Shown here piece by piece: positions 1-64,000 of a stretch of 64,000 nt of DNA. Each line of letters opens with the position of its first letter. Positions within the stretch are counted from its first letter, which is position 1. The position numbers and the translations under genes are program-made. This DNA is from Aporhodopirellula aestuarii (GTDB lineage Bacteria; Planctomycetota; Planctomycetia; Pirellulales; Pirellulaceae): positions 1 to 64,000 of the forward strand of contig NZ_JAMQBK010000016.1 of NCBI RefSeq assembly GCF_023701485.1, written 5' to 3'. The notes under the pieces were generated by a model. The model had not been told where the DNA came from. It did not search any database and saw only the letters and a program-made list of their open reading frames with translations.

Positions 1-247
1 GTTATTTCCGAACAAGTCCTTAGGGTTATGTGGGACACAGTGTTTCGCGAATGGTCAGTCACCAAGTGAACAAGAATCGAAACAAAACGTGCGCAGCTTC
101 TACACCCACGGCTTCGCAAAGATCGAGCTGCCCAGGCAACTTATCTCCAACCATTTGCCAAGCCGCCCCAGACTGCCACTTACCGCAGGTGACGAACACC
201 AAGCCTCGCCGGCCGACGACTAAGTAATCGCCAAATGCGTGTTGCGG
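1..247. other. No supported gene at left edge
   Basis: Nothing with recognisable homology is seen. On the minus strand the reading frame of the neighbouring ABC permease stays open for about 62 codons past its TAG stop (248-250), down to a TGA at 59-61. It has no obvious start and no domain I recognise, so it is treated as chance openness in GC-rich DNA. The right-hand part is probably the 3' untranslated region of the ABC operon. Confidence 0.4.
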
Positions 248-1234
248 CTACAACGGCGCGGGCAGGTCTCGTTGTTGGAACCGGACCACCGCGATGATGT
301 AGAAGACGCTTCCGATCACCAGCAGCAACCCTGGGTAAAACATCGGTGGGAACATGCCTTCGCCAACCGGCGTGCTGAAACTCCACGGCGACCAAAGATC
401 ACCGTCCCGAACGAGCGTGGTCATCTTCTGCGGTTTATAGCAGTTGAAGAACGACCACGACTGCAACCATGCGAGCGATTCGGCGGCTTTGCCCAACCCG
501 AACATGACCAATTGAATCACGTACACCGTCATCACCGCGCCGATCGTCCGCCACCGATAGCGATCAAAACTGCTGAAACAACTACTCATCCCAAGCAAGA
601 AGAAACCAAATACGAACAACTGAAACACAGCGGACGTGTAGGTTTCCGGTGCCACCCGTTCGCTCATCGGAAAAGAAATTTGAGTCGGTTCATCATTCGT
701 AAGCGGCAGTTCGAATCCCAAGAATGGCACGCGGATCGATGGCGGGGGAACGGTTTCGGTCAACGTGGTGGTTTCAATCCCGACCGTCATGCCACCCCAC
801 AGCAAAAGACATAACGCCATCAAACCGGCGGTGCTGACCACGGCGTGTGACAACAGAAATCGCGTGCGACTGATCGGTTGGCTCAGCAACATCTCCAGTG
901 TTCCCCGCCCGAGTTCGCCACTGACCACATCGCTGCCGCGTGCCACACACCAAATCACCGTGCACAAGATGACGATCGGTTCGTCAAACGTCATTCCCAC
1001 GCGGCCGGTGTAAGTGAACAACGCATCGAAGGACACCGGGGCGAATTTTTCGTAGTCACGGAACTGCTCGATGATCGTTTGAAACTGGCCCATATCGAGC
1101 AGCTTCACGACCCACACCCGCACCCAACCGAACGCGAACAAGGCAACCGCGAGGAAAGAAAACAACAACGACGATTGGCCGATGTTCTTGCGAACCATCA
1201 TCCGATCAATTCCAACGTCTCGCAGCCGGATCAT
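248..1234 (-). CDS. ABC transporter permease (ABC-2 type)
   Basis: An integral membrane protein of 328 residues with about six hydrophobic segments (roughly residues 22-45, 88-102, 126-153, 198-217, 233-252 and 302-320). A long polar loop lies between the third and fourth. This is the layout of ABC-2 type exporter permeases such as those partnered with CcmA/NatA-like ATPases. Its start codon overlaps the stop of the ATPase gene by four bases (ATGA, 1231-1234), so the two are translationally coupled and should form one exporter complex in the inner membrane. The conserved stretch GRGTLEMLLSQPISRTRF, with a charged motif before a membrane span, is typical of ABC-2 permeases in which GTLE..L..P..R precedes a helix. 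The substrate cannot be told from sequence. Confidence 0.85.
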   Translation of the reverse strand: MIRLRDVGIDRMMVRKNIGQSSLLFSFLAVALFAFGWVRVWVVKLLDMGQFQTIIEQFRDYEKFAPVSFDALFTYTGRVGMTFDEPIVILCTVIWCVARGSDVVSGELGRGTLEMLLSQPISRTRFLLSHAVVSTAGLMALCLLLWGGMTVGIETTTLTETVPPPSIRVPFLGFELPLTNDEPTQISFPMSERVAPETYTSAVFQLFVFGFFLLGMSSCFSSFDRYRWRTIGAVMTVYVIQLVMFGLGKAAESLAWLQSWSFFNCYKPQKMTTLVRDGDLWSPWSFSTPVGEGMFPPMFYPGLLLVIGSVFYIIAVVRFQQRDLPAPL

Positions 1235-2256
1235 GTCGACGCTCCCACGACGTCAGTAACTTTTTCCGCGTCTGCCGCCCAGTGAGAATCCGTTTCACTG
1301 CGTCCGAGGTGCACCGATTCATAGACCGAGTGCAAACCGAGGGGCTCGATCCGCACGTGCTGCAAATTCAGCGACGCGATCCAGGCAAGCGTTGGCGCCA
1401 AATCACCCGCCGTGTCGATACACACGACGCGGCCATGCGGCCCCGGCGCACTGATCTGGTATCTCTCGACACGCGAGCGAAGTTCCTCAGGAATTTCGGA
1501 TCGCAGATCGACCGACTCCACCGTACCGCCATGCTCAGCCGAATCCGAAAGAAGCGCGGTGAGGCGATGTCGCTGAAACAAGTCTTCCATCACCAGTTTT
1601 CTAGCCAAGACGCCCTTGCGAAGAAAAGCAACCCGGTCACACGTTTGCTCGATCTCAGACAAGACGTGCGATGAAAACATGACCGTCCTCCCCTCCTCTC
1701 GTTCCGCCAAAACCAATTTGAGCACTTCGCCACGAACGGTCGGGTCTAGATTAGCGGTAGGTTCGTCAAGAATCAGCAGGGGCGTGCGTGGGCCAAAGAC
1801 GACCGCAAGTGCGAGTTTCTGACGCATTCCGGTCGACATGAACGCGACCCGGCGTGAGAGGTCGAGCTCCAAACGCTCCGCAACGTCAAGTGATCGGGCC
1901 AGGTCGCCGCTGGGATGCATCTGCGAGAAAAACTCAAGCAACCCACGGCCACGCATGTGCCGTGGCAATCGGGCATCGCCAGGCAGATACGCCACGCGGG
2001 TGCGGACGGCAACAGAGTCCTGTTCGGGATCAAAACCGACAACCTTGCTCGATCCAGACGTCACGTGGAGATAGCCCAGCAACAACCGGATCAACGTCGT
2101 TTTGCCGGCACCGTTGGGGCCCAACAACCCGAATATCTCGCCACCGCGGACGTCGATGTTGCACTGCTTGAGAGCCTCAAAACTGCCGTACCGTTTGGTC
2201 AGATCCGTCGTCACGACGATGCTGTCGGGCGTTATCGAATCGGATGGAGAATCCAC
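1231..2256 (-). CDS. ABC transporter ATP-binding protein
   Basis: This is the ATPase subunit of the exporter encoded with the downstream permease. From the chosen GTG start it has Walker A GPNGAGKT (about residues 46-53), a degenerate signature STGMRQK (141-147) in place of LSGGQ, Walker B LLILDEP (160-166) followed by a D-loop, and a switch histidine in SSHVLSE. The STGM form of the signature is common in CcmA/NatA-like ATPases of ABC-2 exporters. A C-terminal extension of about 100 residues follows the nucleotide-binding domain. The frame stays open up to an ATG at 2349, but the first 31 residues look non-conserved and would overlap the promoter region of the divergent gene at 2402. The GTG at 2256, just before the first conserved strand, is therefore preferred. 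No good ribosome binding site decides the matter. Confidence 0.88.
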   Translation of the reverse strand: MDSPSDSITPDSIVVTTDLTKRYGSFEALKQCNIDVRGGEIFGLLGPNGAGKTTLIRLLLGYLHVTSGSSKVVGFDPEQDSVAVRTRVAYLPGDARLPRHMRGRGLLEFFSQMHPSGDLARSLDVAERLELDLSRRVAFMSTGMRQKLALAVVFGPRTPLLILDEPTANLDPTVRGEVLKLVLAEREEGRTVMFSSHVLSEIEQTCDRVAFLRKGVLARKLVMEDLFQRHRLTALLSDSAEHGGTVESVDLRSEIPEELRSRVERYQISAPGPHGRVVCIDTAGDLAPTLAWIASLNLQHVRIEPLGLHSVYESVHLGRSETDSHWAADAEKVTDVVGAST

Positions 2257-2401
2257 TGTTGGCGATCGCGGTGAAGGGAAGATGTGAAGGAAACGCGGTT
2301 CGGGTTGAATCTCGGCCGGCTTGCGTTGCCAAGTGAAACATACCTGCAACGACCTCGAGGCTGCTACAATGTGAAGCGATTTCTCGCCATGTCTTTATTG
2401 A

Positions 2402-4747
2402 ATGTTGTCAATGCAGCAAATCGCGTCCCCGCCTCGTACCGGTCGATTGAGCTACCAAAATGCGATAGCCATCGCTCTGGTCTGCCTCGGTTGCATTGTG
2501 ACTTCCGTTCCCGCCAAAGCAACCGAGGCGGAAAACGAAGCAATCTTCCAGAAAAAACTCGCCCCCCTGCTGAGGACGTACTGCTACGACTGCCACGGCG
2601 AGAGTGACGGGGAAGGCGACTTGTCACTCGCGGCCGACGATTCGGCTGAAAAGCTGATTCAAAACCGCGGGCATTGGATGCGATGCCTGACTCAAATTCG
2701 TCTGGGAACAATGCCGCCCGCCGACGCCGACCCGATGCCCGCGTCGATCCGGTCAGAGATGGCTGATCTGATCGAACAGCTCGCCAACGCGGTCGACTGC
2801 GTGCAAAATCCGAACGCCGGTAAGGTCGCGCTACGTCGTCTCAACCGCGCCGAGTACCGCAACACGATTCGCGACCTTACCGGGGTCGACTACGCCCCGG
2901 CCGAAGATTTTCCCGGCGACGATGTCGGATACGGCTTCGACACCATCGGCGATGTGCTTTCTCTGCCGCCGCTGTTAATGGAGAAGTATCTCGATGCCGC
3001 CGAATCGATCATGGGGCAGGCGATCCACACCCCTCCTCCGCCACTAATCTTTCACACGCAAGAAGATCCCCTCAAGCTAATTGGTGCCGCCAAATGGAAC
3101 GGCAAAAATGAACTCACGATTTTTTCTAACGGCACGGTGGGCTTAGAGATCGACGCCCCTTTCGCTGGCAACTACACGGTGACGATCGTAGCCAGTGGCA
3201 CGCAGGGCGGGGACGAACCCGTTCGCGCTGAAATACGGGTGGGCAAGAACAAGAAGGTCGTTGAAATCCCCGAAACCGAACCGACGGAAAAAGCTGCGAG
3301 CTTTCAACTCGGCCGAGGCAAACGCAAAATCGAGATCGCGTTTATCAACGACGCGTACGTCGCCAAAAAGTATGACCGCAACCTCATCTTGCACCACGTC
3401 GAAGTGCGCGGGATCGAAAGCGAGCGAGTGGCGACCACGCTGCCGGATCTTCCCGCGTCGCACCGCGTGCTGTTATTCCAAACTCCGAGCCGCGACCGTT
3501 CATTTGAGCAAGCCGCGACGGCCGTGCTGAGCCGATTTGCGAGCCGTGGATACCGTCGCCCCGTCACGCAGTACGAAGTTTCCCGGTTGGTCGAACTCGC
3601 CGACTCGGTGCGCTCGGGCGGTGGGAGTTTCGAAGAGAGCATGCAGGTCGCAATGCAAGCCGTTTTGGTTTCGCCCTATTTCCTGTTTCGTATCGAACGC
3701 CCTCGTAAACCCTCCGCCGATGGTGCGATGCCGCTGGTGAGTGAATACGAACTGGCCACGCGAATCTCGTACTTTCTCTGGAGCAGCATGCCCGACGACG
3801 AGTTGTTGCTTTTGGCCTACCGCGATCAACTCCGTGATCGCACAAAATTGTTTGATAAAGTCGGAAGGATGATCCTCGACGCGCGAGCGAGCCGATTTGT
3901 CGAGAATTTTGCCGCCCAGTGGTTGCAGCTTCGCAACCTCGACAATGTCTCTCCGGACACGCGCATCTATCGCGGGTTCGATGACGAGATTCGCCAAGCG
4001 ATGCGGACCGAGACACTGATGTTTTTCTCCGAAGTGATGAAGAAGAGCATGCCGATTCCAACACTTCTGGACGCCGATTTCAGCTACATGAACGAACCGC
4101 TCGCAAAGTTCTACGGGATTGATGGCGTGCGTGGGGACGAGTTCCGCCGCGTCTCTCTGTCAGGAACTTCACGGGGCGGATTGTTGACCCACGCCAGCGT
4201 TCTGACCGTGACCAGCAACCCGACTCGGACGAGCCCCGTAAAACGTGGTAAATGGATCCTCGACAATCTATTAAACATGCCGCCTCCGCCTGCTCCTCCC
4301 AACGTCCCCGAACTCGAGAAAAGCATCCTTGCAGGATCGCTCCGTGAGCGAATGGAACAACACCGGGCCGATCCGGCGTGTGCGGCCTGTCATAACATGA
4401 TGGACCCGCTCGGTTTCGCGTTAGAAAATTTTGATGCCGTTGGTCGTTACCGCACACGAGACGGGAAAGACGAAATCGATGCCTCCGGCGAAATGCCCGA
4501 CGGAACCACGTTTCGGGGCGCCGAAGGCCTGCGTGAACTTTTGGCAAATCAACGCAAGGATCAATTCGTCCGCTGCTTGGCTGAAAAGATGCTGATCTAC
4601 GCGCTCGGTCGTGGCACCGAGTATTACGACAAGTGCGCAATCGATGAGATCATGAACACGGTGCGTGCCAAAGACTATCGCTTCGCCTACCTGATCGCGG
4701 CGATCATCGAGAGCGATCCGTTCCAGAAACAGGGCTCACGCGAATAG
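2402..4747 (+). CDS. Planctomycete cytochrome c / DUF1592 family secreted protein
   Basis: A secreted or membrane-anchored protein of 781 residues. After an N-terminal hydrophobic segment (about 20-38, ending SVPAKA) comes a planctomycete-type cytochrome c motif CYDCH (61-65). DUF1587 follows (ALRRLNRAEYRNTIRDLTG), then a beta-rich carbohydrate-binding-like insert (about 210-340), DUF1595 (GYRRPVT), DUF1592 (ELATRISYFLWSSMPDDEL), DUF1588 with a second haem motif CAACH (about 660-664) inside ACHNMMDPLGFALENFD, and DUF1585 at the end (AEKMLIYALGRG). This family is expanded in Planctomycetes; its function is unproven but is thought to be periplasmic redox chemistry linked to polymer use. It is usually followed by a DUF1552 gene. 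Here none follows and a repeat element does instead. ATG at 2402 is used; ATG at 2411 is an alternative. Confidence 0.93.
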   Translation: MLSMQQIASPPRTGRLSYQNAIAIALVCLGCIVTSVPAKATEAENEAIFQKKLAPLLRTYCYDCHGESDGEGDLSLAADDSAEKLIQNRGHWMRCLTQIRLGTMPPADADPMPASIRSEMADLIEQLANAVDCVQNPNAGKVALRRLNRAEYRNTIRDLTGVDYAPAEDFPGDDVGYGFDTIGDVLSLPPLLMEKYLDAAESIMGQAIHTPPPPLIFHTQEDPLKLIGAAKWNGKNELTIFSNGTVGLEIDAPFAGNYTVTIVASGTQGGDEPVRAEIRVGKNKKVVEIPETEPTEKAASFQLGRGKRKIEIAFINDAYVAKKYDRNLILHHVEVRGIESERVATTLPDLPASHRVLLFQTPSRDRSFEQAATAVLSRFASRGYRRPVTQYEVSRLVELADSVRSGGGSFEESMQVAMQAVLVSPYFLFRIERPRKPSADGAMPLVSEYELATRISYFLWSSMPDDELLLLAYRDQLRDRTKLFDKVGRMILDARASRFVENFAAQWLQLRNLDNVSPDTRIYRGFDDEIRQAMRTETLMFFSEVMKKSMPIPTLLDADFSYMNEPLAKFYGIDGVRGDEFRRVSLSGTSRGGLLTHASVLTVTSNPTRTSPVKRGKWILDNLLNMPPPPAPPNVPELEKSILAGSLRERMEQHRADPACAACHNMMDPLGFALENFDAVGRYRTRDGKDEIDASGEMPDGTTFRGAEGLRELLANQRKDQFVRCLAEKMLIYALGRGTEYYDKCAIDEIMNTVRAKDYRFAYLIAAIIESDPFQKQGSRE

Positions 4748-4753
4748 CCTAAT

Positions 4754-5137
4754 TGGACAGCACCACTTCCTGGCAGACCCACTGGAGTTTTCGCCTCTCA
4801 CGTAGCTGAGTCTCTCCTAGGCTGTGAATCTATTCGCCGGGGGGCGAAGCAATGTGGCCGTTTGTTCGGGACATCGATTTCATTACTGCAGGATTTCAAA
4901 AGTAGCGAAACGGCGCGAGCCGTCCGGTAACTCGGGACAGAACAGCTTGCACCGTTTCGCTATAAAAAGCACTAAAACAATCGATGTCCCCCGTAAACGA
5001 AGCCTACGGGAACGCTCGTTCGCGGAGCGAACGGCCACACTAATAACTTCACAGCCTGTCCGAAGATCCGGAAGCAAGCTGCGTCCGCGATTCTCGGTCA
5101 CCGAGAGATCGAGCTACGTGAGAAATAACGCTGTCCA
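4754..5137. repeat. Long imperfect inverted repeat (foldback, MITE-like element)
   Basis: The space between two convergent genes is one large imperfect palindrome. Paired arms in nested order are: TGGACAGC 4754-4761 with 5130-5137; 4797-4816 with 5103-5122 (17 of 20 match); 4820-4834 with 5042-5056 (13 of 15); TGTGGCCGTT 4853-4862 with 5030-5039 (perfect); GGGACATCGATT 4868-4879 with 4979-4990 (perfect); TAGCGAAACGG 4903-4913 with 4952-4962 (perfect). An extra small hairpin lies at 5017-5033. There is no coding frame of note inside. Motifs of the inner part recur at 46496-46626. It could be a non-autonomous mobile element or a bidirectional terminator and RNA-stabilising structure. Confidence 0.75.
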
Positions 5138-5152
5138 GCTATACGACGCCGT

Positions 5153-6325
5153 TCAGCAGCACCAATGTCGGATCGCGTCTTGGTAAAAGCGAACGCCGTT
5201 TTCGAGTTGCTCGATCTCAATAAACTCATCCGACGTGTGCGCCTGCGCAATGCCCCCGGGTCCGCACACGATTCGCCGATTCAATTCGCCTAACACGCAT
5301 CCATCGGTCGCATAACAGACCGCGTGCGGCTCGTTGGCTCCGATGTACGGTTCAGCCAACTCGCACAGCTCTTTTACAAACGGAGCGTCGCGATCCGTAT
5401 GCATCGGGTCACCGCCCGAATAGAGGTCGAAGCTCAGCCCTAACTCTTCGGCGCGGCGACGAACACGTTCAACGATCTCGCGACCATCGACGCCAGGCAT
5501 CGTCCGCATGCTCGCCCAAGCGGTGCAGTGATCAGGCACGATATTGACCGTCTTCATTTCGTCACTGACACCAAAGTTCCACGTCAACGTCGGTGGATCA
5601 AAGGCATCATTTCGCAGCGTCTCGTCTGTCCGACATTGTTCGTCGATCTCCAGCAGCGTTTGCAACATCGGCACCATCGCAACGTTGGCGTTGATTCCCA
5701 TGTCGGTGCTGCTGTGGGCGGCTTTGCCCTGGGAGCGAATCCGCATTCCGACGATTCCTTTGTGCGCGTGAATCACGCTTAAACGGGTCGGCTCACCAAT
5801 AATGCTGACAGGATCCAATGAAGCCAAATCGCGAAAAGCGGCGGAGTGATCAACGAGATACTGCGCCCCTTCGAACCCGACCTCTTCATCGGCGGTGCAT
5901 ACAATCCACAACGGCCGCATCTGGTCTGCGAGACTGATCGATTGCGCGGCATCCAGCATCGCAGCGAGCGAACCTTTCATGTCGCAGGCACCACGGCCGT
6001 AGATGCGTCCGTTCTCGAAAACGGCATGGAACGGATTGCCACCCGGCCCCGTCCATCGATCGGCGGTCACCGTATCGGTATGACAAAAATAAGCGAGCCC
6101 ACCGGTACCGGACGCGAGCGTTTGCTCCTGTGCCGCAATCGGATCGCGCCGCGCCAACAAGTTGCACTTGCGCACACCACGCGGGTCCACATAGGTCGTG
6201 CGTTCGACCTCAAAATTCAGTTCCTGCAGCCACGCGGCAACGCAGTCAGACACCGGCTCGTTACTATTTCTACTAACCGAGTCAAATGAGATGAGCCGCG
6301 ATAAATAGTCGGAAGCGGTAGACAT
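5153..6325 (-). CDS. M20 family deacylase, ArgE/DapE-like
   Basis: A di-zinc M20 amidohydrolase of 390 residues, the usual length for acetylornithine deacetylase. Metal ligands can be read off: H in YFCHTDTV, D in GACDMKG, the E-E pair in TADEEVG, E in IGEPT, and H in AQAHTSDEFI near the C terminus. The dimerisation (lid) domain lies between about residues 180 and 290, including KGKAAHSS. The best assignment is N-acetylornithine deacetylase (arginine synthesis) or a related N-acyl-amino-acid deacylase. Succinyl-diaminopimelate desuccinylase is the main alternative, and no arginine or lysine gene lies nearby to settle it. The gene is single, convergent with the cytochrome gene across the foldback element. 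Confidence 0.85.
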   Translation of the reverse strand: MSTASDYLSRLISFDSVSRNSNEPVSDCVAAWLQELNFEVERTTYVDPRGVRKCNLLARRDPIAAQEQTLASGTGGLAYFCHTDTVTADRWTGPGGNPFHAVFENGRIYGRGACDMKGSLAAMLDAAQSISLADQMRPLWIVCTADEEVGFEGAQYLVDHSAAFRDLASLDPVSIIGEPTRLSVIHAHKGIVGMRIRSQGKAAHSSTDMGINANVAMVPMLQTLLEIDEQCRTDETLRNDAFDPPTLTWNFGVSDEMKTVNIVPDHCTAWASMRTMPGVDGREIVERVRRRAEELGLSFDLYSGGDPMHTDRDAPFVKELCELAEPYIGANEPHAVCYATDGCVLGELNRRIVCGPGGIAQAHTSDEFIEIEQLENGVRFYQDAIRHWCC

Positions 6326-6498
6326 GAACTCTATTTATCATGTTGTCAACGTCTCGAACAGATCCAACGCAAACGCAGCCCACTCCAGACGATCAATCGA
6401 GAATCGTCTGTGTTGAACAACGCCGCGGCAAACGTGGACTTCGCCAGCACGTGGTGCCAGCGAAGTACAACCGCGGTACGGCTGAGACGCGAGTCCGA

Positions 6499-7815
6499 TT
6501 ATCGAGCCGAGGCGTGACGCCCAGGCTTCTTGTTGCGTCCGAAGCTGTGATTGCTGCTCGATCCACCGGACCGTCCACGAGACGGGCCGCCACCGGAACG
6601 TTCACCACCGCCGGAACGTCCACGCCCCCGACCGCCACCACCACCGCCGCCGCCACGAGATTTCGGAGCGCCGCTGGGTGCTTCAAAACGCTCCTCAGGG
6701 TTTTCGATCTTGAGTTTCTGACCAATCAAGCTTTCGATCGCATGCAGTTCGCCACGTTCGTCGCCGGTGCAGAACGAGATCGCGATCCCATCGGCGCCGG
6801 CTCGTCCGGTTCGACCGATCCGGTGGACATAGCTTTCTGGCTCAACGGGCATGTCGTAGTTGATCACATGGCTGACGCCATCGATATCGATCCCACGTGC
6901 GGCGACATCGGTAGCCACGAGTACGTTGATTTGATCGCTACGGAACGCGTGCAAAGCTTTCTGCCGGGCGTTTTGCGTTTTGTTACCGTGGATCGCGACC
7001 GCTTGAATTCCGCTCTTGTCGAGTTTTTTGACCAAAGCGTTTGCGCCGTGTTTGGTCCGGGTGAACACGATCGAGCGTGTGACGTCTTTGCCTAACAACA
7101 ACTCCGTCAGTGAGCTGACTTTGTTTTCACGGCGAACGATCCGCAATCGCTGCTCGATCAACTCGACGCTGGTCTTCTTCGGAGTCACATTGATCGACAC
7201 CGGATTGAACAGCAATGAATTGGCGAGTTCGCGGATTTTAGGTGCGAGAGTCGCGGAGAAGAACATCGACTGCCGCTGACTCGGCAACGCGGCGATGATC
7301 TTTTTAAGCGCGGGGAGGAACCCCATATCAAGCATCCGGTCGGCTTCATCGAGCACGAAGATCTGCACGTCACGAAGGCTGACGTGGCCTTGATCCATCA
7401 GGTCGATTAATCGGCCCGGTGTGGCGATCAATACGTCCACGCCTCGGCGTAGCGAGCTGACTTGGCCGGCTTGGCCGACGCCACCGTACACGAGCGCGGA
7501 GTGAAATTTCATGTGTTTGCCATAGCGGCGAAAACTGTCGCCGATTTGAATGGCGAGTTCACGCGTCGGTGCGAGCACCAACGTGGTGGGGCGATTCGGA
7601 GCCGCACGAGGTTTCTCGTGACCGAGAAAATCGAGGATCGGCAATGCGAAGGCAGCCGTTTTTCCGGTGCCCGTTTGGGCACATCCGAGGATATCTTGGC
7701 CGGCTACCGCCGGTGGAATGGCTTGGGCCTGGATCGGCGTGGGCGTGGTGTAGTCTTGATCGGCAAGGGCACGTTTCAGGGGCTCAAACAGGTCAATCGA
7801 TTCAAAAGTCTTCAA
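6499..7815 (-). CDS. rhlE: DEAD-box RNA helicase, RhlE type
   Basis: An ATP-dependent RNA helicase acting in ribosome assembly and RNA decay. Motifs in order: Q-motif (TTPTPIQAQAIP), motif I AQTGTGKT, Ia PTRELA, Ib TPGRL, II DEAD (VLDEADRMLDMGF), III SAT, IV IVFTRTK, V ATDVAARGIDI and VI HRIGRTGRAG. The last 65 or so residues are an RG- and G-rich disordered tail (runs of eight glycines, repeated GRGRS) ending in basic KKPGRHASAR, likely an unspecific RNA-binding extension. No ATG lies at the conserved N terminus. A TTG at 7815 preceded by AAAAGAA gives the canonical RhlE start KTFESIDL; an ATG 23 codons upstream is possible but adds non-conserved sequence. Confidence 0.92.
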   Translation of the reverse strand: MKTFESIDLFEPLKRALADQDYTTPTPIQAQAIPPAVAGQDILGCAQTGTGKTAAFALPILDFLGHEKPRAAPNRPTTLVLAPTRELAIQIGDSFRRYGKHMKFHSALVYGGVGQAGQVSSLRRGVDVLIATPGRLIDLMDQGHVSLRDVQIFVLDEADRMLDMGFLPALKKIIAALPSQRQSMFFSATLAPKIRELANSLLFNPVSINVTPKKTSVELIEQRLRIVRRENKVSSLTELLLGKDVTRSIVFTRTKHGANALVKKLDKSGIQAVAIHGNKTQNARQKALHAFRSDQINVLVATDVAARGIDIDGVSHVINYDMPVEPESYVHRIGRTGRAGADGIAISFCTGDERGELHAIESLIGQKLKIENPEERFEAPSGAPKSRGGGGGGGGRGRGRSGGGERSGGGPSRGRSGGSSSNHSFGRNKKPGRHASAR

Positions 7816-8847
7816 GGGTGTTCTTTTCAAAATGGTAGGTGAACGCTCGCAGAACCTGGGCACCGCAACAACAGACCGATTCATCTCTCTCTATTGGAGA
7901 GGGATCGCGTCCAAAGAACTGTGCCAATACAAACTGCGAGGGTGAGCGGTCGAGTCGTTCGTCGACAAAAGCCACTCACGGGAGGGAGCTGGTGCGGGAA
8001 AACGCCGTTGCGAGTTCCCGAAGACCTCGGACTAACAAGAAGAGTCACGAAATCGTTTGCACTTGCTGTCGCGAGTGCGGGTGGAGCAGCTTTCCAGAGC
8101 CGGTCGACGGGACCGTACAGGTTGGCAGCGTGGGCGACGTAATCGGACACCCGGGGGACGAGAGGCTGAAACCCTAGCTCAGCGGAGGAATCTCGTCGGT
8201 CGATCAAACGCTCGCTTTCGCAGCCACGTTTCTTGTTGCCGATCGACCTGAATTGGAATCTCGCCAATCCGTTTGGCAAGTTATCTTCTGCGGCAACTCT
8301 ACACCCCGGACGGGCGGCAGCCAAGCCCAAACGAGCGATTTTGCCGACATCAACTGCCTGAGCGGTACATGTTGTGCCGGGAGGTGCGGTCGCGACGTTC
8401 GCGCGTTCCCCTGCAGGGGCGGGTGCATTACACTAATGGAATACACGAAGAAAACGTGAGTTCTTCCCGTTTTTTTCCTTAACTCTTTTCCACCAACCAT
8501 CCCACGCTTCACTCGTCTTCGACCTCTGTTACGTATTCCGCTGCACTGAAACACGATCTCAGTACCGCACCGGCCAGATCGGAACAGGCGTTGTTTTCGA
8601 GGAACCGTCCCGGTTTGACCTTAGTAGATCTTTTTGGCGATGTGGCCCATCCTTTGGAGCTTTGTTTTGACGTTTCCCGTTTTCGGCGATCGCCGCCGCG
8701 TGGCTATCGCTGCGCGCTCAATCGGCAATCGATTCGTCACGTCCAACATCAGCTCGAGAACCACTCGTTTCGTCCGATTCAGCACACATGACGAACATGA
8801 CTCCTTAGATCAAACGCCGGGCTTGTGGAAGCGGATCCTAAGCCACC
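7816..8847. other. Long gene-free region upstream of rny
   Basis: About 1 kb without a supportable gene. Several frames are open (for example minus strand 7881-8330) but they show no recognisable domain. The right half is rich in possible RNA structure: GGTCGATC at 8198-8205 pairs with GATCGACC at 8241-8248; a 12-base palindrome CCCCTGCAGGGG lies near 8408-8419; and a weak AAAACG/CGTTTT hairpin followed by a T run lies at about 8450-8477. An untranslated leader of rny or a small RNA is possible, but I cannot match it to SRP RNA, tmRNA, 6S or RNase P RNA. Confidence 0.35.
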
Positions 8848-10416
8848 ATGAATCCAGAAGTCGCGACGACGATTCTTTATTGCATCTTCTTCTTCTTTCT
8901 CGGCGTCGCAGCCGTGTTAGGGATCGCGCAGCGTCACGCTGCGCGCCGAAACGCGCGGCTGCAGGCCGAGGCCGATGCGATCCTCTCGGTTGCCCGCCGT
9001 GAAGCGGAAAACCAATCCGCGCAAATTGTTCTCGATGCCCGCGAGAAAGCGCTCGCGATCAAAGCGGAAACCGAGCGTGATCTTGCCGCGCTGAAAGAGA
9101 AAGAACTGGCCCGAGATCGAAAACTCGACGCCCGTGAAGATCAAATCGCGGCAAACCAAGAGACGCTGCGCAAAGCACAACGGGGGCTCGAAAGCAGCCA
9201 AAACCGGCTCGCTGCGCAGATGCGCACGTTGACCGAACAGCGTGCCGAACTCGATCGTTTGGTTCAAGAAAACCAGCGTGCGCTCGAACACGTCAGCGGC
9301 ATGACGCGTGAAGAAGCGTCGGCCAAGCTCCTCGAATCGGTTCACGCCGATCTCGAACATGAAATCGGAACCGCGGTGCTGAAGAATCATCGTGAACTCT
9401 CCCGACGGGTGGACGATCAAGCCCGCGAGATGCTGCTGACGGCGATGCAGCGTTATTCGTCCGCTCACACCGCCGACACCACGACCAGTACGGTCGGCGT
9501 GCCGTCGGATGACATCAAAGGCCGCATCATCGGCCGTGAAGGTCGCAACATCCGCGCGTTTGAAAAGGCCACCGGGGTGGACTTGATCATCGACGACACG
9601 CCCGGCGTGGTCGTGGTCAGCGGGTTTGATCCGGTCCGCCGCGAGATCGCCCGCATGTCGCTCGAAAAACTGATCGCCGATGGACGCATCCATCCGTCAA
9701 AGATTGAAGAGATTGTGGAACAGACCACTCAAGAGATTCAAGCGTTCATTGTCAAGAAAGGGATCGAAGCGGCTAACGAAGTCAACGTTTCGGGACTGCA
9801 CGATCGCGTGATTGAGATGCTCGGCCGACTCCACTTCCGAACCTCCTATAGCCAAAACGTATTGCGTCACAGCGTCGAAGTCGCATTCCTATCTGGCATG
9901 ATGGCAGAGATGATCGGGATGGACGGCGACGTTGCTCGCCGTGCCGGGCTATTGCACGACATCGGCAAGGCGGCGGACCACGAACTCGAAGGCGGCCACC
10001 CCAAGATCGGCGGCGACCTTTTGCAACGACACAAAGAAAGCGAAGAAGTCGTCCACGCCGCCCGGGGACACCACGACGAGATCGTCACCGAAAAGCCGTA
10101 CACGATGCTCGTCGCGACCGCCGACGCCTGCAGCGCCAGCCGCCCGGGTGCTCGTCGCGAGTCGCTCGAACGATACGTCAAACGGATGGAGGAACTCGAA
10201 ACGATCGCCCACCGATTCGATGGCGTTCAACAGGCGTATGCGATTTCGGCAGGCCGCGAATTGCGAGTGATCGTTGCCAGCGGTCAAATCAGCGACGAAC
10301 GGGCCGCCGCGATCTGCCGCGACATCGCTCAGTGTTTCGAGAAAGAACTGACCTATCCCGGCGAAATCAAGGTGACTGTCGTACGTGAATCACGGTTCAC
10401 CAGCACGGCAAAATGA
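8848..10416 (+). CDS. rny: Ribonuclease Y
   Basis: A membrane-anchored endoribonuclease that initiates mRNA decay, 522 residues (the usual length). The N terminus has one membrane span (about residues 8-27, [18 protein letters not shown]), then a long charged coiled coil (about 30-200). A KH RNA-binding domain follows ([10 protein letters not shown] at about 225), then the metal-dependent HD phosphodiesterase domain with H370-D371 in [10 protein letters not shown]-terminal extension ends the protein. All catalytic features are intact. It is preceded by a 1-kb non-coding stretch and followed by an unrelated lipoprotein gene. Confidence 0.96.
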
Positions 10417-10515
10417 CCCCAAGGGATAGTTGCGTTCGCCGCACAAATCCATAAGTTGACTACGCGCCACCTTGCGTCCCGCCTCCGCTTCCTACCTACC
10501 CAGCGATCTTTTGCC

Positions 10516-11844
10516 ATGACACGCACTTTCTTGAGCCTCCTGTTCGTCACGTTGTGCCTCAACGTCGGATGCCGCCGCGAGACCGCGTCGACATCGCCGG
10601 CCGAATCGCCGCAAGCCGCGACCGAGAGCATTCAACAACCCAGCAAACCGGCACCGCGTCCCGCCGACTCTCCCGAAGCGGTCGCGGCGATCGAATCGGC
10701 CGGATTTGCGGTGACCAAGGATGCCGAAGGGATCGTTGTCGAGATTGGCGGTGGTAATGACAAAGTCGATGACGTGGTCGCGCAGCTCGGTGGAGTCCCC
10801 AACGTGAAAACGCTGGCGCTGATCGGCCCGACCGTCACCGACAAGGGGCTCGAGAATCTTGCGAAACTGAAACAGCTCAAACGTCTCGACTTGACCGGAT
10901 CGGCGATCACCGACAAGGCACTTGAAACAATTGGAAAATTGACCACTCTCGAATTTCTAGGGCTCCGCCGCACCGGCGTCACGGATGAGGGACTTGGCCA
11001 ACTGACGGATCTCGATCGACTCCGCGCACTCGACTTGCGGAACACCAACATCGGCGATGACGGCATGCAGCCGATCACGGAAATGAAATCGCTTGTCGAC
11101 CTGCAACTCGAAAAATCGAAGGTCACTGACGCCGGCTTGGTGCAACTGGCACCGTTGAAACTGAAGGCACTGAACTTCAACTACTGCACAACGATCGGCG
11201 ACGAGACGATGGCAGTCTTGGGTAAGATGCCAACGCTGGAATCGATCCAAGGGGACTACTCGAAAGTCAACGATGTGGGACTCGAAAAACTGAAATCGCT
11301 AACCAATTTGAAACGGCTCCGGCTTCGGGGCTGCGACGTGACAGGCGACGGAATCGAACACATTCAAGGGAATTCGAAACTCGCCCGCGTCGAACTGCGT
11401 GACTCATCACTGGATCGCAAGGGCCTCGAGATTCTTTCTGGAATGCAGTCGATCACGTTTCTCGACATGAGCGAATGCCGATTGGCAAAACCCGACGACA
11501 TTGCCTTGTTGGGCAAACTCACCGACCTGACTTACCTGGGCTTATGGGAAACCGCGACGAATGACGAAACGATCGCCGCCTTCGGTGACTTGACGAAACT
11601 GCAAGAACTGAATCTGAAATCCGCTTCCGTGAGCGACGAGTCCTTGCCAACGCTACTAAAGTTAACCAACTTGGAACGTCTCAACGTCGCCGGAACGCAG
11701 TTCACCGACGAAGGATTCTTGCAGCTCGGTTCGCTGCCGAACTTGAAGTACCTCAACGTTGCCAATACCAGCATCGGATACGACGTGATCGACAGCCTTA
11801 CCGAGTCGCATGAAGGACTCGAAGTGGTGGATTTTGAAAACTAG
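10516..11844 (+). CDS. Leucine-rich-repeat lipoprotein
   Basis: A predicted lipoprotein: the N terminus MTRTFLSLLFVTLCLNVGC gives a short signal peptide and a lipobox-like VGC with the cysteine at about residue 19. A low-complexity Ser/Pro/Ala linker follows. Most of the protein is a run of about 13-14 leucine-rich repeats of the LTxLxxLxLxxTxVTDxGL type (cysteine-less bacterial GALA-like or ribonuclease-inhibitor-like), which are abundant in Planctomycetes and usually mediate protein binding at the cell envelope. The frame is open 20 codons further upstream, but the ATG at 10516 is chosen because it gives the signal peptide. The DinB-like gene begins five bases after the stop. Confidence 0.85.
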   Translation: MTRTFLSLLFVTLCLNVGCRRETASTSPAESPQAATESIQQPSKPAPRPADSPEAVAAIESAGFAVTKDAEGIVVEIGGGNDKVDDVVAQLGGVPNVKTLALIGPTVTDKGLENLAKLKQLKRLDLTGSAITDKALETIGKLTTLEFLGLRRTGVTDEGLGQLTDLDRLRALDLRNTNIGDDGMQPITEMKSLVDLQLEKSKVTDAGLVQLAPLKLKALNFNYCTTIGDETMAVLGKMPTLESIQGDYSKVNDVGLEKLKSLTNLKRLRLRGCDVTGDGIEHIQGNSKLARVELRDSSLDRKGLEILSGMQSITFLDMSECRLAKPDDIALLGKLTDLTYLGLWETATNDETIAAFGDLTKLQELNLKSASVSDESLPTLLKLTNLERLNVAGTQFTDEGFLQLGSLPNLKYLNVANTSIGYDVIDSLTESHEGLEVVDFEN

Positions 11845-11849
11845 GTAAC

Positions 11850-12395
11850 ATGACGCATAAAACCCGACGCCCTACACAGTCCGACCTCTCGCTGGAGGCG
11901 CACTGGAATTATGTCAACCGGATCGAAGGCGAGTGCATCATGAAGGTGCTCGCCGATCAGCTGTATTGGTTCTGCGAATTGGGCAGCTGCCTTTCGGCGG
12001 AATTGATTGACCGCGTGCATTCCCCTTACACATGGACCGTCCGACAGGTCGTCGAACATTGCGTCGATGCCGAACGGATCTTTGGTGACCGGATGCTGCG
12101 CATCGCGGCGGGTGACGAGACAAACCTTCCCTGCTGGGACGAGAACGCGTACGCCGACGCACGATTTGGTTTGGGGAACGTCGGCCACCTGATCAGTGAA
12201 CTCGGGCACCTGCGTCAAGCCAACTTGGTGCTACTCGGCAGGATCGTTCCCGCAGCGTGGGATCGGGTCGGCACCGTGGATTCCCATCCGATCACCCCAC
12301 GCGGGATCGCTTGGTTGGCCGCCGCCCACGTGCACCATCACTTCGAGATCATCGAGAAACGATGTGATATCTCGCCACAGCGCGGGCCGATGTAG
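11850..12395 (+). CDS. DinB-like four-helix protein
   Basis: A 181-residue protein with the features of the DinB/YfiT superfamily: a mainly helical protein with histidines placed as a metal triad, one in VVEHCVDAER (about residue 68) and a cluster in HVHHHFEII near the C terminus. Bacterial DinB-like proteins are putative metal-dependent thiol transferases (bacillithiol, mycothiol or glutathione S-transferase-like) or hydrolases. The actual reaction here is unknown. It starts five bases after the LRR lipoprotein stop, so the two are probably co-transcribed, although no functional link is evident. Confidence 0.75.
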   Translation: MTHKTRRPTQSDLSLEAHWNYVNRIEGECIMKVLADQLYWFCELGSCLSAELIDRVHSPYTWTVRQVVEHCVDAERIFGDRMLRIAAGDETNLPCWDENAYADARFGLGNVGHLISELGHLRQANLVLLGRIVPAAWDRVGTVDSHPITPRGIAWLAAAHVHHHFEIIEKRCDISPQRGPM

Positions 12396-12496
12396 CCTAC
12401 CGATCGGTAAGGTATGCTGTTGGGCTAAGACGTGAACACGCGTTGGCCTGCGAGTAGGGTCGCGCCGGGCCAGCACTTTTCTCCGCCACGACTGCG

Positions 12497-13483
12497 ATGA
12501 ACACCCAACGACGCCCCAAATCCGCCGAGGCATCTGCCGCTTTGATTCGCCGGCGACTGGTGCAACGTCCTGAACAGCCGGGCGTTCGCCAGCAGATGTA
12601 TGACATCATTTTCGAAGCCGACTGTGCTGCGGGGCGGGCATTCGACGTCGGACTGCTAATCGCGATCATCGCCAGCATTATATTGGTTTCGATCGAAACG
12701 CTGCCCGCGTACCAGAGCATCATTCCCGCCTCCGTCGAAGGGGAACTCGCTGCCGTTGACCCGTCGGTCATGGAATCGAACATCCCGTTTTGGCTCGTCG
12801 CTAGTGAGTGGTTCCTAACGATTCTGTTCACGATCGAATACGTGGCGCGGCTTTCATGCGTCCGTAGACCGATGCGATACGTGACGAGTTTTTGGGGAGT
12901 CGTGGACCTGCTCAGCATCCTGCCCAGTTATCTGGTGTTCTTTGTCGGCACATCGGTTCGGTCGTTTGCGATCCTGCGGAGCGTTCGGTTGCTCCGCGTC
13001 TTCCGTATTCTGAAACTATGGCGGATGATGAGCCAAGCGGACGAACTCGCCGATGCGGTTTGGCAGAGCCGGGATAAAATCGTCGTATTTTTGGCGGTCG
13101 TTCTGGTTGCCGTCACGATCAGCGGCACGTTGATGTATCACATCGAAACGGTGCTGATCGAAGACCCGACGGACAGCGATTTCACGTCGATCCCACAGTC
13201 GATGTATTGGGCAATCGTCACGATGACCACGGTCGGATACGGTGATGTTGTGCCCCACACCACCATTGGGAAAATCATTTCCGCGGTTTTGATCTTGTTG
13301 GGCTATAGCCTGATCATCGTGCCGACGGGATTTGTCAGCGCCGAGTTGTCCCAGCGATCAAAACAAGAGGGCATCGACATCCATCCATGCCCCAACTGCT
13401 CCGTTTCAAGGCACCGCAGCGACGCGGACTATTGCTACCGATGCGGGGCGCATTTAGAAATCCATCCGCCCCAGATGACGTAG
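12497..13483 (+). CDS. Voltage-gated potassium channel with C-terminal zinc ribbon
   Basis: A six-span ion channel of the Kv/KvAP type, 328 residues. The voltage-sensor S4 is clear at about 155-175, with arginines or lysines spaced every three residues (RSVRLLRVFRILK). The pore carries the potassium selectivity filter TVGYGD (245-250), followed by S6 (ISAVLILLGYSLIIVPTGF). After S6 the cytoplasmic tail ends in a zinc ribbon with C-P-N-C and C-Y-R-C pairs, unusual for characterised Kv channels but plausible as a redox- or metal-sensing or assembly module. An acidic or hydrophobic extracellular loop separates S1 and S2. The gene next to it also encodes zinc-ribbon domains. Channel assignment is firm; the ligand role of the ribbon is inference. 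Confidence 0.93.
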   Translation: MNTQRRPKSAEASAALIRRRLVQRPEQPGVRQQMYDIIFEADCAAGRAFDVGLLIAIIASIILVSIETLPAYQSIIPASVEGELAAVDPSVMESNIPFWLVASEWFLTILFTIEYVARLSCVRRPMRYVTSFWGVVDLLSILPSYLVFFVGTSVRSFAILRSVRLLRVFRILKLWRMMSQADELADAVWQSRDKIVVFLAVVLVAVTISGTLMYHIETVLIEDPTDSDFTSIPQSMYWAIVTMTTVGYGDVVPHTTIGKIISAVLILLGYSLIIVPTGFVSAELSQRSKQEGIDIHPCPNCSVSRHRSDADYCYRCGAHLEIHPPQMT

Positions 13484-13574
13484 ATAGGTTTTGGAGTAGC
13501 ATGTCACACGCGACTGCCTCTCGCCGTCTGATTCCTTCCACCTTACTCATCTCGCCCCTTTTGCTCATCTCGTT

Positions 13575-14405
13575 ATGCCCATTGCAGTGAAATGCGGCTG
13601 TGGAAAACAGCTCAACGTCAAAGACGAACTAGCCGGCAAGGCGATCAAGTGCCCCGGCTGCGGGAACGTGATCAAAGTGGTCGCCGGTGGAGCCGCCCGC
13701 CCCGCGGCGCCTGCTCGTCCCGCGGCCCAGCCCACCGCTGCCCGCCCGGCCGCACCCGCTCGCCCAGCCGCACCCGGCCCCGCCGCAACCTCCTCTTCGA
13801 CCATGGACGACTTGTTCGCCGAAGAAGGGATGGACCGGCAAGTGCACGCGATTTGCCCGGCATGCAACAAAGAGCTTGCGCCCGGCGCGGTCCTCTGCAC
13901 GAAGTGCGGATACAACTTGACAACAGGCGAAAGGCTCAACGCCCACCTAGTCGAAGGCGTCGACATCGATAAGGGCACGATGGCGTTGAACAAGGCAGCC
14001 CGAGATATTGAGGCGGCCAAAAAAGCTCAACAAGACATGATCGGCAAAGCGGGGATGCCCCCTTGGATGCTCGCGTTGGTGCTGTTCATTTTGGGCAGTG
14101 CAGTCAGCATCGCGGTGCTCGCCGTCAACGCATCGCGTCGTGAAGAAGCGATCACGTTCAAACCGATGCAGATGTTCATGAACCTCGGCGGGGCGGCGTT
14201 TCTGCTCGTGTCGATCGGCGCGTTGCTGAGTTTGATCGCATTGGCGTTTCGCACCGACCGCAAACAAGGCTTTCTGACTTTGACGATCGTTTACCTGTTC
14301 GTCTTCCCGTTTAAACACGGCAAGGGAAGCTGGAAAATTCTCGCCGTTGCGTTGCTGTGCGGCGGAATCGCGGGTGCATTCTTCGCCGGCGCTTCCAACA
14401 TGTGA
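13575..14405 (+). CDS. Double zinc-ribbon membrane protein of unknown function
   Basis: The 276-residue protein opens with a zinc ribbon (C-x-C near residue 8, then CPGC), runs through a Pro/Ala/Arg low-complexity linker (about 38-75), and has a second zinc ribbon (CPAC and CTKCGYNL, about 96-117). Three to four hydrophobic segments follow: about 155-177, 195-222, 231-247 and 253-272. The CxxCGYNLxTG second ribbon is frequent in uncharacterised Planctomycetes membrane proteins. No catalytic motif is seen. It may sense metal or redox state or bind nucleic acid near the membrane. It follows the zinc-ribbon potassium channel by 91 bases in the same direction. Confidence 0.7.
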   Translation: MPIAVKCGCGKQLNVKDELAGKAIKCPGCGNVIKVVAGGAARPAAPARPAAQPTAARPAAPARPAAPGPAATSSSTMDDLFAEEGMDRQVHAICPACNKELAPGAVLCTKCGYNLTTGERLNAHLVEGVDIDKGTMALNKAARDIEAAKKAQQDMIGKAGMPPWMLALVLFILGSAVSIAVLAVNASRREEAITFKPMQMFMNLGGAAFLLVSIGALLSLIALAFRTDRKQGFLTLTIVYLFVFPFKHGKGSWKILAVALLCGGIAGAFFAGASNM

Positions 14406-14408
14406 GCC

Positions 14409-14963
14409 TTAGGGTTCCACCACTAATCGGACTCGGCGGATTTCGCCGCTAGCGGGATCACGCGCGTCCTGCGGCGTGATCGGCCGAAAACCACCGCGAT
14501 CGATCACACGACCGGCTGGCGCGGGGGCTCCTGGGAACTGAACGACACAAAAATCGTCGCTCCATGCCGCCCCGAGTTCTCCGGGGTCATCGACAACACC
14601 GTCACCGTTATCGTCCCACGTTGCCCATCCCGGTTGCCCGTCGTTTCCAGGCGTGATCCAGACGGCCAAGCTAGCATCCCAAAGATCGGTGCCGGATCGT
14701 CGGAGATTGATCTGGGATTGGACGGCGTCAGGATTTTTCTCCCAATTGGCGAACGAAATCCGCCAAGGCACCGCAGCCGGACGTGAATTCGTTTCGCCGG
14801 CTCCGCCCGCAATCAGTACGTCTTGAGTTGCAACCAACTCCGATGCAGCCGCGGCCGCGCCATCCGCAATCGCACACGTGTCGGAAACACCTGACATCAG
14901 CCAAACGCCTCGCCAGACTGCCAGACAAACGACAAGGGCGATCGAGATACGAGAGATAGTCAT
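14409..14963 (-). CDS. Secreted hypothetical protein
   Basis: A protein of about 184 residues beginning MTISRISIALVVCLAVWRG, a plausible signal peptide (hydrophobic core at about 6-22). The mature part contains an acidic DDNGDGVVDDPGE stretch (about 110-122), resembling a single dockerin/EF-hand-like calcium loop (DxNxDGxxDDxxE). I do not recognise a family. The frame is open 13 codons further upstream (to 15002), but that would put polar residues before the signal peptide. The gene converges with the zinc-ribbon protein, leaving only three bases between the stops. Confidence 0.6.
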   Translation of the reverse strand: MTISRISIALVVCLAVWRGVWLMSGVSDTCAIADGAAAAASELVATQDVLIAGGAGETNSRPAAVPWRISFANWEKNPDAVQSQINLRRSGTDLWDASLAVWITPGNDGQPGWATWDDNGDGVVDDPGELGAAWSDDFCVVQFPGAPAPAGRVIDRGGFRPITPQDARDPASGEIRRVRLVVEP

Positions 14964-15213
14964 GATGCGATCGTCGTCGTTAACGTGATGATTCCAACGC
15001 ATTATTCAGATAGAACCGTGAATTTCAAACGGCCCCGGAGAGAAAACCAAACGGTGCCACCGGAATTATCCGACCGCTGCCATCCGGCCGTTTCTACGAG
15101 CGGTTTGAGCATTCCATGTCGCTAATAGGTGTCGTTGACGCAACTTCGTGTAGAATGCAAACCATCGCAACTCTTGCCTCCTCACTTTCTATCGTCATCA
15201 CGCTTCCAATCAC

Positions 15214-15777
15214 ATGGCTTCCGTAACCGAAATCTTGCAGTCGAGCCAGAAAGGCGATGTGAAGAAGACGGACCAGCTGTTTACGGTGTTGTATGACGAT
15301 TTGCACAAAATGGCGGGCCGTTTCCTTCGCTCGGAACCCCAGCGGCAAAAGCTCAGCAGTTCGTCGTTGGTCCACCAGGCGTATGTCCGCATGGTCGATC
15401 AGAACGAGGTCGATTGGCAGGGAAAAACCCACTTCTTTGCCATCGGTGCGACCGTGATGCGGCGAATTCTCGTCGATCACGCCCGGCACACCCGGGCCCA
15501 GAAACGCGGTGGGGGATGGCTGCGGCGGCAACTCGACGAAGAAATCACGTTCGTACTTGATCGCGATGACGACGTCGTTGCTCTCGATGAGCTGCTCAAC
15601 ACGCTCGCCGAGCTAAGCCCGCGCCAGGCAAAAATTGTCGAATTTCGATTCTTTGGCGGGTTAGCGATGAAAGAAATCGCGAACGAACTCAACCTGGGTT
15701 TGCGCACCGTTGAGAAGGACTGGGCGATGGCACGGGCCTGGATGAGACGCGAACTTCGAGATCCCGACCAGGAGTAA
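15214..15777 (+). CDS. ECF RNA polymerase sigma factor (kinase-linked, TIGR02999-like)
   Basis: A 187-residue extracytoplasmic-function sigma factor. Region 2 covers about residues 15-90 (SSLVHQAYVRMVD, then ATVMRRILVDHAR), and region 4 about 125-180 with the helix-turn-helix KEIANELNLGLRTVEKDWAMARAW. The HFFAIGATVMRRILVDHAR and RFFGGL signatures are typical of the ECF group common in Planctomycetes and Acidobacteria whose genes sit beside Ser/Thr kinases instead of anti-sigma factors. The kinase gene begins seven bases after the stop. Activity is therefore expected to be controlled by phosphorylation by that kinase. Confidence 0.93.
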   Translation: MASVTEILQSSQKGDVKKTDQLFTVLYDDLHKMAGRFLRSEPQRQKLSSSSLVHQAYVRMVDQNEVDWQGKTHFFAIGATVMRRILVDHARHTRAQKRGGGWLRRQLDEEITFVLDRDDDVVALDELLNTLAELSPRQAKIVEFRFFGGLAMKEIANELNLGLRTVEKDWAMARAWMRRELRDPDQE

Positions 15778-15784
15778 GGGCGTT

Positions 15785-18355
15785 GTGGACGCGAAACGCT
15801 ACCAGCAGATCCAAGACATTTTTTGGAAGGCTGAAGAACTCCCACAACAGGATCAGGAATCGTTCGTTCGCGAATCGGCAGGCGACGATTATCAGCTGAT
15901 CGATGAAGTCCTCTCGCTACTCCGCGAGCACGATGCCGATGCCGCGTTGCTCGAGGGACGATCCGTTCAGCCGGTTCGATTGCCAGGATCGACCAAAATC
16001 GGGATCGCCGTTGAAGACAGGCAAGAGGCAGCCTCATATGTGGGTGGGGAGGGCAGCGGTGAGAGCGACCGCCCTGACATTCGAAAAACAGTCCCGATGG
16101 ATCGCCCGGACGGTCCGCCTTCTGAATTCTCCGGTAAACCACCCAGTGGTGCCAACGCTTCCGGTTCGGGAAAAGCACCGACGACTAAAAAAGGGCCCAA
16201 AGGCGACTCTCGCCGAAACGCTGGCCAACGAACCGTCGGCGGTTCCCAGCGGACACACGCGGCACCACGACATCCCAAAACGCCGCGTGAGAAACGCAAA
16301 CGCCGACCAGGGTCCGATTCGAGAGTCCCCGCGAACCTGCCAACGTCGATTGGTCCAAAACGGTTTCGGTTTTCATGGCTGCCCCTATGGATCGCAATCG
16401 TGCTTTCGGCCCTCGTTCCGATTTGGTTTGCCGCGTGGACGATCGGTAGTCGACAAATCGAACAGGAAGAATTGGCTAACCACCGGCTCCTGTCGTCGGT
16501 GCTCGAACGATCCCGTTTGCAATTCGAAAGCCTCCTTTCGACCGACCGTCAGATCAGCGAACGGATCGCCCTCGAAGCAAGTGAGGGGGCCATCGTTCAG
16601 GATGGATCTCCGGGGGGCGATGCCAGCCACGCACCGACGGTTTTGAATGCGTTTATGGCGAATCAAGACCAACGCGAACGAGACGAAACCACGTTCATCA
16701 TTTGGGACCGCACCTTCCGCATCGTGGCCAAGTCAACACCCCACGACGTCCCTGACGAGTTCTGGACTGCACGCTACGCGGGCCCCGTCTCCCGATGTCT
16801 CGAACATCAATCGGTATTCATCGGTCCCGCGACGAGGCACAGCCTCAATAGCCAAGGGGCACGCGATGTCGTCCCCGACCACGGCGACGGTTGGATGTTT
16901 CCGATCAAGGACCACGACAACCCCGAAGACGTTCTCGGCGTGGTCCTGATCACGCGGCATGGGCTGCGGTCGGTCATCAATGCCGCATTCGAAGAGCTTT
17001 CCCTTGAAACGGGCGTCGATGTCTATCTGGTCGATCGACAAGGCATCATGCAGACCGAGAGCCGATGGGTCCTGGCTATGCGTGATCGAAACGAGCTTCC
17101 GAACGATCCGAACAAACCGTTTCGGGTTGCCGAGTACACTCCGTTGCACAAGAGCGCCCCCAACAGTAGACAAGTCCAACCGTTGACGGTTGCGGCCGCA
17201 TCGGTCAGTACCAACCGCGGCAGTATCGTGTACCCGTCTGCGTACCCCAGTTATCACGGCGGCTACACTTCCGGTGCATCGGTTTGGTTACCCGCGTGTG
17301 AGCTCGGAATGATTGCGGAAATTCCTGTACAACGCTACGTATCGGCGTTCTCGTTAACTTGGCCGGGCGCACTCCTGGGCAGCCTCTTGGCATGCGGCGT
17401 CGCTTCGGCGGTAACATGGTGGCACCAATCGAAGATTCATTCTATTACTGACGCCCGGCAACCACTCGGCCGATACGAAATTCGACGCGAACTCGGTTCC
17501 GGCGGCATGGGCGTCGTGTACTTAGCCCGACACAAAGAACTCAGCCGCGACATCGCGTTGAAAGTGCTCCGTGGCGACCGCCAAGACGAGGACGACCGGC
17601 AACGCTTTGATCGCGAAGCACGTTTGGCTGCATCGTTGTCGTGTCCACACAGCGTCACGGTGTATGACTTTGGATACACCGCCGATGATTCCGCGTTTTG
17701 TGTGATGGAGTTGCTGCACGGGCTTACGCTCGCCGAAGTCGTTGCCCGCGGTGGGGCGCAGCCTCCTGGCCGTGTTGTCTGGATCATGCAACAGATTTGC
17801 CAATCAATGCTCGAAGCACACGGCAAAGGACTCATGCACCGCGACCTTAAACCGCAAAACGTGATGCTGCGGTTCGACAGTATTGTCGGCGACTGGGCGA
17901 CCGTGTTCGATTTCGGCTTAGCCAAACCGATTGAACCCGATCACGACGTTTTTCAAACCTCGGAAACCGTTTGGGCAGGGACCCCGATGTACATGGCTCC
18001 CGAACGTTTTCGCGACCCATCGTCGATGGATCCACGCAGCGACATCTATTCGATCGGCTGCATCGCATACTACTTGCTCGCCGGGAATCCGCCGTTCGCG
18101 GAGTGCGATCCCGAATCGATGTTTGCCTTGATTATGAGTGAGCACCCCATCAGCATCGCCACCCACCGCAGCGAAGCGATCGACGATCGGCTGAACCACT
18201 GGGTCAACGAATGCATGAGAAAAGACAAGCGATCACGTGCCGAGAGCATTCCGGAACTGATCCGTTCTCTGCAAGAGATGTCCGATGACATGCCGTGGAA
18301 CCGCAGCGATGCCGACACGTGGTGGACCACGCACGCCCCAGAACTGCACGGATGA
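15785..18355 (+). CDS. Membrane Ser/Thr protein kinase with extracytoplasmic sensor and C-terminal kinase
   Basis: An 856-residue Hanks-type kinase with an unusual order. A cytoplasmic N-terminal segment (about 1-198) has a helical region and then a long Ser/Pro/Lys-rich disordered stretch. TM1 (about 199-220) follows, then about 300 extracytoplasmic residues resembling a double-Cache-type sensor, TM2 (about 521-543), and only then the kinase domain (about 563-840). Kinase motifs are complete: GSGGMGVVY, ALKVL, HRDLKPQN, DFGL and APERF. In PknB-like kinases the kinase is N-terminal and the sensor C-terminal; here the topology resembles a sensor histidine kinase. The start is a GTG. Coupling to the sigma factor gene suggests a one-operon transmembrane signal-to-transcription pathway. 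Confidence 0.92.
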   Translation: MDAKRYQQIQDIFWKAEELPQQDQESFVRESAGDDYQLIDEVLSLLREHDADAALLEGRSVQPVRLPGSTKIGIAVEDRQEAASYVGGEGSGESDRPDIRKTVPMDRPDGPPSEFSGKPPSGANASGSGKAPTTKKGPKGDSRRNAGQRTVGGSQRTHAAPRHPKTPREKRKRRPGSDSRVPANLPTSIGPKRFRFSWLPLWIAIVLSALVPIWFAAWTIGSRQIEQEELANHRLLSSVLERSRLQFESLLSTDRQISERIALEASEGAIVQDGSPGGDASHAPTVLNAFMANQDQRERDETTFIIWDRTFRIVAKSTPHDVPDEFWTARYAGPVSRCLEHQSVFIGPATRHSLNSQGARDVVPDHGDGWMFPIKDHDNPEDVLGVVLITRHGLRSVINAAFEELSLETGVDVYLVDRQGIMQTESRWVLAMRDRNELPNDPNKPFRVAEYTPLHKSAPNSRQVQPLTVAAASVSTNRGSIVYPSAYPSYHGGYTSGASVWLPACELGMIAEIPVQRYVSAFSLTWPGALLGSLLACGVASAVTWWHQSKIHSITDARQPLGRYEIRRELGSGGMGVVYLARHKELSRDIALKVLRGDRQDEDDRQRFDREARLAASLSCPHSVTVYDFGYTADDSAFCVMELLHGLTLAEVVARGGAQPPGRVVWIMQQICQSMLEAHGKGLMHRDLKPQNVMLRFDSIVGDWATVFDFGLAKPIEPDHDVFQTSETVWAGTPMYMAPERFRDPSSMDPRSDIYSIGCIAYYLLAGNPPFAECDPESMFALIMSEHPISIATHRSEAIDDRLNHWVNECMRKDKRSRAESIPELIRSLQEMSDDMPWNRSDADTWWTTHAPELHG

Positions 18356-18427
18356 CTGGTCACCTCCGGGTGAGATATGTTATGCCAGCTTTTCACTGGC
18401 CCTTTTCGTTTCCTTTGCTGCAAATCC

Positions 18428-18982
18428 ATGCCGATTCTGCCTCCCGAACCTGACATTTTCCCCGACGACTTACTCGATCAACCTGAGTCACATGATTCGC
18501 CGTGGTGGTTGCTTTACACGCGAACGCGACAAGAAAAAAAAGTGCTGCGACACTTGCGCGAAGCCCAGATCGGCCATTACGGACCGATGATTCCGCAACG
18601 GACGCGTTCGCCGGCCGGCCGGATTCGCACCTCTTACATCCCGCTCTTCTCAACCTACGTGTTCCTGCGTGGGGGCGATGAAGAACGGCATGCGGCAATC
18701 TGCACCGGATGTGTTCTCAAAGCCGTCGAGATTCTCGAGGTCGAAGAGCTTATTCAAGATTTAACACAAATCCGTAACCTTATCGCCCTCGGCATACCGC
18801 TGACGCTCGAAAGTCGTCTCAAGCCGGGTGCAATCGTCCGCGTGAAGAGCGGCGCGTTCCAGGGATACGAGGGAACCATCATCCGACGAGAAAACGAATC
18901 CCGCCTGCTCGTTGCCGTCCGCTTCATGGAACAGGGCGTCAGCGTCAAACTCGAAGACTGCCAGGTCGAGACGATCGGTTAG
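18428..18982 (+). CDS. NusG-like transcription antitermination protein (RfaH/LoaP type)
   Basis: A specialised NusG paralogue of about 184 residues. The NGN domain (about 22-115) begins WWLLYTRTRQEKKVLRHL and includes IPLFSTYVFLRG. It is followed by a KOW domain (about 132-180) with the classic GAIVRVKSGAFQGYEGTI. Such paralogues bind RNA polymerase and suppress pausing or Rho termination, often in long surface-polysaccharide operons. No such operon follows here, so its target is elsewhere. The true housekeeping nusG would be in the secE/rplK region, which is not in this window. ATG at 18428 is chosen since the 17 residues before it in the open frame look non-conserved. Confidence 0.88.
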   Translation: MPILPPEPDIFPDDLLDQPESHDSPWWLLYTRTRQEKKVLRHLREAQIGHYGPMIPQRTRSPAGRIRTSYIPLFSTYVFLRGGDEERHAAICTGCVLKAVEILEVEELIQDLTQIRNLIALGIPLTLESRLKPGAIVRVKSGAFQGYEGTIIRRENESRLLVAVRFMEQGVSVKLEDCQVETIG

Positions 18983-19192
18983 TCCGAGACCGCGGCGCAG
19001 CTGCATCAGGTCCGTTCACTACTTCTAGCCATGTCAGGGGAGTGCACGGGTCGCCCGACTTGGTATTCTGGGGGATGGAGTGATCCGCTTGCGACGCGCA
19101 TTTGCCGTCGCGACGCCGGATTTGCTTCCCACCTGGGACTCACTCGAGTCCCAAACTTCCTGCCCATTCCATACTCGGACGACACCAAACCC

Positions 19193-19900
19193 ATGCGATT
19201 CACGCTACTTTCACTATCCCTTTTGACACTGCTGACAATGACAACGTCGACACACGGACAAGACACCGAAACCACAGTCGACGACACAGTCGGTTACTAC
19301 CTGGGCTTCTCGGTTGGGCAGTCTTTTGCCCAACAAGGCTTTGAAGCAGACGATTTCACTTTCGCAGGAATGCAACAAGGCTTGACCGACGCCTTGACCG
19401 GCGAAGCCCCTACCTTGACAGATGAACAGCTCGCCGAGGTCCAAGGCAAAATCCAAGCGATTTTGCAAAAACGCCAAGCCGCCCGCGAGGAAGAAATGCA
19501 AAAGCAGGCCGTGCTGAACCTGGAAAAGAGCAACGTCTGGATGGAGCAGAACAGCAAAGCGGAAGGCGTCAAAGACCTCGCCCAAGGGATTCAGTACAAA
19601 GTCATCAATGAAGGCGAAGGCGGCTCACCATCACCTCAAGACACTGTCCGAGTTCACTACACTGGCAAACTGACTAATGGAGAAGTCTTTGACAGCAGTG
19701 TTGCTCGCGGCAAGCCCGCCGAGTTCCCCGTCAACGGTGTCATCCAAGGCTGGCAACTGGCATTGCAAAAGATGAAAGTTGGCTCGAAATGGATGCTCTA
19801 CATCCCGCCAAACATGGCTTACGGCGAACGTGGCTCGGGATCGGCAATCGGCCCGAACGAGGTTTTGATCTTCGAAGTTGAACTGCTTGAGATTCTCTAA
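19193..19900 (+). CDS. Secreted FKBP-type peptidyl-prolyl isomerase (Mip/FkpA-like)
   Basis: A 235-residue protein with a signal peptide (MRFTLLSLSLLTLLTMTTS), an N-terminal helical FKBP_N dimerisation domain (about 30-125), and a C-terminal FKBP domain (about 140-235) with the active-site residues in place: VRVHYTGKL, GEVFDSS, NGVIQGWQLAL and YIPPNMAYGERG. It catalyses cis/trans isomerisation of X-Pro bonds in the periplasm. The frame is open 54 codons upstream, but ATG 19193 alone gives a signal peptide. The Ni-SOD gene begins 32 bases downstream on the same strand, so co-transcription is likely. A role in helping the nickel-hook proline of that enzyme is an attractive inference. Confidence 0.93.
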   Translation: MRFTLLSLSLLTLLTMTTSTHGQDTETTVDDTVGYYLGFSVGQSFAQQGFEADDFTFAGMQQGLTDALTGEAPTLTDEQLAEVQGKIQAILQKRQAAREEEMQKQAVLNLEKSNVWMEQNSKAEGVKDLAQGIQYKVINEGEGGSPSPQDTVRVHYTGKLTNGEVFDSSVARGKPAEFPVNGVIQGWQLALQKMKVGSKWMLYIPPNMAYGERGSGSAIGPNEVLIFEVELLEIL

Positions 19901-19932
19901 TTCACCCCTGCGATTTTGAAGAGGAATTGAAA

Positions 19933-20397
19933 ATGTTGCGTTGCATTACCTTGACCGCGCTGCTGCTCGGAAGCCTTATGGTTGCCTCGACCGCCGAGGC
20001 GCACTGCCAAGTTCCCTGTGGAATCTACGGCGACCAAATGCGTTTTGAAATGATGCTCGAAGACGAGCACACGATTTCCAAAGCCCAGATCGAACTGAAC
20101 ACGCTCAAACCAACCGACGCGCAGTCGATCAACCAATTGACCCGGTGGGTGACCACCAAAGAAGATCACGCGTCGAAGATCCAAGAAACGATCGCAAGCT
20201 ACTTCATGGCTCAGCGGATCAAGGCTGACGATCCTTCGTATCTGAAAAAGCTGTCCGCCGCTCACGCGGTCATGGTCAATGCCATGAAAGCGAAACAGTC
20301 AGCCGATCCGGCAACGGCGAAGGCCCTGGAAAAATCGATCTTCGATTTCTATCGTGCCTACGAAGGCAAAGAACCTGAGTTCGAGCACAGCCACTAA
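19933..20397 (+). CDS. sodN: Secreted nickel superoxide dismutase
   Basis: A 154-residue protein: signal peptide of 23 residues ending STAEA, then a mature chain starting with the nickel hook HCQVPCGIYGD. This fits the Ni-SOD signature H-C-x-x-P-C-G-x-Y, with nickel ligands His1, Cys2 and Cys6 of the mature protein and Tyr9. The remaining 120 residues are a four-helix bundle as in known Ni-SODs. In Streptomyces a dedicated protease exposes His1. Here ordinary signal peptidase cleavage after AEA would expose it directly, so the enzyme should be exported and need no SodX. The upstream TTG in frame is ignored; ATG 19933 follows GAGGAA as a ribosome binding site. Upstream neighbour: secreted FKBP. 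Confidence 0.95.
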   Translation: MLRCITLTALLLGSLMVASTAEAHCQVPCGIYGDQMRFEMMLEDEHTISKAQIELNTLKPTDAQSINQLTRWVTTKEDHASKIQETIASYFMAQRIKADDPSYLKKLSAAHAVMVNAMKAKQSADPATAKALEKSIFDFYRAYEGKEPEFEHSH

Positions 20398-20409
20398 TCG
20401 CGTTCCGAC

Positions 20410-21747
20410 GTGAATCCAACACCACCGGCTCCTGATCAACGACGAACGCGTCGCTATTGGCTCTCAAAGTCTCGCGGCGCGGCCAGTTTCGGTCGCGGCG
20501 TCCGGTGGTGGTTTTGTTCGATCGGCCGAGTTCAATGGTCGATCGCGTTGTCATTGCCGCTCGCGGCAATCTCGGTTTTCTTGATCGCGATGGCCCCGAG
20601 CATGTTCGGTGGTGCCGACCACAGCGATACGGGGTCGTGGGCCGTGCACCTCGCCTTCGTGTGGTGCATCGGGCTGTTCATCCAGGCGGCGATCACACAA
20701 ACGCTGTTCTCGGTTCGACCGCCCGCGAACACGATCAACCAGATTCATCATTTCCCACCTCTGCCCACACACCTCGCCAGCCACAGCGTCACGCTCACGA
20801 TTGGCGGCGTCTGGATCGCGATCCCAGACATCGACGCTTCGCCCTCGCCCGAGGAGTTCGTCGATCACGAGCATAATTCGCTCTTCGCCGACGCACCCGA
20901 AGAACTGTACCTTCGCGACAACAGCCAAACGATCCTAGAATCGTTCGGTGGTGCTAGCCGGGTGCTGCTGCTGTGGTCGGCCGTGCTGATGTCACTCGGC
21001 GTCGCTGCGTTGATCTGTTTGCTGTTCGATCGGTTCAGCTTGTATTCGTTGCCGCAATCCGCCGAGGCGGGTGATGCCTCCGACGCTGCGATCGCACTGG
21101 TTGATCGCGTCTGGATCGCTTCGGCGTGGATCTTTTGTCTGCAAGGGTTCTGGCAATTGCTGCCGGTCCCCCAATCACTTGGGCGAGTGGGTTGGTCAGC
21201 CGTCATTGGACTTTTCTCGGGGGCCCCGAACGACGAGGCGGGCGATCGAGAGAAGGCGACTCATGCCGCGAGAATGGCTAGATGGGGCATCGTTGCATTC
21301 GCGTTGGTCACCTTGGTCGGCGGTGTGATGGCGATCCATGCCAGCGGAATCAGTACCCAGGCCGGAGGTCGAGCGTTACCGGCCTTCGCAGGTATCTCGC
21401 TCCTGGCCGTTTGGCTGTTCGCTTCGACACGCGGCGAAGATCTGTTCGCGTCACAGATGACGTTAGCGGCAAACGGCGAAACCGGCGTCATGAAATCTCG
21501 ACTCGGAATTCGCGCCGCACTGCAACGTCGAGAATACAAAAAGTCCGAGAAGGAACGAATCCGAAAACTCAGGGAAGCCGCCGATCGAGAACACTCCGAA
21601 GCGAGCGATGCGGCCCGGGCCGACGAGATCCTGCAACGACTCCACGCCAACGGCCCCACGTCACTGACGGACGAGGAACGTGCCATTCTCGGCCGAGTCA
21701 GCGAAGCGATCCGACGAGAAAGGGAACGCAACCAAGACGGAGGTTGA
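20410..21747 (+). CDS. Multi-span membrane protein with DUF6576-like tail, unknown function
   Basis: A 445-residue protein with a GTG start 12 bases after the Ni-SOD stop. Hydrophobic segments occur at about residues 40-65, 77-100, 180-203, 232-252, 296-315 and 322-340. The C-terminal charged region (about 355-445) ends with ARADEILQRLHANGPTSLTDEERAIL, like the small DUF6576 helical tail found at the end of planctomycete and Bacteroidetes rhomboid proteins. No rhomboid GxSG motif is evident. WQLLPVPQSLG (about 250-260) faintly recalls the NLLPIPxLDG motif of site-2 proteases, but no HExxH is seen. Function unknown; possibly a degenerate membrane peptidase or a scaffold. Confidence 0.6.
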   Translation: MNPTPPAPDQRRTRRYWLSKSRGAASFGRGVRWWFCSIGRVQWSIALSLPLAAISVFLIAMAPSMFGGADHSDTGSWAVHLAFVWCIGLFIQAAITQTLFSVRPPANTINQIHHFPPLPTHLASHSVTLTIGGVWIAIPDIDASPSPEEFVDHEHNSLFADAPEELYLRDNSQTILESFGGASRVLLLWSAVLMSLGVAALICLLFDRFSLYSLPQSAEAGDASDAAIALVDRVWIASAWIFCLQGFWQLLPVPQSLGRVGWSAVIGLFSGAPNDEAGDREKATHAARMARWGIVAFALVTLVGGVMAIHASGISTQAGGRALPAFAGISLLAVWLFASTRGEDLFASQMTLAANGETGVMKSRLGIRAALQRREYKKSEKERIRKLREAADREHSEASDAARADEILQRLHANGPTSLTDEERAILGRVSEAIRRERERNQDGG

Positions 21748-22039
21748 GCCGCCACGCCGACCTAAAAGAACAGCACCACAGAGGTATTCATGGACGGGTC
21801 TACGGATGTCCTCGTCCAAGCAGACCACCTTTTCGGGTGGTTGGCCCGCGTGACGCACACGCCGTCCAACCGGCACGACCGGAAATCTCAATGGTAAATC
21901 GATTGACGCGAGACCCGTTTTGCCGTGTTGCTAACCCAAACATCGGTTTGACGTGGCATATGGTTTTGTCGGAACACCTGCGATTACGCGTGCGTCAATT
22001 TTCCCTATCCGGCCCATATCCCTCACCGCAGCCCGATTC

Positions 22040-23383
22040 ATGCAATCACGTCTCAACACGACCGCGCCTCTCGGTGGCCCTCTGCACGTGAGCGACGACA
22101 ACGTTCCGTGTTCAGTGGACGACACCGATCGCGGCCAAGTCGAGGCCGAACTGTCACTGCTATCGGACATCGAGTCGCTTTCGGCATCGCTTGGTGAAAA
22201 GTTCGAAGAAATTCGAATGATCCACGATCTGACAGCGCGGCTTGAGCTTCAGGACGACCCCAGCGAAACTTGCCAAGAGCTCCTTGAGCAGTTAATCGTT
22301 TGCGTCCCCTGCGAAACGCTCATCATTCAGCTCGATCCCGATGAGGACGATTTCCTCGGCGGAGGCATTCAGGGAATCGGCACTCCGATCGCTCTGAGCG
22401 ATCTCGACAAGATCGTCCATGCGGCGATCAGCGAGAACGGTCTCCAACACCGCAGCGGCAACGTCTCAGACGCCGGGTTCTCATTGATTGCCCCGGAGAC
22501 CGATGCGGTTTCGAACGGGCGACGTGTCGGTGACCGGCCTGATTGGCAAAAAGAAACCGTGATCGTCAACCAATCGGACGATGAAGCGTTGGTGGGGCGC
22601 CGGGTCGTCTTGATGCCCATCGCCCGCGGATCGATACGACTCGGACGGCTTATCGCAATTCGTCAAATGTCGGCAACCGAGTTCGGCACGATCGAGGTGG
22701 ATTTGATGCGATCGGTGCTGATGGTGCTCGCATTGCATCTGATGAACAAGCGGCAATTCCACGAGATGCAATCCATGCTCGAGGGTACCGTCCGATCACT
22801 CGCATCGGCCCTCGACGCCAAAGACGCCTACACGCACGGACACAGTTCCCGTGTCGCCGACTTGGCGGTACAACTGGCACTTCGTCTCGGTCTTGGTGAT
22901 CGTTCGGCCGAGTCGCTACAACTGGCGGGGATCCTACACGATATTGGCAAGATCGGAATTGATGATTCGGTGTTGAAGAAGACGGGATCACTCACCGAGG
23001 AAGAATTCGACCAAATCAAACGCCACCCCATGCTGGGCTACGAGATTCTCAAAGACATTCGGCCGTTTCGCCACATCCTACCGGCGGTTCGACATCACCA
23101 CGAATCATGGGATGGCCGTGGCTATCCCGACGGGCTGGCCGGTGATGAGATTCCCCGCGATGCCCAAATCCTCGCTGTCGCCGATGCGTTTGACGCGATG
23201 ATCAGCGATCGTCCGTATCGTCGAGGCATGCCACTGGCAAAAGTCCGTGAGATTTTCCTCAAAGGCCGCGGCCAACAATGGGCCGCCGACGTGGTCGACG
23301 CGTTGCTGCAGAGCAACGATTTGATGCAGGCTTATGCCGAGCAACGTCCGTTTGCCCGGCCTGACCTGGAGGCGCCGGCGTAG
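22040..23383 (+). CDS. HD-GYP domain phosphodiesterase with N-terminal GAF-like region
   Basis: A cytoplasmic protein of about 447 residues. The first 210 residues resemble a GAF-type sensor module (no clear ligand motif). The C-terminal half is an HD-GYP domain: HSSRVADLA, H300-D301 in GILHDIGKIG, the HHHESWDGRGYPDGL block with GYP at 361-363, and ADAFDAMISDRPYR. HD-GYP proteins hydrolyse cyclic di-GMP, occasionally other cyclic dinucleotides. The metal ligands and GYP residues are intact, so an active enzyme is likely. The frame is open 29 codons further upstream; ATG 22040 is preferred because the added residues look random. No response-regulator receiver domain is present. Confidence 0.92.
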   Translation: MQSRLNTTAPLGGPLHVSDDNVPCSVDDTDRGQVEAELSLLSDIESLSASLGEKFEEIRMIHDLTARLELQDDPSETCQELLEQLIVCVPCETLIIQLDPDEDDFLGGGIQGIGTPIALSDLDKIVHAAISENGLQHRSGNVSDAGFSLIAPETDAVSNGRRVGDRPDWQKETVIVNQSDDEALVGRRVVLMPIARGSIRLGRLIAIRQMSATEFGTIEVDLMRSVLMVLALHLMNKRQFHEMQSMLEGTVRSLASALDAKDAYTHGHSSRVADLAVQLALRLGLGDRSAESLQLAGILHDIGKIGIDDSVLKKTGSLTEEEFDQIKRHPMLGYEILKDIRPFRHILPAVRHHHESWDGRGYPDGLAGDEIPRDAQILAVADAFDAMISDRPYRRGMPLAKVREIFLKGRGQQWAADVVDALLQSNDLMQAYAEQRPFARPDLEAPA

Positions 23384-23549
23384 CCAGCTGCCAATAACGA
23401 ATCGCATGGGTTGGTTCGATAAACCCATCGTCCTAATTGTCGCAGGGGCTTACCTAAGCCTCCGATTCGCTTGAAACTATGGTTTGTCTTCTGCGATAAA
23501 CATCGCACATCAACCATCAAGAAACGCGACTCTTTAAAGGACTTTCCCC

Positions 23550-25028
23550 ATGTCTTTGCCATTCCCCACCATGTCTGCCGAGCAGGCCGCAGAGTTGGTC
23601 GAACATGGAATGATGGTCGCCATGAGCGGTTTCACTCCCGCGGGATCCGCGAAAGCGGTCCCGAGAGCAATCGCCGTCCGCGCGAAGGAAATCCATCAAT
23701 CTGGTGAACCATTTCAAATCCGCTTGCTCACCGGTGCGTCAACCGGCGCGAGCGTCGACGAACACCTCGCCGAAGCGAACGCCGTCAGTTGGCGTGCCCC
23801 GTATCAGTCGTCGCGAGCCATGCGGAAGCGGATCAACGCGGGTGAAGTCGATTTTGTCGACATGCACCTCTCGCACCTTCCTCAGTCCGTGATGTTCGGG
23901 CACTTCGGTGACATCGACGTCGCGATCATCGAAGCGACCGAGGTCACCGCCGACGGAAAAGTCTACCTGAGCACCTCGGTGGGCGCGTCACCGACGTTTC
24001 TGAAGAAGGCAAAGAAGGTCATCATCGAGCTCAACCGGGGGCAATCCCGCGACATCGGCGACATGTCTGACATCGTGATCCCCAGACGCCCACCGAACCG
24101 ACTATCCCTATCAATGAGCCATCCGCTCGAACGGATCGGTAAGAGATACGCCGAGGTCGATCCGGCCAAGATCGTCGCGATCGTCGAAACCGACCAAGCC
24201 GATGAACTCGGGGGCTTCACCGACTCGGACGAACTGAGCGAAAAGATCGCCGGCTACGTCGTCGATTTTCTCAGCAACGAACTCGCTTCGGGACGGATCC
24301 CATCGAGTTTCCTACCGCTGCAAAGCGGCGTCGGAAACGTTGCCAACGCCGTCACCGCGGGCGTCGGCAAAAGCCCTGACATCCCGGACTTCTTCATGTA
24401 CACCGAAGTCCTCCAACCGGCGCCGTTCGACTTGATGCGGAGCGGCCGCTTACGTGGCGCCAGCTCCTGCGGTCTCACGCTATTGCCCGAACAGATGCAG
24501 GAGATCGCAGACGACATCGAGTTCTTCCGCGACCGAATCGTGCTGCGTCCGCAGGAAATTTCGAACAACCCCGCCGTCGTGCGACAACTCGGCGTGATCG
24601 CCATGAACACGGCACTCGAAGTTGATTTGTATGGGCACGTTAACTCCACACACGTCTGCGGCCAAAACATCATGAACGGGATCGGCGGTAGCGGTGACTT
24701 TGCCCGCAACGCTTATCTCTCCATGTTCGTCTGCCCGTCGGTAGCCAAGGGAGGCAAGATCTCCGCCATCGTGCCACTCTGTTCGCACACCGACCATAAT
24801 GAACACTCGGTGCACGTGATCGTGACCGAACAAGGGCTCGCCGACCTGCGTGGGCTGGCACCTGGTGAACGGGCACGCACTATCATCGATAACTGCGCCC
24901 ATCCGATGTACCGAGATTATTTGCACCAATATCTCGATAAGTCGACCGCTGCCCATATCCGCCATGATCTGCAACACTGTTTCGATCTGCATCGCAACCT
25001 GATGGAAACCGGCAGCATGCTTGCTTAA
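23550..25028 (+). CDS. Acetyl-CoA hydrolase/transferase family (succinyl-CoA:acetate CoA-transferase-like)
   Basis: A class I CoA-transferase of 492 residues, the typical size for AarC/YgfH/Cat1 enzymes. The predicted catalytic glutamate is E286 in YTEVLQP; GIGGSGDFARNAY (about 376-388) is the CoA-binding glycine loop. AarC/SCACT enzymes transfer CoA from succinyl-CoA to acetate; relatives act on propionate or butyrate or hydrolyse acetyl-CoA. Here acetate/succinate is the best guess, in keeping with an acetate-type symporter at 51.3 kb in the same window. It is a single gene with a good ATG and no obvious regulatory site. Exact acyl specificity cannot be read from sequence. Confidence 0.9.
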   Translation: MSLPFPTMSAEQAAELVEHGMMVAMSGFTPAGSAKAVPRAIAVRAKEIHQSGEPFQIRLLTGASTGASVDEHLAEANAVSWRAPYQSSRAMRKRINAGEVDFVDMHLSHLPQSVMFGHFGDIDVAIIEATEVTADGKVYLSTSVGASPTFLKKAKKVIIELNRGQSRDIGDMSDIVIPRRPPNRLSLSMSHPLERIGKRYAEVDPAKIVAIVETDQADELGGFTDSDELSEKIAGYVVDFLSNELASGRIPSSFLPLQSGVGNVANAVTAGVGKSPDIPDFFMYTEVLQPAPFDLMRSGRLRGASSCGLTLLPEQMQEIADDIEFFRDRIVLRPQEISNNPAVVRQLGVIAMNTALEVDLYGHVNSTHVCGQNIMNGIGGSGDFARNAYLSMFVCPSVAKGGKISAIVPLCSHTDHNEHSVHVIVTEQGLADLRGLAPGERARTIIDNCAHPMYRDYLHQYLDKSTAAHIRHDLQHCFDLHRNLMETGSMLA

Positions 25029-25064
25029 GCTCAGTCGGTCATCAATCGAAACACGCTAGGGATT

Positions 25065-26069
<1,005 letters not shown>

Positions 26070-26099
<30 letters not shown>

Positions 26100-27092
26100 T
26101 TGGCGAAGCAACGCCTGACTCGCCATTGCCCAGGCCGGTGCGGGACTTTGATACCGAACCGATTGGCGTGACTTCGGATGGGTGAGTGTCAGTTGCCAAG
26201 CATGCAAACACATCGGCGGCTGATCGATGCGTAACGTTTGCGCGAGCGTCGTTGGATGCGCCCCCGAGTCGTTTGCACGGTTGTAGAACGGGTCACCCAT
26301 CACCGGAAAACCGAGGGCGGCGGCGTGAACCCGGATCTGATTCGTTCGACCAGTGATCGGCGAGGCGTGCAACAGCGTCGTGCCATCGTCGAATCGTTCG
26401 AGACAGCGAAAGATCGTCTCGGCGGGCAGTCCGCGATCGTGTGGGATTCGCGCCCCGCCGGTGCCACCGTCGCTCGCCGGATCGACATGTCGGGCATGCC
26501 CGATTTTCAAATCACAATGGTAGTCGTCCCACGGTACGTGCCCGCAAACACGGACGAGATACTCTTTCGTAACCCGACGTTGCTCGAATTGGGGTTGAAC
26601 GAATGCGGCCGCAGAAGACGTGCGAGAGAACACGACAACTCCCGTCGTGTTGGCATCGAGCCGATGGGCGATCCGCAGTTTTCCGTCAGGATAGACGCGT
26701 TCTAATAACTTCGACAGCGTGTTGAGATTAAAGCGACCACTGGGATGCACGGGCAACGGCGCCGGCTTGTCGACGACGAGCAATTCGGAGTCTTCGGAAA
26801 TGATCCCGATCGTCGCCCGCACTTCCGGTTCGACAAAATCTCGCATCGCATGGCGGTACTGGCCGCCAACGCGGACGCGATGATTCTCGTTGAGAGATTG
26901 TGAATCCAGGGTGATATCCCCTGCCTGAATCCAGTTCAGCCAATCTCGACGAGGTGTCGGCGGGTGGTACTGACGAAGAAAATCGATCAGGCGCATGCCC
27001 GACTGTGATTCACGAACCCGAATCGTTCGCTCGTTGAGGTAGGGCTGGCAGCCTGGCAAGGTTTCAAATTGGATCCGTTTCATCATTCTCAA
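26070..27092 (-). CDS. RluA family pseudouridine synthase
   Basis: A 340-residue RNA pseudouridine synthase. An S4-like region (about 28-80) is followed by the catalytic domain with the hallmark HRLDANTTGVVVF (about 145-157), where the Asp is the nucleophile, and later motifs TGRTNQIRVHAAALGFPVMGDPFY. Members modify 23S rRNA or tRNA; the exact uridine cannot be told. The C-terminal ~25 residues are rich in Ser/Gln/Ala. Convergent with the M42-like gene, the two coding regions overlap by 30 bases (26070-26099), which is uncommon and suggests tight packing or mRNA interference. Confidence 0.92.
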
Positions 27093-27638
27093 TCAAAGGC
27101 ATCGGGGACGCCTCGCAACTTTATCCGCGGATCCAAAATCTCTCTACCACGCCGGACGATCGAGGAATCGATGGATATCGACAAAAATGCCTGACCAATG
27201 ATGCGGTTCATGCCCTGTTACTTCGTTGACGCTCCCGTCTGGCCGCACACCCCGATCCGATTCCTAGGTCCTCAGCAAATTGTGCGAACTCTTCATCGGG
27301 GACCTCTGTCGCGAGACTCATTTCCACAAGTTCGAACACCGGAAAATCTCCAAAGGATGAGAGCGGATTCTTACATTCCCGGCATGACGCTCGACGTAGG
27401 CAGTCCCCACTCGGCCAGCTCCGCCTATGTCGACCAAACTCGGCCGACGGTTCAAGTCCAGCTGAACGGCAAAACCGAGCGGTTCGTGATGTCACGGGTC
27501 AACGAAATCATATTTTCCGGACACAGGGAATCCGGACACAGGGAAAACGACGTTTCGAAAACACCAGCACCATCAAGAACACTGCCTACGGACACTCAAC
27601 GAAGTCGAGACTTGCGTTGGCAGCATTGCCGGGAGTGC
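27093..27638. other. Gene-free region with a tandem repeat
   Basis: No supportable gene in 546 bases between two minus-strand genes. Small frames exist (minus 27208-27495, and a plus frame from 27198) but neither has a recognisable domain. The region contains a perfect tandem duplication of 15 bases described separately. It probably holds the 3' end of the pyrophosphatase transcript and the promoter of the RluA gene is on its far side, so much of it looks non-functional or decayed. Confidence 0.4.
27516..27545. repeat. Perfect 15-bp tandem duplication
   Basis: The unit TCCGGACACAGGGAA is present twice head to tail (27516-27530 and 27531-27545). It lies in a non-coding stretch about 95 bases downstream of the pyrophosphatase stop on its strand. 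No further copies are adjacent. It may be a minisatellite seed or a remnant of an insertion event. Confidence 0.85.
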
Positions 27639-30092
27639 TCAGAAGATCTCGAGTGCCACCAAGGAATAACGCACGATCAAACCGGCAACCACGACGCTGA
27701 CCATGCTCATGAGTTTGATCAAGATGTTCAAGCTCGGGCCACTCGTGTCCTTGAACGGATCACCCACCGTGTCACCAACCACCGCGGCTTTGTGAGCAGC
27801 GCTCCCTTTGCCCCCGTGGTGTCCGGCTTCGATGTATTTCTTCGCGTTGTCCCACATCCCGCCGCTGTTTGCCATGAACACGGCCAAGCAAAACCCGCTG
27901 GTCAAGCACCCGGTTAACAACCCGAGCACCCCACCAACTCCCAACAGCAGACCGACAACAATCGGTAGAAGCAGGCCGAGTAAACTCGGCAAAATCATTT
28001 CCCGCTGCGCCGCTTTGGTACTGATTTCAATCGGGCGTTGATAATCCGGCGTCACCGTGCCATCCAGGATCCCCGGGTTTTCTTCAAATTGCCGCCGCAC
28101 CTCAATCACCATTCCATTTGCAGCCCTGCCCACCGACTTCATCGTCATCGCACAAAACAGGAACGTGCTCATCGCCCCAAGGAAGATGCCAACGAGCACC
28201 CTCGGATTCATCAGCGTGGTGTCGAAGTAATGCAGAAAGTCTTGCAACGTCGCTTCGGAAACATGGACGCGTTCTCCTTCGATCGCGGTGGACACCACGT
28301 CATCAGTGATCCCATCTCCGCCGGCGACCGCATGCCACGAGGCCCGTTGTTCGGGCGTTTCCGAGCGTGTCGGCATGATCAAATACGTTTGTGTTCCCTC
28401 CGGCGTTTTTTCGATCATCAAACTATTGTTGAGTTTGAAGTAACCGTCTCCGGAAACCTCCGACGCGACGTCTTCTCCCCAACGATCAAACCCGTCTCGC
28501 ACCCCTTCCACATACGCCGCCAACAGCGCCAACGCCGTCAATGCCGCCGAACCGATCGCGAATCCCTTCCCGGTCGCTGCCGTGGTGTTACCAAGACTGT
28601 CGAGAGCATCCGTCCGCTCCCTCACGATGGGTTCGAGTCCAGCCATCTCGGCGTTGCCGCCTGCATTGTCAGCGATCGGACCGTAAGCATCTGTCGCCAA
28701 CGTGATCCCAAGCGTGCTCAACATCCCCACCGCTGCCAGGCCGACACCATACAATCCGAGCGAGAATCGATTGAGATCATTGAAGTGACCACCGTTGGCG
28801 AATCCGAACGCCAGAAACATCGCTGCCGAGACGACCAACACCGGAAACCACACGCTCAACATCCCATCGGCAACACCGCCGATAATAATGGTTGCTGACC
28901 CCGTCTCCGCTTCCGCCGCGAGATGCTGAGTCGTCGCATACTCGTCGCTCGTTACCCGTTCGGTCCACCAACCGATCGCCCAACCGGCCATCAGTCCGAC
29001 GATCACACTGATCGCGATCCCCGGAATGAGGTCAAAAAACATCGTTCCAGGAACACGCGGCATCAACCACATAGCGAAGAAAACAGATCCGATCGTCACC
29101 AGCAGCGACGAAAGGTTGATCCCGCGGGCGAGAGCTTGCAGCAGCGCTTTCTGAGAAAGTTTGTCGCCAGTCTTAACCGCGTAAACGCCTGCGATCGAAC
29201 ACAGGATCCCGAGCGATGCGATCGCCAACGGCAACACCATCGCATGCAATTGAGCGGACACAACGTCGCCACCTTCGGGCAACATTCCCTGCTGGGTCAT
29301 CGCGGCAACGCCGAGCGCTGAGGCCGCCAAAATCGATCCCGTGTAGGACTCATAGAGGTCCGCCCCCATCCCCGCAACGTCTCCGACGTTATCGCCGACG
29401 TTATCCGCGATCGTCGCCGGGTTCCGTGGCGAGTCTTCCGCTAGACTCTGTTCGACTTTTCCGACCAAGTCGGCACCGACGTCGGCGGCCTTTGTGAAAA
29501 TGCCACCGCCCACCCGGGCAAACAACGCCTGGGCACTCGCCCCCATCCCGAACGTAAGCATCGTTACTGAGATTTGGTGTAGGCTCATTTCGGCATCTTC
29601 ACCACCGACCAGCGGCACGCCCCAATAAAGAATCGCGAACCAGATACACAAGTACAGCAACCCCATCCCGACGACGGTCAGTCCCATCACCGCGCCGCTG
29701 CGGAAGGCGACCTGCAATCCGTCATTGAGTGACACTCGGGCTCCGGCGGCGGTGCGACTGCTCGCCTGCGTGGCGGTTCGCATCCCAATCCAGCCGCACA
29801 AACCGCTGAAAAGTCCCCCGGTCAAAAATGCGATCGGCGAAAATACGGACAACACCCGCAACCCGACCGCCGCAAACGCGAGTAACAAGGTCACCGCCAC
29901 AAAAACGATCGCGACTACCTTGTTCTGCTGATTCAAGTATGCCCCCGCGCCGACGCGAACACTCTCCGCGATCGCTCGCATCTCCTCGGTGCCCTCATCC
30001 GCTTTCATCATTTGCTGATGAAAGTACCTAGCCCAAAACAAGGCGAGCACTGATGTTCCTGTCGCAAGTGACCAAACTAGAATCGCGTCCAC
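27639..30092 (-). CDS. hppA: Membrane-bound pyrophosphatase (K+-dependent type) with loop insertion
   Basis: An ion-pumping PPase of 817 residues that couples PPi hydrolysis to H+ or Na+ export across a membrane. Signatures are [20 protein letters not shown], the substrate loop [22 protein letters not shown], and the C-terminal [22 protein letters not shown]. The [14 protein letters not shown] block carries Ala and Gly at the two positions that are Lys and Thr in K+-independent enzymes, so K+-dependent activity is expected; H+ versus Na+ specificity is not decidable by eye. About 85-95 extra residues (about 534-627) interrupt the loop after AAYVEG and before [10 protein letters not shown], making it longer than the usual 650-720. 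About 16 membrane spans are expected. Confidence 0.95.
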
Positions 30093-30516
30093 TCGGTTAT
30101 CCTCCCTAAGTTGCGTAATAAAGGTTCTATAGATGCCCTAAATGGTAGCTTAACAGGATCACGAGTGTCCGGTGAGGGCGGGCATCGATTTTCCAATTCT
30201 CCCCACTCGCCCACAGATTCCGTGTCCGCTCCCGCTATCAAAATCGCATCCTTCAGATAAGCGTTGGTCAGAACATCTTTCGCAGCTCGAGGGATGGACG
30301 CCATCACACGCCCCGCCAACCCCGGATGAGCTGCCGAGTGTCAGACCAAATTGCCATACGAAAACATGATGAACACCAAAAGATCGCACTGCAATCACCG
30401 GGCCGGTTGCCGTCCCGCCCGCTTAGCGTAGTAAACTAAGTAGGTGCCACCTGGACCGGATCGTGTCCAGCCCGCGTCTCCTCATCGCACCTTGTCCTGA
30501 ATTGAGTCGCTCAACC
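30093..30516. other. Intergenic region between divergent hppA and cytochrome genes
   Basis: 424 bases separating the starts of two divergent genes; it must hold both promoters. Short frames such as minus 30077-30319 show no recognisable domain and overlap the hppA start. I could not pick out convincing -35/-10 pairs or an operator. Confidence 0.4.
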
Positions 30517-32736
30517 ATGTCATCTTCACATTGGTTCTCCCGCGTTTCCGTGCTCACGGTTTGGTTCGGATCGATCGCAATCTTATCAGCCGGTTCGCTC
30601 GCCAACGCCGACGACGACGGGGCGAGCAAGTCATCACGGTTGGCAGCCGACGTCAAAGAGTTGCTGCGTTCTCGCTGCTCCCAGTGTCACGGCAACCACC
30701 AAAAGCTCGCGGACTTGAATGTCCTTTCCCACGAATCGCTTCTCGAAGACGACCAAGTCGTTCCGGGCGACGCGAGCAATTCACGTTTGTACGAAATTTT
30801 GCTTGAGGAAGATGAAGACACGCGGATGCCCAAAGGAGCCCCGCCGCTCTCCGAAAAAGAACTCGCACTCGTGCGACACTGGATCGAAGCCGACGCGCCG
30901 GCGTTCCCCGCCGACATCAAACAACCGATCGAACAGGACCGTGACGATTCGCTCAACCAACTCGTCGGGGTTGACTACGTCCTCAAACAAATCCTCGCGC
31001 ACCAACGAACGCTTCCCGTCGAAAAACGCGTGCGGATGCGTTACTTCAGCTGCAATCATTTGATCGCCGGCGGTGCCACTCGCGAACAACTCGACCTGCA
31101 ACGCAAAGCACTCGCCAAAGCGGCCAACCATCTTTCCTATCAAACACGCATCGCCCCGCTGACGATCGTGGATGGCGAAACGGCCACGGTTTTCGCGTAC
31201 GACCTGCGTGACCTCGGATGGCACGTGCAACCGTATCGCGACGCAACCAATGCGGCCAACCGAGCGGAATACAATCTGTTTGACCTCGTCTTGCTCGAAT
31301 ACCCCTATTCGATCGGGTACGAAGCTTCGGAGACTTACGATCGGCTCGCGATGGAATACATGCATCCCGCCGGCATGGTTCGCCCGATCCCTTATGTCCG
31401 CGTAGATTGGTTCTGCAGCACCGCTCTGCAACCGGCGCTCTACAACGATCTGATGCAGTTACCGCGTCATCTCGATCAATTGGAAAAACAACTCGGTGTT
31501 GATTCACGTGCCAACATCCGCGACGGCATCGCCCAACGCGGAGCGGTCGCGGTGTCCGGCGTTTCGCACAACAACCGTGCGATGGAACGTCACCCATCCA
31601 ATCACGGGTCCTATTGGAAGAGCATCGACTATGCATCGAGCAAGGGACGTGACAACTTGTTTGCCGATCCGATCAATCTGCACGGTGCGGGCGGTGAAAT
31701 GATCTTCTCGCTACCTAACGGGTTGCAAGGCTACTATCTCGCAACCGGGGATGGGCTGCGACTCGACGCGGCACCAACGACGATTGTCACGGACAAATTC
31801 TCCGAAGACAAAAACGTCCGCAACGGGTTGTCTTGCATCCGCTGTCACGACCGCGGCATGAAACCGTTTCGCGATGACGTCCGGGTCTCCGTGATTGATC
31901 TGCCCGGCAGCTACGGTTTCGATAAACGCAAAGTCGCCGAACTGTATCCGCCCAAAGAAGTCATGGACGAACTGCTCGAAGAAGACCGGATACGTTTCCT
32001 CACGGCGATGAAGAAAGTGAACGGCGACGACTCCGACAACGAAGCACTCACCCCGGTGGCACGCCGCTTTCTCGACGCACCGATCGCGTACCACACCGCG
32101 GTCGGTGAACTTGGGCTGCAAAGTCAAAATGCGTTCGAGGGGATGTTCCGCTCACCCCAGTTCGCGGGCGCCGGCCTCGTGCCGCTGAGTAACAACGGCG
32201 TCATCCGCCGGGACATGTGGGAGGACTACTTCCCGTCGATCGTCCAATTCCTCGGGCTCGGCGTTCCCGTGATTCCGATCGACGGGATCACACGCCCAGA
32301 TTTCCTGGTGGACAATTCCAACATTTCCGTTGCACTGACCACGTCCAACGCCAACAACCTCTACAGCCCTGGCGATGACCTCGTGATCTTCGCAAAGAAC
32401 GAAGGTCACACCACGGTCTATGTCGAAATGATCGGCACCGGCGTCGGGGGAGAGAAAGTTGTCCTCGTGCCAGCTGGCAAAACCCTCCAACCGGGCGAAA
32501 CCTTGCGGTTTCCCGAGAAAGGTGCCCTCAAAGTTCAGTCCACGCTGGGCAACGAAGCAATCACCCTCTTTGCGAGCTTGGATGAATTTGCCGCCGGACA
32601 GGTTTTGCGAGCAAAGAACATGGCCGACCGCTACGTCCATCCGTTTTACAGTCTGAACGTGCATGGCGGCATCGCTCAAATCAACCACAAAGCCACCAAG
32701 ATCGAAAAGCATACGATCACCATTGAGACTCGTTAA
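30517..32736 (+). CDS. Planctomycete-type cytochrome c domain protein (secreted, di-haem)
   Basis: A 739-residue secreted protein. Signal peptide: MSSSHWFSRVSVLTVWFGS and onwards to about residue 31 (SLANA). A planctomycete cytochrome c domain has CSQCH at 54-58 and the usual follow-on (SRLYEILLEEDEDTRMPKGAPPLSEKE). A long unclassified region of about 300 residues comes next, then a second haem motif CIRCH (440-444) and a beta-rich C terminus. Unlike the 2.4-kb gene it lacks the DUF1587/1592 series. It is probably a periplasmic electron-transfer or oxidative enzyme of unknown substrate. The downstream secreted TolB-like gene starts 29 bases later on the same strand, so an operon is likely. 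ATG 30517 is used since it gives the signal peptide. Confidence 0.85.
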   Translation: MSSSHWFSRVSVLTVWFGSIAILSAGSLANADDDGASKSSRLAADVKELLRSRCSQCHGNHQKLADLNVLSHESLLEDDQVVPGDASNSRLYEILLEEDEDTRMPKGAPPLSEKELALVRHWIEADAPAFPADIKQPIEQDRDDSLNQLVGVDYVLKQILAHQRTLPVEKRVRMRYFSCNHLIAGGATREQLDLQRKALAKAANHLSYQTRIAPLTIVDGETATVFAYDLRDLGWHVQPYRDATNAANRAEYNLFDLVLLEYPYSIGYEASETYDRLAMEYMHPAGMVRPIPYVRVDWFCSTALQPALYNDLMQLPRHLDQLEKQLGVDSRANIRDGIAQRGAVAVSGVSHNNRAMERHPSNHGSYWKSIDYASSKGRDNLFADPINLHGAGGEMIFSLPNGLQGYYLATGDGLRLDAAPTTIVTDKFSEDKNVRNGLSCIRCHDRGMKPFRDDVRVSVIDLPGSYGFDKRKVAELYPPKEVMDELLEEDRIRFLTAMKKVNGDDSDNEALTPVARRFLDAPIAYHTAVGELGLQSQNAFEGMFRSPQFAGAGLVPLSNNGVIRRDMWEDYFPSIVQFLGLGVPVIPIDGITRPDFLVDNSNISVALTTSNANNLYSPGDDLVIFAKNEGHTTVYVEMIGTGVGGEKVVLVPAGKTLQPGETLRFPEKGALKVQSTLGNEAITLFASLDEFAAGQVLRAKNMADRYVHPFYSLNVHGGIAQINHKATKIEKHTITIETR

Positions 32737-32765
32737 TTGCCCGCCTTCAACTCATCACGTTTTCG

Positions 32766-34184
32766 ATGAAAGTCATCACGATGAAAACCAAGTTTGGCCG
32801 ACTTCTCTTCGCCGTCCTCATGATCGGCATGAGTTCCGTGTTCAGTCCGCCCGCGAACGCCGCCGACGAACTCGAAAGGGAGTTGGTCCGTGTCTCCAAA
32901 GAGATCCTCAAACACGCCAAGGCGGAAGGCTACCGAAATATCGGCGTCCTCAAATTCGCCGTCGAAAACAAATCAGACCCCTTGGGTGGACATGATTCCG
33001 CGCTCGGCCGTCGATTGGCCAATAAACTCGAAATGGCCCTCATTCTGAACGTCGACATCACCGACCCGATCGGCGTCGCGAAGCATGCTAGCGACACGGC
33101 GGCCACAATCGCGGGAGCAAGCCATGTCTCGAACTCACTCGACGCACGCCAGCGACTGTTCACGAAGAACTACCCCATGTCATGGGGATCCAAGGACTTG
33201 CCCATTGATGCCTTCTACACCGGTTCCGCGGTTCTGACGCAAGATCTTTCCCAAATCGTCGTCGGGATTCGAGTACTCGATGGCAAGACCGCATCACTCG
33301 AATGGCTGCCGGACTCGCAATTCAAAACCAAACCTGGCTTCGACGAATTAATGGATGCGGGCCAAAGTTTCACCACACGAGGCATCTTTGACGCTGCCAA
33401 TATCAAACTAACCGAATCAGAGCGAAAAGAGAAAGCGACCGAGGCGGCGACGTTGACATCTCTCGACGTGTCAGACGCATCCGACCAGCAGCGGACCAGC
33501 AGCAAGCATCCGCTCTCGGCCGACAATCCTGATTCACCGGTCAAGTTTGAAGTCCACTACGATAACCAACCTCAACCGATTCGTATCGAGGGAGGACTCG
33601 CCTTCGTTGCCGAACCCAAAGAGCATCAAAATGTCATGTTTGTTGTCCGTCGCAAGGGCAACGAGCGTCCGCGTCTCGCCGTCGTCGTCAAGGTCAACGG
33701 GGAAAACACCCTGAAGAAAGAAACGTTACCTGACGCGAAGTGTGGGGCTTGGATTTTTGAACCACACATGGATGTGTTCGGCATCAAGGGTTACCAAATC
33801 AGTCAAAACGAACGGGAACCGTTCCACGTGCTATCAAACAGCGAGTCGATTGCAAAAGAAATCGATTACGGCTCCCACGCGGGAACGATCTCCATTTCGG
33901 TATTCCCGGAGCTCAAGACGCAGCCGAAATCCGATCCGATCACGCCGGCAAACGATCTGCTCGCCCTGCTCGAAGATGCCGAGCATCCCACCGACAAACC
34001 CAGCACTTTGGCGGCCCTTCGCTCGAAATTGGATCCGTCGTTTAACCACCTCGCCACCCGAGGTTTGATCGCCGGCCAAGGACGGATCAAAGCGGAGGTC
34101 GAAAAGACAACCATGAAACGCGATTCCGTTCCACTGATGACGGCGACGCTTCGCTATTACAGCCCGAGCGATCTTCCCGAGTAA
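32766..34184 (+). CDS. Secreted TolB/CsgG-like domain protein, unknown function
   Basis: A 472-residue protein with a signal peptide (hydrophobic core FGRLLFAVLMIGMSS, cleavage near PANAA at about residue 33). The next 170 residues (YRNIGVLKFAV, GRRLANKLEMALIL, AFYTGSAVLTQDLSQIVVGIRVLD) look like the TolB N-terminal/CsgG/FlgO fold used to build periplasmic or outer-membrane complexes. The second half has no recognised domain, with a beta-rich region and a C-terminal helical part. The same IGVLRF type of start occurs in the C-terminal half of the neighbouring convergent kinase (34207-37149), which hints at a common ancestry or shared partner. ATG 32781 is an alternative start. Confidence 0.65.
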   Translation: MKVITMKTKFGRLLFAVLMIGMSSVFSPPANAADELERELVRVSKEILKHAKAEGYRNIGVLKFAVENKSDPLGGHDSALGRRLANKLEMALILNVDITDPIGVAKHASDTAATIAGASHVSNSLDARQRLFTKNYPMSWGSKDLPIDAFYTGSAVLTQDLSQIVVGIRVLDGKTASLEWLPDSQFKTKPGFDELMDAGQSFTTRGIFDAANIKLTESERKEKATEAATLTSLDVSDASDQQRTSSKHPLSADNPDSPVKFEVHYDNQPQPIRIEGGLAFVAEPKEHQNVMFVVRRKGNERPRLAVVVKVNGENTLKKETLPDAKCGAWIFEPHMDVFGIKGYQISQNEREPFHVLSNSESIAKEIDYGSHAGTISISVFPELKTQPKSDPITPANDLLALLEDAEHPTDKPSTLAALRSKLDPSFNHLATRGLIAGQGRIKAEVEKTTMKRDSVPLMTATLRYYSPSDLPE

Positions 34185-34206
34185 ATCTAATCCGCTCGGG
34201 TTCGGT

Positions 34207-37149
34207 CTATCCGAACCGCAATACGCTATACGTTTCGGCCGCTTGTTCGAGCAGCGTCATCGAAGTCATCGCCGGATGTTTGCACAAAACCAACGGCAGC
34301 ATCGGCAACTGAGCCGCGATCAGCCGTGCCAACAACAGATCCGGTGGCTCACGCTCGGCGAGATCATTCCGTCTCAGTTGCAAGATCGCCGCATTGATCG
34401 TCGGTCCAAATGGGCCATAGGGCAATTCAGACAAACGCTTTTCGCGGGCGGCGAAATATCCCATGCCACCGATCGTCGGCGACCATTCCAAATCAGAATC
34501 CAATTTGGCGGCCTCAATGAAATTACTCGACTGCTCATGGATGTCGATCAACAGTCCGCGTGCGAACCGGTCTTCTTCCATAGCCACGTTGTCTCGGATT
34601 AACCCGATCGCCGATTGAATGGCACGATCAGCATTGCCGCGGAACCACTCGGCACGGGCAAGCTCGGTTTTCAAAAATCGCGAGGCCGGGTGCAAACCGG
34701 TAGCCCGCCGCATGAACTGCATCCCTTGCGAATCTTCCAACTGAATAATCTTCAGCCAACCCGCCTGATGATGGACCTGCCAATGATTCGGACTCGTTCG
34801 CACGAGACTGCGGAGAGTGTCGTCGGCGGTGTCGAAGTCCGCAAGCACCTGGTAATTCAACATCGCGCGTGCCAACAACGCATCGCGATTCCCCGGTGAC
34901 AGCGCGAGTGCTCGGGAAGATGCCTCTTGGCTGAGTGAAACCAGATCGTTCGCCTGTTCATCGTCCTCGCGTGCGGCAAGACTGATCGCGGTGAGGGCAA
35001 CACCCGCGTGCGCTTGGGCGTAATTTGAATCAACGGAAAGGGCATGTTGAAAACACCGCAACGCCGTTTTCATGGCCTCGGCGGTGTCGGGATCCGAAAG
35101 CGTACGTCCTTTGACAAGGCACGTAAATGCTTCCGGATTACTCAGTTTGCCGTTCTCGTCGTTCTGCGATAGTTCGCGTCCGATCGCAGCGGCGAGTTCC
35201 TGGGCGAGTTCAGCCTGTTCGATCAAGTTGTCGCCCGCAGCGGTCGGAATCACCAACCCTTCGATCAGATAGCCCGTCCGCCCCGAGATGATGTCAACGT
35301 TCACCGTCATGATTCGCTTGGTACCCGTTGCGTCGAGCCCGATCGGGTCCGGCCCCGCCTGAGTGAGCGAGAAAGTCCCCGTCACCAATGCGTCAACTTC
35401 GAGTAACCTCGCCGCTTCGCGAAACTCTTCTGGCTGCGTCGCCGTGATCGGCACGTATTTGGGAACCGTGATTCCATCGATTCGCGAAAGTTCGTTGACG
35501 AGCAACCCAGACAACAATTCTCCTTGATCGAGCATGCGATCGGGAGGAACGGCGTCATCGTTCGAAATTGTCGCGGCGCTAGCATTCTGGAACCGCAGCA
35601 CACCGATCGAACGGATCGCTCGCAACTCTCCCTTCGCCTTTCCGGGTAGCAACGTCGCACCGAGCACGCCACCAGCGACCGCGCCGCCTAATAGTTCGAC
35701 CAACCGACGTCGGCTGATCACGACGCTTCCATCATGCCTCGCCTCGTTGGCACCGATGAGCGTGGAACCGTCCCGACTTGGGTTACGAAGCCCCGGGCCA
35801 GACGACTGTAACGTGTTGAGCACTTCCGCAGCGGAAGGTCTCGCCGACGGATCCTTGGAAAGCATCGAAAGAATAAGATCCGCCAATGCGACGTCGTCGC
35901 GGCGACGCGCGGGATCGGCGAGCGGCTGCTTTTCCAGCACCGCGGTAAATCGCTTCGTTGCCGTCTCGCCTGAAAAAGCAGGTCGCCCAAACATCGCTTC
36001 AAACAAGACACATCCCAACGAAAACACATCAGCGGCGGGCGTGATGACTCCCCCGCGCGCTTGTTCGGGGGCCATGTATCCAGGGGTTCCCAAGATCATG
36101 CCGACACGGGTCGCCGAATCGTTGTCAGAGATTTTGCGGGCGTTCTCAGGCGTCAGGATGGGCGAGAGGCCCGAGTCCTGTTGCCAATTCGTCGACCCCA
36201 CTCGCGAGAGGCCAAAGTCGAATAACTTCAAACTCGATCCAAAGCCACTTTTCGAGTCGCCGCTGTTGCTCCCGCCCTCGCCATCAGACGTCGACGGCCG
36301 CGCGCGATTCATCACCATCACGTTTTCGGGTTTGATGTCACGATGGATCACGCCGCTTGCGTGAGCGACCGCGAGCGCGTCGGCGAGTTGGATGCCCCAA
36401 TTGCGAATCTGCTGAGTCGTGATCGGCTCGCTCGCGATTCGATCCTTTTGCATCCGGTGCATCAATGTTTCACCACGCAGATGCTCCATCACGACATAAG
36501 GCATGCCCTCATAGACGCCGATGTCAAACAATTCCACAATATGCGGGTGGGTCAGTGCAGCGACCGCTTTAGCCTCACGCTGGAATCGCTCGACCAAGAC
36601 GTGTGATTGTCGATCATGCAACGAGAGCATCTTGATCGCAACACTCCGATCCAATCGTGTATCGGTCGCACGATAAACGATGCCCATCCCGCCACGACCA
36701 AGCACGCTGGTCAACAGGTACGGACCGATCGTGTCACCGAGGTTAGGCAGATCATCGGGAGTTTCGTCGGCACCATGTTTGTCGGCTGCCGCTATTCCGA
36801 TCGCCTCCGTCGGCGCACCATGAACATCACCTGGGGTGGGATGACCATGTTCGGTATCACTCGTTGTGCTACCTGCCCCCGCAGCGATCTTGGCGACGTC
36901 CAACTGACCACTCGAAGGCCCACCTTCACGATGTTCTCGCATCAGTTCTTCTAAGATTGCTTCGAGTTCGGTACGAAGCAGCGGCGCGTGCTCGCCGCCA
37001 TACCGCTCGACGAGTGGAGCGATCTCGGTCTGCACACTTTGGGGGTCGCCCCCGGTGCGTAACACTTCTCGTACGCGAGATTCATACTCAAGACAGATCG
37101 CGTCGAGCCGCGCCAGTTCACGAGCAGGTAGATCACTGAGTTTCATCAT
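34207..37149 (-). CDS. Ser/Thr protein kinase with TolB-like and TPR domains
   Basis: A 980-residue Hanks kinase. An N-terminal segment of about 140 residues contains a helical region and Gly/Ser/His-rich linker. The kinase domain (about 141-450) has GRGGMGIVY, AIKML, HRDIKPEN, DFGLSR and GTPGYMAPEQ. A single span (about 478-498, after basic SRRR) separates it from an outside C-terminal half: a TolB-like region (RSIGVLRFQ and LVTGTFSL) and then about 300 residues of TPR-like helices (AMKTALRCFQHALSVDSNYAQAHAGVALTA). This is the classical kinase-inside, sensor-outside layout and differs from the kinase at 15.8 kb. It begins inside the sigma gene (17-base overlap), so the two are translationally coupled. 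Confidence 0.92.
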   Translation of the reverse strand: MMKLSDLPARELARLDAICLEYESRVREVLRTGGDPQSVQTEIAPLVERYGGEHAPLLRTELEAILEELMREHREGGPSSGQLDVAKIAAGAGSTTSDTEHGHPTPGDVHGAPTEAIGIAAADKHGADETPDDLPNLGDTIGPYLLTSVLGRGGMGIVYRATDTRLDRSVAIKMLSLHDRQSHVLVERFQREAKAVAALTHPHIVELFDIGVYEGMPYVVMEHLRGETLMHRMQKDRIASEPITTQQIRNWGIQLADALAVAHASGVIHRDIKPENVMVMNRARPSTSDGEGGSNSGDSKSGFGSSLKLFDFGLSRVGSTNWQQDSGLSPILTPENARKISDNDSATRVGMILGTPGYMAPEQARGGVITPAADVFSLGCVLFEAMFGRPAFSGETATKRFTAVLEKQPLADPARRRDDVALADLILSMLSKDPSARPSAAEVLNTLQSSGPGLRNPSRDGSTLIGANEARHDGSVVISRRRLVELLGGAVAGGVLGATLLPGKAKGELRAIRSIGVLRFQNASAATISNDDAVPPDRMLDQGELLSGLLVNELSRIDGITVPKYVPITATQPEEFREAARLLEVDALVTGTFSLTQAGPDPIGLDATGTKRIMTVNVDIISGRTGYLIEGLVIPTAAGDNLIEQAELAQELAAAIGRELSQNDENGKLSNPEAFTCLVKGRTLSDPDTAEAMKTALRCFQHALSVDSNYAQAHAGVALTAISLAAREDDEQANDLVSLSQEASSRALALSPGNRDALLARAMLNYQVLADFDTADDTLRSLVRTSPNHWQVHHQAGWLKIIQLEDSQGMQFMRRATGLHPASRFLKTELARAEWFRGNADRAIQSAIGLIRDNVAMEEDRFARGLLIDIHEQSSNFIEAAKLDSDLEWSPTIGGMGYFAAREKRLSELPYGPFGPTINAAILQLRRNDLAEREPPDLLLARLIAAQLPMLPLVLCKHPAMTSMTLLEQAAETYSVLRFG

Positions 37150-37777
37150 GCTCCTCCTCCGACTCGCGCTGTTCCGACCACGTCTTGCGAATTAATTGCA
37201 ATCGACGCTCAACCGCCCGCTTGCTGATGTCCAAGCGCCCGGCGATTTCATCGACCAAATATCCGTCCATTCTCAACACCGCGATCTCTCTCAATTGTGC
37301 GTCAGGCAACGCGTCGAGCAATTGTTCACAAGCTTCCGCCAGCTCGGCTCGCACGTCGGGCCGCGCCGCATCATCTCCGCCGCCCATCTGTTCCAACCCG
37401 GCCGGCCCCGCATCGCCTCGCGCGTCGAGGAAAACCGATTCTCCTCGAACGTTGCCGCCACCTCTCTTTTGACGTGTCTGGCGGCGTAAATGTGCGTTCA
37501 CTTTTCGGCTGGTTAGCGTGATTAACAATCCCCACAGGTTATCCGGCCCAGCCAAATCAGGAAACTGATCCCGCCGGACCCCCGCGATGAAACTATGGAA
37601 CGCTGACAACGCGATGTCCTCCTCATCGCCCGTGCGACGAAGATTTTTGGGTAATCGCGTCCCCGCGAGCCTTACGAGTGGATGGAAGTAACGTTCCCAC
37701 AGAATGGTCGTTGCCTGCTCGTCACCGTCACGAACCTGGTCAAGCAACTCCGCAAATTTCTCGAACGTGTATTCCAT
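37133..37777 (-). CDS. ECF RNA polymerase sigma factor (kinase-linked)
   Basis: A 214-residue ECF sigma factor. Region 2 covers about residues 20-90 (ILWERYFHPLVRLAGTRL, DEEDIALSAFHSFIAGV) and region 4 about 150-200 with the helix-turn-helix DEIAGRLDISKRAVERRLQLIRKTW. Between them is a Gly/Ala/Asp-rich linker of about 45 residues. The EDIALSAFHSF motif is typical of the planctomycete sigma groups beside kinases. Its 3' end overlaps the kinase start by 17 bases, so phosphorylation by that kinase is the likely control. No anti-sigma factor is found nearby. It is upstream of the kinase and downstream of the YgfZ-like gene. Confidence 0.9.
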   Translation of the reverse strand: MEYTFEKFAELLDQVRDGDEQATTILWERYFHPLVRLAGTRLPKNLRRTGDEEDIALSAFHSFIAGVRRDQFPDLAGPDNLWGLLITLTSRKVNAHLRRQTRQKRGGGNVRGESVFLDARGDAGPAGLEQMGGGDDAARPDVRAELAEACEQLLDALPDAQLREIAVLRMDGYLVDEIAGRLDISKRAVERRLQLIRKTWSEQRESEEEHDETQ

Positions 37778-37782
37778 TGCCT

Positions 37783-38817
37783 TTAATTCTCCACCACTCT
37801 CGCCACGAATGTAAGCTCGCCGATTGTTCCGGTCGCTTCCGCTCCGGCATCAAAATGGCTGCGTCGGGCAAAGCCAATCGCTAAGACACGAGGCTGCCCA
37901 CCATCCTGCGAGTCTATCCTCACGACGCTTGTGAGACGACCGACCGGTTTTTCTCCGCCCGCGAACAACTTGGTGTCCGGCCCTGGTGGAGGGCCATCAC
38001 CACCCCCCTCGATTGACCAGCTCACCAACTTCTTTTGGACCTGACCAAGGGCATCTAACCGAGCGATCGTTTCCTGGCCGAGGTAACAACCTTTCGTAAA
38101 AGAGATGGTTTCCTCCTCGCGGCTGATTTCTTGCGGAAGGTGCGTGTCGTTAAAATCAGTCCCGAACCAAGGGTAGCCAGCCGCCACCCGCAATTCTCGA
38201 AATCGATCATTCGCGACATCGCCTGCGAGTTCCGCGAAAGTGGCGTCGGTGGTACCTAACCTCCCGCCCAACGCGTCAGAGATCCCCCGGCTCGATACAT
38301 CGTCAGCCTTCTCGGTCAGAACCAGCAGGCCGGAAAACGGACTCCCCGTCCCGATCCAAGGCACCCCATATGTCGGAACCGACCGAACCTCTTTCGAATG
38401 ACCGCCGGAGGAATCACCACGAGGGTGCAGTGAGATTTCCGAACGATAGAGCGGGTGGGTATTCTTCTTGTCCGGGGGTCGGGCGACTCGCGTGTCTTTG
38501 GATTGAACGACCAACCAAGCCTGAAATTCTTCGTCGCGTACCTGCGGCACGGCATCTTCGCGGATGGTGTATCGATCCATTTGAGCGGCGATGACCGCTG
38601 ACTGACCGGCAGCACCGATCAATCGGTAGCCCTCATTGGTTCGGAACACCAACACGTGTCCGATGCATTTGCCTTTGACATTCGTGATGAATGTTTCAAC
38701 GCCCGGTCCGTTCGCTTCGAGCGATTTGACTTCGTTGGTCGTCAGGTTGTGCAAGATCGCCGCGGCATCTTTGCCGACGAGATCGAGCACGCTGAGGGGA
38801 GGCATTCGTAGAATCAA
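37783..38817 (-). CDS. ygfZ: Folate-binding YgfZ/GcvT-like protein
   Basis: A 344-residue protein of the YgfZ family (tetrahydrofolate-binding; helps maintain Fe-S clusters and MiaB-type enzymes). The diagnostic motif KGCYLGQETIARLDALGQV (about 240-258) contains the conserved K-G-C-Y-x-G-Q-E. The N-terminal MILRMPPLSVLDLVGKDAAAIL and the GcvT-like barrel are in agreement. It starts upstream of the ECF sigma gene (its stop lies five bases before the sigma start on the minus strand). This proximity is probably only co-transcription. About 100 residues in the middle diverge from typical YgfZ. Confidence 0.9.
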   Translation of the reverse strand: MILRMPPLSVLDLVGKDAAAILHNLTTNEVKSLEANGPGVETFITNVKGKCIGHVLVFRTNEGYRLIGAAGQSAVIAAQMDRYTIREDAVPQVRDEEFQAWLVVQSKDTRVARPPDKKNTHPLYRSEISLHPRGDSSGGHSKEVRSVPTYGVPWIGTGSPFSGLLVLTEKADDVSSRGISDALGGRLGTTDATFAELAGDVANDRFRELRVAAGYPWFGTDFNDTHLPQEISREEETISFTKGCYLGQETIARLDALGQVQKKLVSWSIEGGGDGPPPGPDTKLFAGGEKPVGRLTSVVRIDSQDGGQPRVLAIGFARRSHFDAGAEATGTIGELTFVARVVEN

Positions 38818-38946
38818 AATATGCGTCTCTCGTTATGGTAATGTTGCGGCCCCGGAATGCCCCTCCCGCCGACCGATCGCTTCGAATCGGCGATCGACGA
38901 CAACCTGGAGTCCGATGCAGGGGTTGTGACGTCTGTTCTCGCTTCG

Positions 38947-40185
38947 CTATCGCGAGGACATCAGTGACGTCTGCGTCTCTGCATGACCGTTGATTTGATT
39001 GATTAGCATTCGTAACCGTCCGAGTGAGCGACGGTTGAAGTTGAACACCAGCCGGGGATAAGCAGCGAGTTCCTTTTCGCCTGATTCCTCAGGCAACGGA
39101 CCTCGCTGCTCATAGGTTCCTTTTTTCACGATATCGGCAAAGTCCGTTCGAATCCGTTCAAGCACTTCGTCGCTCAACGGCGCCCGCAGTCGCAGCACCA
39201 GCTGATCACGAACGTATCGCATCGAGTGATACACCTTGTAGAAAGTCAGCAACTCATCGACAGCTTCGTCGACCGAATTGGTGATCTTGTACAACGAGAT
39301 GTCTTCGGGGCTGATCATTCCATTCTGCAGGAGCTGCTTTTGAAAGAACACGCCGAGGTCTTTCCAATAACTGCCCTCGGGATGATCCAGCAGAACGAGC
39401 GGGATCATCGTTTGTTTTCCCGTCTGCAACAATGTGAGCGTTTCACACGCCTCATCCAGGGTCCCAAAACCACCCGGCAGACAGACCACTCCGCTGCACT
39501 CTTTGACGAACATCAATTTGCGAGTGAAGAAGTACTTCATCGTAACGAGTTTGGGGTCGTTGTCGATGTATTCGTTCGCCCCCTGCTCGAACGGAAGCAT
39601 GATGTTGAGCCCCATCGAAGCGTCGCGACCGGCGCCTTTGTGGCCCGCTTCCATGATCCCGCCGCCGGCCCCGGTAATGACCATCCAGCCGTGAGCCGCC
39701 ATCCGCCGACCGAGATCCACGGCGGACTGGTAGTCAGGCTGGTCGGGAGCCGTCCGTGCCGAACCAAAAATCGTGACCTTGCGTCGTCGCCGATAGGGTC
39801 GGAACACCTGAAACGCGTATCGCAATTCTCGTAGGGTTCGCGACAGGATCTTGATATCGCCGCGAGCGGTCTCGTCACGTTCGAGTCGCTCGATCGTGTG
39901 CCGCATCACCTGAAAAAGATCTTGCGAATTCACTCGTGAAATCGGTTCATCGGCCGGTTGTGGGCGATGCAACTCGTCCTCGCCGATCGCCTCACTGGGC
40001 AGCCGCTGAATTTCCTCGCCTGGGTTATTTTTGCGAGGCCGACGTCGTCCTCGCGGTCGAGGTTCGCGGGCGGGCGGTGGTGTGGGCTCAGCAGGGGGTT
40101 CGGCAGCGGGCTCTGATGTGGCTTCCAGGGGCTTTTTCGTCGATCCGTCCTGATCAGATGGTGGGGGGGGCTCTGAGCGATTCAT
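38947..40185 (-). CDS. LOG family protein (TIGR00730-type)
   Basis: A protein of about 412 residues. The first 90 are Pro/Arg/Glu-rich and disordered (RGRRRPRKNN). The next 200 are a Rossmann-like LOG (lysine decarboxylase-like) domain with GGGIMEAGHKGA and PGGFGTLDEACE, the nucleotide-binding and catalytic motifs of cytokinin-nucleoside-5'-monophosphate phosphoribohydrolases and related purine-ribotide hydrolases. Bacterial members often act on AMP-type nucleotides; the true substrate here is unknown. The C-terminal ~90 residues are extra. Starting at ATG 40185 (the frame is open 12 codons upstream) gives a more typical beginning. Confidence 0.88.
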   Translation of the reverse strand: MNRSEPPPPSDQDGSTKKPLEATSEPAAEPPAEPTPPPAREPRPRGRRRPRKNNPGEEIQRLPSEAIGEDELHRPQPADEPISRVNSQDLFQVMRHTIERLERDETARGDIKILSRTLRELRYAFQVFRPYRRRRKVTIFGSARTAPDQPDYQSAVDLGRRMAAHGWMVITGAGGGIMEAGHKGAGRDASMGLNIMLPFEQGANEYIDNDPKLVTMKYFFTRKLMFVKECSGVVCLPGGFGTLDEACETLTLLQTGKQTMIPLVLLDHPEGSYWKDLGVFFQKQLLQNGMISPEDISLYKITNSVDEAVDELLTFYKVYHSMRYVRDQLVLRLRAPLSDEVLERIRTDFADIVKKGTYEQRGPLPEESGEKELAAYPRLVFNFNRRSLGRLRMLINQINGHAETQTSLMSSR

Positions 40186-40522
40186 CGTTGATCCTTTGTC
40201 AAGTTCTAGGCAATCCTGCATTCACGGCGATTCAAACAAAACGCCATTTAGACGACATTTCTCTTTTGGCGCAGATTCTACAGGGATCGCACGACCGGCC
40301 ACAGCCACACAACCCCAACAGTTAGGAAGCCTAGGAAGCCGGGGTAAGCTGCGGACGCCCGGGGGCCGCGTAATCCATGCAATCAGACGCATCCGAGCGA
40401 CCCGAGGAAAAGGAACTCGGTAGCTCAAGTTCCACCGAAATGGGTGCCGATGGTGGAGAGAGTGTCGACGAGGAGGGAACCTCGCCGAACACGTTCACCG
40501 ACTGGGGGGAAGACGACAAGGC
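40186..40522. other. Divergent promoter region
   Basis: 337 bases between the LOG-family gene (minus) and the two-gene SNF2 cassette (plus). An open plus-strand frame (40377-40721) lies out of frame with the unknown protein at 40523 and shows no recognisable domain. I see no clear promoter or operator motif. Confidence 0.35.
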
Positions 40523-41095
40523 ATGGGATCAAGCAAGGACGCTGCTGCGGCCACGACCATCGGGTATTTCACGACCGTGGAATCCGAACGCACAGGATGG
40601 ACCGGCGGGCTGCTGGTTCTCAATGGGGCCGGACGACCGCTCGAGTTTCAGTGCACATTGCCGATTCGGCCCTCGCGAGCCCATGAAATTCTATTCGGCA
40701 CGACCCTTCGCCATCATCTGATCAGCGAAGTGATCGGCCCCACGCTGCTGCAAAAGTGCCGTACCCCCATCTCGCTGCTGTGCTGCGGGCAAGCCGAAGC
40801 GGTCTCTCTGCAGGAAAATCTGCCGCCGTCGGCCGCCACTCTGCCGGGGAACTCCGCGGTTCGTTCCACCGTCGTGGCGATCATCCAACGCGATGATGAT
40901 AAACGGTCTCGCGAATTGGACGGACATTGCCGCATCGCGCTTGGCAATGCGAATTTGCACGTTGCGATGGAGTGCCTCGAAGACGCCGAAATTGCGATCG
41001 CGGGTTTGAACGATATCATCGACACCTTTGAACCGTTCGAACGCATCACTGAAGCGATCCGTGAAGCCCAGAGCCAGATGGCGAGGGCGGCGTGA
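40523..41095 (+). CDS. Unknown protein paired with SNF2 ATPase
   Basis: A 190-residue soluble protein without a recognised family. The N-terminal half is beta-rich (IGYFTTVESERTGWTGGLLVLNG), the middle has a Cys-Cys (LLCCGQAE), and the last 60 residues look helical. No signal peptide or membrane span. Its TGA (41093-41095) abuts the ATG of the SNF2 gene (41096), so translation should be coupled and the two products probably work together. ATG 40523 gives the best start; no upstream start in the same frame is better. The protein may be an adaptor or substrate-recognition subunit for the ATPase, but this is inference from gene order only. Confidence 0.7.
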   Translation: MGSSKDAAAATTIGYFTTVESERTGWTGGLLVLNGAGRPLEFQCTLPIRPSRAHEILFGTTLRHHLISEVIGPTLLQKCRTPISLLCCGQAEAVSLQENLPPSAATLPGNSAVRSTVVAIIQRDDDKRSRELDGHCRIALGNANLHVAMECLEDAEIAIAGLNDIIDTFEPFERITEAIREAQSQMARAA

Positions 41096-43060
41096 ATGTG
41101 GTTTCGATCCAAACCTGAACCAACGAACGGACAGTCTCCGGCAGCACCAACCATCCCGGTTGGCACTCTGCCTCCCGAACAGGCCACCGCTCCGCAGGCA
41201 CCAACCGGCACCCGGCCGACGTTGACGTGCGAAATCGACGAGATGCTCAGTTGGTCGATCTTTCCTGGCGACACGGTCTCCCTGGAAGGCACGGAGGACT
41301 CGGCAGACGTTGATACGTTTCACTTCGGCGGGTTCGAAGTGCAAACGCGATCGCTAGCGTTATCACCCCTGCAAACCACTCGGGTGCCGATCAAACTGCC
41401 GAAACTGCGTGCCGCCACCAACGGATTCCTATTTCCCGAAGCCGCGTCATGGATTCCGAAAACGCAAACCGCGACGACCGCTTCGGTTGCCGGCCGGATT
41501 GGGTCGGACGATTCCGGTGAGAACCAGTCGGCCAAAAAGCGGACTCGCAAGATCGGCAAGCACGCCCGGATCAAACCGCCCAACGATATCGTCAAGCTGC
41601 AAGACCGGCTTTACTATCTCTTGCAACCACCCCTCGACTTGCTCGTCGGCAGCGGACAACTGAACTTCCCGTTCGAACCATTTCCCTACCAACTCGACGG
41701 AATCGCGTTCCTGTTTCCAAGGTACGCGTGTGTCCTGGCCGACGAGATGGGACTTGGCAAAACGATGCAGGCAATCAGCACCATGCGAATGCTGTTGTGC
41801 AGCGGTGAACTGCGCAACATTTTGCTGGTCTGTCCCAAACCCCTGGTCAGCAATTGGTTGCGCGAATTCGGGGTTTGGGCTCCCGAGATTCCAGTCATGG
41901 CGATTGAGGGCAATGCGGCCAAGCGAGAGTTTCAGTGGCGCGCGACCAACGCGCCTGTAAAGGTCGCCAATTATGAATTGCTGATGCGAGACAAAGAGAT
42001 CGTGCTCGAAAGCGGGTTGCACTTTGATCTCGTTGCGCTCGATGAAGCGCAGCGAATTAAGAACAGCAATAACACGACCAGCGAAATCGTCCGCGCGATC
42101 CCACGAACACGTTCGTGGGCGTTAACCGGAACTCCTGTCGAAAACTCACCCGATGACCTCGTGGGCATATTTGACTTCCTTTCGCCCGGTTATCTGACCG
42201 CCGGCATGACGTTGCCTCAGATGGCCCGCGCCGCCGGAGACTATATCCTTCGCCGCACCAAAGACATGGTGCTCGAAGACATGCCGCCGAAACTCTTTCG
42301 TGACGCTGACATCGACCTAACCCCTGAACAATGGGCACGCTACGAAGCCGCTGAGTCGGACGGGATCATCCACCTCGAAGAACTCGAAGAATCGCTGACG
42401 ATCCAGCACGTGTTCGAACTCGTGCTACGGCTCAAACAGATCTGCAACTTTGATCCGGTCACCGGATCGAGCGCGAAATTGCAACGTCTCGAAGCTGACA
42501 TGGAAGAAGTCGCCGCAAGTGGTCACAAAGCGATTCTGTTTAGCCAATGGACCAAGACGATCGAGAAGATGCGTCCGACACTCGAGCGATTTGGCGTGCT
42601 GGAATATCACGGAAAAATCCCGCACAAGAAGCGGGAAACCGTCATCGACCAGTTCAAACATGATCCCGATAAACGCATCATCTTGATGAGTTATGGCGCC
42701 GGCAGCGTGGGATTGAACTTGCAGTTCTGTCGCTACGTGTTCTTATTCGACCGTTGGTGGAACCCGGCGATCGAAGACCAAGCGATCAACCGAGCCCACC
42801 GCATCGGCGCCGCTGGCAGCGTCACGGTGACTCGCATGATGGCCGCCGGCACGATCGAACAACGAATCGCCGCGGTGCTCGATCAAAAACGCGAGATGTT
42901 CGAAACCCTCTTCGCCGCCCAAGGCGAACCGGCCAGCACGCAGGACCGAGCCCCCACACCCGCCTCCAACAGTCCGCTAACCCGAACTGGCGGCCTCACC
43001 CGAGACGAAATCTTCGGCCTCTTCGACCTCAGAGCCCCCGGCGGCAAAAAAGTCGCATAG
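41096..43060 (+). CDS. SNF2/RapA-like DEAD/DEAH superfamily 2 ATPase
   Basis: A 654-residue SF2 ATPase of the SNF2 type. The first 190 residues are specific to this protein. Core motifs: DEMGLGKTMQA (Walker A, 216-223), LLVCPKPLVSNW, motif II DEAQ (316-319), LTGTPVENS, the C-terminal lobe with LFSQW, YHGK, DRWWNPAIEDQAINRAHRIG (motif VI). Enzymes of this type move along double-stranded DNA or displace proteins from it. It lacks HIRAN, zinc-finger or nuclease domains that would point to a defence or repair role. The last 40 residues are Pro/Ser/Thr-rich. It is directly downstream of the unknown 190-residue protein. Confidence 0.92.
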   Translation: MWFRSKPEPTNGQSPAAPTIPVGTLPPEQATAPQAPTGTRPTLTCEIDEMLSWSIFPGDTVSLEGTEDSADVDTFHFGGFEVQTRSLALSPLQTTRVPIKLPKLRAATNGFLFPEAASWIPKTQTATTASVAGRIGSDDSGENQSAKKRTRKIGKHARIKPPNDIVKLQDRLYYLLQPPLDLLVGSGQLNFPFEPFPYQLDGIAFLFPRYACVLADEMGLGKTMQAISTMRMLLCSGELRNILLVCPKPLVSNWLREFGVWAPEIPVMAIEGNAAKREFQWRATNAPVKVANYELLMRDKEIVLESGLHFDLVALDEAQRIKNSNNTTSEIVRAIPRTRSWALTGTPVENSPDDLVGIFDFLSPGYLTAGMTLPQMARAAGDYILRRTKDMVLEDMPPKLFRDADIDLTPEQWARYEAAESDGIIHLEELEESLTIQHVFELVLRLKQICNFDPVTGSSAKLQRLEADMEEVAASGHKAILFSQWTKTIEKMRPTLERFGVLEYHGKIPHKKRETVIDQFKHDPDKRIILMSYGAGSVGLNLQFCRYVFLFDRWWNPAIEDQAINRAHRIGAAGSVTVTRMMAAGTIEQRIAAVLDQKREMFETLFAAQGEPASTQDRAPTPASNSPLTRTGGLTRDEIFGLFDLRAPGGKKVA

Positions 43061-43362
43061 GCGTCAGTGAGAAACACGTAGCGAAGGTGAGTTAGGAAAG
43101 TGGTGTCAGTGACGGGAATCGGAAACCGACATGGACGCCTCCAATAACACCCACCGTCACCTCTCGCATTAGTTCACTCGGAATCCCGAACGACAGACTA
43201 CACGCGCGAGAACGCCTGAACTTGCAAACGTTGCCGAAGTGTTGCCCAATCCATGAGCAGATGCAGTACCGAATGGGGCGGCGTGGTGAAGATCGATGTT
43301 GGGGTGCGATTGTGGAACGCTGATCGGGCCGACCAATCACTCCAAGATCTGATCAACGGCGA
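43061..43362. other. Intergenic region between convergent genes
   Basis: 302 bases. A weak stem GTGACGG / CCGTCAC (about 43109-43158) could be a terminator for the SNF2 gene, although no T run follows. Nothing else is recognised. Small frames in it have no domain. Confidence 0.35.
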
Positions 43363-45876
43363 CTACAGTTCGGTGGCTCGGCTGACGTTGATCTGGCATT
43401 GCACTGGCGGCATGCCATCGGCTGAAGCGGAGAGTACGATCTCACCTGGTTCGCCATTATCCGCGACAATCGCCAGAGCTAGGCCATTGAAGGTCGTGAC
43501 AACGTTCTGTTGAAAACTCTCATGGCTCATCGGGTCGCCGTTGCCGACCGCGAGCAATCGTCCAGGACCTTCCACATTCAACGTCACCTTGGTCGCCGCT
43601 TTCGGAACGAAGTGCCCGTCCGCATCCTGGATGCGAATTGTTACATACGACAATTCGCGTTTGCCAGCAGTCAATTCGGATTGATCGGGCAACACTGACA
43701 TCGCGTTTGCGTCACCGGCAGTGTGCGTGACCGAGGTACGTACTACTTTGCCGTCCTTGGTCGCAACCGCTTTTAACTCGCCCGGTTGATACGGAACAAG
43801 CCATTCCATGTGCATGTCGTTCTCGGCTGTGAAATGTCGACTGCCGAGTGATTCACCATTCAAAAACAATTCAACGCTATCGCAGTTCGTGTAGCACCAG
43901 ACCGGGATCGTGGTGCCCTCCATCCCCGGCCAAGTCCAATGCGGAAGCAAATGAACCATCGGTTCCACGGTCCACTGGCTCTGGTAAAAGTAGTAGGTGT
44001 CTTTCGGAAAATGGCACAAGTCGATGATTCCGAAATTGCCCAGCACGCGAGGCCAACCACCGGATTCACCGATGTAATCAAATCCGGTCCAGCGAAACTC
44101 GCCCGCCACGAACGGCAGCGTCTTGCTCAATCGCCACGAGTCGCGGGCGGTAATCCGAACTCCTGCGTTGTCGTAAGAAGATTCATACCGATCATGAGTG
44201 TCGGAGAAGGCTTCTGCAGGAGTCAGGTGCGGCGGCTGGCTTTGCTTTTCGCGAAACCGGGACTGTGTTCGGTACTCACCGCGAGTCTGCAGAGTGTGAG
44301 GGACTTCCGATGCATAGATAAAACGATTAGGAAATTGCTCGTGATCGGCCTCGTATTGGAAACACGAACGACCACCGCCGTTGTACCCAACCAAGTCCAG
44401 CATCTCCGCGAAGCCACTTTCGTTGGCACCGGCAATAAAATTACAACCTGCCGTGACCGGACGAGTCGGATCCAGCTCGTGACAGAGATCACTCATCCGC
44501 TTAACCGTCTCGAGTTCACCGTGCTTTTGAGCCTCTGGCAATTCATTACCGATGCTCCACATGATCACAGAGGGGTGATTACGGTCTCGCAACAAATGAT
44601 CCGTGAGATCTTTTTCCTGCCATTGGTCAATGTACGCGGCATAGCCTTGTTGTGATCGACGACCGCAGACCAGCTTGCCGTCTTCAAATCCCCATCCAAA
44701 ACGCCACTTATCAAACGTTTCGTTGATGACCAGGAAGCCCAGTTCGTCGCACATCTCCAACAGTTCCGGAGGTGGCGGATTGTGGGCCGTACGAAGCGAA
44801 TTGCATCCCATTGCTTTCAACATTCGCAAGCGGCGGAGGAGGGCTTCGTCCCAAAGTGCTCCACCCAACGGTCCCAAATCATCGTGGTTGCAGACTCCTT
44901 TGAAGAGCATGCTTTTTCCGTTCAGAAAAAATCCCTGGTCAGGGTCAAACCGCATTTCGCGGACGCCAAAGGGGGTCTCGTATCGATCCGCTAAACGGCC
45001 TCCAGGCGCCGTGCCACTCGAATCTTCTGCATCAACTAATTCCGTTCGCAGCGTGTAGAGACTTGGCGAATCAGGTGACCACAACTTGGGATTGGGCAAT
45101 TCGATCGTTTGCGAGAGCACCTGCTCGGCACCACCGTCCAACTTCACGACATCACTGCCAGATGCCACAACGTTACCGTCCGCAGCAATGATCTGCTGTT
45201 TGACAATCACGTTCTTAGGCGCGGTATCGCTATTGTTGATCGACGTGTTAACAGCAACCGTTGCCTGCGACGATGTAATCGTTGGCGTGCTCACCTGAGT
45301 TCCCCACTGCGGCACGCGCAGATGGTCGGTCGTCGTCAACCAAACGTGGCGATAGACCCCTGTTCCCGTGTACCATCGCGATGACGGTTGTTTAGCGTTG
45401 TCGACGCGAACTTCCAAAATGTTCTCGTCATCAGCGGTGAGATACGGCGTCAGATCATAGTGAAAGCTGATATAGCCATACGGACGTTGACCAAGATGAT
45501 GTCCGTTGATCCAAACGTCGCTGTTCATGTAGACGCCGTCAAAGCAAATCGAAACCGCTTTGTCTTTGGCCCCCTCTGGCAAACGGAATGTCTTGCGGTA
45601 CCACCCGATTCCGCCAGGAAGATAGCCGCCCGGACCTCCGCTCTTGTTGGACTTGTCAAACGGCCCCTCGATTCCAAAGTCATGCGGTAGATCAATTCCG
45701 ATCCAGCCTTCCTGATCCAATCGTTGCTCGGCCAAGGAGTCCCCATCCAGTTCGCCATGGTGAAACGACCAGTCCCGATCGAAATTCTGACGCGACCTCG
45801 GACTGTCATGCGCCTCAGCGGTACGAACCGCGATGCCCGATCCCGCAATCAGGATCGCCAACAGCAGCCACCACAT
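43363..45876 (-). CDS. Glycoside hydrolase family 2 (beta-galactosidase-like), secreted
   Basis: An 838-residue enzyme cleaving beta-linked sugars. A signal peptide (hydrophobic MWWLLLAILIAGSG, cleavage near RTAEA) is followed by a sugar-binding jelly-roll (about 30-180), an Ig-like domain (about 190-300), the TIM barrel with acid/base E445 in SIGNELPEAQ and nucleophile E593 in GEFRWTGFDYIGE, and C-terminal DUF4982/Ig-like domains. The frame is open 107 codons upstream of the chosen ATG, but those residues look random and would bury the signal peptide. Beta-galactosidase is the usual activity of this subgroup; beta-glucuronidase or mannosidase is possible. Secretion suggests use of algal or other polysaccharides. 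Confidence 0.9.
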   Translation of the reverse strand: MWWLLLAILIAGSGIAVRTAEAHDSPRSRQNFDRDWSFHHGELDGDSLAEQRLDQEGWIGIDLPHDFGIEGPFDKSNKSGGPGGYLPGGIGWYRKTFRLPEGAKDKAVSICFDGVYMNSDVWINGHHLGQRPYGYISFHYDLTPYLTADDENILEVRVDNAKQPSSRWYTGTGVYRHVWLTTTDHLRVPQWGTQVSTPTITSSQATVAVNTSINNSDTAPKNVIVKQQIIAADGNVVASGSDVVKLDGGAEQVLSQTIELPNPKLWSPDSPSLYTLRTELVDAEDSSGTAPGGRLADRYETPFGVREMRFDPDQGFFLNGKSMLFKGVCNHDDLGPLGGALWDEALLRRLRMLKAMGCNSLRTAHNPPPPELLEMCDELGFLVINETFDKWRFGWGFEDGKLVCGRRSQQGYAAYIDQWQEKDLTDHLLRDRNHPSVIMWSIGNELPEAQKHGELETVKRMSDLCHELDPTRPVTAGCNFIAGANESGFAEMLDLVGYNGGGRSCFQYEADHEQFPNRFIYASEVPHTLQTRGEYRTQSRFREKQSQPPHLTPAEAFSDTHDRYESSYDNAGVRITARDSWRLSKTLPFVAGEFRWTGFDYIGESGGWPRVLGNFGIIDLCHFPKDTYYFYQSQWTVEPMVHLLPHWTWPGMEGTTIPVWCYTNCDSVELFLNGESLGSRHFTAENDMHMEWLVPYQPGELKAVATKDGKVVRTSVTHTAGDANAMSVLPDQSELTAGKRELSYVTIRIQDADGHFVPKAATKVTLNVEGPGRLLAVGNGDPMSHESFQQNVVTTFNGLALAIVADNGEPGEIVLSASADGMPPVQCQINVSRATEL

Positions 45877-46626
45877 CGTCGCGGGAGTCCCTGAGATTGT
45901 TATCTTTGCGGCAACAAATCTGACCACGAAATTCCACGCACCCGCCACCTTTTGCGGACAAAACATCGCTCTAAACCATCTAAGCAAACTACCCGCTAGA
46001 AGGGAGTACTTCTTAGGTGTTTTCACTGACTGATAGGCTGAACGAATCATAAGGCTCATCTCATTGAGTGTTGATTTGTACTTTCCATGCGGCCAAGGAC
46101 ATACAATGCGCACAAACGTCTCTTTAAGGCTTCGCTTAAGCGGAAATCCACCGGTTTCATGGGCCAGAATAAGATCACCAATTCGCCCTATTCGCAAGCG
46201 TCGATACCACGTAATCGCATAAGGGAAGCGAGCATAACCTAGGCCTGCTGTTAGAGTTCACGGATGTGTTCGCAGGAGATTGATCGCGTTGTTGCAGCGG
46301 CCCAGCGTCACAAAGGTTCCACGCAGGAGGGCACACGCCTCTCAGCGTCTTGGACGATTTGGGCCAAGCGTCATAGAACTTGCACACGTAGTCCTGGCCG
46401 CAACGTCCCAACCACGATCGGCTCAACGACCGCCGCGGTTTCCATCACAACAACGGTGGGCAAAGCTGTTTGGCTGAGCCAACGAATGGTCTTTTTAGCG
46501 GAACGACGCAAGCCGTCCGGTTCCGCGTCACCGGACGGCTTGCGCCGTTCCGCTACATTTGCAATCCCGTAGTAATTAAATCGATTCCCCCAGAAGCCGA
46601 TTTACGGGAAAAGAAGCGCTGTCCAC
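45877..46626. other. Gene-free region with repeat element
   Basis: About 750 bases between the GH2 gene start and the DUF1598 gene end (same direction). The first 320 bases are open in frame with GH2, but this is thought to be chance. A minus-strand frame at 46175-46426 (83 codons, ending in a Ser/Asn-rich part) has no recognised domain. The last 130 bases hold a large palindrome and sequences shared with the foldback element at 4.75-5.14 kb. Confidence 0.4.
46496..46555. repeat. 26-bp near-perfect inverted repeat
   Basis: Arms TAGCGGAACGACGCAAGCCG and onwards at 46496-46521 and its complement at 46530-46555 match at 25 of 26 positions around an 8-base spacer. The arm core GCAAGCCGTCCGGT resembles the GCGAGCCGTCCGGT at about 4914-4927 in the foldback element. 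Downstream it is followed by ATCGATTCCCCC (about 46580-46591) and CGCTGTCCA (46618-46626), both also found in that element in the same order, so the two are of one family. It lies just past the DUF1598 stop and may act as a terminator or be a non-autonomous mobile element. Confidence 0.8.
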
Positions 46627-48294
46627 TTATTGCTTCGCAATCTGGCCGTTCCACCACCATCGGTTCGTGGGTCGTTGATCACGTAGATTCGCGTAGGCTT
46701 TCAATCCGGGATAGTCCATCGTTCGAAGCGGCAGCAGTTCGTCTGAATCGATCTTCACGCCACCGCTGGCCATCAACACCTGATGCTGTTTCTTTCCTTT
46801 GCGGTATCGATGCAACACCGCGATCGAATCGACCTGAGTCGGCGGTTGCAACTTCTCAGCTTGGTCAGCGGCAAAATACATCACCGCTCGCTGCAACGTT
46901 TCATGATCCGACGTCGCTGCCATCCTCTTCCAAAGCTCGGCGATCGCGGTCGCTGTGTAGACAGACTCTAACGCGCCATAGAGCGGGTATTTGGCACGAA
47001 TCCCTCCCCAGTTCTGATTGAAATGGTCGACGAAGGCGAGAGAGGCATCATCGATCACTCGATTTCCACGCGCACCATCGAGTTGCGCTCGTTCGTTCTC
47101 ACCACTCAGGCGAATCGGCGTGCCGGCAATCTGGATGATCTTATCGCCGTCGACATCTGTTGCTCGAAGGTCGATCGCACGTGAGGTGAACCACAATCGC
47201 AACAGCAGATCCGTCGGTGGAGTGCCGTCACCGGTCGATGACATCAGCTGTAGATAGTTGCGAACTCGTTCCGGCATCGGTTCGCTCCCCAAAGCCAGAC
47301 GCTTCATATGCCGGTCGGCTTCCACCATCAAGTAAGCAACTTCATGCGACGGCGTGGTTCCGAAGACGATGATGTTTTGACGCCCAAGAGCCGCTGCGAG
47401 TGAGTCCGCAGCGAGCCCCATCGGAACTTCGCCACTCACAATGCGTTGCCCCAACGCGGCCGCCGCTCGCAGTCCATCGGGCGTCGGATCGATCGTGCAC
47501 CCATATGGGACGCCACTCCGCGCCGCCTGCAATCCGACCGCCATTGAGACCAAACTCATTGGCGGCAGACCGGTAGCGCGATCAACTTCCCAACCATCCA
47601 CTTCTTCGAATCCGGCAACCGGTCCCGCTAAAATCAAATCATCGCTCGTCACCATGACGAGTGTGACTCGTGACAATCCGGCCATCGCACGAAACGCTTC
47701 GAGATCCTCGTCGGCCTGCGGCGATTCGCTCGAAACAAACCCCTCGCCGTCGTTCTGCGATCGATTTTGTTTAAGCAGTGAACGCGTCGCCAACGCCTGC
47801 ATCATTCGCCGCATCGATACACAACGGGCTTGGGCTGGCAAACGCCAATCATCCTGATTGCCAACATCACGTCCCACATCGGGCCGCGCCGGCGCGAGCA
47901 TGCCGGCGATCGCGGTAGCGTGATCTGACTTCTTGCCACTGGGCCGCTCGTAATCTTTGAGCAAACCACGAGGATCGACCATGACACCCTGCGGATAAGG
48001 AGCCATCGTCCCGACTCCGCCGAGGGCCTCCCACGAGTCAGGCTCCACGGTTTGTTGAATCAACGTCATCAGCGAATCGAAGTCCGCCATCGAACCCCCA
48101 CCCTGGGCATTGTTACCGCCCGCCTGGTCTTGGCCACCAGCACCAGGATTCGCTCCAGGGAAAACTTCGCCACCGGCTTGTTGCCCACCGAATTGTCCAG
48201 AAAACCCAGGCTGTTGAGCATCAACCCATTGCAGGGGCCACAGACATACCGTGGCGAACACCAACATCACCCCACCGGCTGAACTCAAACGCAT
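46627..48294 (-). CDS. DUF1598 family secreted protein
   Basis: A 555-residue protein beginning MRLSSAGGVMLVFATVCLWP, a signal peptide with a cleavage site near VDA-QQ. A Gly/Gln/Asn-rich linker (about 25-75) follows. Most of the rest matches what I know of the DUF1598 family, restricted to Planctomycetes (for example MAPYPQGVMVDPRGLL, RVTLVMVTSDDLILAGP). Function unknown. No catalytic motif seen. The frame is open seven codons upstream (to 48315), but the ATG at 48294 gives the better signal peptide. Confidence 0.8.
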   Translation of the reverse strand: MRLSSAGGVMLVFATVCLWPLQWVDAQQPGFSGQFGGQQAGGEVFPGANPGAGGQDQAGGNNAQGGGSMADFDSLMTLIQQTVEPDSWEALGGVGTMAPYPQGVMVDPRGLLKDYERPSGKKSDHATAIAGMLAPARPDVGRDVGNQDDWRLPAQARCVSMRRMMQALATRSLLKQNRSQNDGEGFVSSESPQADEDLEAFRAMAGLSRVTLVMVTSDDLILAGPVAGFEEVDGWEVDRATGLPPMSLVSMAVGLQAARSGVPYGCTIDPTPDGLRAAAALGQRIVSGEVPMGLAADSLAAALGRQNIIVFGTTPSHEVAYLMVEADRHMKRLALGSEPMPERVRNYLQLMSSTGDGTPPTDLLLRLWFTSRAIDLRATDVDGDKIIQIAGTPIRLSGENERAQLDGARGNRVIDDASLAFVDHFNQNWGGIRAKYPLYGALESVYTATAIAELWKRMAATSDHETLQRAVMYFAADQAEKLQPPTQVDSIAVLHRYRKGKKQHQVLMASGGVKIDSDELLPLRTMDYPGLKAYANLRDQRPTNRWWWNGQIAKQ

Positions 48295-48429
48295 CACAGC
48301 TTCCCCGATTAGCAAAAGAAAAGACGCGGCCCCACCTCGATCGAGAACCCGCGTCTTCGCAATGTATCAGGTCGGTCAGCGCCGGGGAAATTTTTTCGTC
48401 CAGCACACTTCCTTTATTACCCAACTCGC

Positions 48430-48534
48430 TAGAGCATTTCCATTATTGTTGTAGCCACCGTCGCCCGACGGTGGACCACGTTCTGGCGAACGTAGCTACC
48501 TTTGAAAACCTACGTCATTTATAGAAACGCTCTA
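48430..48534. repeat. Foldback repeat with nested hairpin
   Basis: Outer arms TAGAGCATTTC (48430-48440) and GAAACGCTCTA (48524-48534) match at 10 of 11. Inside, CCACCGTCG at 48455-48463 and CGACGGTGG at 48466-48474 form a perfect 9-bp stem with a two-base gap. It lies between the ends of the DUF1598 gene's upstream side and the Dabb gene stop (48540). A related half copy is at 61634-61659. Likely a small non-autonomous repeat or transcription terminator. Confidence 0.7.
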
Positions 48535-48539
48535 AGTGA

Positions 48540-48989
48540 TTACTGAGCCCAATAGTCGACGACGACGACCTTTTCCATGTGAGGCTTGAGAACTTCAACG
48601 AATGCTTTGTGCGCCGGATGGGGGAGGTACTCAGCGCGCCCTGCTTCGTCGGCGAACGAAACGAGAAAGCAATGGGTCAGTCCGTCGTTGAGACCTTCCG
48701 GGCTGTTGTTGACGCCGTGCTCGAACTCCACAATCGAATCGATCTTGCCGGGCAGCTTTGCGAACTCGTCAACGACATTTTGGATTTCAGCTTCCGAACT
48801 CGATTCTTTGAAACCAAACATCACCACGTGACGCAGGAGCTTGGATTCTGATTTCGCGTCGGAACCAACGGCCGCAACCTGCATGGTAGTGATCGCAACG
48901 AGACAGAGGATAACGAACAGGGACAGAGAGGTTTTCACGATCAAGGTTCTCAACCAGAAAGGAGTGAAATGGTTTTGGAGTCCATCCAT
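48540..48989 (-). CDS. Dabb (stress-responsive A/B barrel) domain protein, exported
   Basis: A small protein of about 149 residues. A hydrophobic N-terminal segment (SLFVILCLVAITTM) is followed by a Dabb/ferredoxin-like A+B barrel: LLRHVVMFGFKESSSEAEIQNVV, FEHGVNNSPEGLNDGLTHCFLVSF, YLPHPAHKAFVEVLKPH. Dabb proteins are small dimers of varied function. The signal makes it periplasmic or membrane-linked. The start is uncertain: ATG 48989 (used, with GGGTAGG before it) or GTG 48938, which would give a shorter signal peptide of the normal length. Confidence 0.85.
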   Translation of the reverse strand: MDGLQNHFTPFWLRTLIVKTSLSLFVILCLVAITTMQVAAVGSDAKSESKLLRHVVMFGFKESSSEAEIQNVVDEFAKLPGKIDSIVEFEHGVNNSPEGLNDGLTHCFLVSFADEAGRAEYLPHPAHKAFVEVLKPHMEKVVVVDYWAQ

Positions 48990-49319
48990 CCTACCCGCTC
49001 GACAATTCAGGAAAACCGAAAACGTCGAAAGAATTTGAATCACTCAAAACGGTGACTCGATGGCGAAGCTGTCACTCATTCAAAGCGCATCGATCGCCAA
49101 GCCAATTGCAAACTGAATTGAGAAAGAGTGGGTCGTATTGATCTTGCGCCAACGCGTCGGGTTATTCAACCAACGCATCGCTTCGCAATTAGGAAACTGC
49201 GGATGATGAAAACCCAACAGGCGAACCACTCGGCCAGCATGATTTGACGCCAACCCCAACTTGATCCGCCGCGAAAGATTCATCGCGGCATTGATGCGAA
49301 TATTGACAACGCCTTGAAA
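48990..49319. other. Gene-free region
   Basis: About 330 bases between the Rho gene stop and the Dabb gene start. A 67-codon minus-strand frame (49080-49283) is present but has no recognised domain and no convincing start signal. No clear hairpin terminator is seen. Confidence 0.35.
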
Positions 49320-50666
49320 CTAGGCCAGCTTCGCGCCCGAGATCAGCTTCAAGAAGCCTACGTTGTCATCGAAACGCCCAAGCTGTTTCGTTAACTGTTC
49401 CATCGCATCGACCGGGTGCATTTCACTCAGCGTACGACGCAACATCGAAACGGTTTCGTAGGTTTCTTCATCGAGCAACAATTCCTCGCGACGCGTCCCT
49501 GATTGCGAGATATCAATCGCGGGATAAACACGGCGATCGGCGAGCCGGCGATCAAGCACGACTTCCATATTCCCGGTTCCTTTGAACTCCTGGAAGATCG
49601 CTTCGTCCATCCGACTGTTCGTATCCACCAGACAAGTACCCACAATCGTGAGTGAACCGCCTTCTTGGAACGCCCGCGCGGTCGCAAACAGTTTCTTGGG
49701 AACATCCATCGCGCGGATATCCAATCCGCCGGTGCCGGTAGCACCACCACGTCCGGACTTACCGACCCATTTGTTAAACGCGCGAGCAAGTCGAGTGATC
49801 GAATCGAGCATCAAGAACACATCTTGCCCCGATTCGGCCAAACGCTTCGCACGGTCGATCGCAAGTTGGCTCAAACGCACGTGGCTTTCCACGTCCATGT
49901 CCAAACTACTTGCAATCACTTCGCCATTGACAATGCTGCGCCGCATGTCGGTGACCTCTTCAGGTCGCTCATCGATCAGCAACACCATCAACTTAACGTC
50001 GGGGTGATTTTGCGAGATGCCCTCGGCGATGTGCTGGAGCATGATCGTCTTTCCACTGCGCGGTGGTGCAACGATGAGTGCACGTTGACCGCGGCCGAGC
50101 GGAGCGAGCAAATCGATGACGCGATTGGTCAGCGGAAGTTTGCCCTTTTCGAGTTTAAGAAACTCTTCCGGATTGATCGCTGTGAGATCATCAAACAGCG
50201 GCATCTCGGGGTACTTTTCAGGCGGCTGCCCGTCGACGTCGAGGATCTCTCGAACGCGAGGACCTTGCTGCCGTTTGGCTTGCTGCACCATCGTGTGCAA
50301 CATCACGCCTTGGCGGAGTCCGAACTTTTCAACCATCGTGCCGGGCACGAATGGGTCCGTTCGCTCGCGGGTGTAGTTGTTCGTGGGGCTTCGCAGGAAA
50401 CCGTACCCGTTGGGGTGCATTTCCAAGATGCCGGCCCACTCTTCGAGCGGAGCGTCACTGACGAAGTCGGCTGGTTCTCCGTTGGCACCGCCATTTTGCG
50501 ATCCGCCTCCGCCACCTCCTCCGCCGCCACCGCGACGCCGCCGGCGGGTCCGAGGCTTACCGCCTCCGCCATTGTTGTTATTGTTGGAGCCTTCTCCGCT
50601 ACCTGCGGAACCATTCTGAGAGCCGAAACCACCTCGGCCGCGTGATGAACGCTTCTTTTTTGCCAT
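49320..50666 (-). CDS. rho: Transcription termination factor Rho with Gly/Arg-rich N terminus
   Basis: A 448-residue hexameric RNA-dependent ATPase that ends transcription. The N-terminal ~65 residues are low complexity (SRGRGG, a run of asparagines, RTRRRRR, a run of ten glycines), replacing the usual helical Rho_N domain. Then come the RNA-binding cold-shock-like domain (EEWAGILEMHPNGYGFLRSP, about 72-120) and the ATPase core with Walker A APPRSGKT (about 200-207), LLIDERPEEVTDMRR, the Q and R loops including GGLDIRAMDVPKK, and the C terminus. All catalytic residues are intact. The disordered N terminus resembles the insertions known in Rho of some Actinobacteria and Bacteroidetes that bind RNA or form condensates. 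Confidence 0.97.
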   Translation of the reverse strand: MAKKKRSSRGRGGFGSQNGSAGSGEGSNNNNNGGGGKPRTRRRRRGGGGGGGGGGSQNGGANGEPADFVSDAPLEEWAGILEMHPNGYGFLRSPTNNYTRERTDPFVPGTMVEKFGLRQGVMLHTMVQQAKRQQGPRVREILDVDGQPPEKYPEMPLFDDLTAINPEEFLKLEKGKLPLTNRVIDLLAPLGRGQRALIVAPPRSGKTIMLQHIAEGISQNHPDVKLMVLLIDERPEEVTDMRRSIVNGEVIASSLDMDVESHVRLSQLAIDRAKRLAESGQDVFLMLDSITRLARAFNKWVGKSGRGGATGTGGLDIRAMDVPKKLFATARAFQEGGSLTIVGTCLVDTNSRMDEAIFQEFKGTGNMEVVLDRRLADRRVYPAIDISQSGTRREELLLDEETYETVSMLRRTLSEMHPVDAMEQLTKQLGRFDDNVGFLKLISGAKLA

Positions 50667-51296
50667 CTTTTAATCCAGGTAAACCTGTCTCGGTGTTTTC
50701 ACGAGGAAAACGTTTGTGGTGAATTCGAAAAAGCAACCACTCGGTCGTGACATCGTCTCCGAACGGAAACAACAACATCCGAGGCGCAACGAAAGCACCG
50801 AGCCGATTAAGGCAACCAACAAGAGGAACCGCGTTTGAAAAACGAAAATTGAGGTCGTGTGCACTGAAGGTGGCGGTAACACCATCAGGGCGACCAATGT
50901 GTTCGTGTGATCTAATGCTCACACAAACGGCAAGTCCTTGCCAAAAAGATTCCCATCCAACGAGTCAGGGACACACCTGTTACATTGTCAAACCGGGTGT
51001 CGCACCAAAAGTGTGAGACGGTTGGAGAATTACTCCGGCCCGGCTATCGTGCCAATGATTCGAATATTTCGCGATCGACGCCCAATCGAAACCATCGTTT
51101 ATGGATTGATTGGGTGAGGCCTCACGCTGAAAACAGTAAATAGTCTTCGAGTTTTCGGGGGCCATGGAAAGATCGGTACAGTCGGCGGGCTTAGAAAAAT
51201 CCCGTAACCGAACCAATGCCATTTACCCGAAATATAGGCGACTCTTGGGAGGTGTCAAGGCGAGTTCGCCTCAAATTCGCCCGCCTGCCGGTTTTT
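50667..51296. other. Gene-free region upstream of rho
   Basis: About 630 bases between the rho start and the stop of the symporter gene (both minus). A stem CCCAATC / GATTGGG (51081-51087 with 51108-51114) is immediately followed by a perfect palindrome GTGAGGCCTCAC (51114-51125); another small stem TCGCAC / GTGTGA lies near 51000. These could be a terminator for the symporter operon or a regulatory leader of rho, which is autogenously controlled in many bacteria. No gene is supported here. Confidence 0.4.
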
Positions 51297-53285
51297 TCAA
51301 CTGTTTGCCGTGCCGTTTTTTCCGGTCATCAGGGACACCACCACCAACGTCACCAACGCCAGCGGAATGGTGACAATTCCAGGTTGGCTGAATGGAATCG
51401 GACTACTCGCCGGATCGATCCCGTAAACCTTGCCGAAGGTGTCTGCGGACAACAAGATCCATCCCAGCGAACTGAACATGCCCACCACGACACTCGCAAT
51501 GATCCCGGCCGCAGTCGTGCGTTTCCAGAACAACAACATCACCAAAGCCGGCAAATTTGCGCTCGCGGCGATGCTAAACGCCCAACCGACCAAATAACTG
51601 ACGTTCAGGTTTTGAAATAGAATCCCCAGCAAGATGGAAATTGCCCCGACCACCACCGCCGCGATCTTGGCTACCCGGACTTGATTCCCTTCGGAGAAAT
51701 TGATTCCCAGTACGCCGCCGAGCAAGTCGTGGGCGACCGCACCACTGCTGGCCAGAATCAACCCGCTGACGGTCCCCAGCACGGTCGTGAATGCGATCGC
51801 CGAGATAATCGCAAACAATAAATCGCTGATGCCGCGGGCCAAAAGCGGCGCCGCCATGTTGCTGTTGGTCACATCGAGCGTGCCGCTGGCCATCGCCCCG
51901 AGCCCCAAGTACAGCGTCAACACGTAGAAGAATCCGATGCTGGCGATCCCCACAATCGTGCTCTTCCGCGCTGCGGCGGCATCCTTGACCGTGTAGTACC
52001 GGATCAAAATGTGTGGCAGCGACGCGGTCCCGCAAAACAACGCGAGCATCAACGACAGAAAGTTAACGCGGTCGGCCCAGCGACCGCTGCGAATCCCCGC
52101 AAATGTCGGATGCTCACCCGGACGCAGGACCCGAGCGCCATCAGTCGGCTTCTGATAATAGACCATCGATACCGTTCCATCGGCGTGCGGAATCCGGTCG
52201 CTGCCCCACAACACCACTTCGCTGCGACGCAGCACGTCAAAGAACTGAACCGGTCCGAGCGGCCCGGTCGTCTCGGCATCGCCATCGCTTGACTTCTGCG
52301 ATGAAAACTCATCAGGCAAACGGCTCAACTGGCCAACGGGCTGCAGCGTCCGTTCGCCTTCTTGATCACCCATGGGTAGCCCGCCGATCAACGTGACGCC
52401 GTCTGCATTGACCGTCTGCGACTGTGCCTCCATCAGATAAACACCGTCACTACGGACGTCGACTTTATATACGTCGAAACCGTCATCGACCGTTGATGCA
52501 AAGCGGACATATTGGCCCGAATTCAGCCAACCGTCTTCCGAGTCCCCGCCCGCAAAAAGCGAACGCCCCGCTGCTACAGCAACTCGCCCCGCATCATCAA
52601 TCTCACCGCTGGCGTTGACCACCCCGGAATCGAGCGGCCCGATCGTTTCAAAAGCATCGCGATCGGTTTGAAACCCTTGCTTCAACACCAGCACGACCAA
52701 CACCGTGCTGAAGACGACTAACAACGAGCCCTTGAGAAACTGCACCCACGTTGTCGACACCATTCCGGCCGTGACCACGATCGTAATGACGACGCACCCG
52801 ACCAAGACTACGCCCACCCAATGCGGGAACCCGAGCAGCGGCTGAATCAAAACGCCCGCGCCGACCATCTGCGGGATCAAATAAAACACGCTGACAATCA
52901 ACGTGCTGATCCCAGCGGCTGCTTTGATTCCACGCGAATTGAACTTCGCATCGAGAGCATCGGCAAAGGTGAATCGGCCCAGCCGTTTCATCGGTTCGGC
53001 GATCACGAACAACGCCACGATCCACCCGGCGAGATACCCGATGGAGTACAGAAAACCATCGTACCCATAGGCCGCGATCATCCCGCAGATTCCCAGGAAC
53101 GAGGCGGCCGACAAGTAATCGCCCGCGAAGGCGACCCCGTTGATGAACCAAGGAATCTGACCATGCGCGGCAAAATACCCCGCAGACGATTTCGCTTTAC
53201 TGCCTAGATAAAAACTCAGTCCGACGGTGAAACCGACAAACAGAAAGAACACCACCACTGCTGTAATCGAGGGATCATAAATCAT
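51297..53285 (-). CDS. Sodium:solute symporter, acetate permease (ActP)-like, with large loop insertion
   Basis: A 662-residue transporter of the SSS family with about 13 membrane spans. Sequence in the first third (FINGVAFAGDYLSAASFLGICGMIAAYGYDG) is the typical ActP-like region, and VAHDLLGGVLGIN and AFSIAASANLPALVMLLFWKRTT agree in the last third. About 180 residues (approximately 212-395) between spans form a mainly polar, beta-rich insertion not found in the usual ~550-residue ActP. The gene overlaps its DUF485 partner by four bases (ATGA, 53282-53285). Cation/acetate or related monocarboxylate uptake is the best guess; the CoA-transferase at 23.5 kb may use the product. Confidence 0.9.
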   Translation of the reverse strand: MIYDPSITAVVVFFLFVGFTVGLSFYLGSKAKSSAGYFAAHGQIPWFINGVAFAGDYLSAASFLGICGMIAAYGYDGFLYSIGYLAGWIVALFVIAEPMKRLGRFTFADALDAKFNSRGIKAAAGISTLIVSVFYLIPQMVGAGVLIQPLLGFPHWVGVVLVGCVVITIVVTAGMVSTTWVQFLKGSLLVVFSTVLVVLVLKQGFQTDRDAFETIGPLDSGVVNASGEIDDAGRVAVAAGRSLFAGGDSEDGWLNSGQYVRFASTVDDGFDVYKVDVRSDGVYLMEAQSQTVNADGVTLIGGLPMGDQEGERTLQPVGQLSRLPDEFSSQKSSDGDAETTGPLGPVQFFDVLRRSEVVLWGSDRIPHADGTVSMVYYQKPTDGARVLRPGEHPTFAGIRSGRWADRVNFLSLMLALFCGTASLPHILIRYYTVKDAAAARKSTIVGIASIGFFYVLTLYLGLGAMASGTLDVTNSNMAAPLLARGISDLLFAIISAIAFTTVLGTVSGLILASSGAVAHDLLGGVLGINFSEGNQVRVAKIAAVVVGAISILLGILFQNLNVSYLVGWAFSIAASANLPALVMLLFWKRTTAAGIIASVVVGMFSSLGWILLSADTFGKVYGIDPASSPIPFSQPGIVTIPLALVTLVVVSLMTGKNGTANS

Positions 53286-53605
53286 TTCGTGTCCCCCTCG
53301 CCGTCACGTGACTCGGCACTTGTGCGATCCACTGCTGCACTTTCTGAATCACCCCGCAACGCGAATCCGTAAATGAATGCCATCACGATCGCGACGATGA
53401 TCAGCCCAAACCCATAAACGATCGCGAGATTCAAACCCGCTACCACGACCGTCTCCATCGTGTCAGCGGCAAAAGCGTTGAGCAGAACGAAGCCGAGGTA
53501 GATAAGCGTGTAAACGGCAAACAGCGATAACCCTAAACGCGACGTGGCGGGTAGACCGCTCGAGCCTGACGGTGATTCGGATCGGTTAGCAGACAAAATG
53601 GTCAA
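53282..53605 (-). CDS. DUF485 family small membrane protein (YjcH-like)
   Basis: A protein of about 107 residues with two hydrophobic spans (SLFAVYTLIYLGFVLL and LNLAIVYGFGLIIVAIVM) and polar ends, fitting DUF485. Such proteins are encoded directly before acetate-type symporters (as yjcH-actP) and are thought to be small subunits of them. The reading frame is open up to 54082, but only the last ~100 residues are family-like. A TTG at 53605 with AGAAGAA before it is the best start. Its stop overlaps the symporter start by four bases, so the two are translationally coupled. Confidence 0.82.
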   Translation of the reverse strand: MTILSANRSESPSGSSGLPATSRLGLSLFAVYTLIYLGFVLLNAFAADTMETVVVAGLNLAIVYGFGLIIVAIVMAFIYGFALRGDSESAAVDRTSAESRDGEGDTK

Positions 53606-53983
53606 TTCTTCTGTTAGAAGTCTCGGGAAGTAAAAACTTTCGCCAAAGGATAACTGATCCCGAGCTCTATGTGTTTGCTCGTCTACACACCAATTCTTCG
53701 ATCGCATCCTCGCGATGTTCCTACGAACCCTAAAATACTGAACAACGGCCGCGGCATACTGAACAACAGCAGACCGCTGTATTGGCGATTCGATTCGCTC
53801 ACCGATCGACACAAATGCCGACACCGAGCGTTTCTCGACAAACCTGGCATGGGTGACGTAGGATCTTGATTCCACCGCGAACAAGATCGCCGAAACCGAT
53901 ACCGGAATGCTGTCCAGTTTTCCGTTGGACAGACGCGCCCCATCGCCGCCCCATTTTGCAACGCGACACAGGACATCCCCCCA
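53606..53983. promoter_or_regulatory. Divergent control region with a spaced direct repeat
   Basis: 378 bases between the symporter operon (minus) and pabB (plus). A 12-base direct repeat ATACTGAACAAC occurs at 53735-53746 and 53756-53767, 21 bases apart (two helical turns), placing both copies on the same face of DNA, about 130-160 bases before the DUF485 start. This is the spacing of an operator for a dimeric regulator. No promoter boxes are clear. Confidence 0.45.
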
Positions 53984-55474
53984 TTGCGAACCGGAAACAC
54001 GATTCCCGTCGCTCGCCAGCTCGATCTGATTCACTCCTGCGATCTCTCGCCGGTGTTTGATCGGTTGCGAATGCTTCCGCACTGTTTGTGGCTGGATTCG
54101 GCATCCGACAACGGGTTCGACCGCGGAAGGTACTCGTTTCTAACTGCTGACCCTGTCGCGTGGTGCAGCGCGGACATGGACTCCCCCAACCCCTGGCCCG
54201 TTCTGCATGAATGGTGTCGCAAGCTTCAACACTTGGCACCTACATACACCACCCGATCTGACGAGGCCACCGCTGCACTGCCGCCATTCTGGGGTGGCAT
54301 CGCAGGCTTGCTGGCATACGAATCCGCTTGGTGGCTCGAACCGACACTTCGTCACGATCCCAAACGGCATGCTGATTCAACAACACCAAACACAAGCATC
54401 CCCGGACTCGCGATCGGCCTTTATGACTGGACAATCGCGGCGGACCACCAACTCGGCCAAGCCTGGTTGCTGAGCACGGGTTTGAGCGAAACCTTTGAGC
54501 TCGATCCTGACCGAGCGAATCATCGCGCTGACCAAGTGATGCGGTGGATCGAAGGCGAAAACACCTCCTTGGCCGGCAATGACACGAAACCGTTCACAGG
54601 GGCCGGGCAGACGGGTCGACAGGCCGTGACGAGCAACTTCACCGATGAAAGCTTTGCCGCTGGTGTCCAGGACATTGTTGAAAGGATCCACGGCGGCGAC
54701 TCGTTTCAAGTCAATCTCGCTCAAACGCTATCGCATCCCGCGACCTGTGGTTCGGCAGAACTGTACGGTCGACTCCGCCGAATCAACCCGGCGCCTTATG
54801 CCGGATATTTTAACGCCGGCGAATACCAAGTCATCAGTTCGTCTCCAGAAGGTTTCCTGCAGGTTCGTATCGGCTCCGAGGGCGAACGCACCGTCGTGAC
54901 GCGGCCGATCAAGGGGACGGTAGCTAAGACCGGCGACGAAACGCTGGACACGCGACTCGGCGCTGAGTTGCTCGCCAGCGAAAAGGATCGTGCCGAAAAC
55001 ATCATGATTGTCGACTTGATGCGCAACGATCTCTCGCGCGTGTGCACCGACGCCAGCGTCGAGGTGACGAAACTTTGCGAACTCGAACGCTACCAGCGGG
55101 TTCAACACCTTGTCTCGACGGTGCGTGGCGTGCTCGATCCGGATGCCACCGTCGCTGACCTGCTGGCAGCATGTTTTCCAGGCGGCAGCATCACGGGTGC
55201 GCCCAAGGTGGAAGCGATGCGGACGATCGCTGAACTCGAAAATCGTTCACGGGGGCCGTACTGCGGATCGCTCGGATACGTCAGCCTCAGCGGCGCCGCG
55301 GATTTCAATATATTGATCCGCACGGTGACCCAGCGGCGGACTTCCTCCGGTGCGTCGGTTTGGGATTTTCCGGTCGGCGGCGGGATCACCGCCCGCAGCG
55401 ACCCGAAACGCGAAACGGAAGAAACCTGGGTCAAAGCGGCCAGCCTCCTCGAAGCGATCACCTCGGCAGGCTAA
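53984..55474 (+). CDS. pabB: Aminodeoxychorismate synthase component I (PabB) / chorismate-binding enzyme
   Basis: A 496-residue chorismate-binding enzyme. Motifs: GDSFQVNLAQTL, ISSSPEGFLQV, TRPIKGTV, ENIMIVDLMRNDLSRVC, GSITGAPKVEAM and a C-terminal AGGGITARSDP-like block (VGGGITARSDPKRE). The PIKGT lysine in place of the alanine of TrpE points to 4-amino-4-deoxychorismate synthase, used for folate. No pabA, pabC or trp gene lies nearby. The start is a TTG at 53984 at a position with good N-terminal agreement; no better ATG exists nearby. Confidence 0.93.
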   Translation: MRTGNTIPVARQLDLIHSCDLSPVFDRLRMLPHCLWLDSASDNGFDRGRYSFLTADPVAWCSADMDSPNPWPVLHEWCRKLQHLAPTYTTRSDEATAALPPFWGGIAGLLAYESAWWLEPTLRHDPKRHADSTTPNTSIPGLAIGLYDWTIAADHQLGQAWLLSTGLSETFELDPDRANHRADQVMRWIEGENTSLAGNDTKPFTGAGQTGRQAVTSNFTDESFAAGVQDIVERIHGGDSFQVNLAQTLSHPATCGSAELYGRLRRINPAPYAGYFNAGEYQVISSSPEGFLQVRIGSEGERTVVTRPIKGTVAKTGDETLDTRLGAELLASEKDRAENIMIVDLMRNDLSRVCTDASVEVTKLCELERYQRVQHLVSTVRGVLDPDATVADLLAACFPGGSITGAPKVEAMRTIAELENRSRGPYCGSLGYVSLSGAADFNILIRTVTQRRTSSGASVWDFPVGGGITARSDPKRETEETWVKAASLLEAITSAG

Positions 55475-55597
55475 GTTCACTCCCTCCGAGTGTTCGGAGT
55501 CGTGTTACGGCGATCCGTGTCGCAGATCGCCGCCGCCTCAATCCCCCACTCACCCAGACCTCCACCTGATTGGTCCTCCCATTCACTGGCCCTGCTC

Positions 55598-56209
55598 ATG
55601 AATTCCGAAAACTCTGAACCGACTCCCGAAATTCCCGCACCGGACGAAAATCCCGCGCTCCGCGCCCGGGTACCCGAGCACGTCGCCGGCGGATGCTTCA
55701 GCACCGGGGCGATCGTGATCACCGGCCCCAACGAATTCATCATTGATTTTTTACAAACGATCGGCCGGCCCCATCGCGTGGCGTCGCGGGTCGTGATTCC
55801 CCACGCCGTGATGCCTCAGTTCGTCGAAGCTTTGCAAAAAAATCTTGATATCTACCGGGGCCGATTTGGGGATCCGCCGGCCCCGCCGACCAATCAGAAC
55901 CCGGATCAAAAACGCCCTACTCCACAAGAGATCTATGACGACCTCAAGCTGCCCGATGAGGTTTTGTCGGGGGTATATGCCAACGGGGTGATGATCGGAC
56001 ACGGGGCGACCGAATTCGGCCTGGATTTTTTGACCAGCTTTTTTCCGCAATCCGCCGTCAGCGCCCGCGTGTTTTTGGCCTCAGGCCAGATCCCTCGACT
56101 GCTCGAGTCGCTCAAAGGCGCCGTTCGTCAGATCCAGGAACGGCAGAATCCACCCCCTCCGGGCCAGGAACCGGGTGGCCCAACCGACACACCCGATACC
56201 GACACCTGA
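55598..56209 (+). CDS. Tandem DUF3467-like protein
   Basis: A 203-residue protein containing two copies of a module of about 55 residues: GCFSTGAIVITGPNEFIIDF (about 30-49) and GVYANGVMIGHGATEFGLDF (about 127-146), each followed by a helical part ending in LVEAL/LESLKGAV. The pattern F/Y-x-N/T-G-x-x-I-x-x-G-x-x-E-F-x-x-D-F is that of DUF3467, a small domain of unknown function widespread in bacteria, normally single. Between and after the modules are Pro/Asn-rich linkers. ATG 55598 is used. No membrane span; a soluble binding protein is likely. Role unknown. Confidence 0.8.
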   Translation: MNSENSEPTPEIPAPDENPALRARVPEHVAGGCFSTGAIVITGPNEFIIDFLQTIGRPHRVASRVVIPHAVMPQFVEALQKNLDIYRGRFGDPPAPPTNQNPDQKRPTPQEIYDDLKLPDEVLSGVYANGVMIGHGATEFGLDFLTSFFPQSAVSARVFLASGQIPRLLESLKGAVRQIQERQNPPPPGQEPGGPTDTPDTDT

Positions 56210-56410
56210 ATCGACATAAGTCCATCGACTTGAGCGGAACCCCGAATCGCTACCAACCGCGATGACAGTGAACGACTCTGCGACGATGCGAACTGTCGCA
56301 CCCCCGCCCGCTTTGTCTTTTTCGCACTTTTGCTAAGCTGAGACGCAATGAGAAAGATGCCCTCGGGGCGACTCTCACTTACAACCGTGTCCGAGTTCGG
56401 GAGACTCTCC

Positions 56411-59400
56411 ATGTCATTGCTTCGTGACCCCGCAGATTTGCAGCGAGCTGTGGGTTGGGACGCCAGATTGGCTTCTTCGCCAGCGGAACGCCAACGCCGT
56501 CAAAGCTATCTGACTTTTCAACTCGCGATGGCGGGATTGACGCCACCACACGAATCGGAGCAGGAGCACCCCGAATGGGCACTTCCTCCAGAGCTGCTGG
56601 AAAGTTTCCGCGAACGCAACGCGATCCTCAGTCAACACCAGCCGCCGATCGACGGCCGCATCGAAGCATTCTTGGCAACTTACTTTGCCGGCTGCAAAGA
56701 AGTCGAATCACTCAAACTGCCCCATCGCTCGTTATCTCTTGACCGCCACGGCTTGGCCAGAGAACTCAGCCTACCGGTAGGTAAAAACAACTTCGAAAGC
56801 GATCTGGTGAAATCCTATCGCTGTTTCAACGGCGTCTTAAATAATCCGAAGTCGGACCGCCGAACCACGGCGGGCACTTTTCACGTCGTCGAAGGCGGAT
56901 TGCCCATCCCCGGTGACAAACGTGCCGTTCCCAAGGAAACCTTCATCAAGCTATTTCAAGCGGCGATGAAACCACCGGCTGAGGACTTGATGCTGCCGTA
57001 CACCGCCGACATGCATGATCCGGCCCGCACCTGGGTCTCACTCATGCTGCGACCACTCGTGGCACCGGCCGTTCCTGGTGTGAGCGAGTTCAAGACGATG
57101 GAGACTCGATTCTTCACGCCCGGCATCAACTGCAGCAACCTCGACTTCGTCGAATCGATCTTTGGCAACGCCGGCGACCCACTCGTAGCCGGCGGTGACG
57201 CAGGACTCGATGTGGTGCACTGGAGCGGCCACACCGGGTGCGTGATTCTTGCCACCCACCTGGTCAAACTGACCAAGAAAGAAGTTGGCCTGCCCCATTA
57301 CGATGATGCTACCGAACGTCAACGACGCGACCGGATGTGCTGGAAGTCCGAATCCGAACTCTACAACGACGGCTCGGCGTTCAAGCTGACCTGCCGTGAC
57401 GAGTCCGGTGTGATTGTGACTTTGATCGCAGACAACTATTACGGTTACTGCAAGAAAGAAGTCAAAACGCAACTCAGCTACGCGGCCAATTTGATGGGCG
57501 GAGCTGAAGAAGAACACGCCGGTGGAGCTCTCGCGTTCGCCTCCTATTCGCTCGGCGATCACTTCCAAGTCAAAAGCCGACTTTACAACGGCCAGACCTT
57601 TGCGGAGGTCGCCGAAAATTGCAGTGACTTCATCGATATCCAACCCGAAGGTTACGGAATCGATAAGCTGCATCCCGAGGTGATCTACATTCCCGAAAGC
57701 GCATTCGCGTCACTGCACCATCGGCACATCCGTTGGAAAGATGCTGCGGGCGTGACGCAATCGATCCCGTTGTCTCCCGAGCAAATCTACATCGCACCGA
57801 GCGGTTACAAACTGCAATTGGCGAAACACTCCAACGCACCGAGTTGGCGATTGATCGGAACGGCCGGTGAGGGCGTGTTCTGCCACAAACCATGTACCGT
57901 GAGCGGTGGTGGTAAGAGCGAAATCAGCAAGAGCCTTCGCGACTACATGATCTACGGCCCGATCTTTGTCAAAGACCACGACAAAGACTTCGCTTTCGTC
58001 GACGAGATTTTTGCGAAGGATTACAGCACTCGTTGGGCTCCCGGCGCCGCTGGTGCGAAGGTCTACGCAGAACGCCCGACCCGCAGAGTGCTCGACCCGA
58101 AACGGTCGCTCGGTAGCGTCATCAAACTGCTCACCCCGTCGCCCGAATACAACGATGCCTACAACAAATGGCTGGAAAGCATTCCGGAACACGTTTACGC
58201 AATCGCTTTGATCGTCAAACGATTTATCGGCACCAGCCCCGAATCGAACTGGCGCGAGCAATTCCGCGTTGATATCGTCAACGGATCACCCGGTCACGAA
58301 TTGAAGATCGGCGACCGCACCCTTGTGGGAACCTACTTGCGTGTCGGCTTGATGGACGCCCGCTGGCGAACCTTCAAACTCCGCCAGGACTTCATCGCCG
58401 CGGCCAAGGTGCAGCGTGAAGATGACATCTCGGCAAGCATCATCATTCCCGCCACCAGCATCGAGAACTTGGGGTCGATGATCGCCGAATCGGGGAGTTA
58501 CAAGTTTGTCGAGAACTGTGAATATCGCTTGTTCCAGCGTCCCGACGACGCGGTTCATCGCGGACTCGACAAGCAAACCGAATTGGACCTCTCTGGCCCA
58601 GGCAACTTTATTAGTAACTTCGAACCGCTGACGAGCAGCCAAGCCCGCGACATCACTCGCGATGCGATCGAGTTCGATAAATTCACCGGCCCGATGGGGC
58701 AGTTGCTCGAAGAGGCGGCGGCCGCCGAAGATGGTTTCGTCGTCAGCACCGCTGACCCGCGAATCGTCAACGGTGCCCGCACGAAGAACCCACGGTATCT
58801 CCAAGATCGTCCCGACATGGTTCGTTATCTGGATACCTACGTGGCGATGCGGGGCATACAGTTGAATCGCAAACTCAAACCGGGCGCACCCGTGCTGACT
58901 CCGGTCGGCGCCGTGCTCTCGGGACGTCGCAATAATCCACCGGATCGTGACGCCGGCATCCGTTCGCTCGCCGTCTACTCACCGCTGCACTACCAAGAGC
59001 TGCCTGAGTTGATCATGGATTACGTGTGCTCACTGACGGGCAAGAGCCCGAGCACCACCGGTGCGGGCAGTGAAGGCGCACTCACCAAGGGTCCGTTCAA
59101 CGCGTTACACCCCGCGATCGACCTGAACTCCGCGATCGTATCGATGGTGTTGACGCAGTTGGGCGGATTCAGCACGCCGGCGGGATACATCGGGCCGCAC
59201 TTCGAAGTCGGCCATGATATCTCGTTGTTGATCCCAGAAGTTTGGTGCCGTATGTCTCCCGCCGAACGCGATCCTAAGAATCTCATCGCCGACGGAATGC
59301 TCGAAAAGATCGAAGATTTCACCTACAAAGGCACTTTGATCCCCGGCAGCCGATTGGGCTATCGAATCACGGAAAAGTTCGTGCGGACTTATCTCGCACG

Positions 59401-59950
59401 TGTCTTCGACAACCCGGTCAAAGTCTTCACCGAATCTATCCTGCGTCCCGAAACGCAAGACGAAGATTCGTTCGCCGACGGGATTTTGCAGATCGCCGAA
59501 GCCCAAGCTCGTGTATCGAAGAACTACTACAACGATTTCGGTTACGAACTCGCGTGCCCGCCGTTGCGAGCGGTCCTCGACATCATGGTCAAGGGCGAAC
59601 ACAACGGGCACACGATCGAGTCGCCCGAAGTCCGCCGGTTGTTTGACCGCGATGTGCTGATCTCCAGCGATTGGTATCAGCGGCGTTTGACGACAAAACA
59701 GGCTCGTGATATCGAGCACTGGAAAGCCTGCGAAGAACGGCTGAAGACGTACATTGCATGCCGGGAAAATGTCGAGGCGGTCGAACGTCTCGGACTGAAG
59801 GCACGTTTGGCGTACGCCTCCGAGCAGCGTCAGATCGCCGAATCGGACAAGTATGTCAAGTCGCTCGTCGGCACGATCGGGCTCGACCCCATGTCTCCGA
59901 CACCGACCGATCCGGTTATGCTGGACAAGCTTGCTACCACCACTTCGTAA
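56411..59950 (+). CDS. Very large cytosolic protein, candidate PPi-type PEP carboxykinase
   Basis: A soluble protein of 1179 residues (or 1200 from ATG 56348) without signal peptide, membrane span or repeats. The size, the YYGYCKKEVKTQLSYAANL block (about 341-360), the EEEHAGGALAF block and a kinase-like loop CTVSGGGKSEISKS (about 494-508) fit my memory of PPi-dependent phosphoenolpyruvate carboxykinase, an 1100-1200-residue enzyme described in Entamoeba and Propionibacterium that makes PEP from oxaloacetate and PPi (or the reverse), using no nucleotide. This assignment is from recall and not verified. The pairing with a PPase (27.6 kb) and UDP-sugar pyrophosphorylase in the same window is consistent with PPi use. 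If wrong, the protein is unclassified. Confidence 0.55.
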   Translation: MSLLRDPADLQRAVGWDARLASSPAERQRRQSYLTFQLAMAGLTPPHESEQEHPEWALPPELLESFRERNAILSQHQPPIDGRIEAFLATYFAGCKEVESLKLPHRSLSLDRHGLARELSLPVGKNNFESDLVKSYRCFNGVLNNPKSDRRTTAGTFHVVEGGLPIPGDKRAVPKETFIKLFQAAMKPPAEDLMLPYTADMHDPARTWVSLMLRPLVAPAVPGVSEFKTMETRFFTPGINCSNLDFVESIFGNAGDPLVAGGDAGLDVVHWSGHTGCVILATHLVKLTKKEVGLPHYDDATERQRRDRMCWKSESELYNDGSAFKLTCRDESGVIVTLIADNYYGYCKKEVKTQLSYAANLMGGAEEEHAGGALAFASYSLGDHFQVKSRLYNGQTFAEVAENCSDFIDIQPEGYGIDKLHPEVIYIPESAFASLHHRHIRWKDAAGVTQSIPLSPEQIYIAPSGYKLQLAKHSNAPSWRLIGTAGEGVFCHKPCTVSGGGKSEISKSLRDYMIYGPIFVKDHDKDFAFVDEIFAKDYSTRWAPGAAGAKVYAERPTRRVLDPKRSLGSVIKLLTPSPEYNDAYNKWLESIPEHVYAIALIVKRFIGTSPESNWREQFRVDIVNGSPGHELKIGDRTLVGTYLRVGLMDARWRTFKLRQDFIAAAKVQREDDISASIIIPATSIENLGSMIAESGSYKFVENCEYRLFQRPDDAVHRGLDKQTELDLSGPGNFISNFEPLTSSQARDITRDAIEFDKFTGPMGQLLEEAAAAEDGFVVSTADPRIVNGARTKNPRYLQDRPDMVRYLDTYVAMRGIQLNRKLKPGAPVLTPVGAVLSGRRNNPPDRDAGIRSLAVYSPLHYQELPELIMDYVCSLTGKSPSTTGAGSEGALTKGPFNALHPAIDLNSAIVSMVLTQLGGFSTPAGYIGPHFEVGHDISLLIPEVWCRMSPAERDPKNLIADGMLEKIEDFTYKGTLIPGSRLGYRITEKFVRTYLARVFDNPVKVFTESILRPETQDEDSFADGILQIAEAQARVSKNYYNDFGYELACPPLRAVLDIMVKGEHNGHTIESPEVRRLFDRDVLISSDWYQRRLTTKQARDIEHWKACEERLKTYIACRENVEAVERLGLKARLAYASEQRQIAESDKYVKSLVGTIGLDPMSPTPTDPVMLDKLATTTS

Positions 59951-60049
59951 GAGTCGCGAAACCGAACTCGCCGGAGTTTTGAATTAATCATCCATTGATC
60001 CAAAGTCTGGCGACTTCGGGCCACACCTTTCCCCACCTGTCCGTCTTCC

Positions 60050-61369
60050 ATGAATTCAATGAACGTTTTGATCGTCGGCAGCGGCGGTCGTGAGCACGCG
60101 CTGGCGTGGAAAATCAACCAGAGTCCGCGGGTCGACAAAGTTTTTGTCGCTCCCGGCAACGCTGGCACGTCCGTCGACGCGGTTAATGTGGACATCCCAC
60201 AGTCCGATCACGAGGCGCTGATTGAATTTGCAAAGTCGAACAACGTGGGATTGGTCGTCGTCGGCCCGGAAGCACCGCTGGTCGCCGGATTGGTTGACGA
60301 CATGCAGGCCGCGGGGCTGAAGGTGTTCGGCCCATCGAGCGCCGCGGCGGAACTCGAAGGCAGCAAAGTGTTCTGCAAGAACCTGCTGCGTTCGGCTGAT
60401 ATTCCTACCGCGGACTATCGCGCTTTCCGCACCGCCGATGACGCGATGCGATACATCAAAGACCGCTACAGCGAACCGACCGATCCGGTCAATGTCGTCG
60501 TCAAAGCCGACGGTTTGGCCGCTGGCAAAGGCGTCGTCGTTTGCGAAACACGTAGCGAAGCACTCGAGGCGATCGACCGGATCGCCGCTCGCAAAGAGTT
60601 CGGTGCCGCTGGCAAAGAACTGATCATCGAAGAGCGATTGACCGGCCCCGAAGTCAGTGTGTTGGCGATCACGGACGGCGAAACCATCCTCACACTCCCG
60701 ACGGCACAAGATCACAAACCCGCCCACGATGGCGATACCGGCCCGAACACGGGCGGCATGGGTGCATATTGCCCGGCTCCCGTTCTCGACGAACAAACAC
60801 TCGCCGATGTGGAATCCGGTATCCTCGTCCCAATCGTTCACGCGATGAAGCGTGCCCGACGCCCGTTCAAAGGCGTCTTGTACGCCGGCCTGATGCTCAC
60901 CCCCGCGGGCCCTAAAGTCCTTGAGTTCAACGTCCGCTTCGGAGACCCCGAATGCCAACCGCTGCTGATGCGTTTGCAAACGGATCTTGTGGACGTGATG
61001 GAAGCAACGGTGGACGGGCGCCTTGGTGAACTCGACGGTTTGACGTTTGACCCTCGTCCTGCGATCTGCGTCGTGATGGCCAGCGAAGGCTACCCGGGCA
61101 ACTATGAAAAAGGACACACAATCACCGGCATCGAAAACGCCGACGCGATGGAAGACGTCAAAGTCTTCCACGCCGGTACGAGCCTAGTTGACGGCAACGT
61201 CGTCAACACCGGCGGACGTGTCCTGGGCGTCACCGCCATGGGAGACACAATCAGCGCGGCGAAGCTGCAAGCGTACAAAGCGGTCGCCAAAATCCGTTGG
61301 CAAGGTGCTTGGTGCCGCAAAGATATCAGCGACAAGGCACTCGCCGTCGTCCAACTCGAACGATCTTGA
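60050..61369 (+). CDS. purD: Phosphoribosylamine-glycine ligase
   Basis: A 439-residue ATP-grasp enzyme that makes glycinamide ribonucleotide in purine synthesis. N terminus MNVLIVGSGGREHALAWK (from ATG 60059; ATG 60050 used here is also possible), the GPEAPLVAGLVD motif, GSKVFCKNLL, the ATP-grasp core VVKADGLAAGKGVVVC (about 153-168), the GxGGMGAYCPAP block (NTGGMGAYCPAP), GVLYAGLMLT and the NVRFGDPECQ metal-binding motif. All are in the usual order and length is normal. The gene stands alone; no pur neighbour. Confidence 0.97.
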   Translation: MNSMNVLIVGSGGREHALAWKINQSPRVDKVFVAPGNAGTSVDAVNVDIPQSDHEALIEFAKSNNVGLVVVGPEAPLVAGLVDDMQAAGLKVFGPSSAAAELEGSKVFCKNLLRSADIPTADYRAFRTADDAMRYIKDRYSEPTDPVNVVVKADGLAAGKGVVVCETRSEALEAIDRIAARKEFGAAGKELIIEERLTGPEVSVLAITDGETILTLPTAQDHKPAHDGDTGPNTGGMGAYCPAPVLDEQTLADVESGILVPIVHAMKRARRPFKGVLYAGLMLTPAGPKVLEFNVRFGDPECQPLLMRLQTDLVDVMEATVDGRLGELDGLTFDPRPAICVVMASEGYPGNYEKGHTITGIENADAMEDVKVFHAGTSLVDGNVVNTGGRVLGVTAMGDTISAAKLQAYKAVAKIRWQGAWCRKDISDKALAVVQLERS

Positions 61370-61832
61370 AATTGCAACGCGTTTCGACGCTAGCGTCAGG
61401 TTGTTGCCCTCCGGCACGACGCGAAACAACGTGTGGTTGAATCGAGATTCAGGATTTGAACGATCAATTCGTAACCCCAGCCTTCAGTGAGGGATTACGT
61501 ACCATTCCTCACACGCGTGTCGAGTTTCGAAATCAACACGCCGGTAAGCGGCCTACCAGCGTGCACTGCCCGGGGGCTTTACAGGTCACAGCTCACTCGT
61601 AGGTTTTGTAGTCCAATGAAACGAATTGCCCGCTAAAGCATTTTCATAAACCATGTAGGTCGACATCCCACCGGACCGCCTCGATTCGGCCGGTAGGAAC
61701 CGGCTCTCCATCCCCTCTTAGTTTTCAGTATGCTTTGAGCGGCGTCAATTTTGCATCGCAACGGTTCTGACCGCGAACCGTATCAAGTCTCGTCCGCCCA
61801 CCGTTTCCGAAACCTTCTTTTGATCACGTGTC
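61370..61832. other. Gene-free region with palindromes and a half repeat copy
   Basis: 463 bases after purD. Just past the purD stop is a perfect 12-base palindrome GACGCTAGCGTC (61386-61397). Further on is a near hairpin CGTAACCCC (61470-61478) and GGGATTACG (61491-61499), perhaps a terminator. At 61634-61659, TAAAGCATTTTCATAAACC and onwards resembles one half of the foldback element at 48430-48534 (about 19 of 26 match). No gene is supported. Confidence 0.45.
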
Positions 61833-63236
61833 ATGCCCACCAACATCGAAGAACTCACCGAGATTCTGGCTCCGTATAATCAGACCCACGTGCTTCGTTA
61901 TTGGAACGAACTCGACGCGGACGCGCGGGAGTCTCTCGCCGCCCAAGTCCGAGCGATCGACTTGGACGAATTGGAACGTCTGATCAAGGGCGAAGACGAG
62001 CAAATTGACTTTGCCGAAATGGCCAAGGGTGCCACGCTCCCACTGGCCGTTTCCGCCGACGGAACGGGAGTGGATTGGTCGCCCGAAGCAGCCCGGAAAC
62101 GTGGCGAAGAGGCCCTCCGAGCCGGTGAGATCGCCGCCATTCTCGTCGCCGGTGGACAAGGCACGCGGCTCGGTTTCGATTCGCCCAAAGGCATGTTTCC
62201 GGTCGGCCCGCTGAGCGGACGAACCCTGTTCCAAATTTTCGCTGACCGTTTGCTCGCGACCCAACGCCGTTACGGTGTCGCGATTCCCTGGTACATCATG
62301 ACCAGCGAAGCGACCGACGCGGACACGCGTGCCTATTTTGAATCGAACGACAACCTTGGTCTCGCCGCAGACCAAGTCATCATTTTCAAACAGGGCACGA
62401 TGCCCGCCGTCGATGCTGAATCCGGCAAACTACTGCTTGCGTCGAAAGATTCCCTCGCACTCAGCCCCGACGGACACGGAGGCACGCTCCGCGCACTCGA
62501 TCGCAACGGATGCTTGGAACGAATGAAAGCGAACGGACATAAACACCTGTTCTACTTCCAAGTCGACAACCCACTCGTCACGCTCTGCGATCCCGAATTT
62601 ATCGGTCATCACTTGCTTTCTGGAAGCGAAATGACCTCGCAAGTCATTCGCAAACGGTATCCCAAAGAGAAAGTGGGCAACGTCGTTCAGGTCGATGGCC
62701 GAACTCACGTGATCGAATACAGTGACCTGCCCGACGAAGCCGCCGAAATGACCGACGAGACGGGCGGACTCAAATTGTGGGCCGGCAGCATCGCCGTCCA
62801 CCTGTTCGATGTCGCCTTCCTCGATCGAGAACGTAACAACGCCACGTCGCTGCCGTTTCACCGGGCGAACAAGAAAGTCCCTTATCTCGCCGAGTCAGGC
62901 GAATTGGTCGAGCCGGAGACCCCCAACGCGACCAAATTCGAAACATTCATCTTCGACCTGCTGCCATCCGCTGAACAGACGATTATCTACGAAGTCGATC
63001 CGGCCAAGGCGTTCGCACCGGTCAAGAATGCGGACGGTGCCGAAACGGACACCCCTCTGCTCGCCAAGCAGGCGATTGCGGATCTGCATCGTGGCTGGAT
63101 CGAACAGGCCGGCGGTAAGGTGGCTCCGGGCGTCAAAGTCGAAATTAACGCTAAATACGCACTCGATGCCGGGGAACTGGCTGCGAAGTTACCGGAAAAT
63201 TTTGGGGTCGACGCGGACCAATATTTTGACGCGTAA
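61833..63236 (+). CDS. UDP-sugar pyrophosphorylase (UDPGP family, UAP1-like)
   Basis: A 467-residue enzyme of the eukaryote-type UDPGP family. The active-site loop VAGGQGTRLGFDSPKGMFPV (about 105-123) is the L-x-x-G-G-x-G-T-R-L-G-x-x-x-P-K motif, followed by PWYIMTSEATD, VIIFKQGTMPA, the FYFQVDNPLV metal-binding Asp and later KVPYLAESGE. UDP-N-acetylglucosamine pyrophosphorylase (UTP + GlcNAc-1-P) is the best match; UDP-glucose pyrophosphorylase is the alternative. It produces PPi. Bacteria usually use GlmU for this step, and this type is known from a few groups including Planctomycetes. Good ATG; no neighbours of the pathway. Confidence 0.93.
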   Translation: MPTNIEELTEILAPYNQTHVLRYWNELDADARESLAAQVRAIDLDELERLIKGEDEQIDFAEMAKGATLPLAVSADGTGVDWSPEAARKRGEEALRAGEIAAILVAGGQGTRLGFDSPKGMFPVGPLSGRTLFQIFADRLLATQRRYGVAIPWYIMTSEATDADTRAYFESNDNLGLAADQVIIFKQGTMPAVDAESGKLLLASKDSLALSPDGHGGTLRALDRNGCLERMKANGHKHLFYFQVDNPLVTLCDPEFIGHHLLSGSEMTSQVIRKRYPKEKVGNVVQVDGRTHVIEYSDLPDEAAEMTDETGGLKLWAGSIAVHLFDVAFLDRERNNATSLPFHRANKKVPYLAESGELVEPETPNATKFETFIFDLLPSAEQTIIYEVDPAKAFAPVKNADGAETDTPLLAKQAIADLHRGWIEQAGGKVAPGVKVEINAKYALDAGELAAKLPENFGVDADQYFDA

Positions 63237-63380
63237 CTAAGCTATTAGGGACGACCCATTGCGGCCGGCAACCGTAGAAAGACCAGATCGTTTGCGAGAA
63301 AAACCGATCACTTCGGCGTCGGGCGGGGTTTCATCCTCACCGATTAGCGTCCCGCCTCCCCAAGCTTCCCCTCCTTCCCC

Positions 63381-64000
63381 ATGCTTTCTCCCACCGAGTC
63401 TGTCCTCCACGGACGCGTCCAGCGTCGTGGTGGAGCGAAGATCGTATTGTTGGTATTGACGGCCCTGATCGCGGGCGCCGGATGGTACGGGTACGACGTC
63501 TACACCGAGCGTCAGAAACAAATTTCGCCGGATTCCCTGATCGTCAGCGAAGTGACGAGCGCCCCGTTCGACCACACGATCATCGAGCAAGGCGAGATCG
63601 AGAGCAGTAGCAACACCGAAGTCGTTTGCGAAATTCGATCCCGCGGCAACGTCGGAACATCGATCTTGTGGGTCATCGACGAAGGCACCCGCGTCCGAAA
63701 GGGCGACAAACTCGTCGAACTCGATTCGTCCAACCTCGAAATGGAACTCAAAGAGGACCGGATCGAAGTGATCACCGCCGAGGCAAACTTGGCTACCGCG
63801 GTCGCCCTTCTCGAACAGGCCAAAATCTCGCGTCAGGAATACCTCGAAGGTATCTACGAAACCGAGGAGAAAGCGATCCTCAGCGAAATTGCGGTCGCCG
63901 AACAGGAACTCCGCAAAGCACAACTCGCCTTGCAAAGCAGTGAACGTCTGGTCGCCAAAGGGCTCGTGAACGCCCTGCAACTCGAAGCCGACAAATTCGC
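63381..64000 (+). CDS. HlyD/RND-type membrane fusion (periplasmic adaptor) protein, partial
   Basis: An open frame that runs off the right edge (207 residues so far, no stop). It begins MLSPTESVLHGRV and has one N-terminal membrane span (about 20-38, IVLLVLTALIAGAGWYG). A beta-barrel/lipoyl-type hairpin follows (GEIESSSNTEVVCEIRSRG, then WVIDEGTRVRKGDKLVELD, about 70-117), which is the biotinyl-lipoyl-like half-motif of HlyD/MacA adaptors. A coiled coil (about 118-207) continues to the edge. The protein would link an inner-membrane exporter (ABC or RND) to the outer membrane. ATG 63381 is chosen as it directly precedes the signal anchor. Confidence 0.88.
   Translation, partial: MLSPTESVLHGRVQRRGGAKIVLLVLTALIAGAGWYGYDVYTERQKQISPDSLIVSEVTSAPFDHTIIEQGEIESSSNTEVVCEIRSRGNVGTSILWVIDEGTRVRKGDKLVELDSSNLEMELKEDRIEVITAEANLATAVALLEQAKISRQEYLEGIYETEEKAILSEIAVAEQELRKAQLALQSSERLVAKGLVNALQLEADKF

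Follow-up and report, generated by a model that had tools for sequence, protein, structure and literature searches.

How a Hanks-type kinase chooses one among the dozen or more sigma factors of a planctomycete is the question raised by a gene pair in the window (the whole stretch of 64,000 nucleotides of Aporhodopirellula aestuarii contig NZ_JAMQBK010000016.1 that was analysed). The genome (9.07 Mb) holds about 16 adjacent sigma-kinase pairs, judged by sigma and kinase positions, and among the pairs examined the one described here was the only one in which the kinase domain follows a second membrane span (the reversed layout, as opposed to the conventional layout with the kinase domain before the span). 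By analogy with two experimentally studied pairs, this receptor kinase probably turns the adjoining sigma factor on by phosphorylation. The features considered were the following.

15214..15777, plus strand: ECF sigma factor of the phospho-activated (ECF43-like) kind, 187 aa (PF07638, 227.8 bits; TIGR02999, 221 bits)
15355..15366, plus strand: sigma region 2.2, S48-S49-S50-S51, candidate phosphorylation site (alignment with QPTA-type sigma factors)
15770..15774, plus strand: likely ribosome-binding site AGGAG of the kinase gene, within the end of the sigma gene (sequence)
15785..18355, plus strand: receptor Ser/Thr kinase gene, GTG start, 856 aa (ORF, Pfam, full-length relatives at 37-70% identity)
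15785..15958, plus strand: three-helix module, residues 1-58, homologous to PknS 6-50 (profile matches, AlphaFold)
15959..16378, plus strand: basic cytoplasmic linker, residues 59-198 (sequence composition)
16379..16435, plus strand: TM1, residues 199-217 (hydropathy 2.17, preceding basic residues, conservation, helix in the AlphaFold model)
16436..17365, plus strand: extracytoplasmic dCache sensor, residues 218-527 (AlphaFold, Foldseek, dCache_1 matches of relatives)
17366..17422, plus strand: TM2, residues 528-546 (hydropathy 1.47, following basic residues, helix in the AlphaFold model)
17474..18244, plus strand: Hanks-type Ser/Thr kinase domain, residues 564-820 (PF00069, 154.8 bits; catalytic residues invariant)
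34207..37777, minus strand: comparison pair, not part of the system (sigma factor 37133-37777, conventional kinase 34207-37149)

The product of the first gene was identified as a member of the Sigma70_ECF subfamily by both Pfam and NCBIfam (the TIGR02999 cut-off being 126 bits). ECF43 factors lack the acidic DAED motif in region 2.2 and obtain the charge from a phosphorylated Thr instead; both EcfP and EcfK are activated by phosphorylation at this site (PMC8999054, PMC13147305). In the alignment, SSSS occupies the DAED place of the window sigma factor, leaving no acidic residue at positions 48-51, and S50 shares a column with the conserved Thr of the QPTA-type sigma factors, a column that is taken to be that of the phosphorylated Thr of EcfP and of T51 of EcfK. 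The same loss was seen in all sigma factors that adjoin reversed kinases: positions 48-51 are free of acidic residues in all 37, with Thr in 18, Ser in 16 and Ala in three at position 50, and the three with Ala have Ser on both sides. In the sigma factors that adjoin conventional kinases with the N-terminal module described below, the acceptor column is Thr in 37 out of 39. For two groups, ECF59 and the former ECF60, a Ser acceptor had already been proposed (PMC8103513), so the serine acceptor in the window is not in itself new; by its sequence the window sigma factor would be ECF43-like, with a Ser-for-Thr exchange otherwise described for those two groups. Nothing resembling a conserved promoter could be aligned upstream of the sigma gene, nor was there an excess of terminators or sigma-70-type promoters. 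In four relatives (L041, L043, L046 and L048) the end of an apparent histone-deacetylase-like gene, recognised by eye, stands directly before the sigma gene, an arrangement that differs from the one in the window.

The Ser/Thr kinase gene starts 7 bases downstream, with the TAA of the sigma gene ending at 15777 and the GTG at 15785, as the preliminary description of this DNA had it, and the adjacency is kept in relatives. The GTG start is supported by the fact that relatives align from residue 1. Also borne out was the proposed order of cytoplasmic tail, TM1, outside part, TM2 and Hanks kinase at the C-terminus, on the basis of hydropathy, 20 relatives, AlphaFold and PF00069. Both membrane segments appear to be real spans: AlphaFold predicted continuous helices at both, basic residues flank their cytoplasmic sides, and TM2, although the weaker of the two on the Kyte-Doolittle scale in the window protein, is present in all 20 relatives checked and often stronger there. 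The reversed layout is kept from the closest relatives (sensor 58% identical) to those at 16-20%, while the length of the linker (residues 59-198) differs among relatives. All Hanks motifs (P-loop, Lys, HRD, DFG and APE) are present in the kinase domain, which follows TM2 after a joint of only ~14 residues, and K593, E611, H685-R686-D687, K689, N692, D709 and G711 (of DFG) and the APE at 738-740 are invariant among the relatives. The nearest named relatives were a kinase of Rhodopirellula sallentina SM41 (66% identity, best segment) and, next, one of Planctomycetes bacterium TBK1r (37%). Pfam and NCBIfam identified nothing in the first 550 residues. Downstream of the kinase gene we observed genes for a NusG/KOW protein of the specialised NusG paralogue type (18377-18982, plus strand, 22 bases past the kinase gene), an FKBP-type isomerase (19031-19900) and, after it, a nickel superoxide dismutase (PF09055; 19927-20397, plus strand). 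Both of the closest relatives (L039 and L040) preserve the gene order between 12.5 and 21.7 kb, but the genes of this stretch did not turn up at the remaining fetched loci.

The region between the two spans, earlier put at some 300 residues, is real but somewhat longer (~310 residues), and the dCache fold for which structure prediction had been suggested was indeed obtained. The AlphaFold model (21-row alignment; pLDDT 84.5, pTM 0.77) and its PDB matches, which cover model residues 25-325, show a long N-terminal helix that carries two PAS-like alpha/beta subdomains, the whole lying between the two spans. The best Foldseek matches in the PDB were the histidine-kinase sensors rpHK1S and DctB, and chemoreceptors (E 1e-6 to 1e-5), and in the VIA-align comparison DctB was the best among crystal structures (Z 13.8, rmsd 4.4 over 231 residues). 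The sequence alone had no match in the PDB and the sensor profile no credible one, and the window sensor scored 11.8 bits against Pfam dCache_1 (cut-off 45); 15 of the 21 aligned relatives matched this family at E up to 1, the best at 2.6e-17. The dCache identity came from the structure model and the relatives only. The RxWY-type motif, which we take from PctA-type sensors to be amino-acid-binding, was absent from the window sensor and the 20 relatives when searched as one simple pattern; an amino-acid ligand of the PctA kind therefore looks unlikely, as far as this one pattern goes.

Another finding concerned the N-terminal part, which had been described simply as a cytoplasmic tail. It is cytoplasmic, but it opens with a conserved module of 58 residues that had been missed. 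Profiles of this module built from 12 and from 34 segments both matched PDB entry 9eed (E 5.7e-6 and 1.4e-10, respectively) and nothing else credibly. This entry is the Xanthomonas citri kinase PknS, which phosphorylates the sigma factor EcfK and whose N-terminal segment is uncharacterised (PMC13147305); PknS was the only sigma-activating kinase of such kind that we met among solved structures. AlphaFold, given the module's own alignment, predicted three helices (pLDDT 89.2). The module belongs to no family in Pfam or NCBIfam, and Foldseek found no match for its model in the PDB, a weak test with 59 residues; a structural match to 9eed is impossible because PknS residues 1-81 are unresolved there.

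We observed a strong association between this module and the presence of a sigma gene. The reversed layout was sampled in 107 distinct kinases, with an intact module in 35, no module in 64 and a degenerate module in eight (from one genus). A sigma gene lies alongside in 35/35 kinases with an intact module and in 0/72 of the others. The survey of sigma-kinase pairs for this topology, proposed earlier, thus yielded the whole arrangement (sigma factor and module-TM-dCache-TM-kinase) at 35 distinct loci, which takes it beyond chance, and also revealed what had been overlooked, namely that most reversed dCache kinases (72/107) have no adjoining sigma gene. In many of these orphans 25-60 residues precede TM1, so that a module would hardly fit or not fit at all. 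The eight kinases with a degenerate module (L201-L208, of the same family) have a reversed dCache kinase and no sigma gene alongside, and are a possible snapshot of a receptor being uncoupled from its sigma factor. Across the phylum a sigma gene was found within 1.5 kb at 24 out of 30 module loci, and in other phyla at 17 out of 26, all of conventional layout. Conventional module kinases do occur without a nearby sigma gene (5/26 in the phylum sample and 9/26 in other phyla; 14/52), so the module may serve other substrates as well. Among 99 background conventional kinases, at loci found by a search with the full kinase, none had the module and none an ECF43-type sigma gene nearby. No significance is claimed for the pattern because the kinases are related and leave 1-3 independent changes on the trees; an independent-pairs test of module and sigma-gene presence found only one pair on well-supported branches. 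The co-occurrence in reversed kinases is a strong pattern, an association and not a proof.

In the kinase-domain tree all reversed kinases lay on one side of a branch and the conventional ones apart (100/100). Joining the reversed with the core conventional module kinases was rejected (AU p 0.0005, with the core set picked after the first tree had been seen, and with the reversed group in that quick tree needing two changes, not one). In the sigma tree the partners of reversed and of conventional kinases likewise split along one branch (SH-aLRT 92), and from these matching splits the pairs of both layouts appear to have diverged together. On these trees two kinase lineages are joined with the module and with this kind of sigma factor, each of them having a sigma lineage of its own; the module was either grafted or is ancient and often lost. 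The single kinase-domain group of the reversed kinases fits one joining of dCache and kinase, and an old one, since within the phylum the highest dCache scores went to other Ser/Thr kinases. A single kinase-domain group carries no information on the output that came before the kinase.

The pair at 34-38 kb had been suggested for comparison. It has the conventional layout (kinase domain at 147-445, one TM near 483-501 and a TPR-like C-terminus), but region 2.2 of its sigma factor has the acidic DEED and the N-terminus of its kinase is different, for which reasons it is no matched control. The module was clear in just one other kinase of the genome (G000:C128, ~92.5-94.0 kb), which has a QPTA sigma factor, the same module and the kinase before the TM, and by these sequence features that pair would be the better same-genome control. 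Kinases of the same genome that adjoin other kinds of ECF factor (L098, L100, L102, L106, L107 and L114) have a different short N-terminal segment (LLxxYLxxLExGxPP...hPeLxxxLxxxLxxL); perhaps each kind of sigma factor goes with a kinase N-terminal module of its own. We also observed ECF43-type sigma fragments, probably remnants of broken genes, at two loci (L099 and L104, G000:C113, ~85-93 kb), and an ECF-type sigma gene divergent from a kinase that is preceded by an apparent cyclic-nucleotide-binding domain (L093, G000:C99, ~23.7-26 kb).

From the computed layout, sensor fold, kinase motifs, loss of the acidic motif, pairing and homology of module and PknS we infer a relay that, taken as a whole from dCache signal to transcription, we consider likely. 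A small molecule outside the cytoplasmic membrane would bind the dCache sensor, and the signal would pass through TM2 and the short joint to the kinase domain. The kinase would activate itself and then phosphorylate the adjoining sigma factor directly at S48-S51, most likely at S50, upon which the added negative charge would stand in for DAED, allowing the sigma factor to bind RNA polymerase and its target genes to be switched on. Meanwhile the cytoplasmic module would most likely hold the sigma factor near the kinase. That the sigma factor is the likely substrate, as proposed earlier, is supported by the lost acidic motif, the four serines, the conserved adjacency and the parallel splits in the trees. 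Counted against the relay were the few independent changes behind the association of module and sigma gene, the conventional module kinases that lack a nearby sigma gene, the weak hydrophobicity of TM2 and the absence of a conserved promoter upstream of the sigma gene in the alignments. More tentatively, and with rather less confidence than for the relay, we suggest that the module may be a portable sigma-coupling domain, present on two Hanks lineages of opposite layout, that decides whether a receptor is coupled to a sigma factor, its loss leading to uncoupling.

The counts for the module bear on what else it could do. If it regulated the kinase itself, by autoinhibition or dimer formation and without relation to the sigma factor, its presence in the 14 conventional kinases that lack a neighbouring sigma gene would be accounted for, and no function has been assigned to the PknS segment (PMC13147305); yet it is absent or degenerate in 72/72 reversed kinases without a sigma gene, all of which keep the dCache domain, the spans and the kinase, and this makes such a role unlikely, if the least so of the alternatives. 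It might instead be a tether or anti-sigma element, with the kinase protein holding the sigma factor in an inactive state at the membrane until signalling releases it; phosphorylation would then loosen the grip instead of restoring the contact with the polymerase. Anti-sigma domains are small helical domains, as the module is, and the module sits at the cytoplasmic end away from the kinase and tracks sigma adjacency in the reversed kinases. Against this, no structure in the PDB, anti-sigma domains included, matched its short model (the weak test mentioned above), and by analogy with EcfP (PMC8999054) a sigma factor that has lost the acidic motif would already be inactive, no partner being needed for this; we regard a tether as improbable.

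The pairing itself could be no more than co-transcription, with other proteins as the real substrates of the kinase, as Hanks kinases are often promiscuous and the 72 orphan reversed dCache kinases manage without an adjoining sigma gene. The conserved pairing, the matching sigma and kinase splits, the loss of the acidic motif and the two experimental analogues speak against it, and we consider this very unlikely. The preliminary description had seen in the protein a sensor histidine kinase in which the HATPase was replaced by a Ser/Thr kinase. The membrane layout is the same, and DctB and rpHK1S are among the best structural matches of the sensor, but chemoreceptors share this fold equally, and it occurs in cyclases and phosphatases too; no remnant of HAMP or DHp was identified, Pfam finding no DHp/HisKA or HATPase in the window kinase and only Pkinase-type domains. 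As the closest dCache domains in the phylum belong to other Ser/Thr kinases, so that the joining is old, we did not retain this origin, which seems quite unlikely. The reading we prefer is still that of a receptor kinase coupled to its sigma factor by phosphorylation. A module common to the proven sigma kinase PknS and to kinases of opposite layout is a candidate for the element of specificity; if this is true, dCache sensors with known ligands could in principle be made to drive phospho-activated sigma factors, and for kinases that look like orphans a sigma partner could be predicted from the sequence.

Two experimentally studied systems come close to the one described here. In PknS-EcfK of X. 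citri (PMC13147305) a phospho-activated ECF factor is likewise paired with a neighbouring membrane Hanks kinase, and the N-terminal helical module is homologous. There, phosphorylation was shown at T51 in region 2 of EcfK, whereas the candidate acceptor in the window is a Ser; PknS has the order module-kinase-TM-TPR, whereas the window kinase has TM1-dCache-TM2 between module and kinase, and its kinase domain belongs to a separate lineage from the conventional module kinases. More generally, conventional PknS-type sigma kinases have the kinase before the span and a C-terminal sensor, an order that the window kinase lacks. In PknT-EcfP of Vibrio parahaemolyticus (ECF43; PMC8999054) the sigma factor is silent until the neighbouring kinase phosphorylates region 2.2, the motif being STTA in EcfP and SSSS in the window. 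PknB/PASTA kinases have a related Hanks domain (the window kinase scores 228 bits with NF033483, below the cut-off of 450) but the opposite arrangement, with the kinase N-terminal, one TM and the PASTA sensor C-terminal. DctB shares the TM-dCache-TM-output layout and the sensor fold, and differs in its output, a DHp-HATPase acting on a response regulator in place of a Hanks kinase and a sigma factor. Proteins combining dCache_1 and Pkinase domains were catalogued as a class in 2016 and 2020 (PMC4822843, PMC7584622); the window kinase has in common with them a dCache sensor joined to a Ser/Thr kinase. The parts of these descriptions that we consulted mention neither a sigma partner nor an N-terminal module, both of which are also lacking in most of the dCache kinases sampled here. 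Fusions of dCache and kinase and phospho-activated ECF factors are thus each known separately; what is new is a conserved lineage of sigma-coupled receptor kinases in the Planctomycetota.
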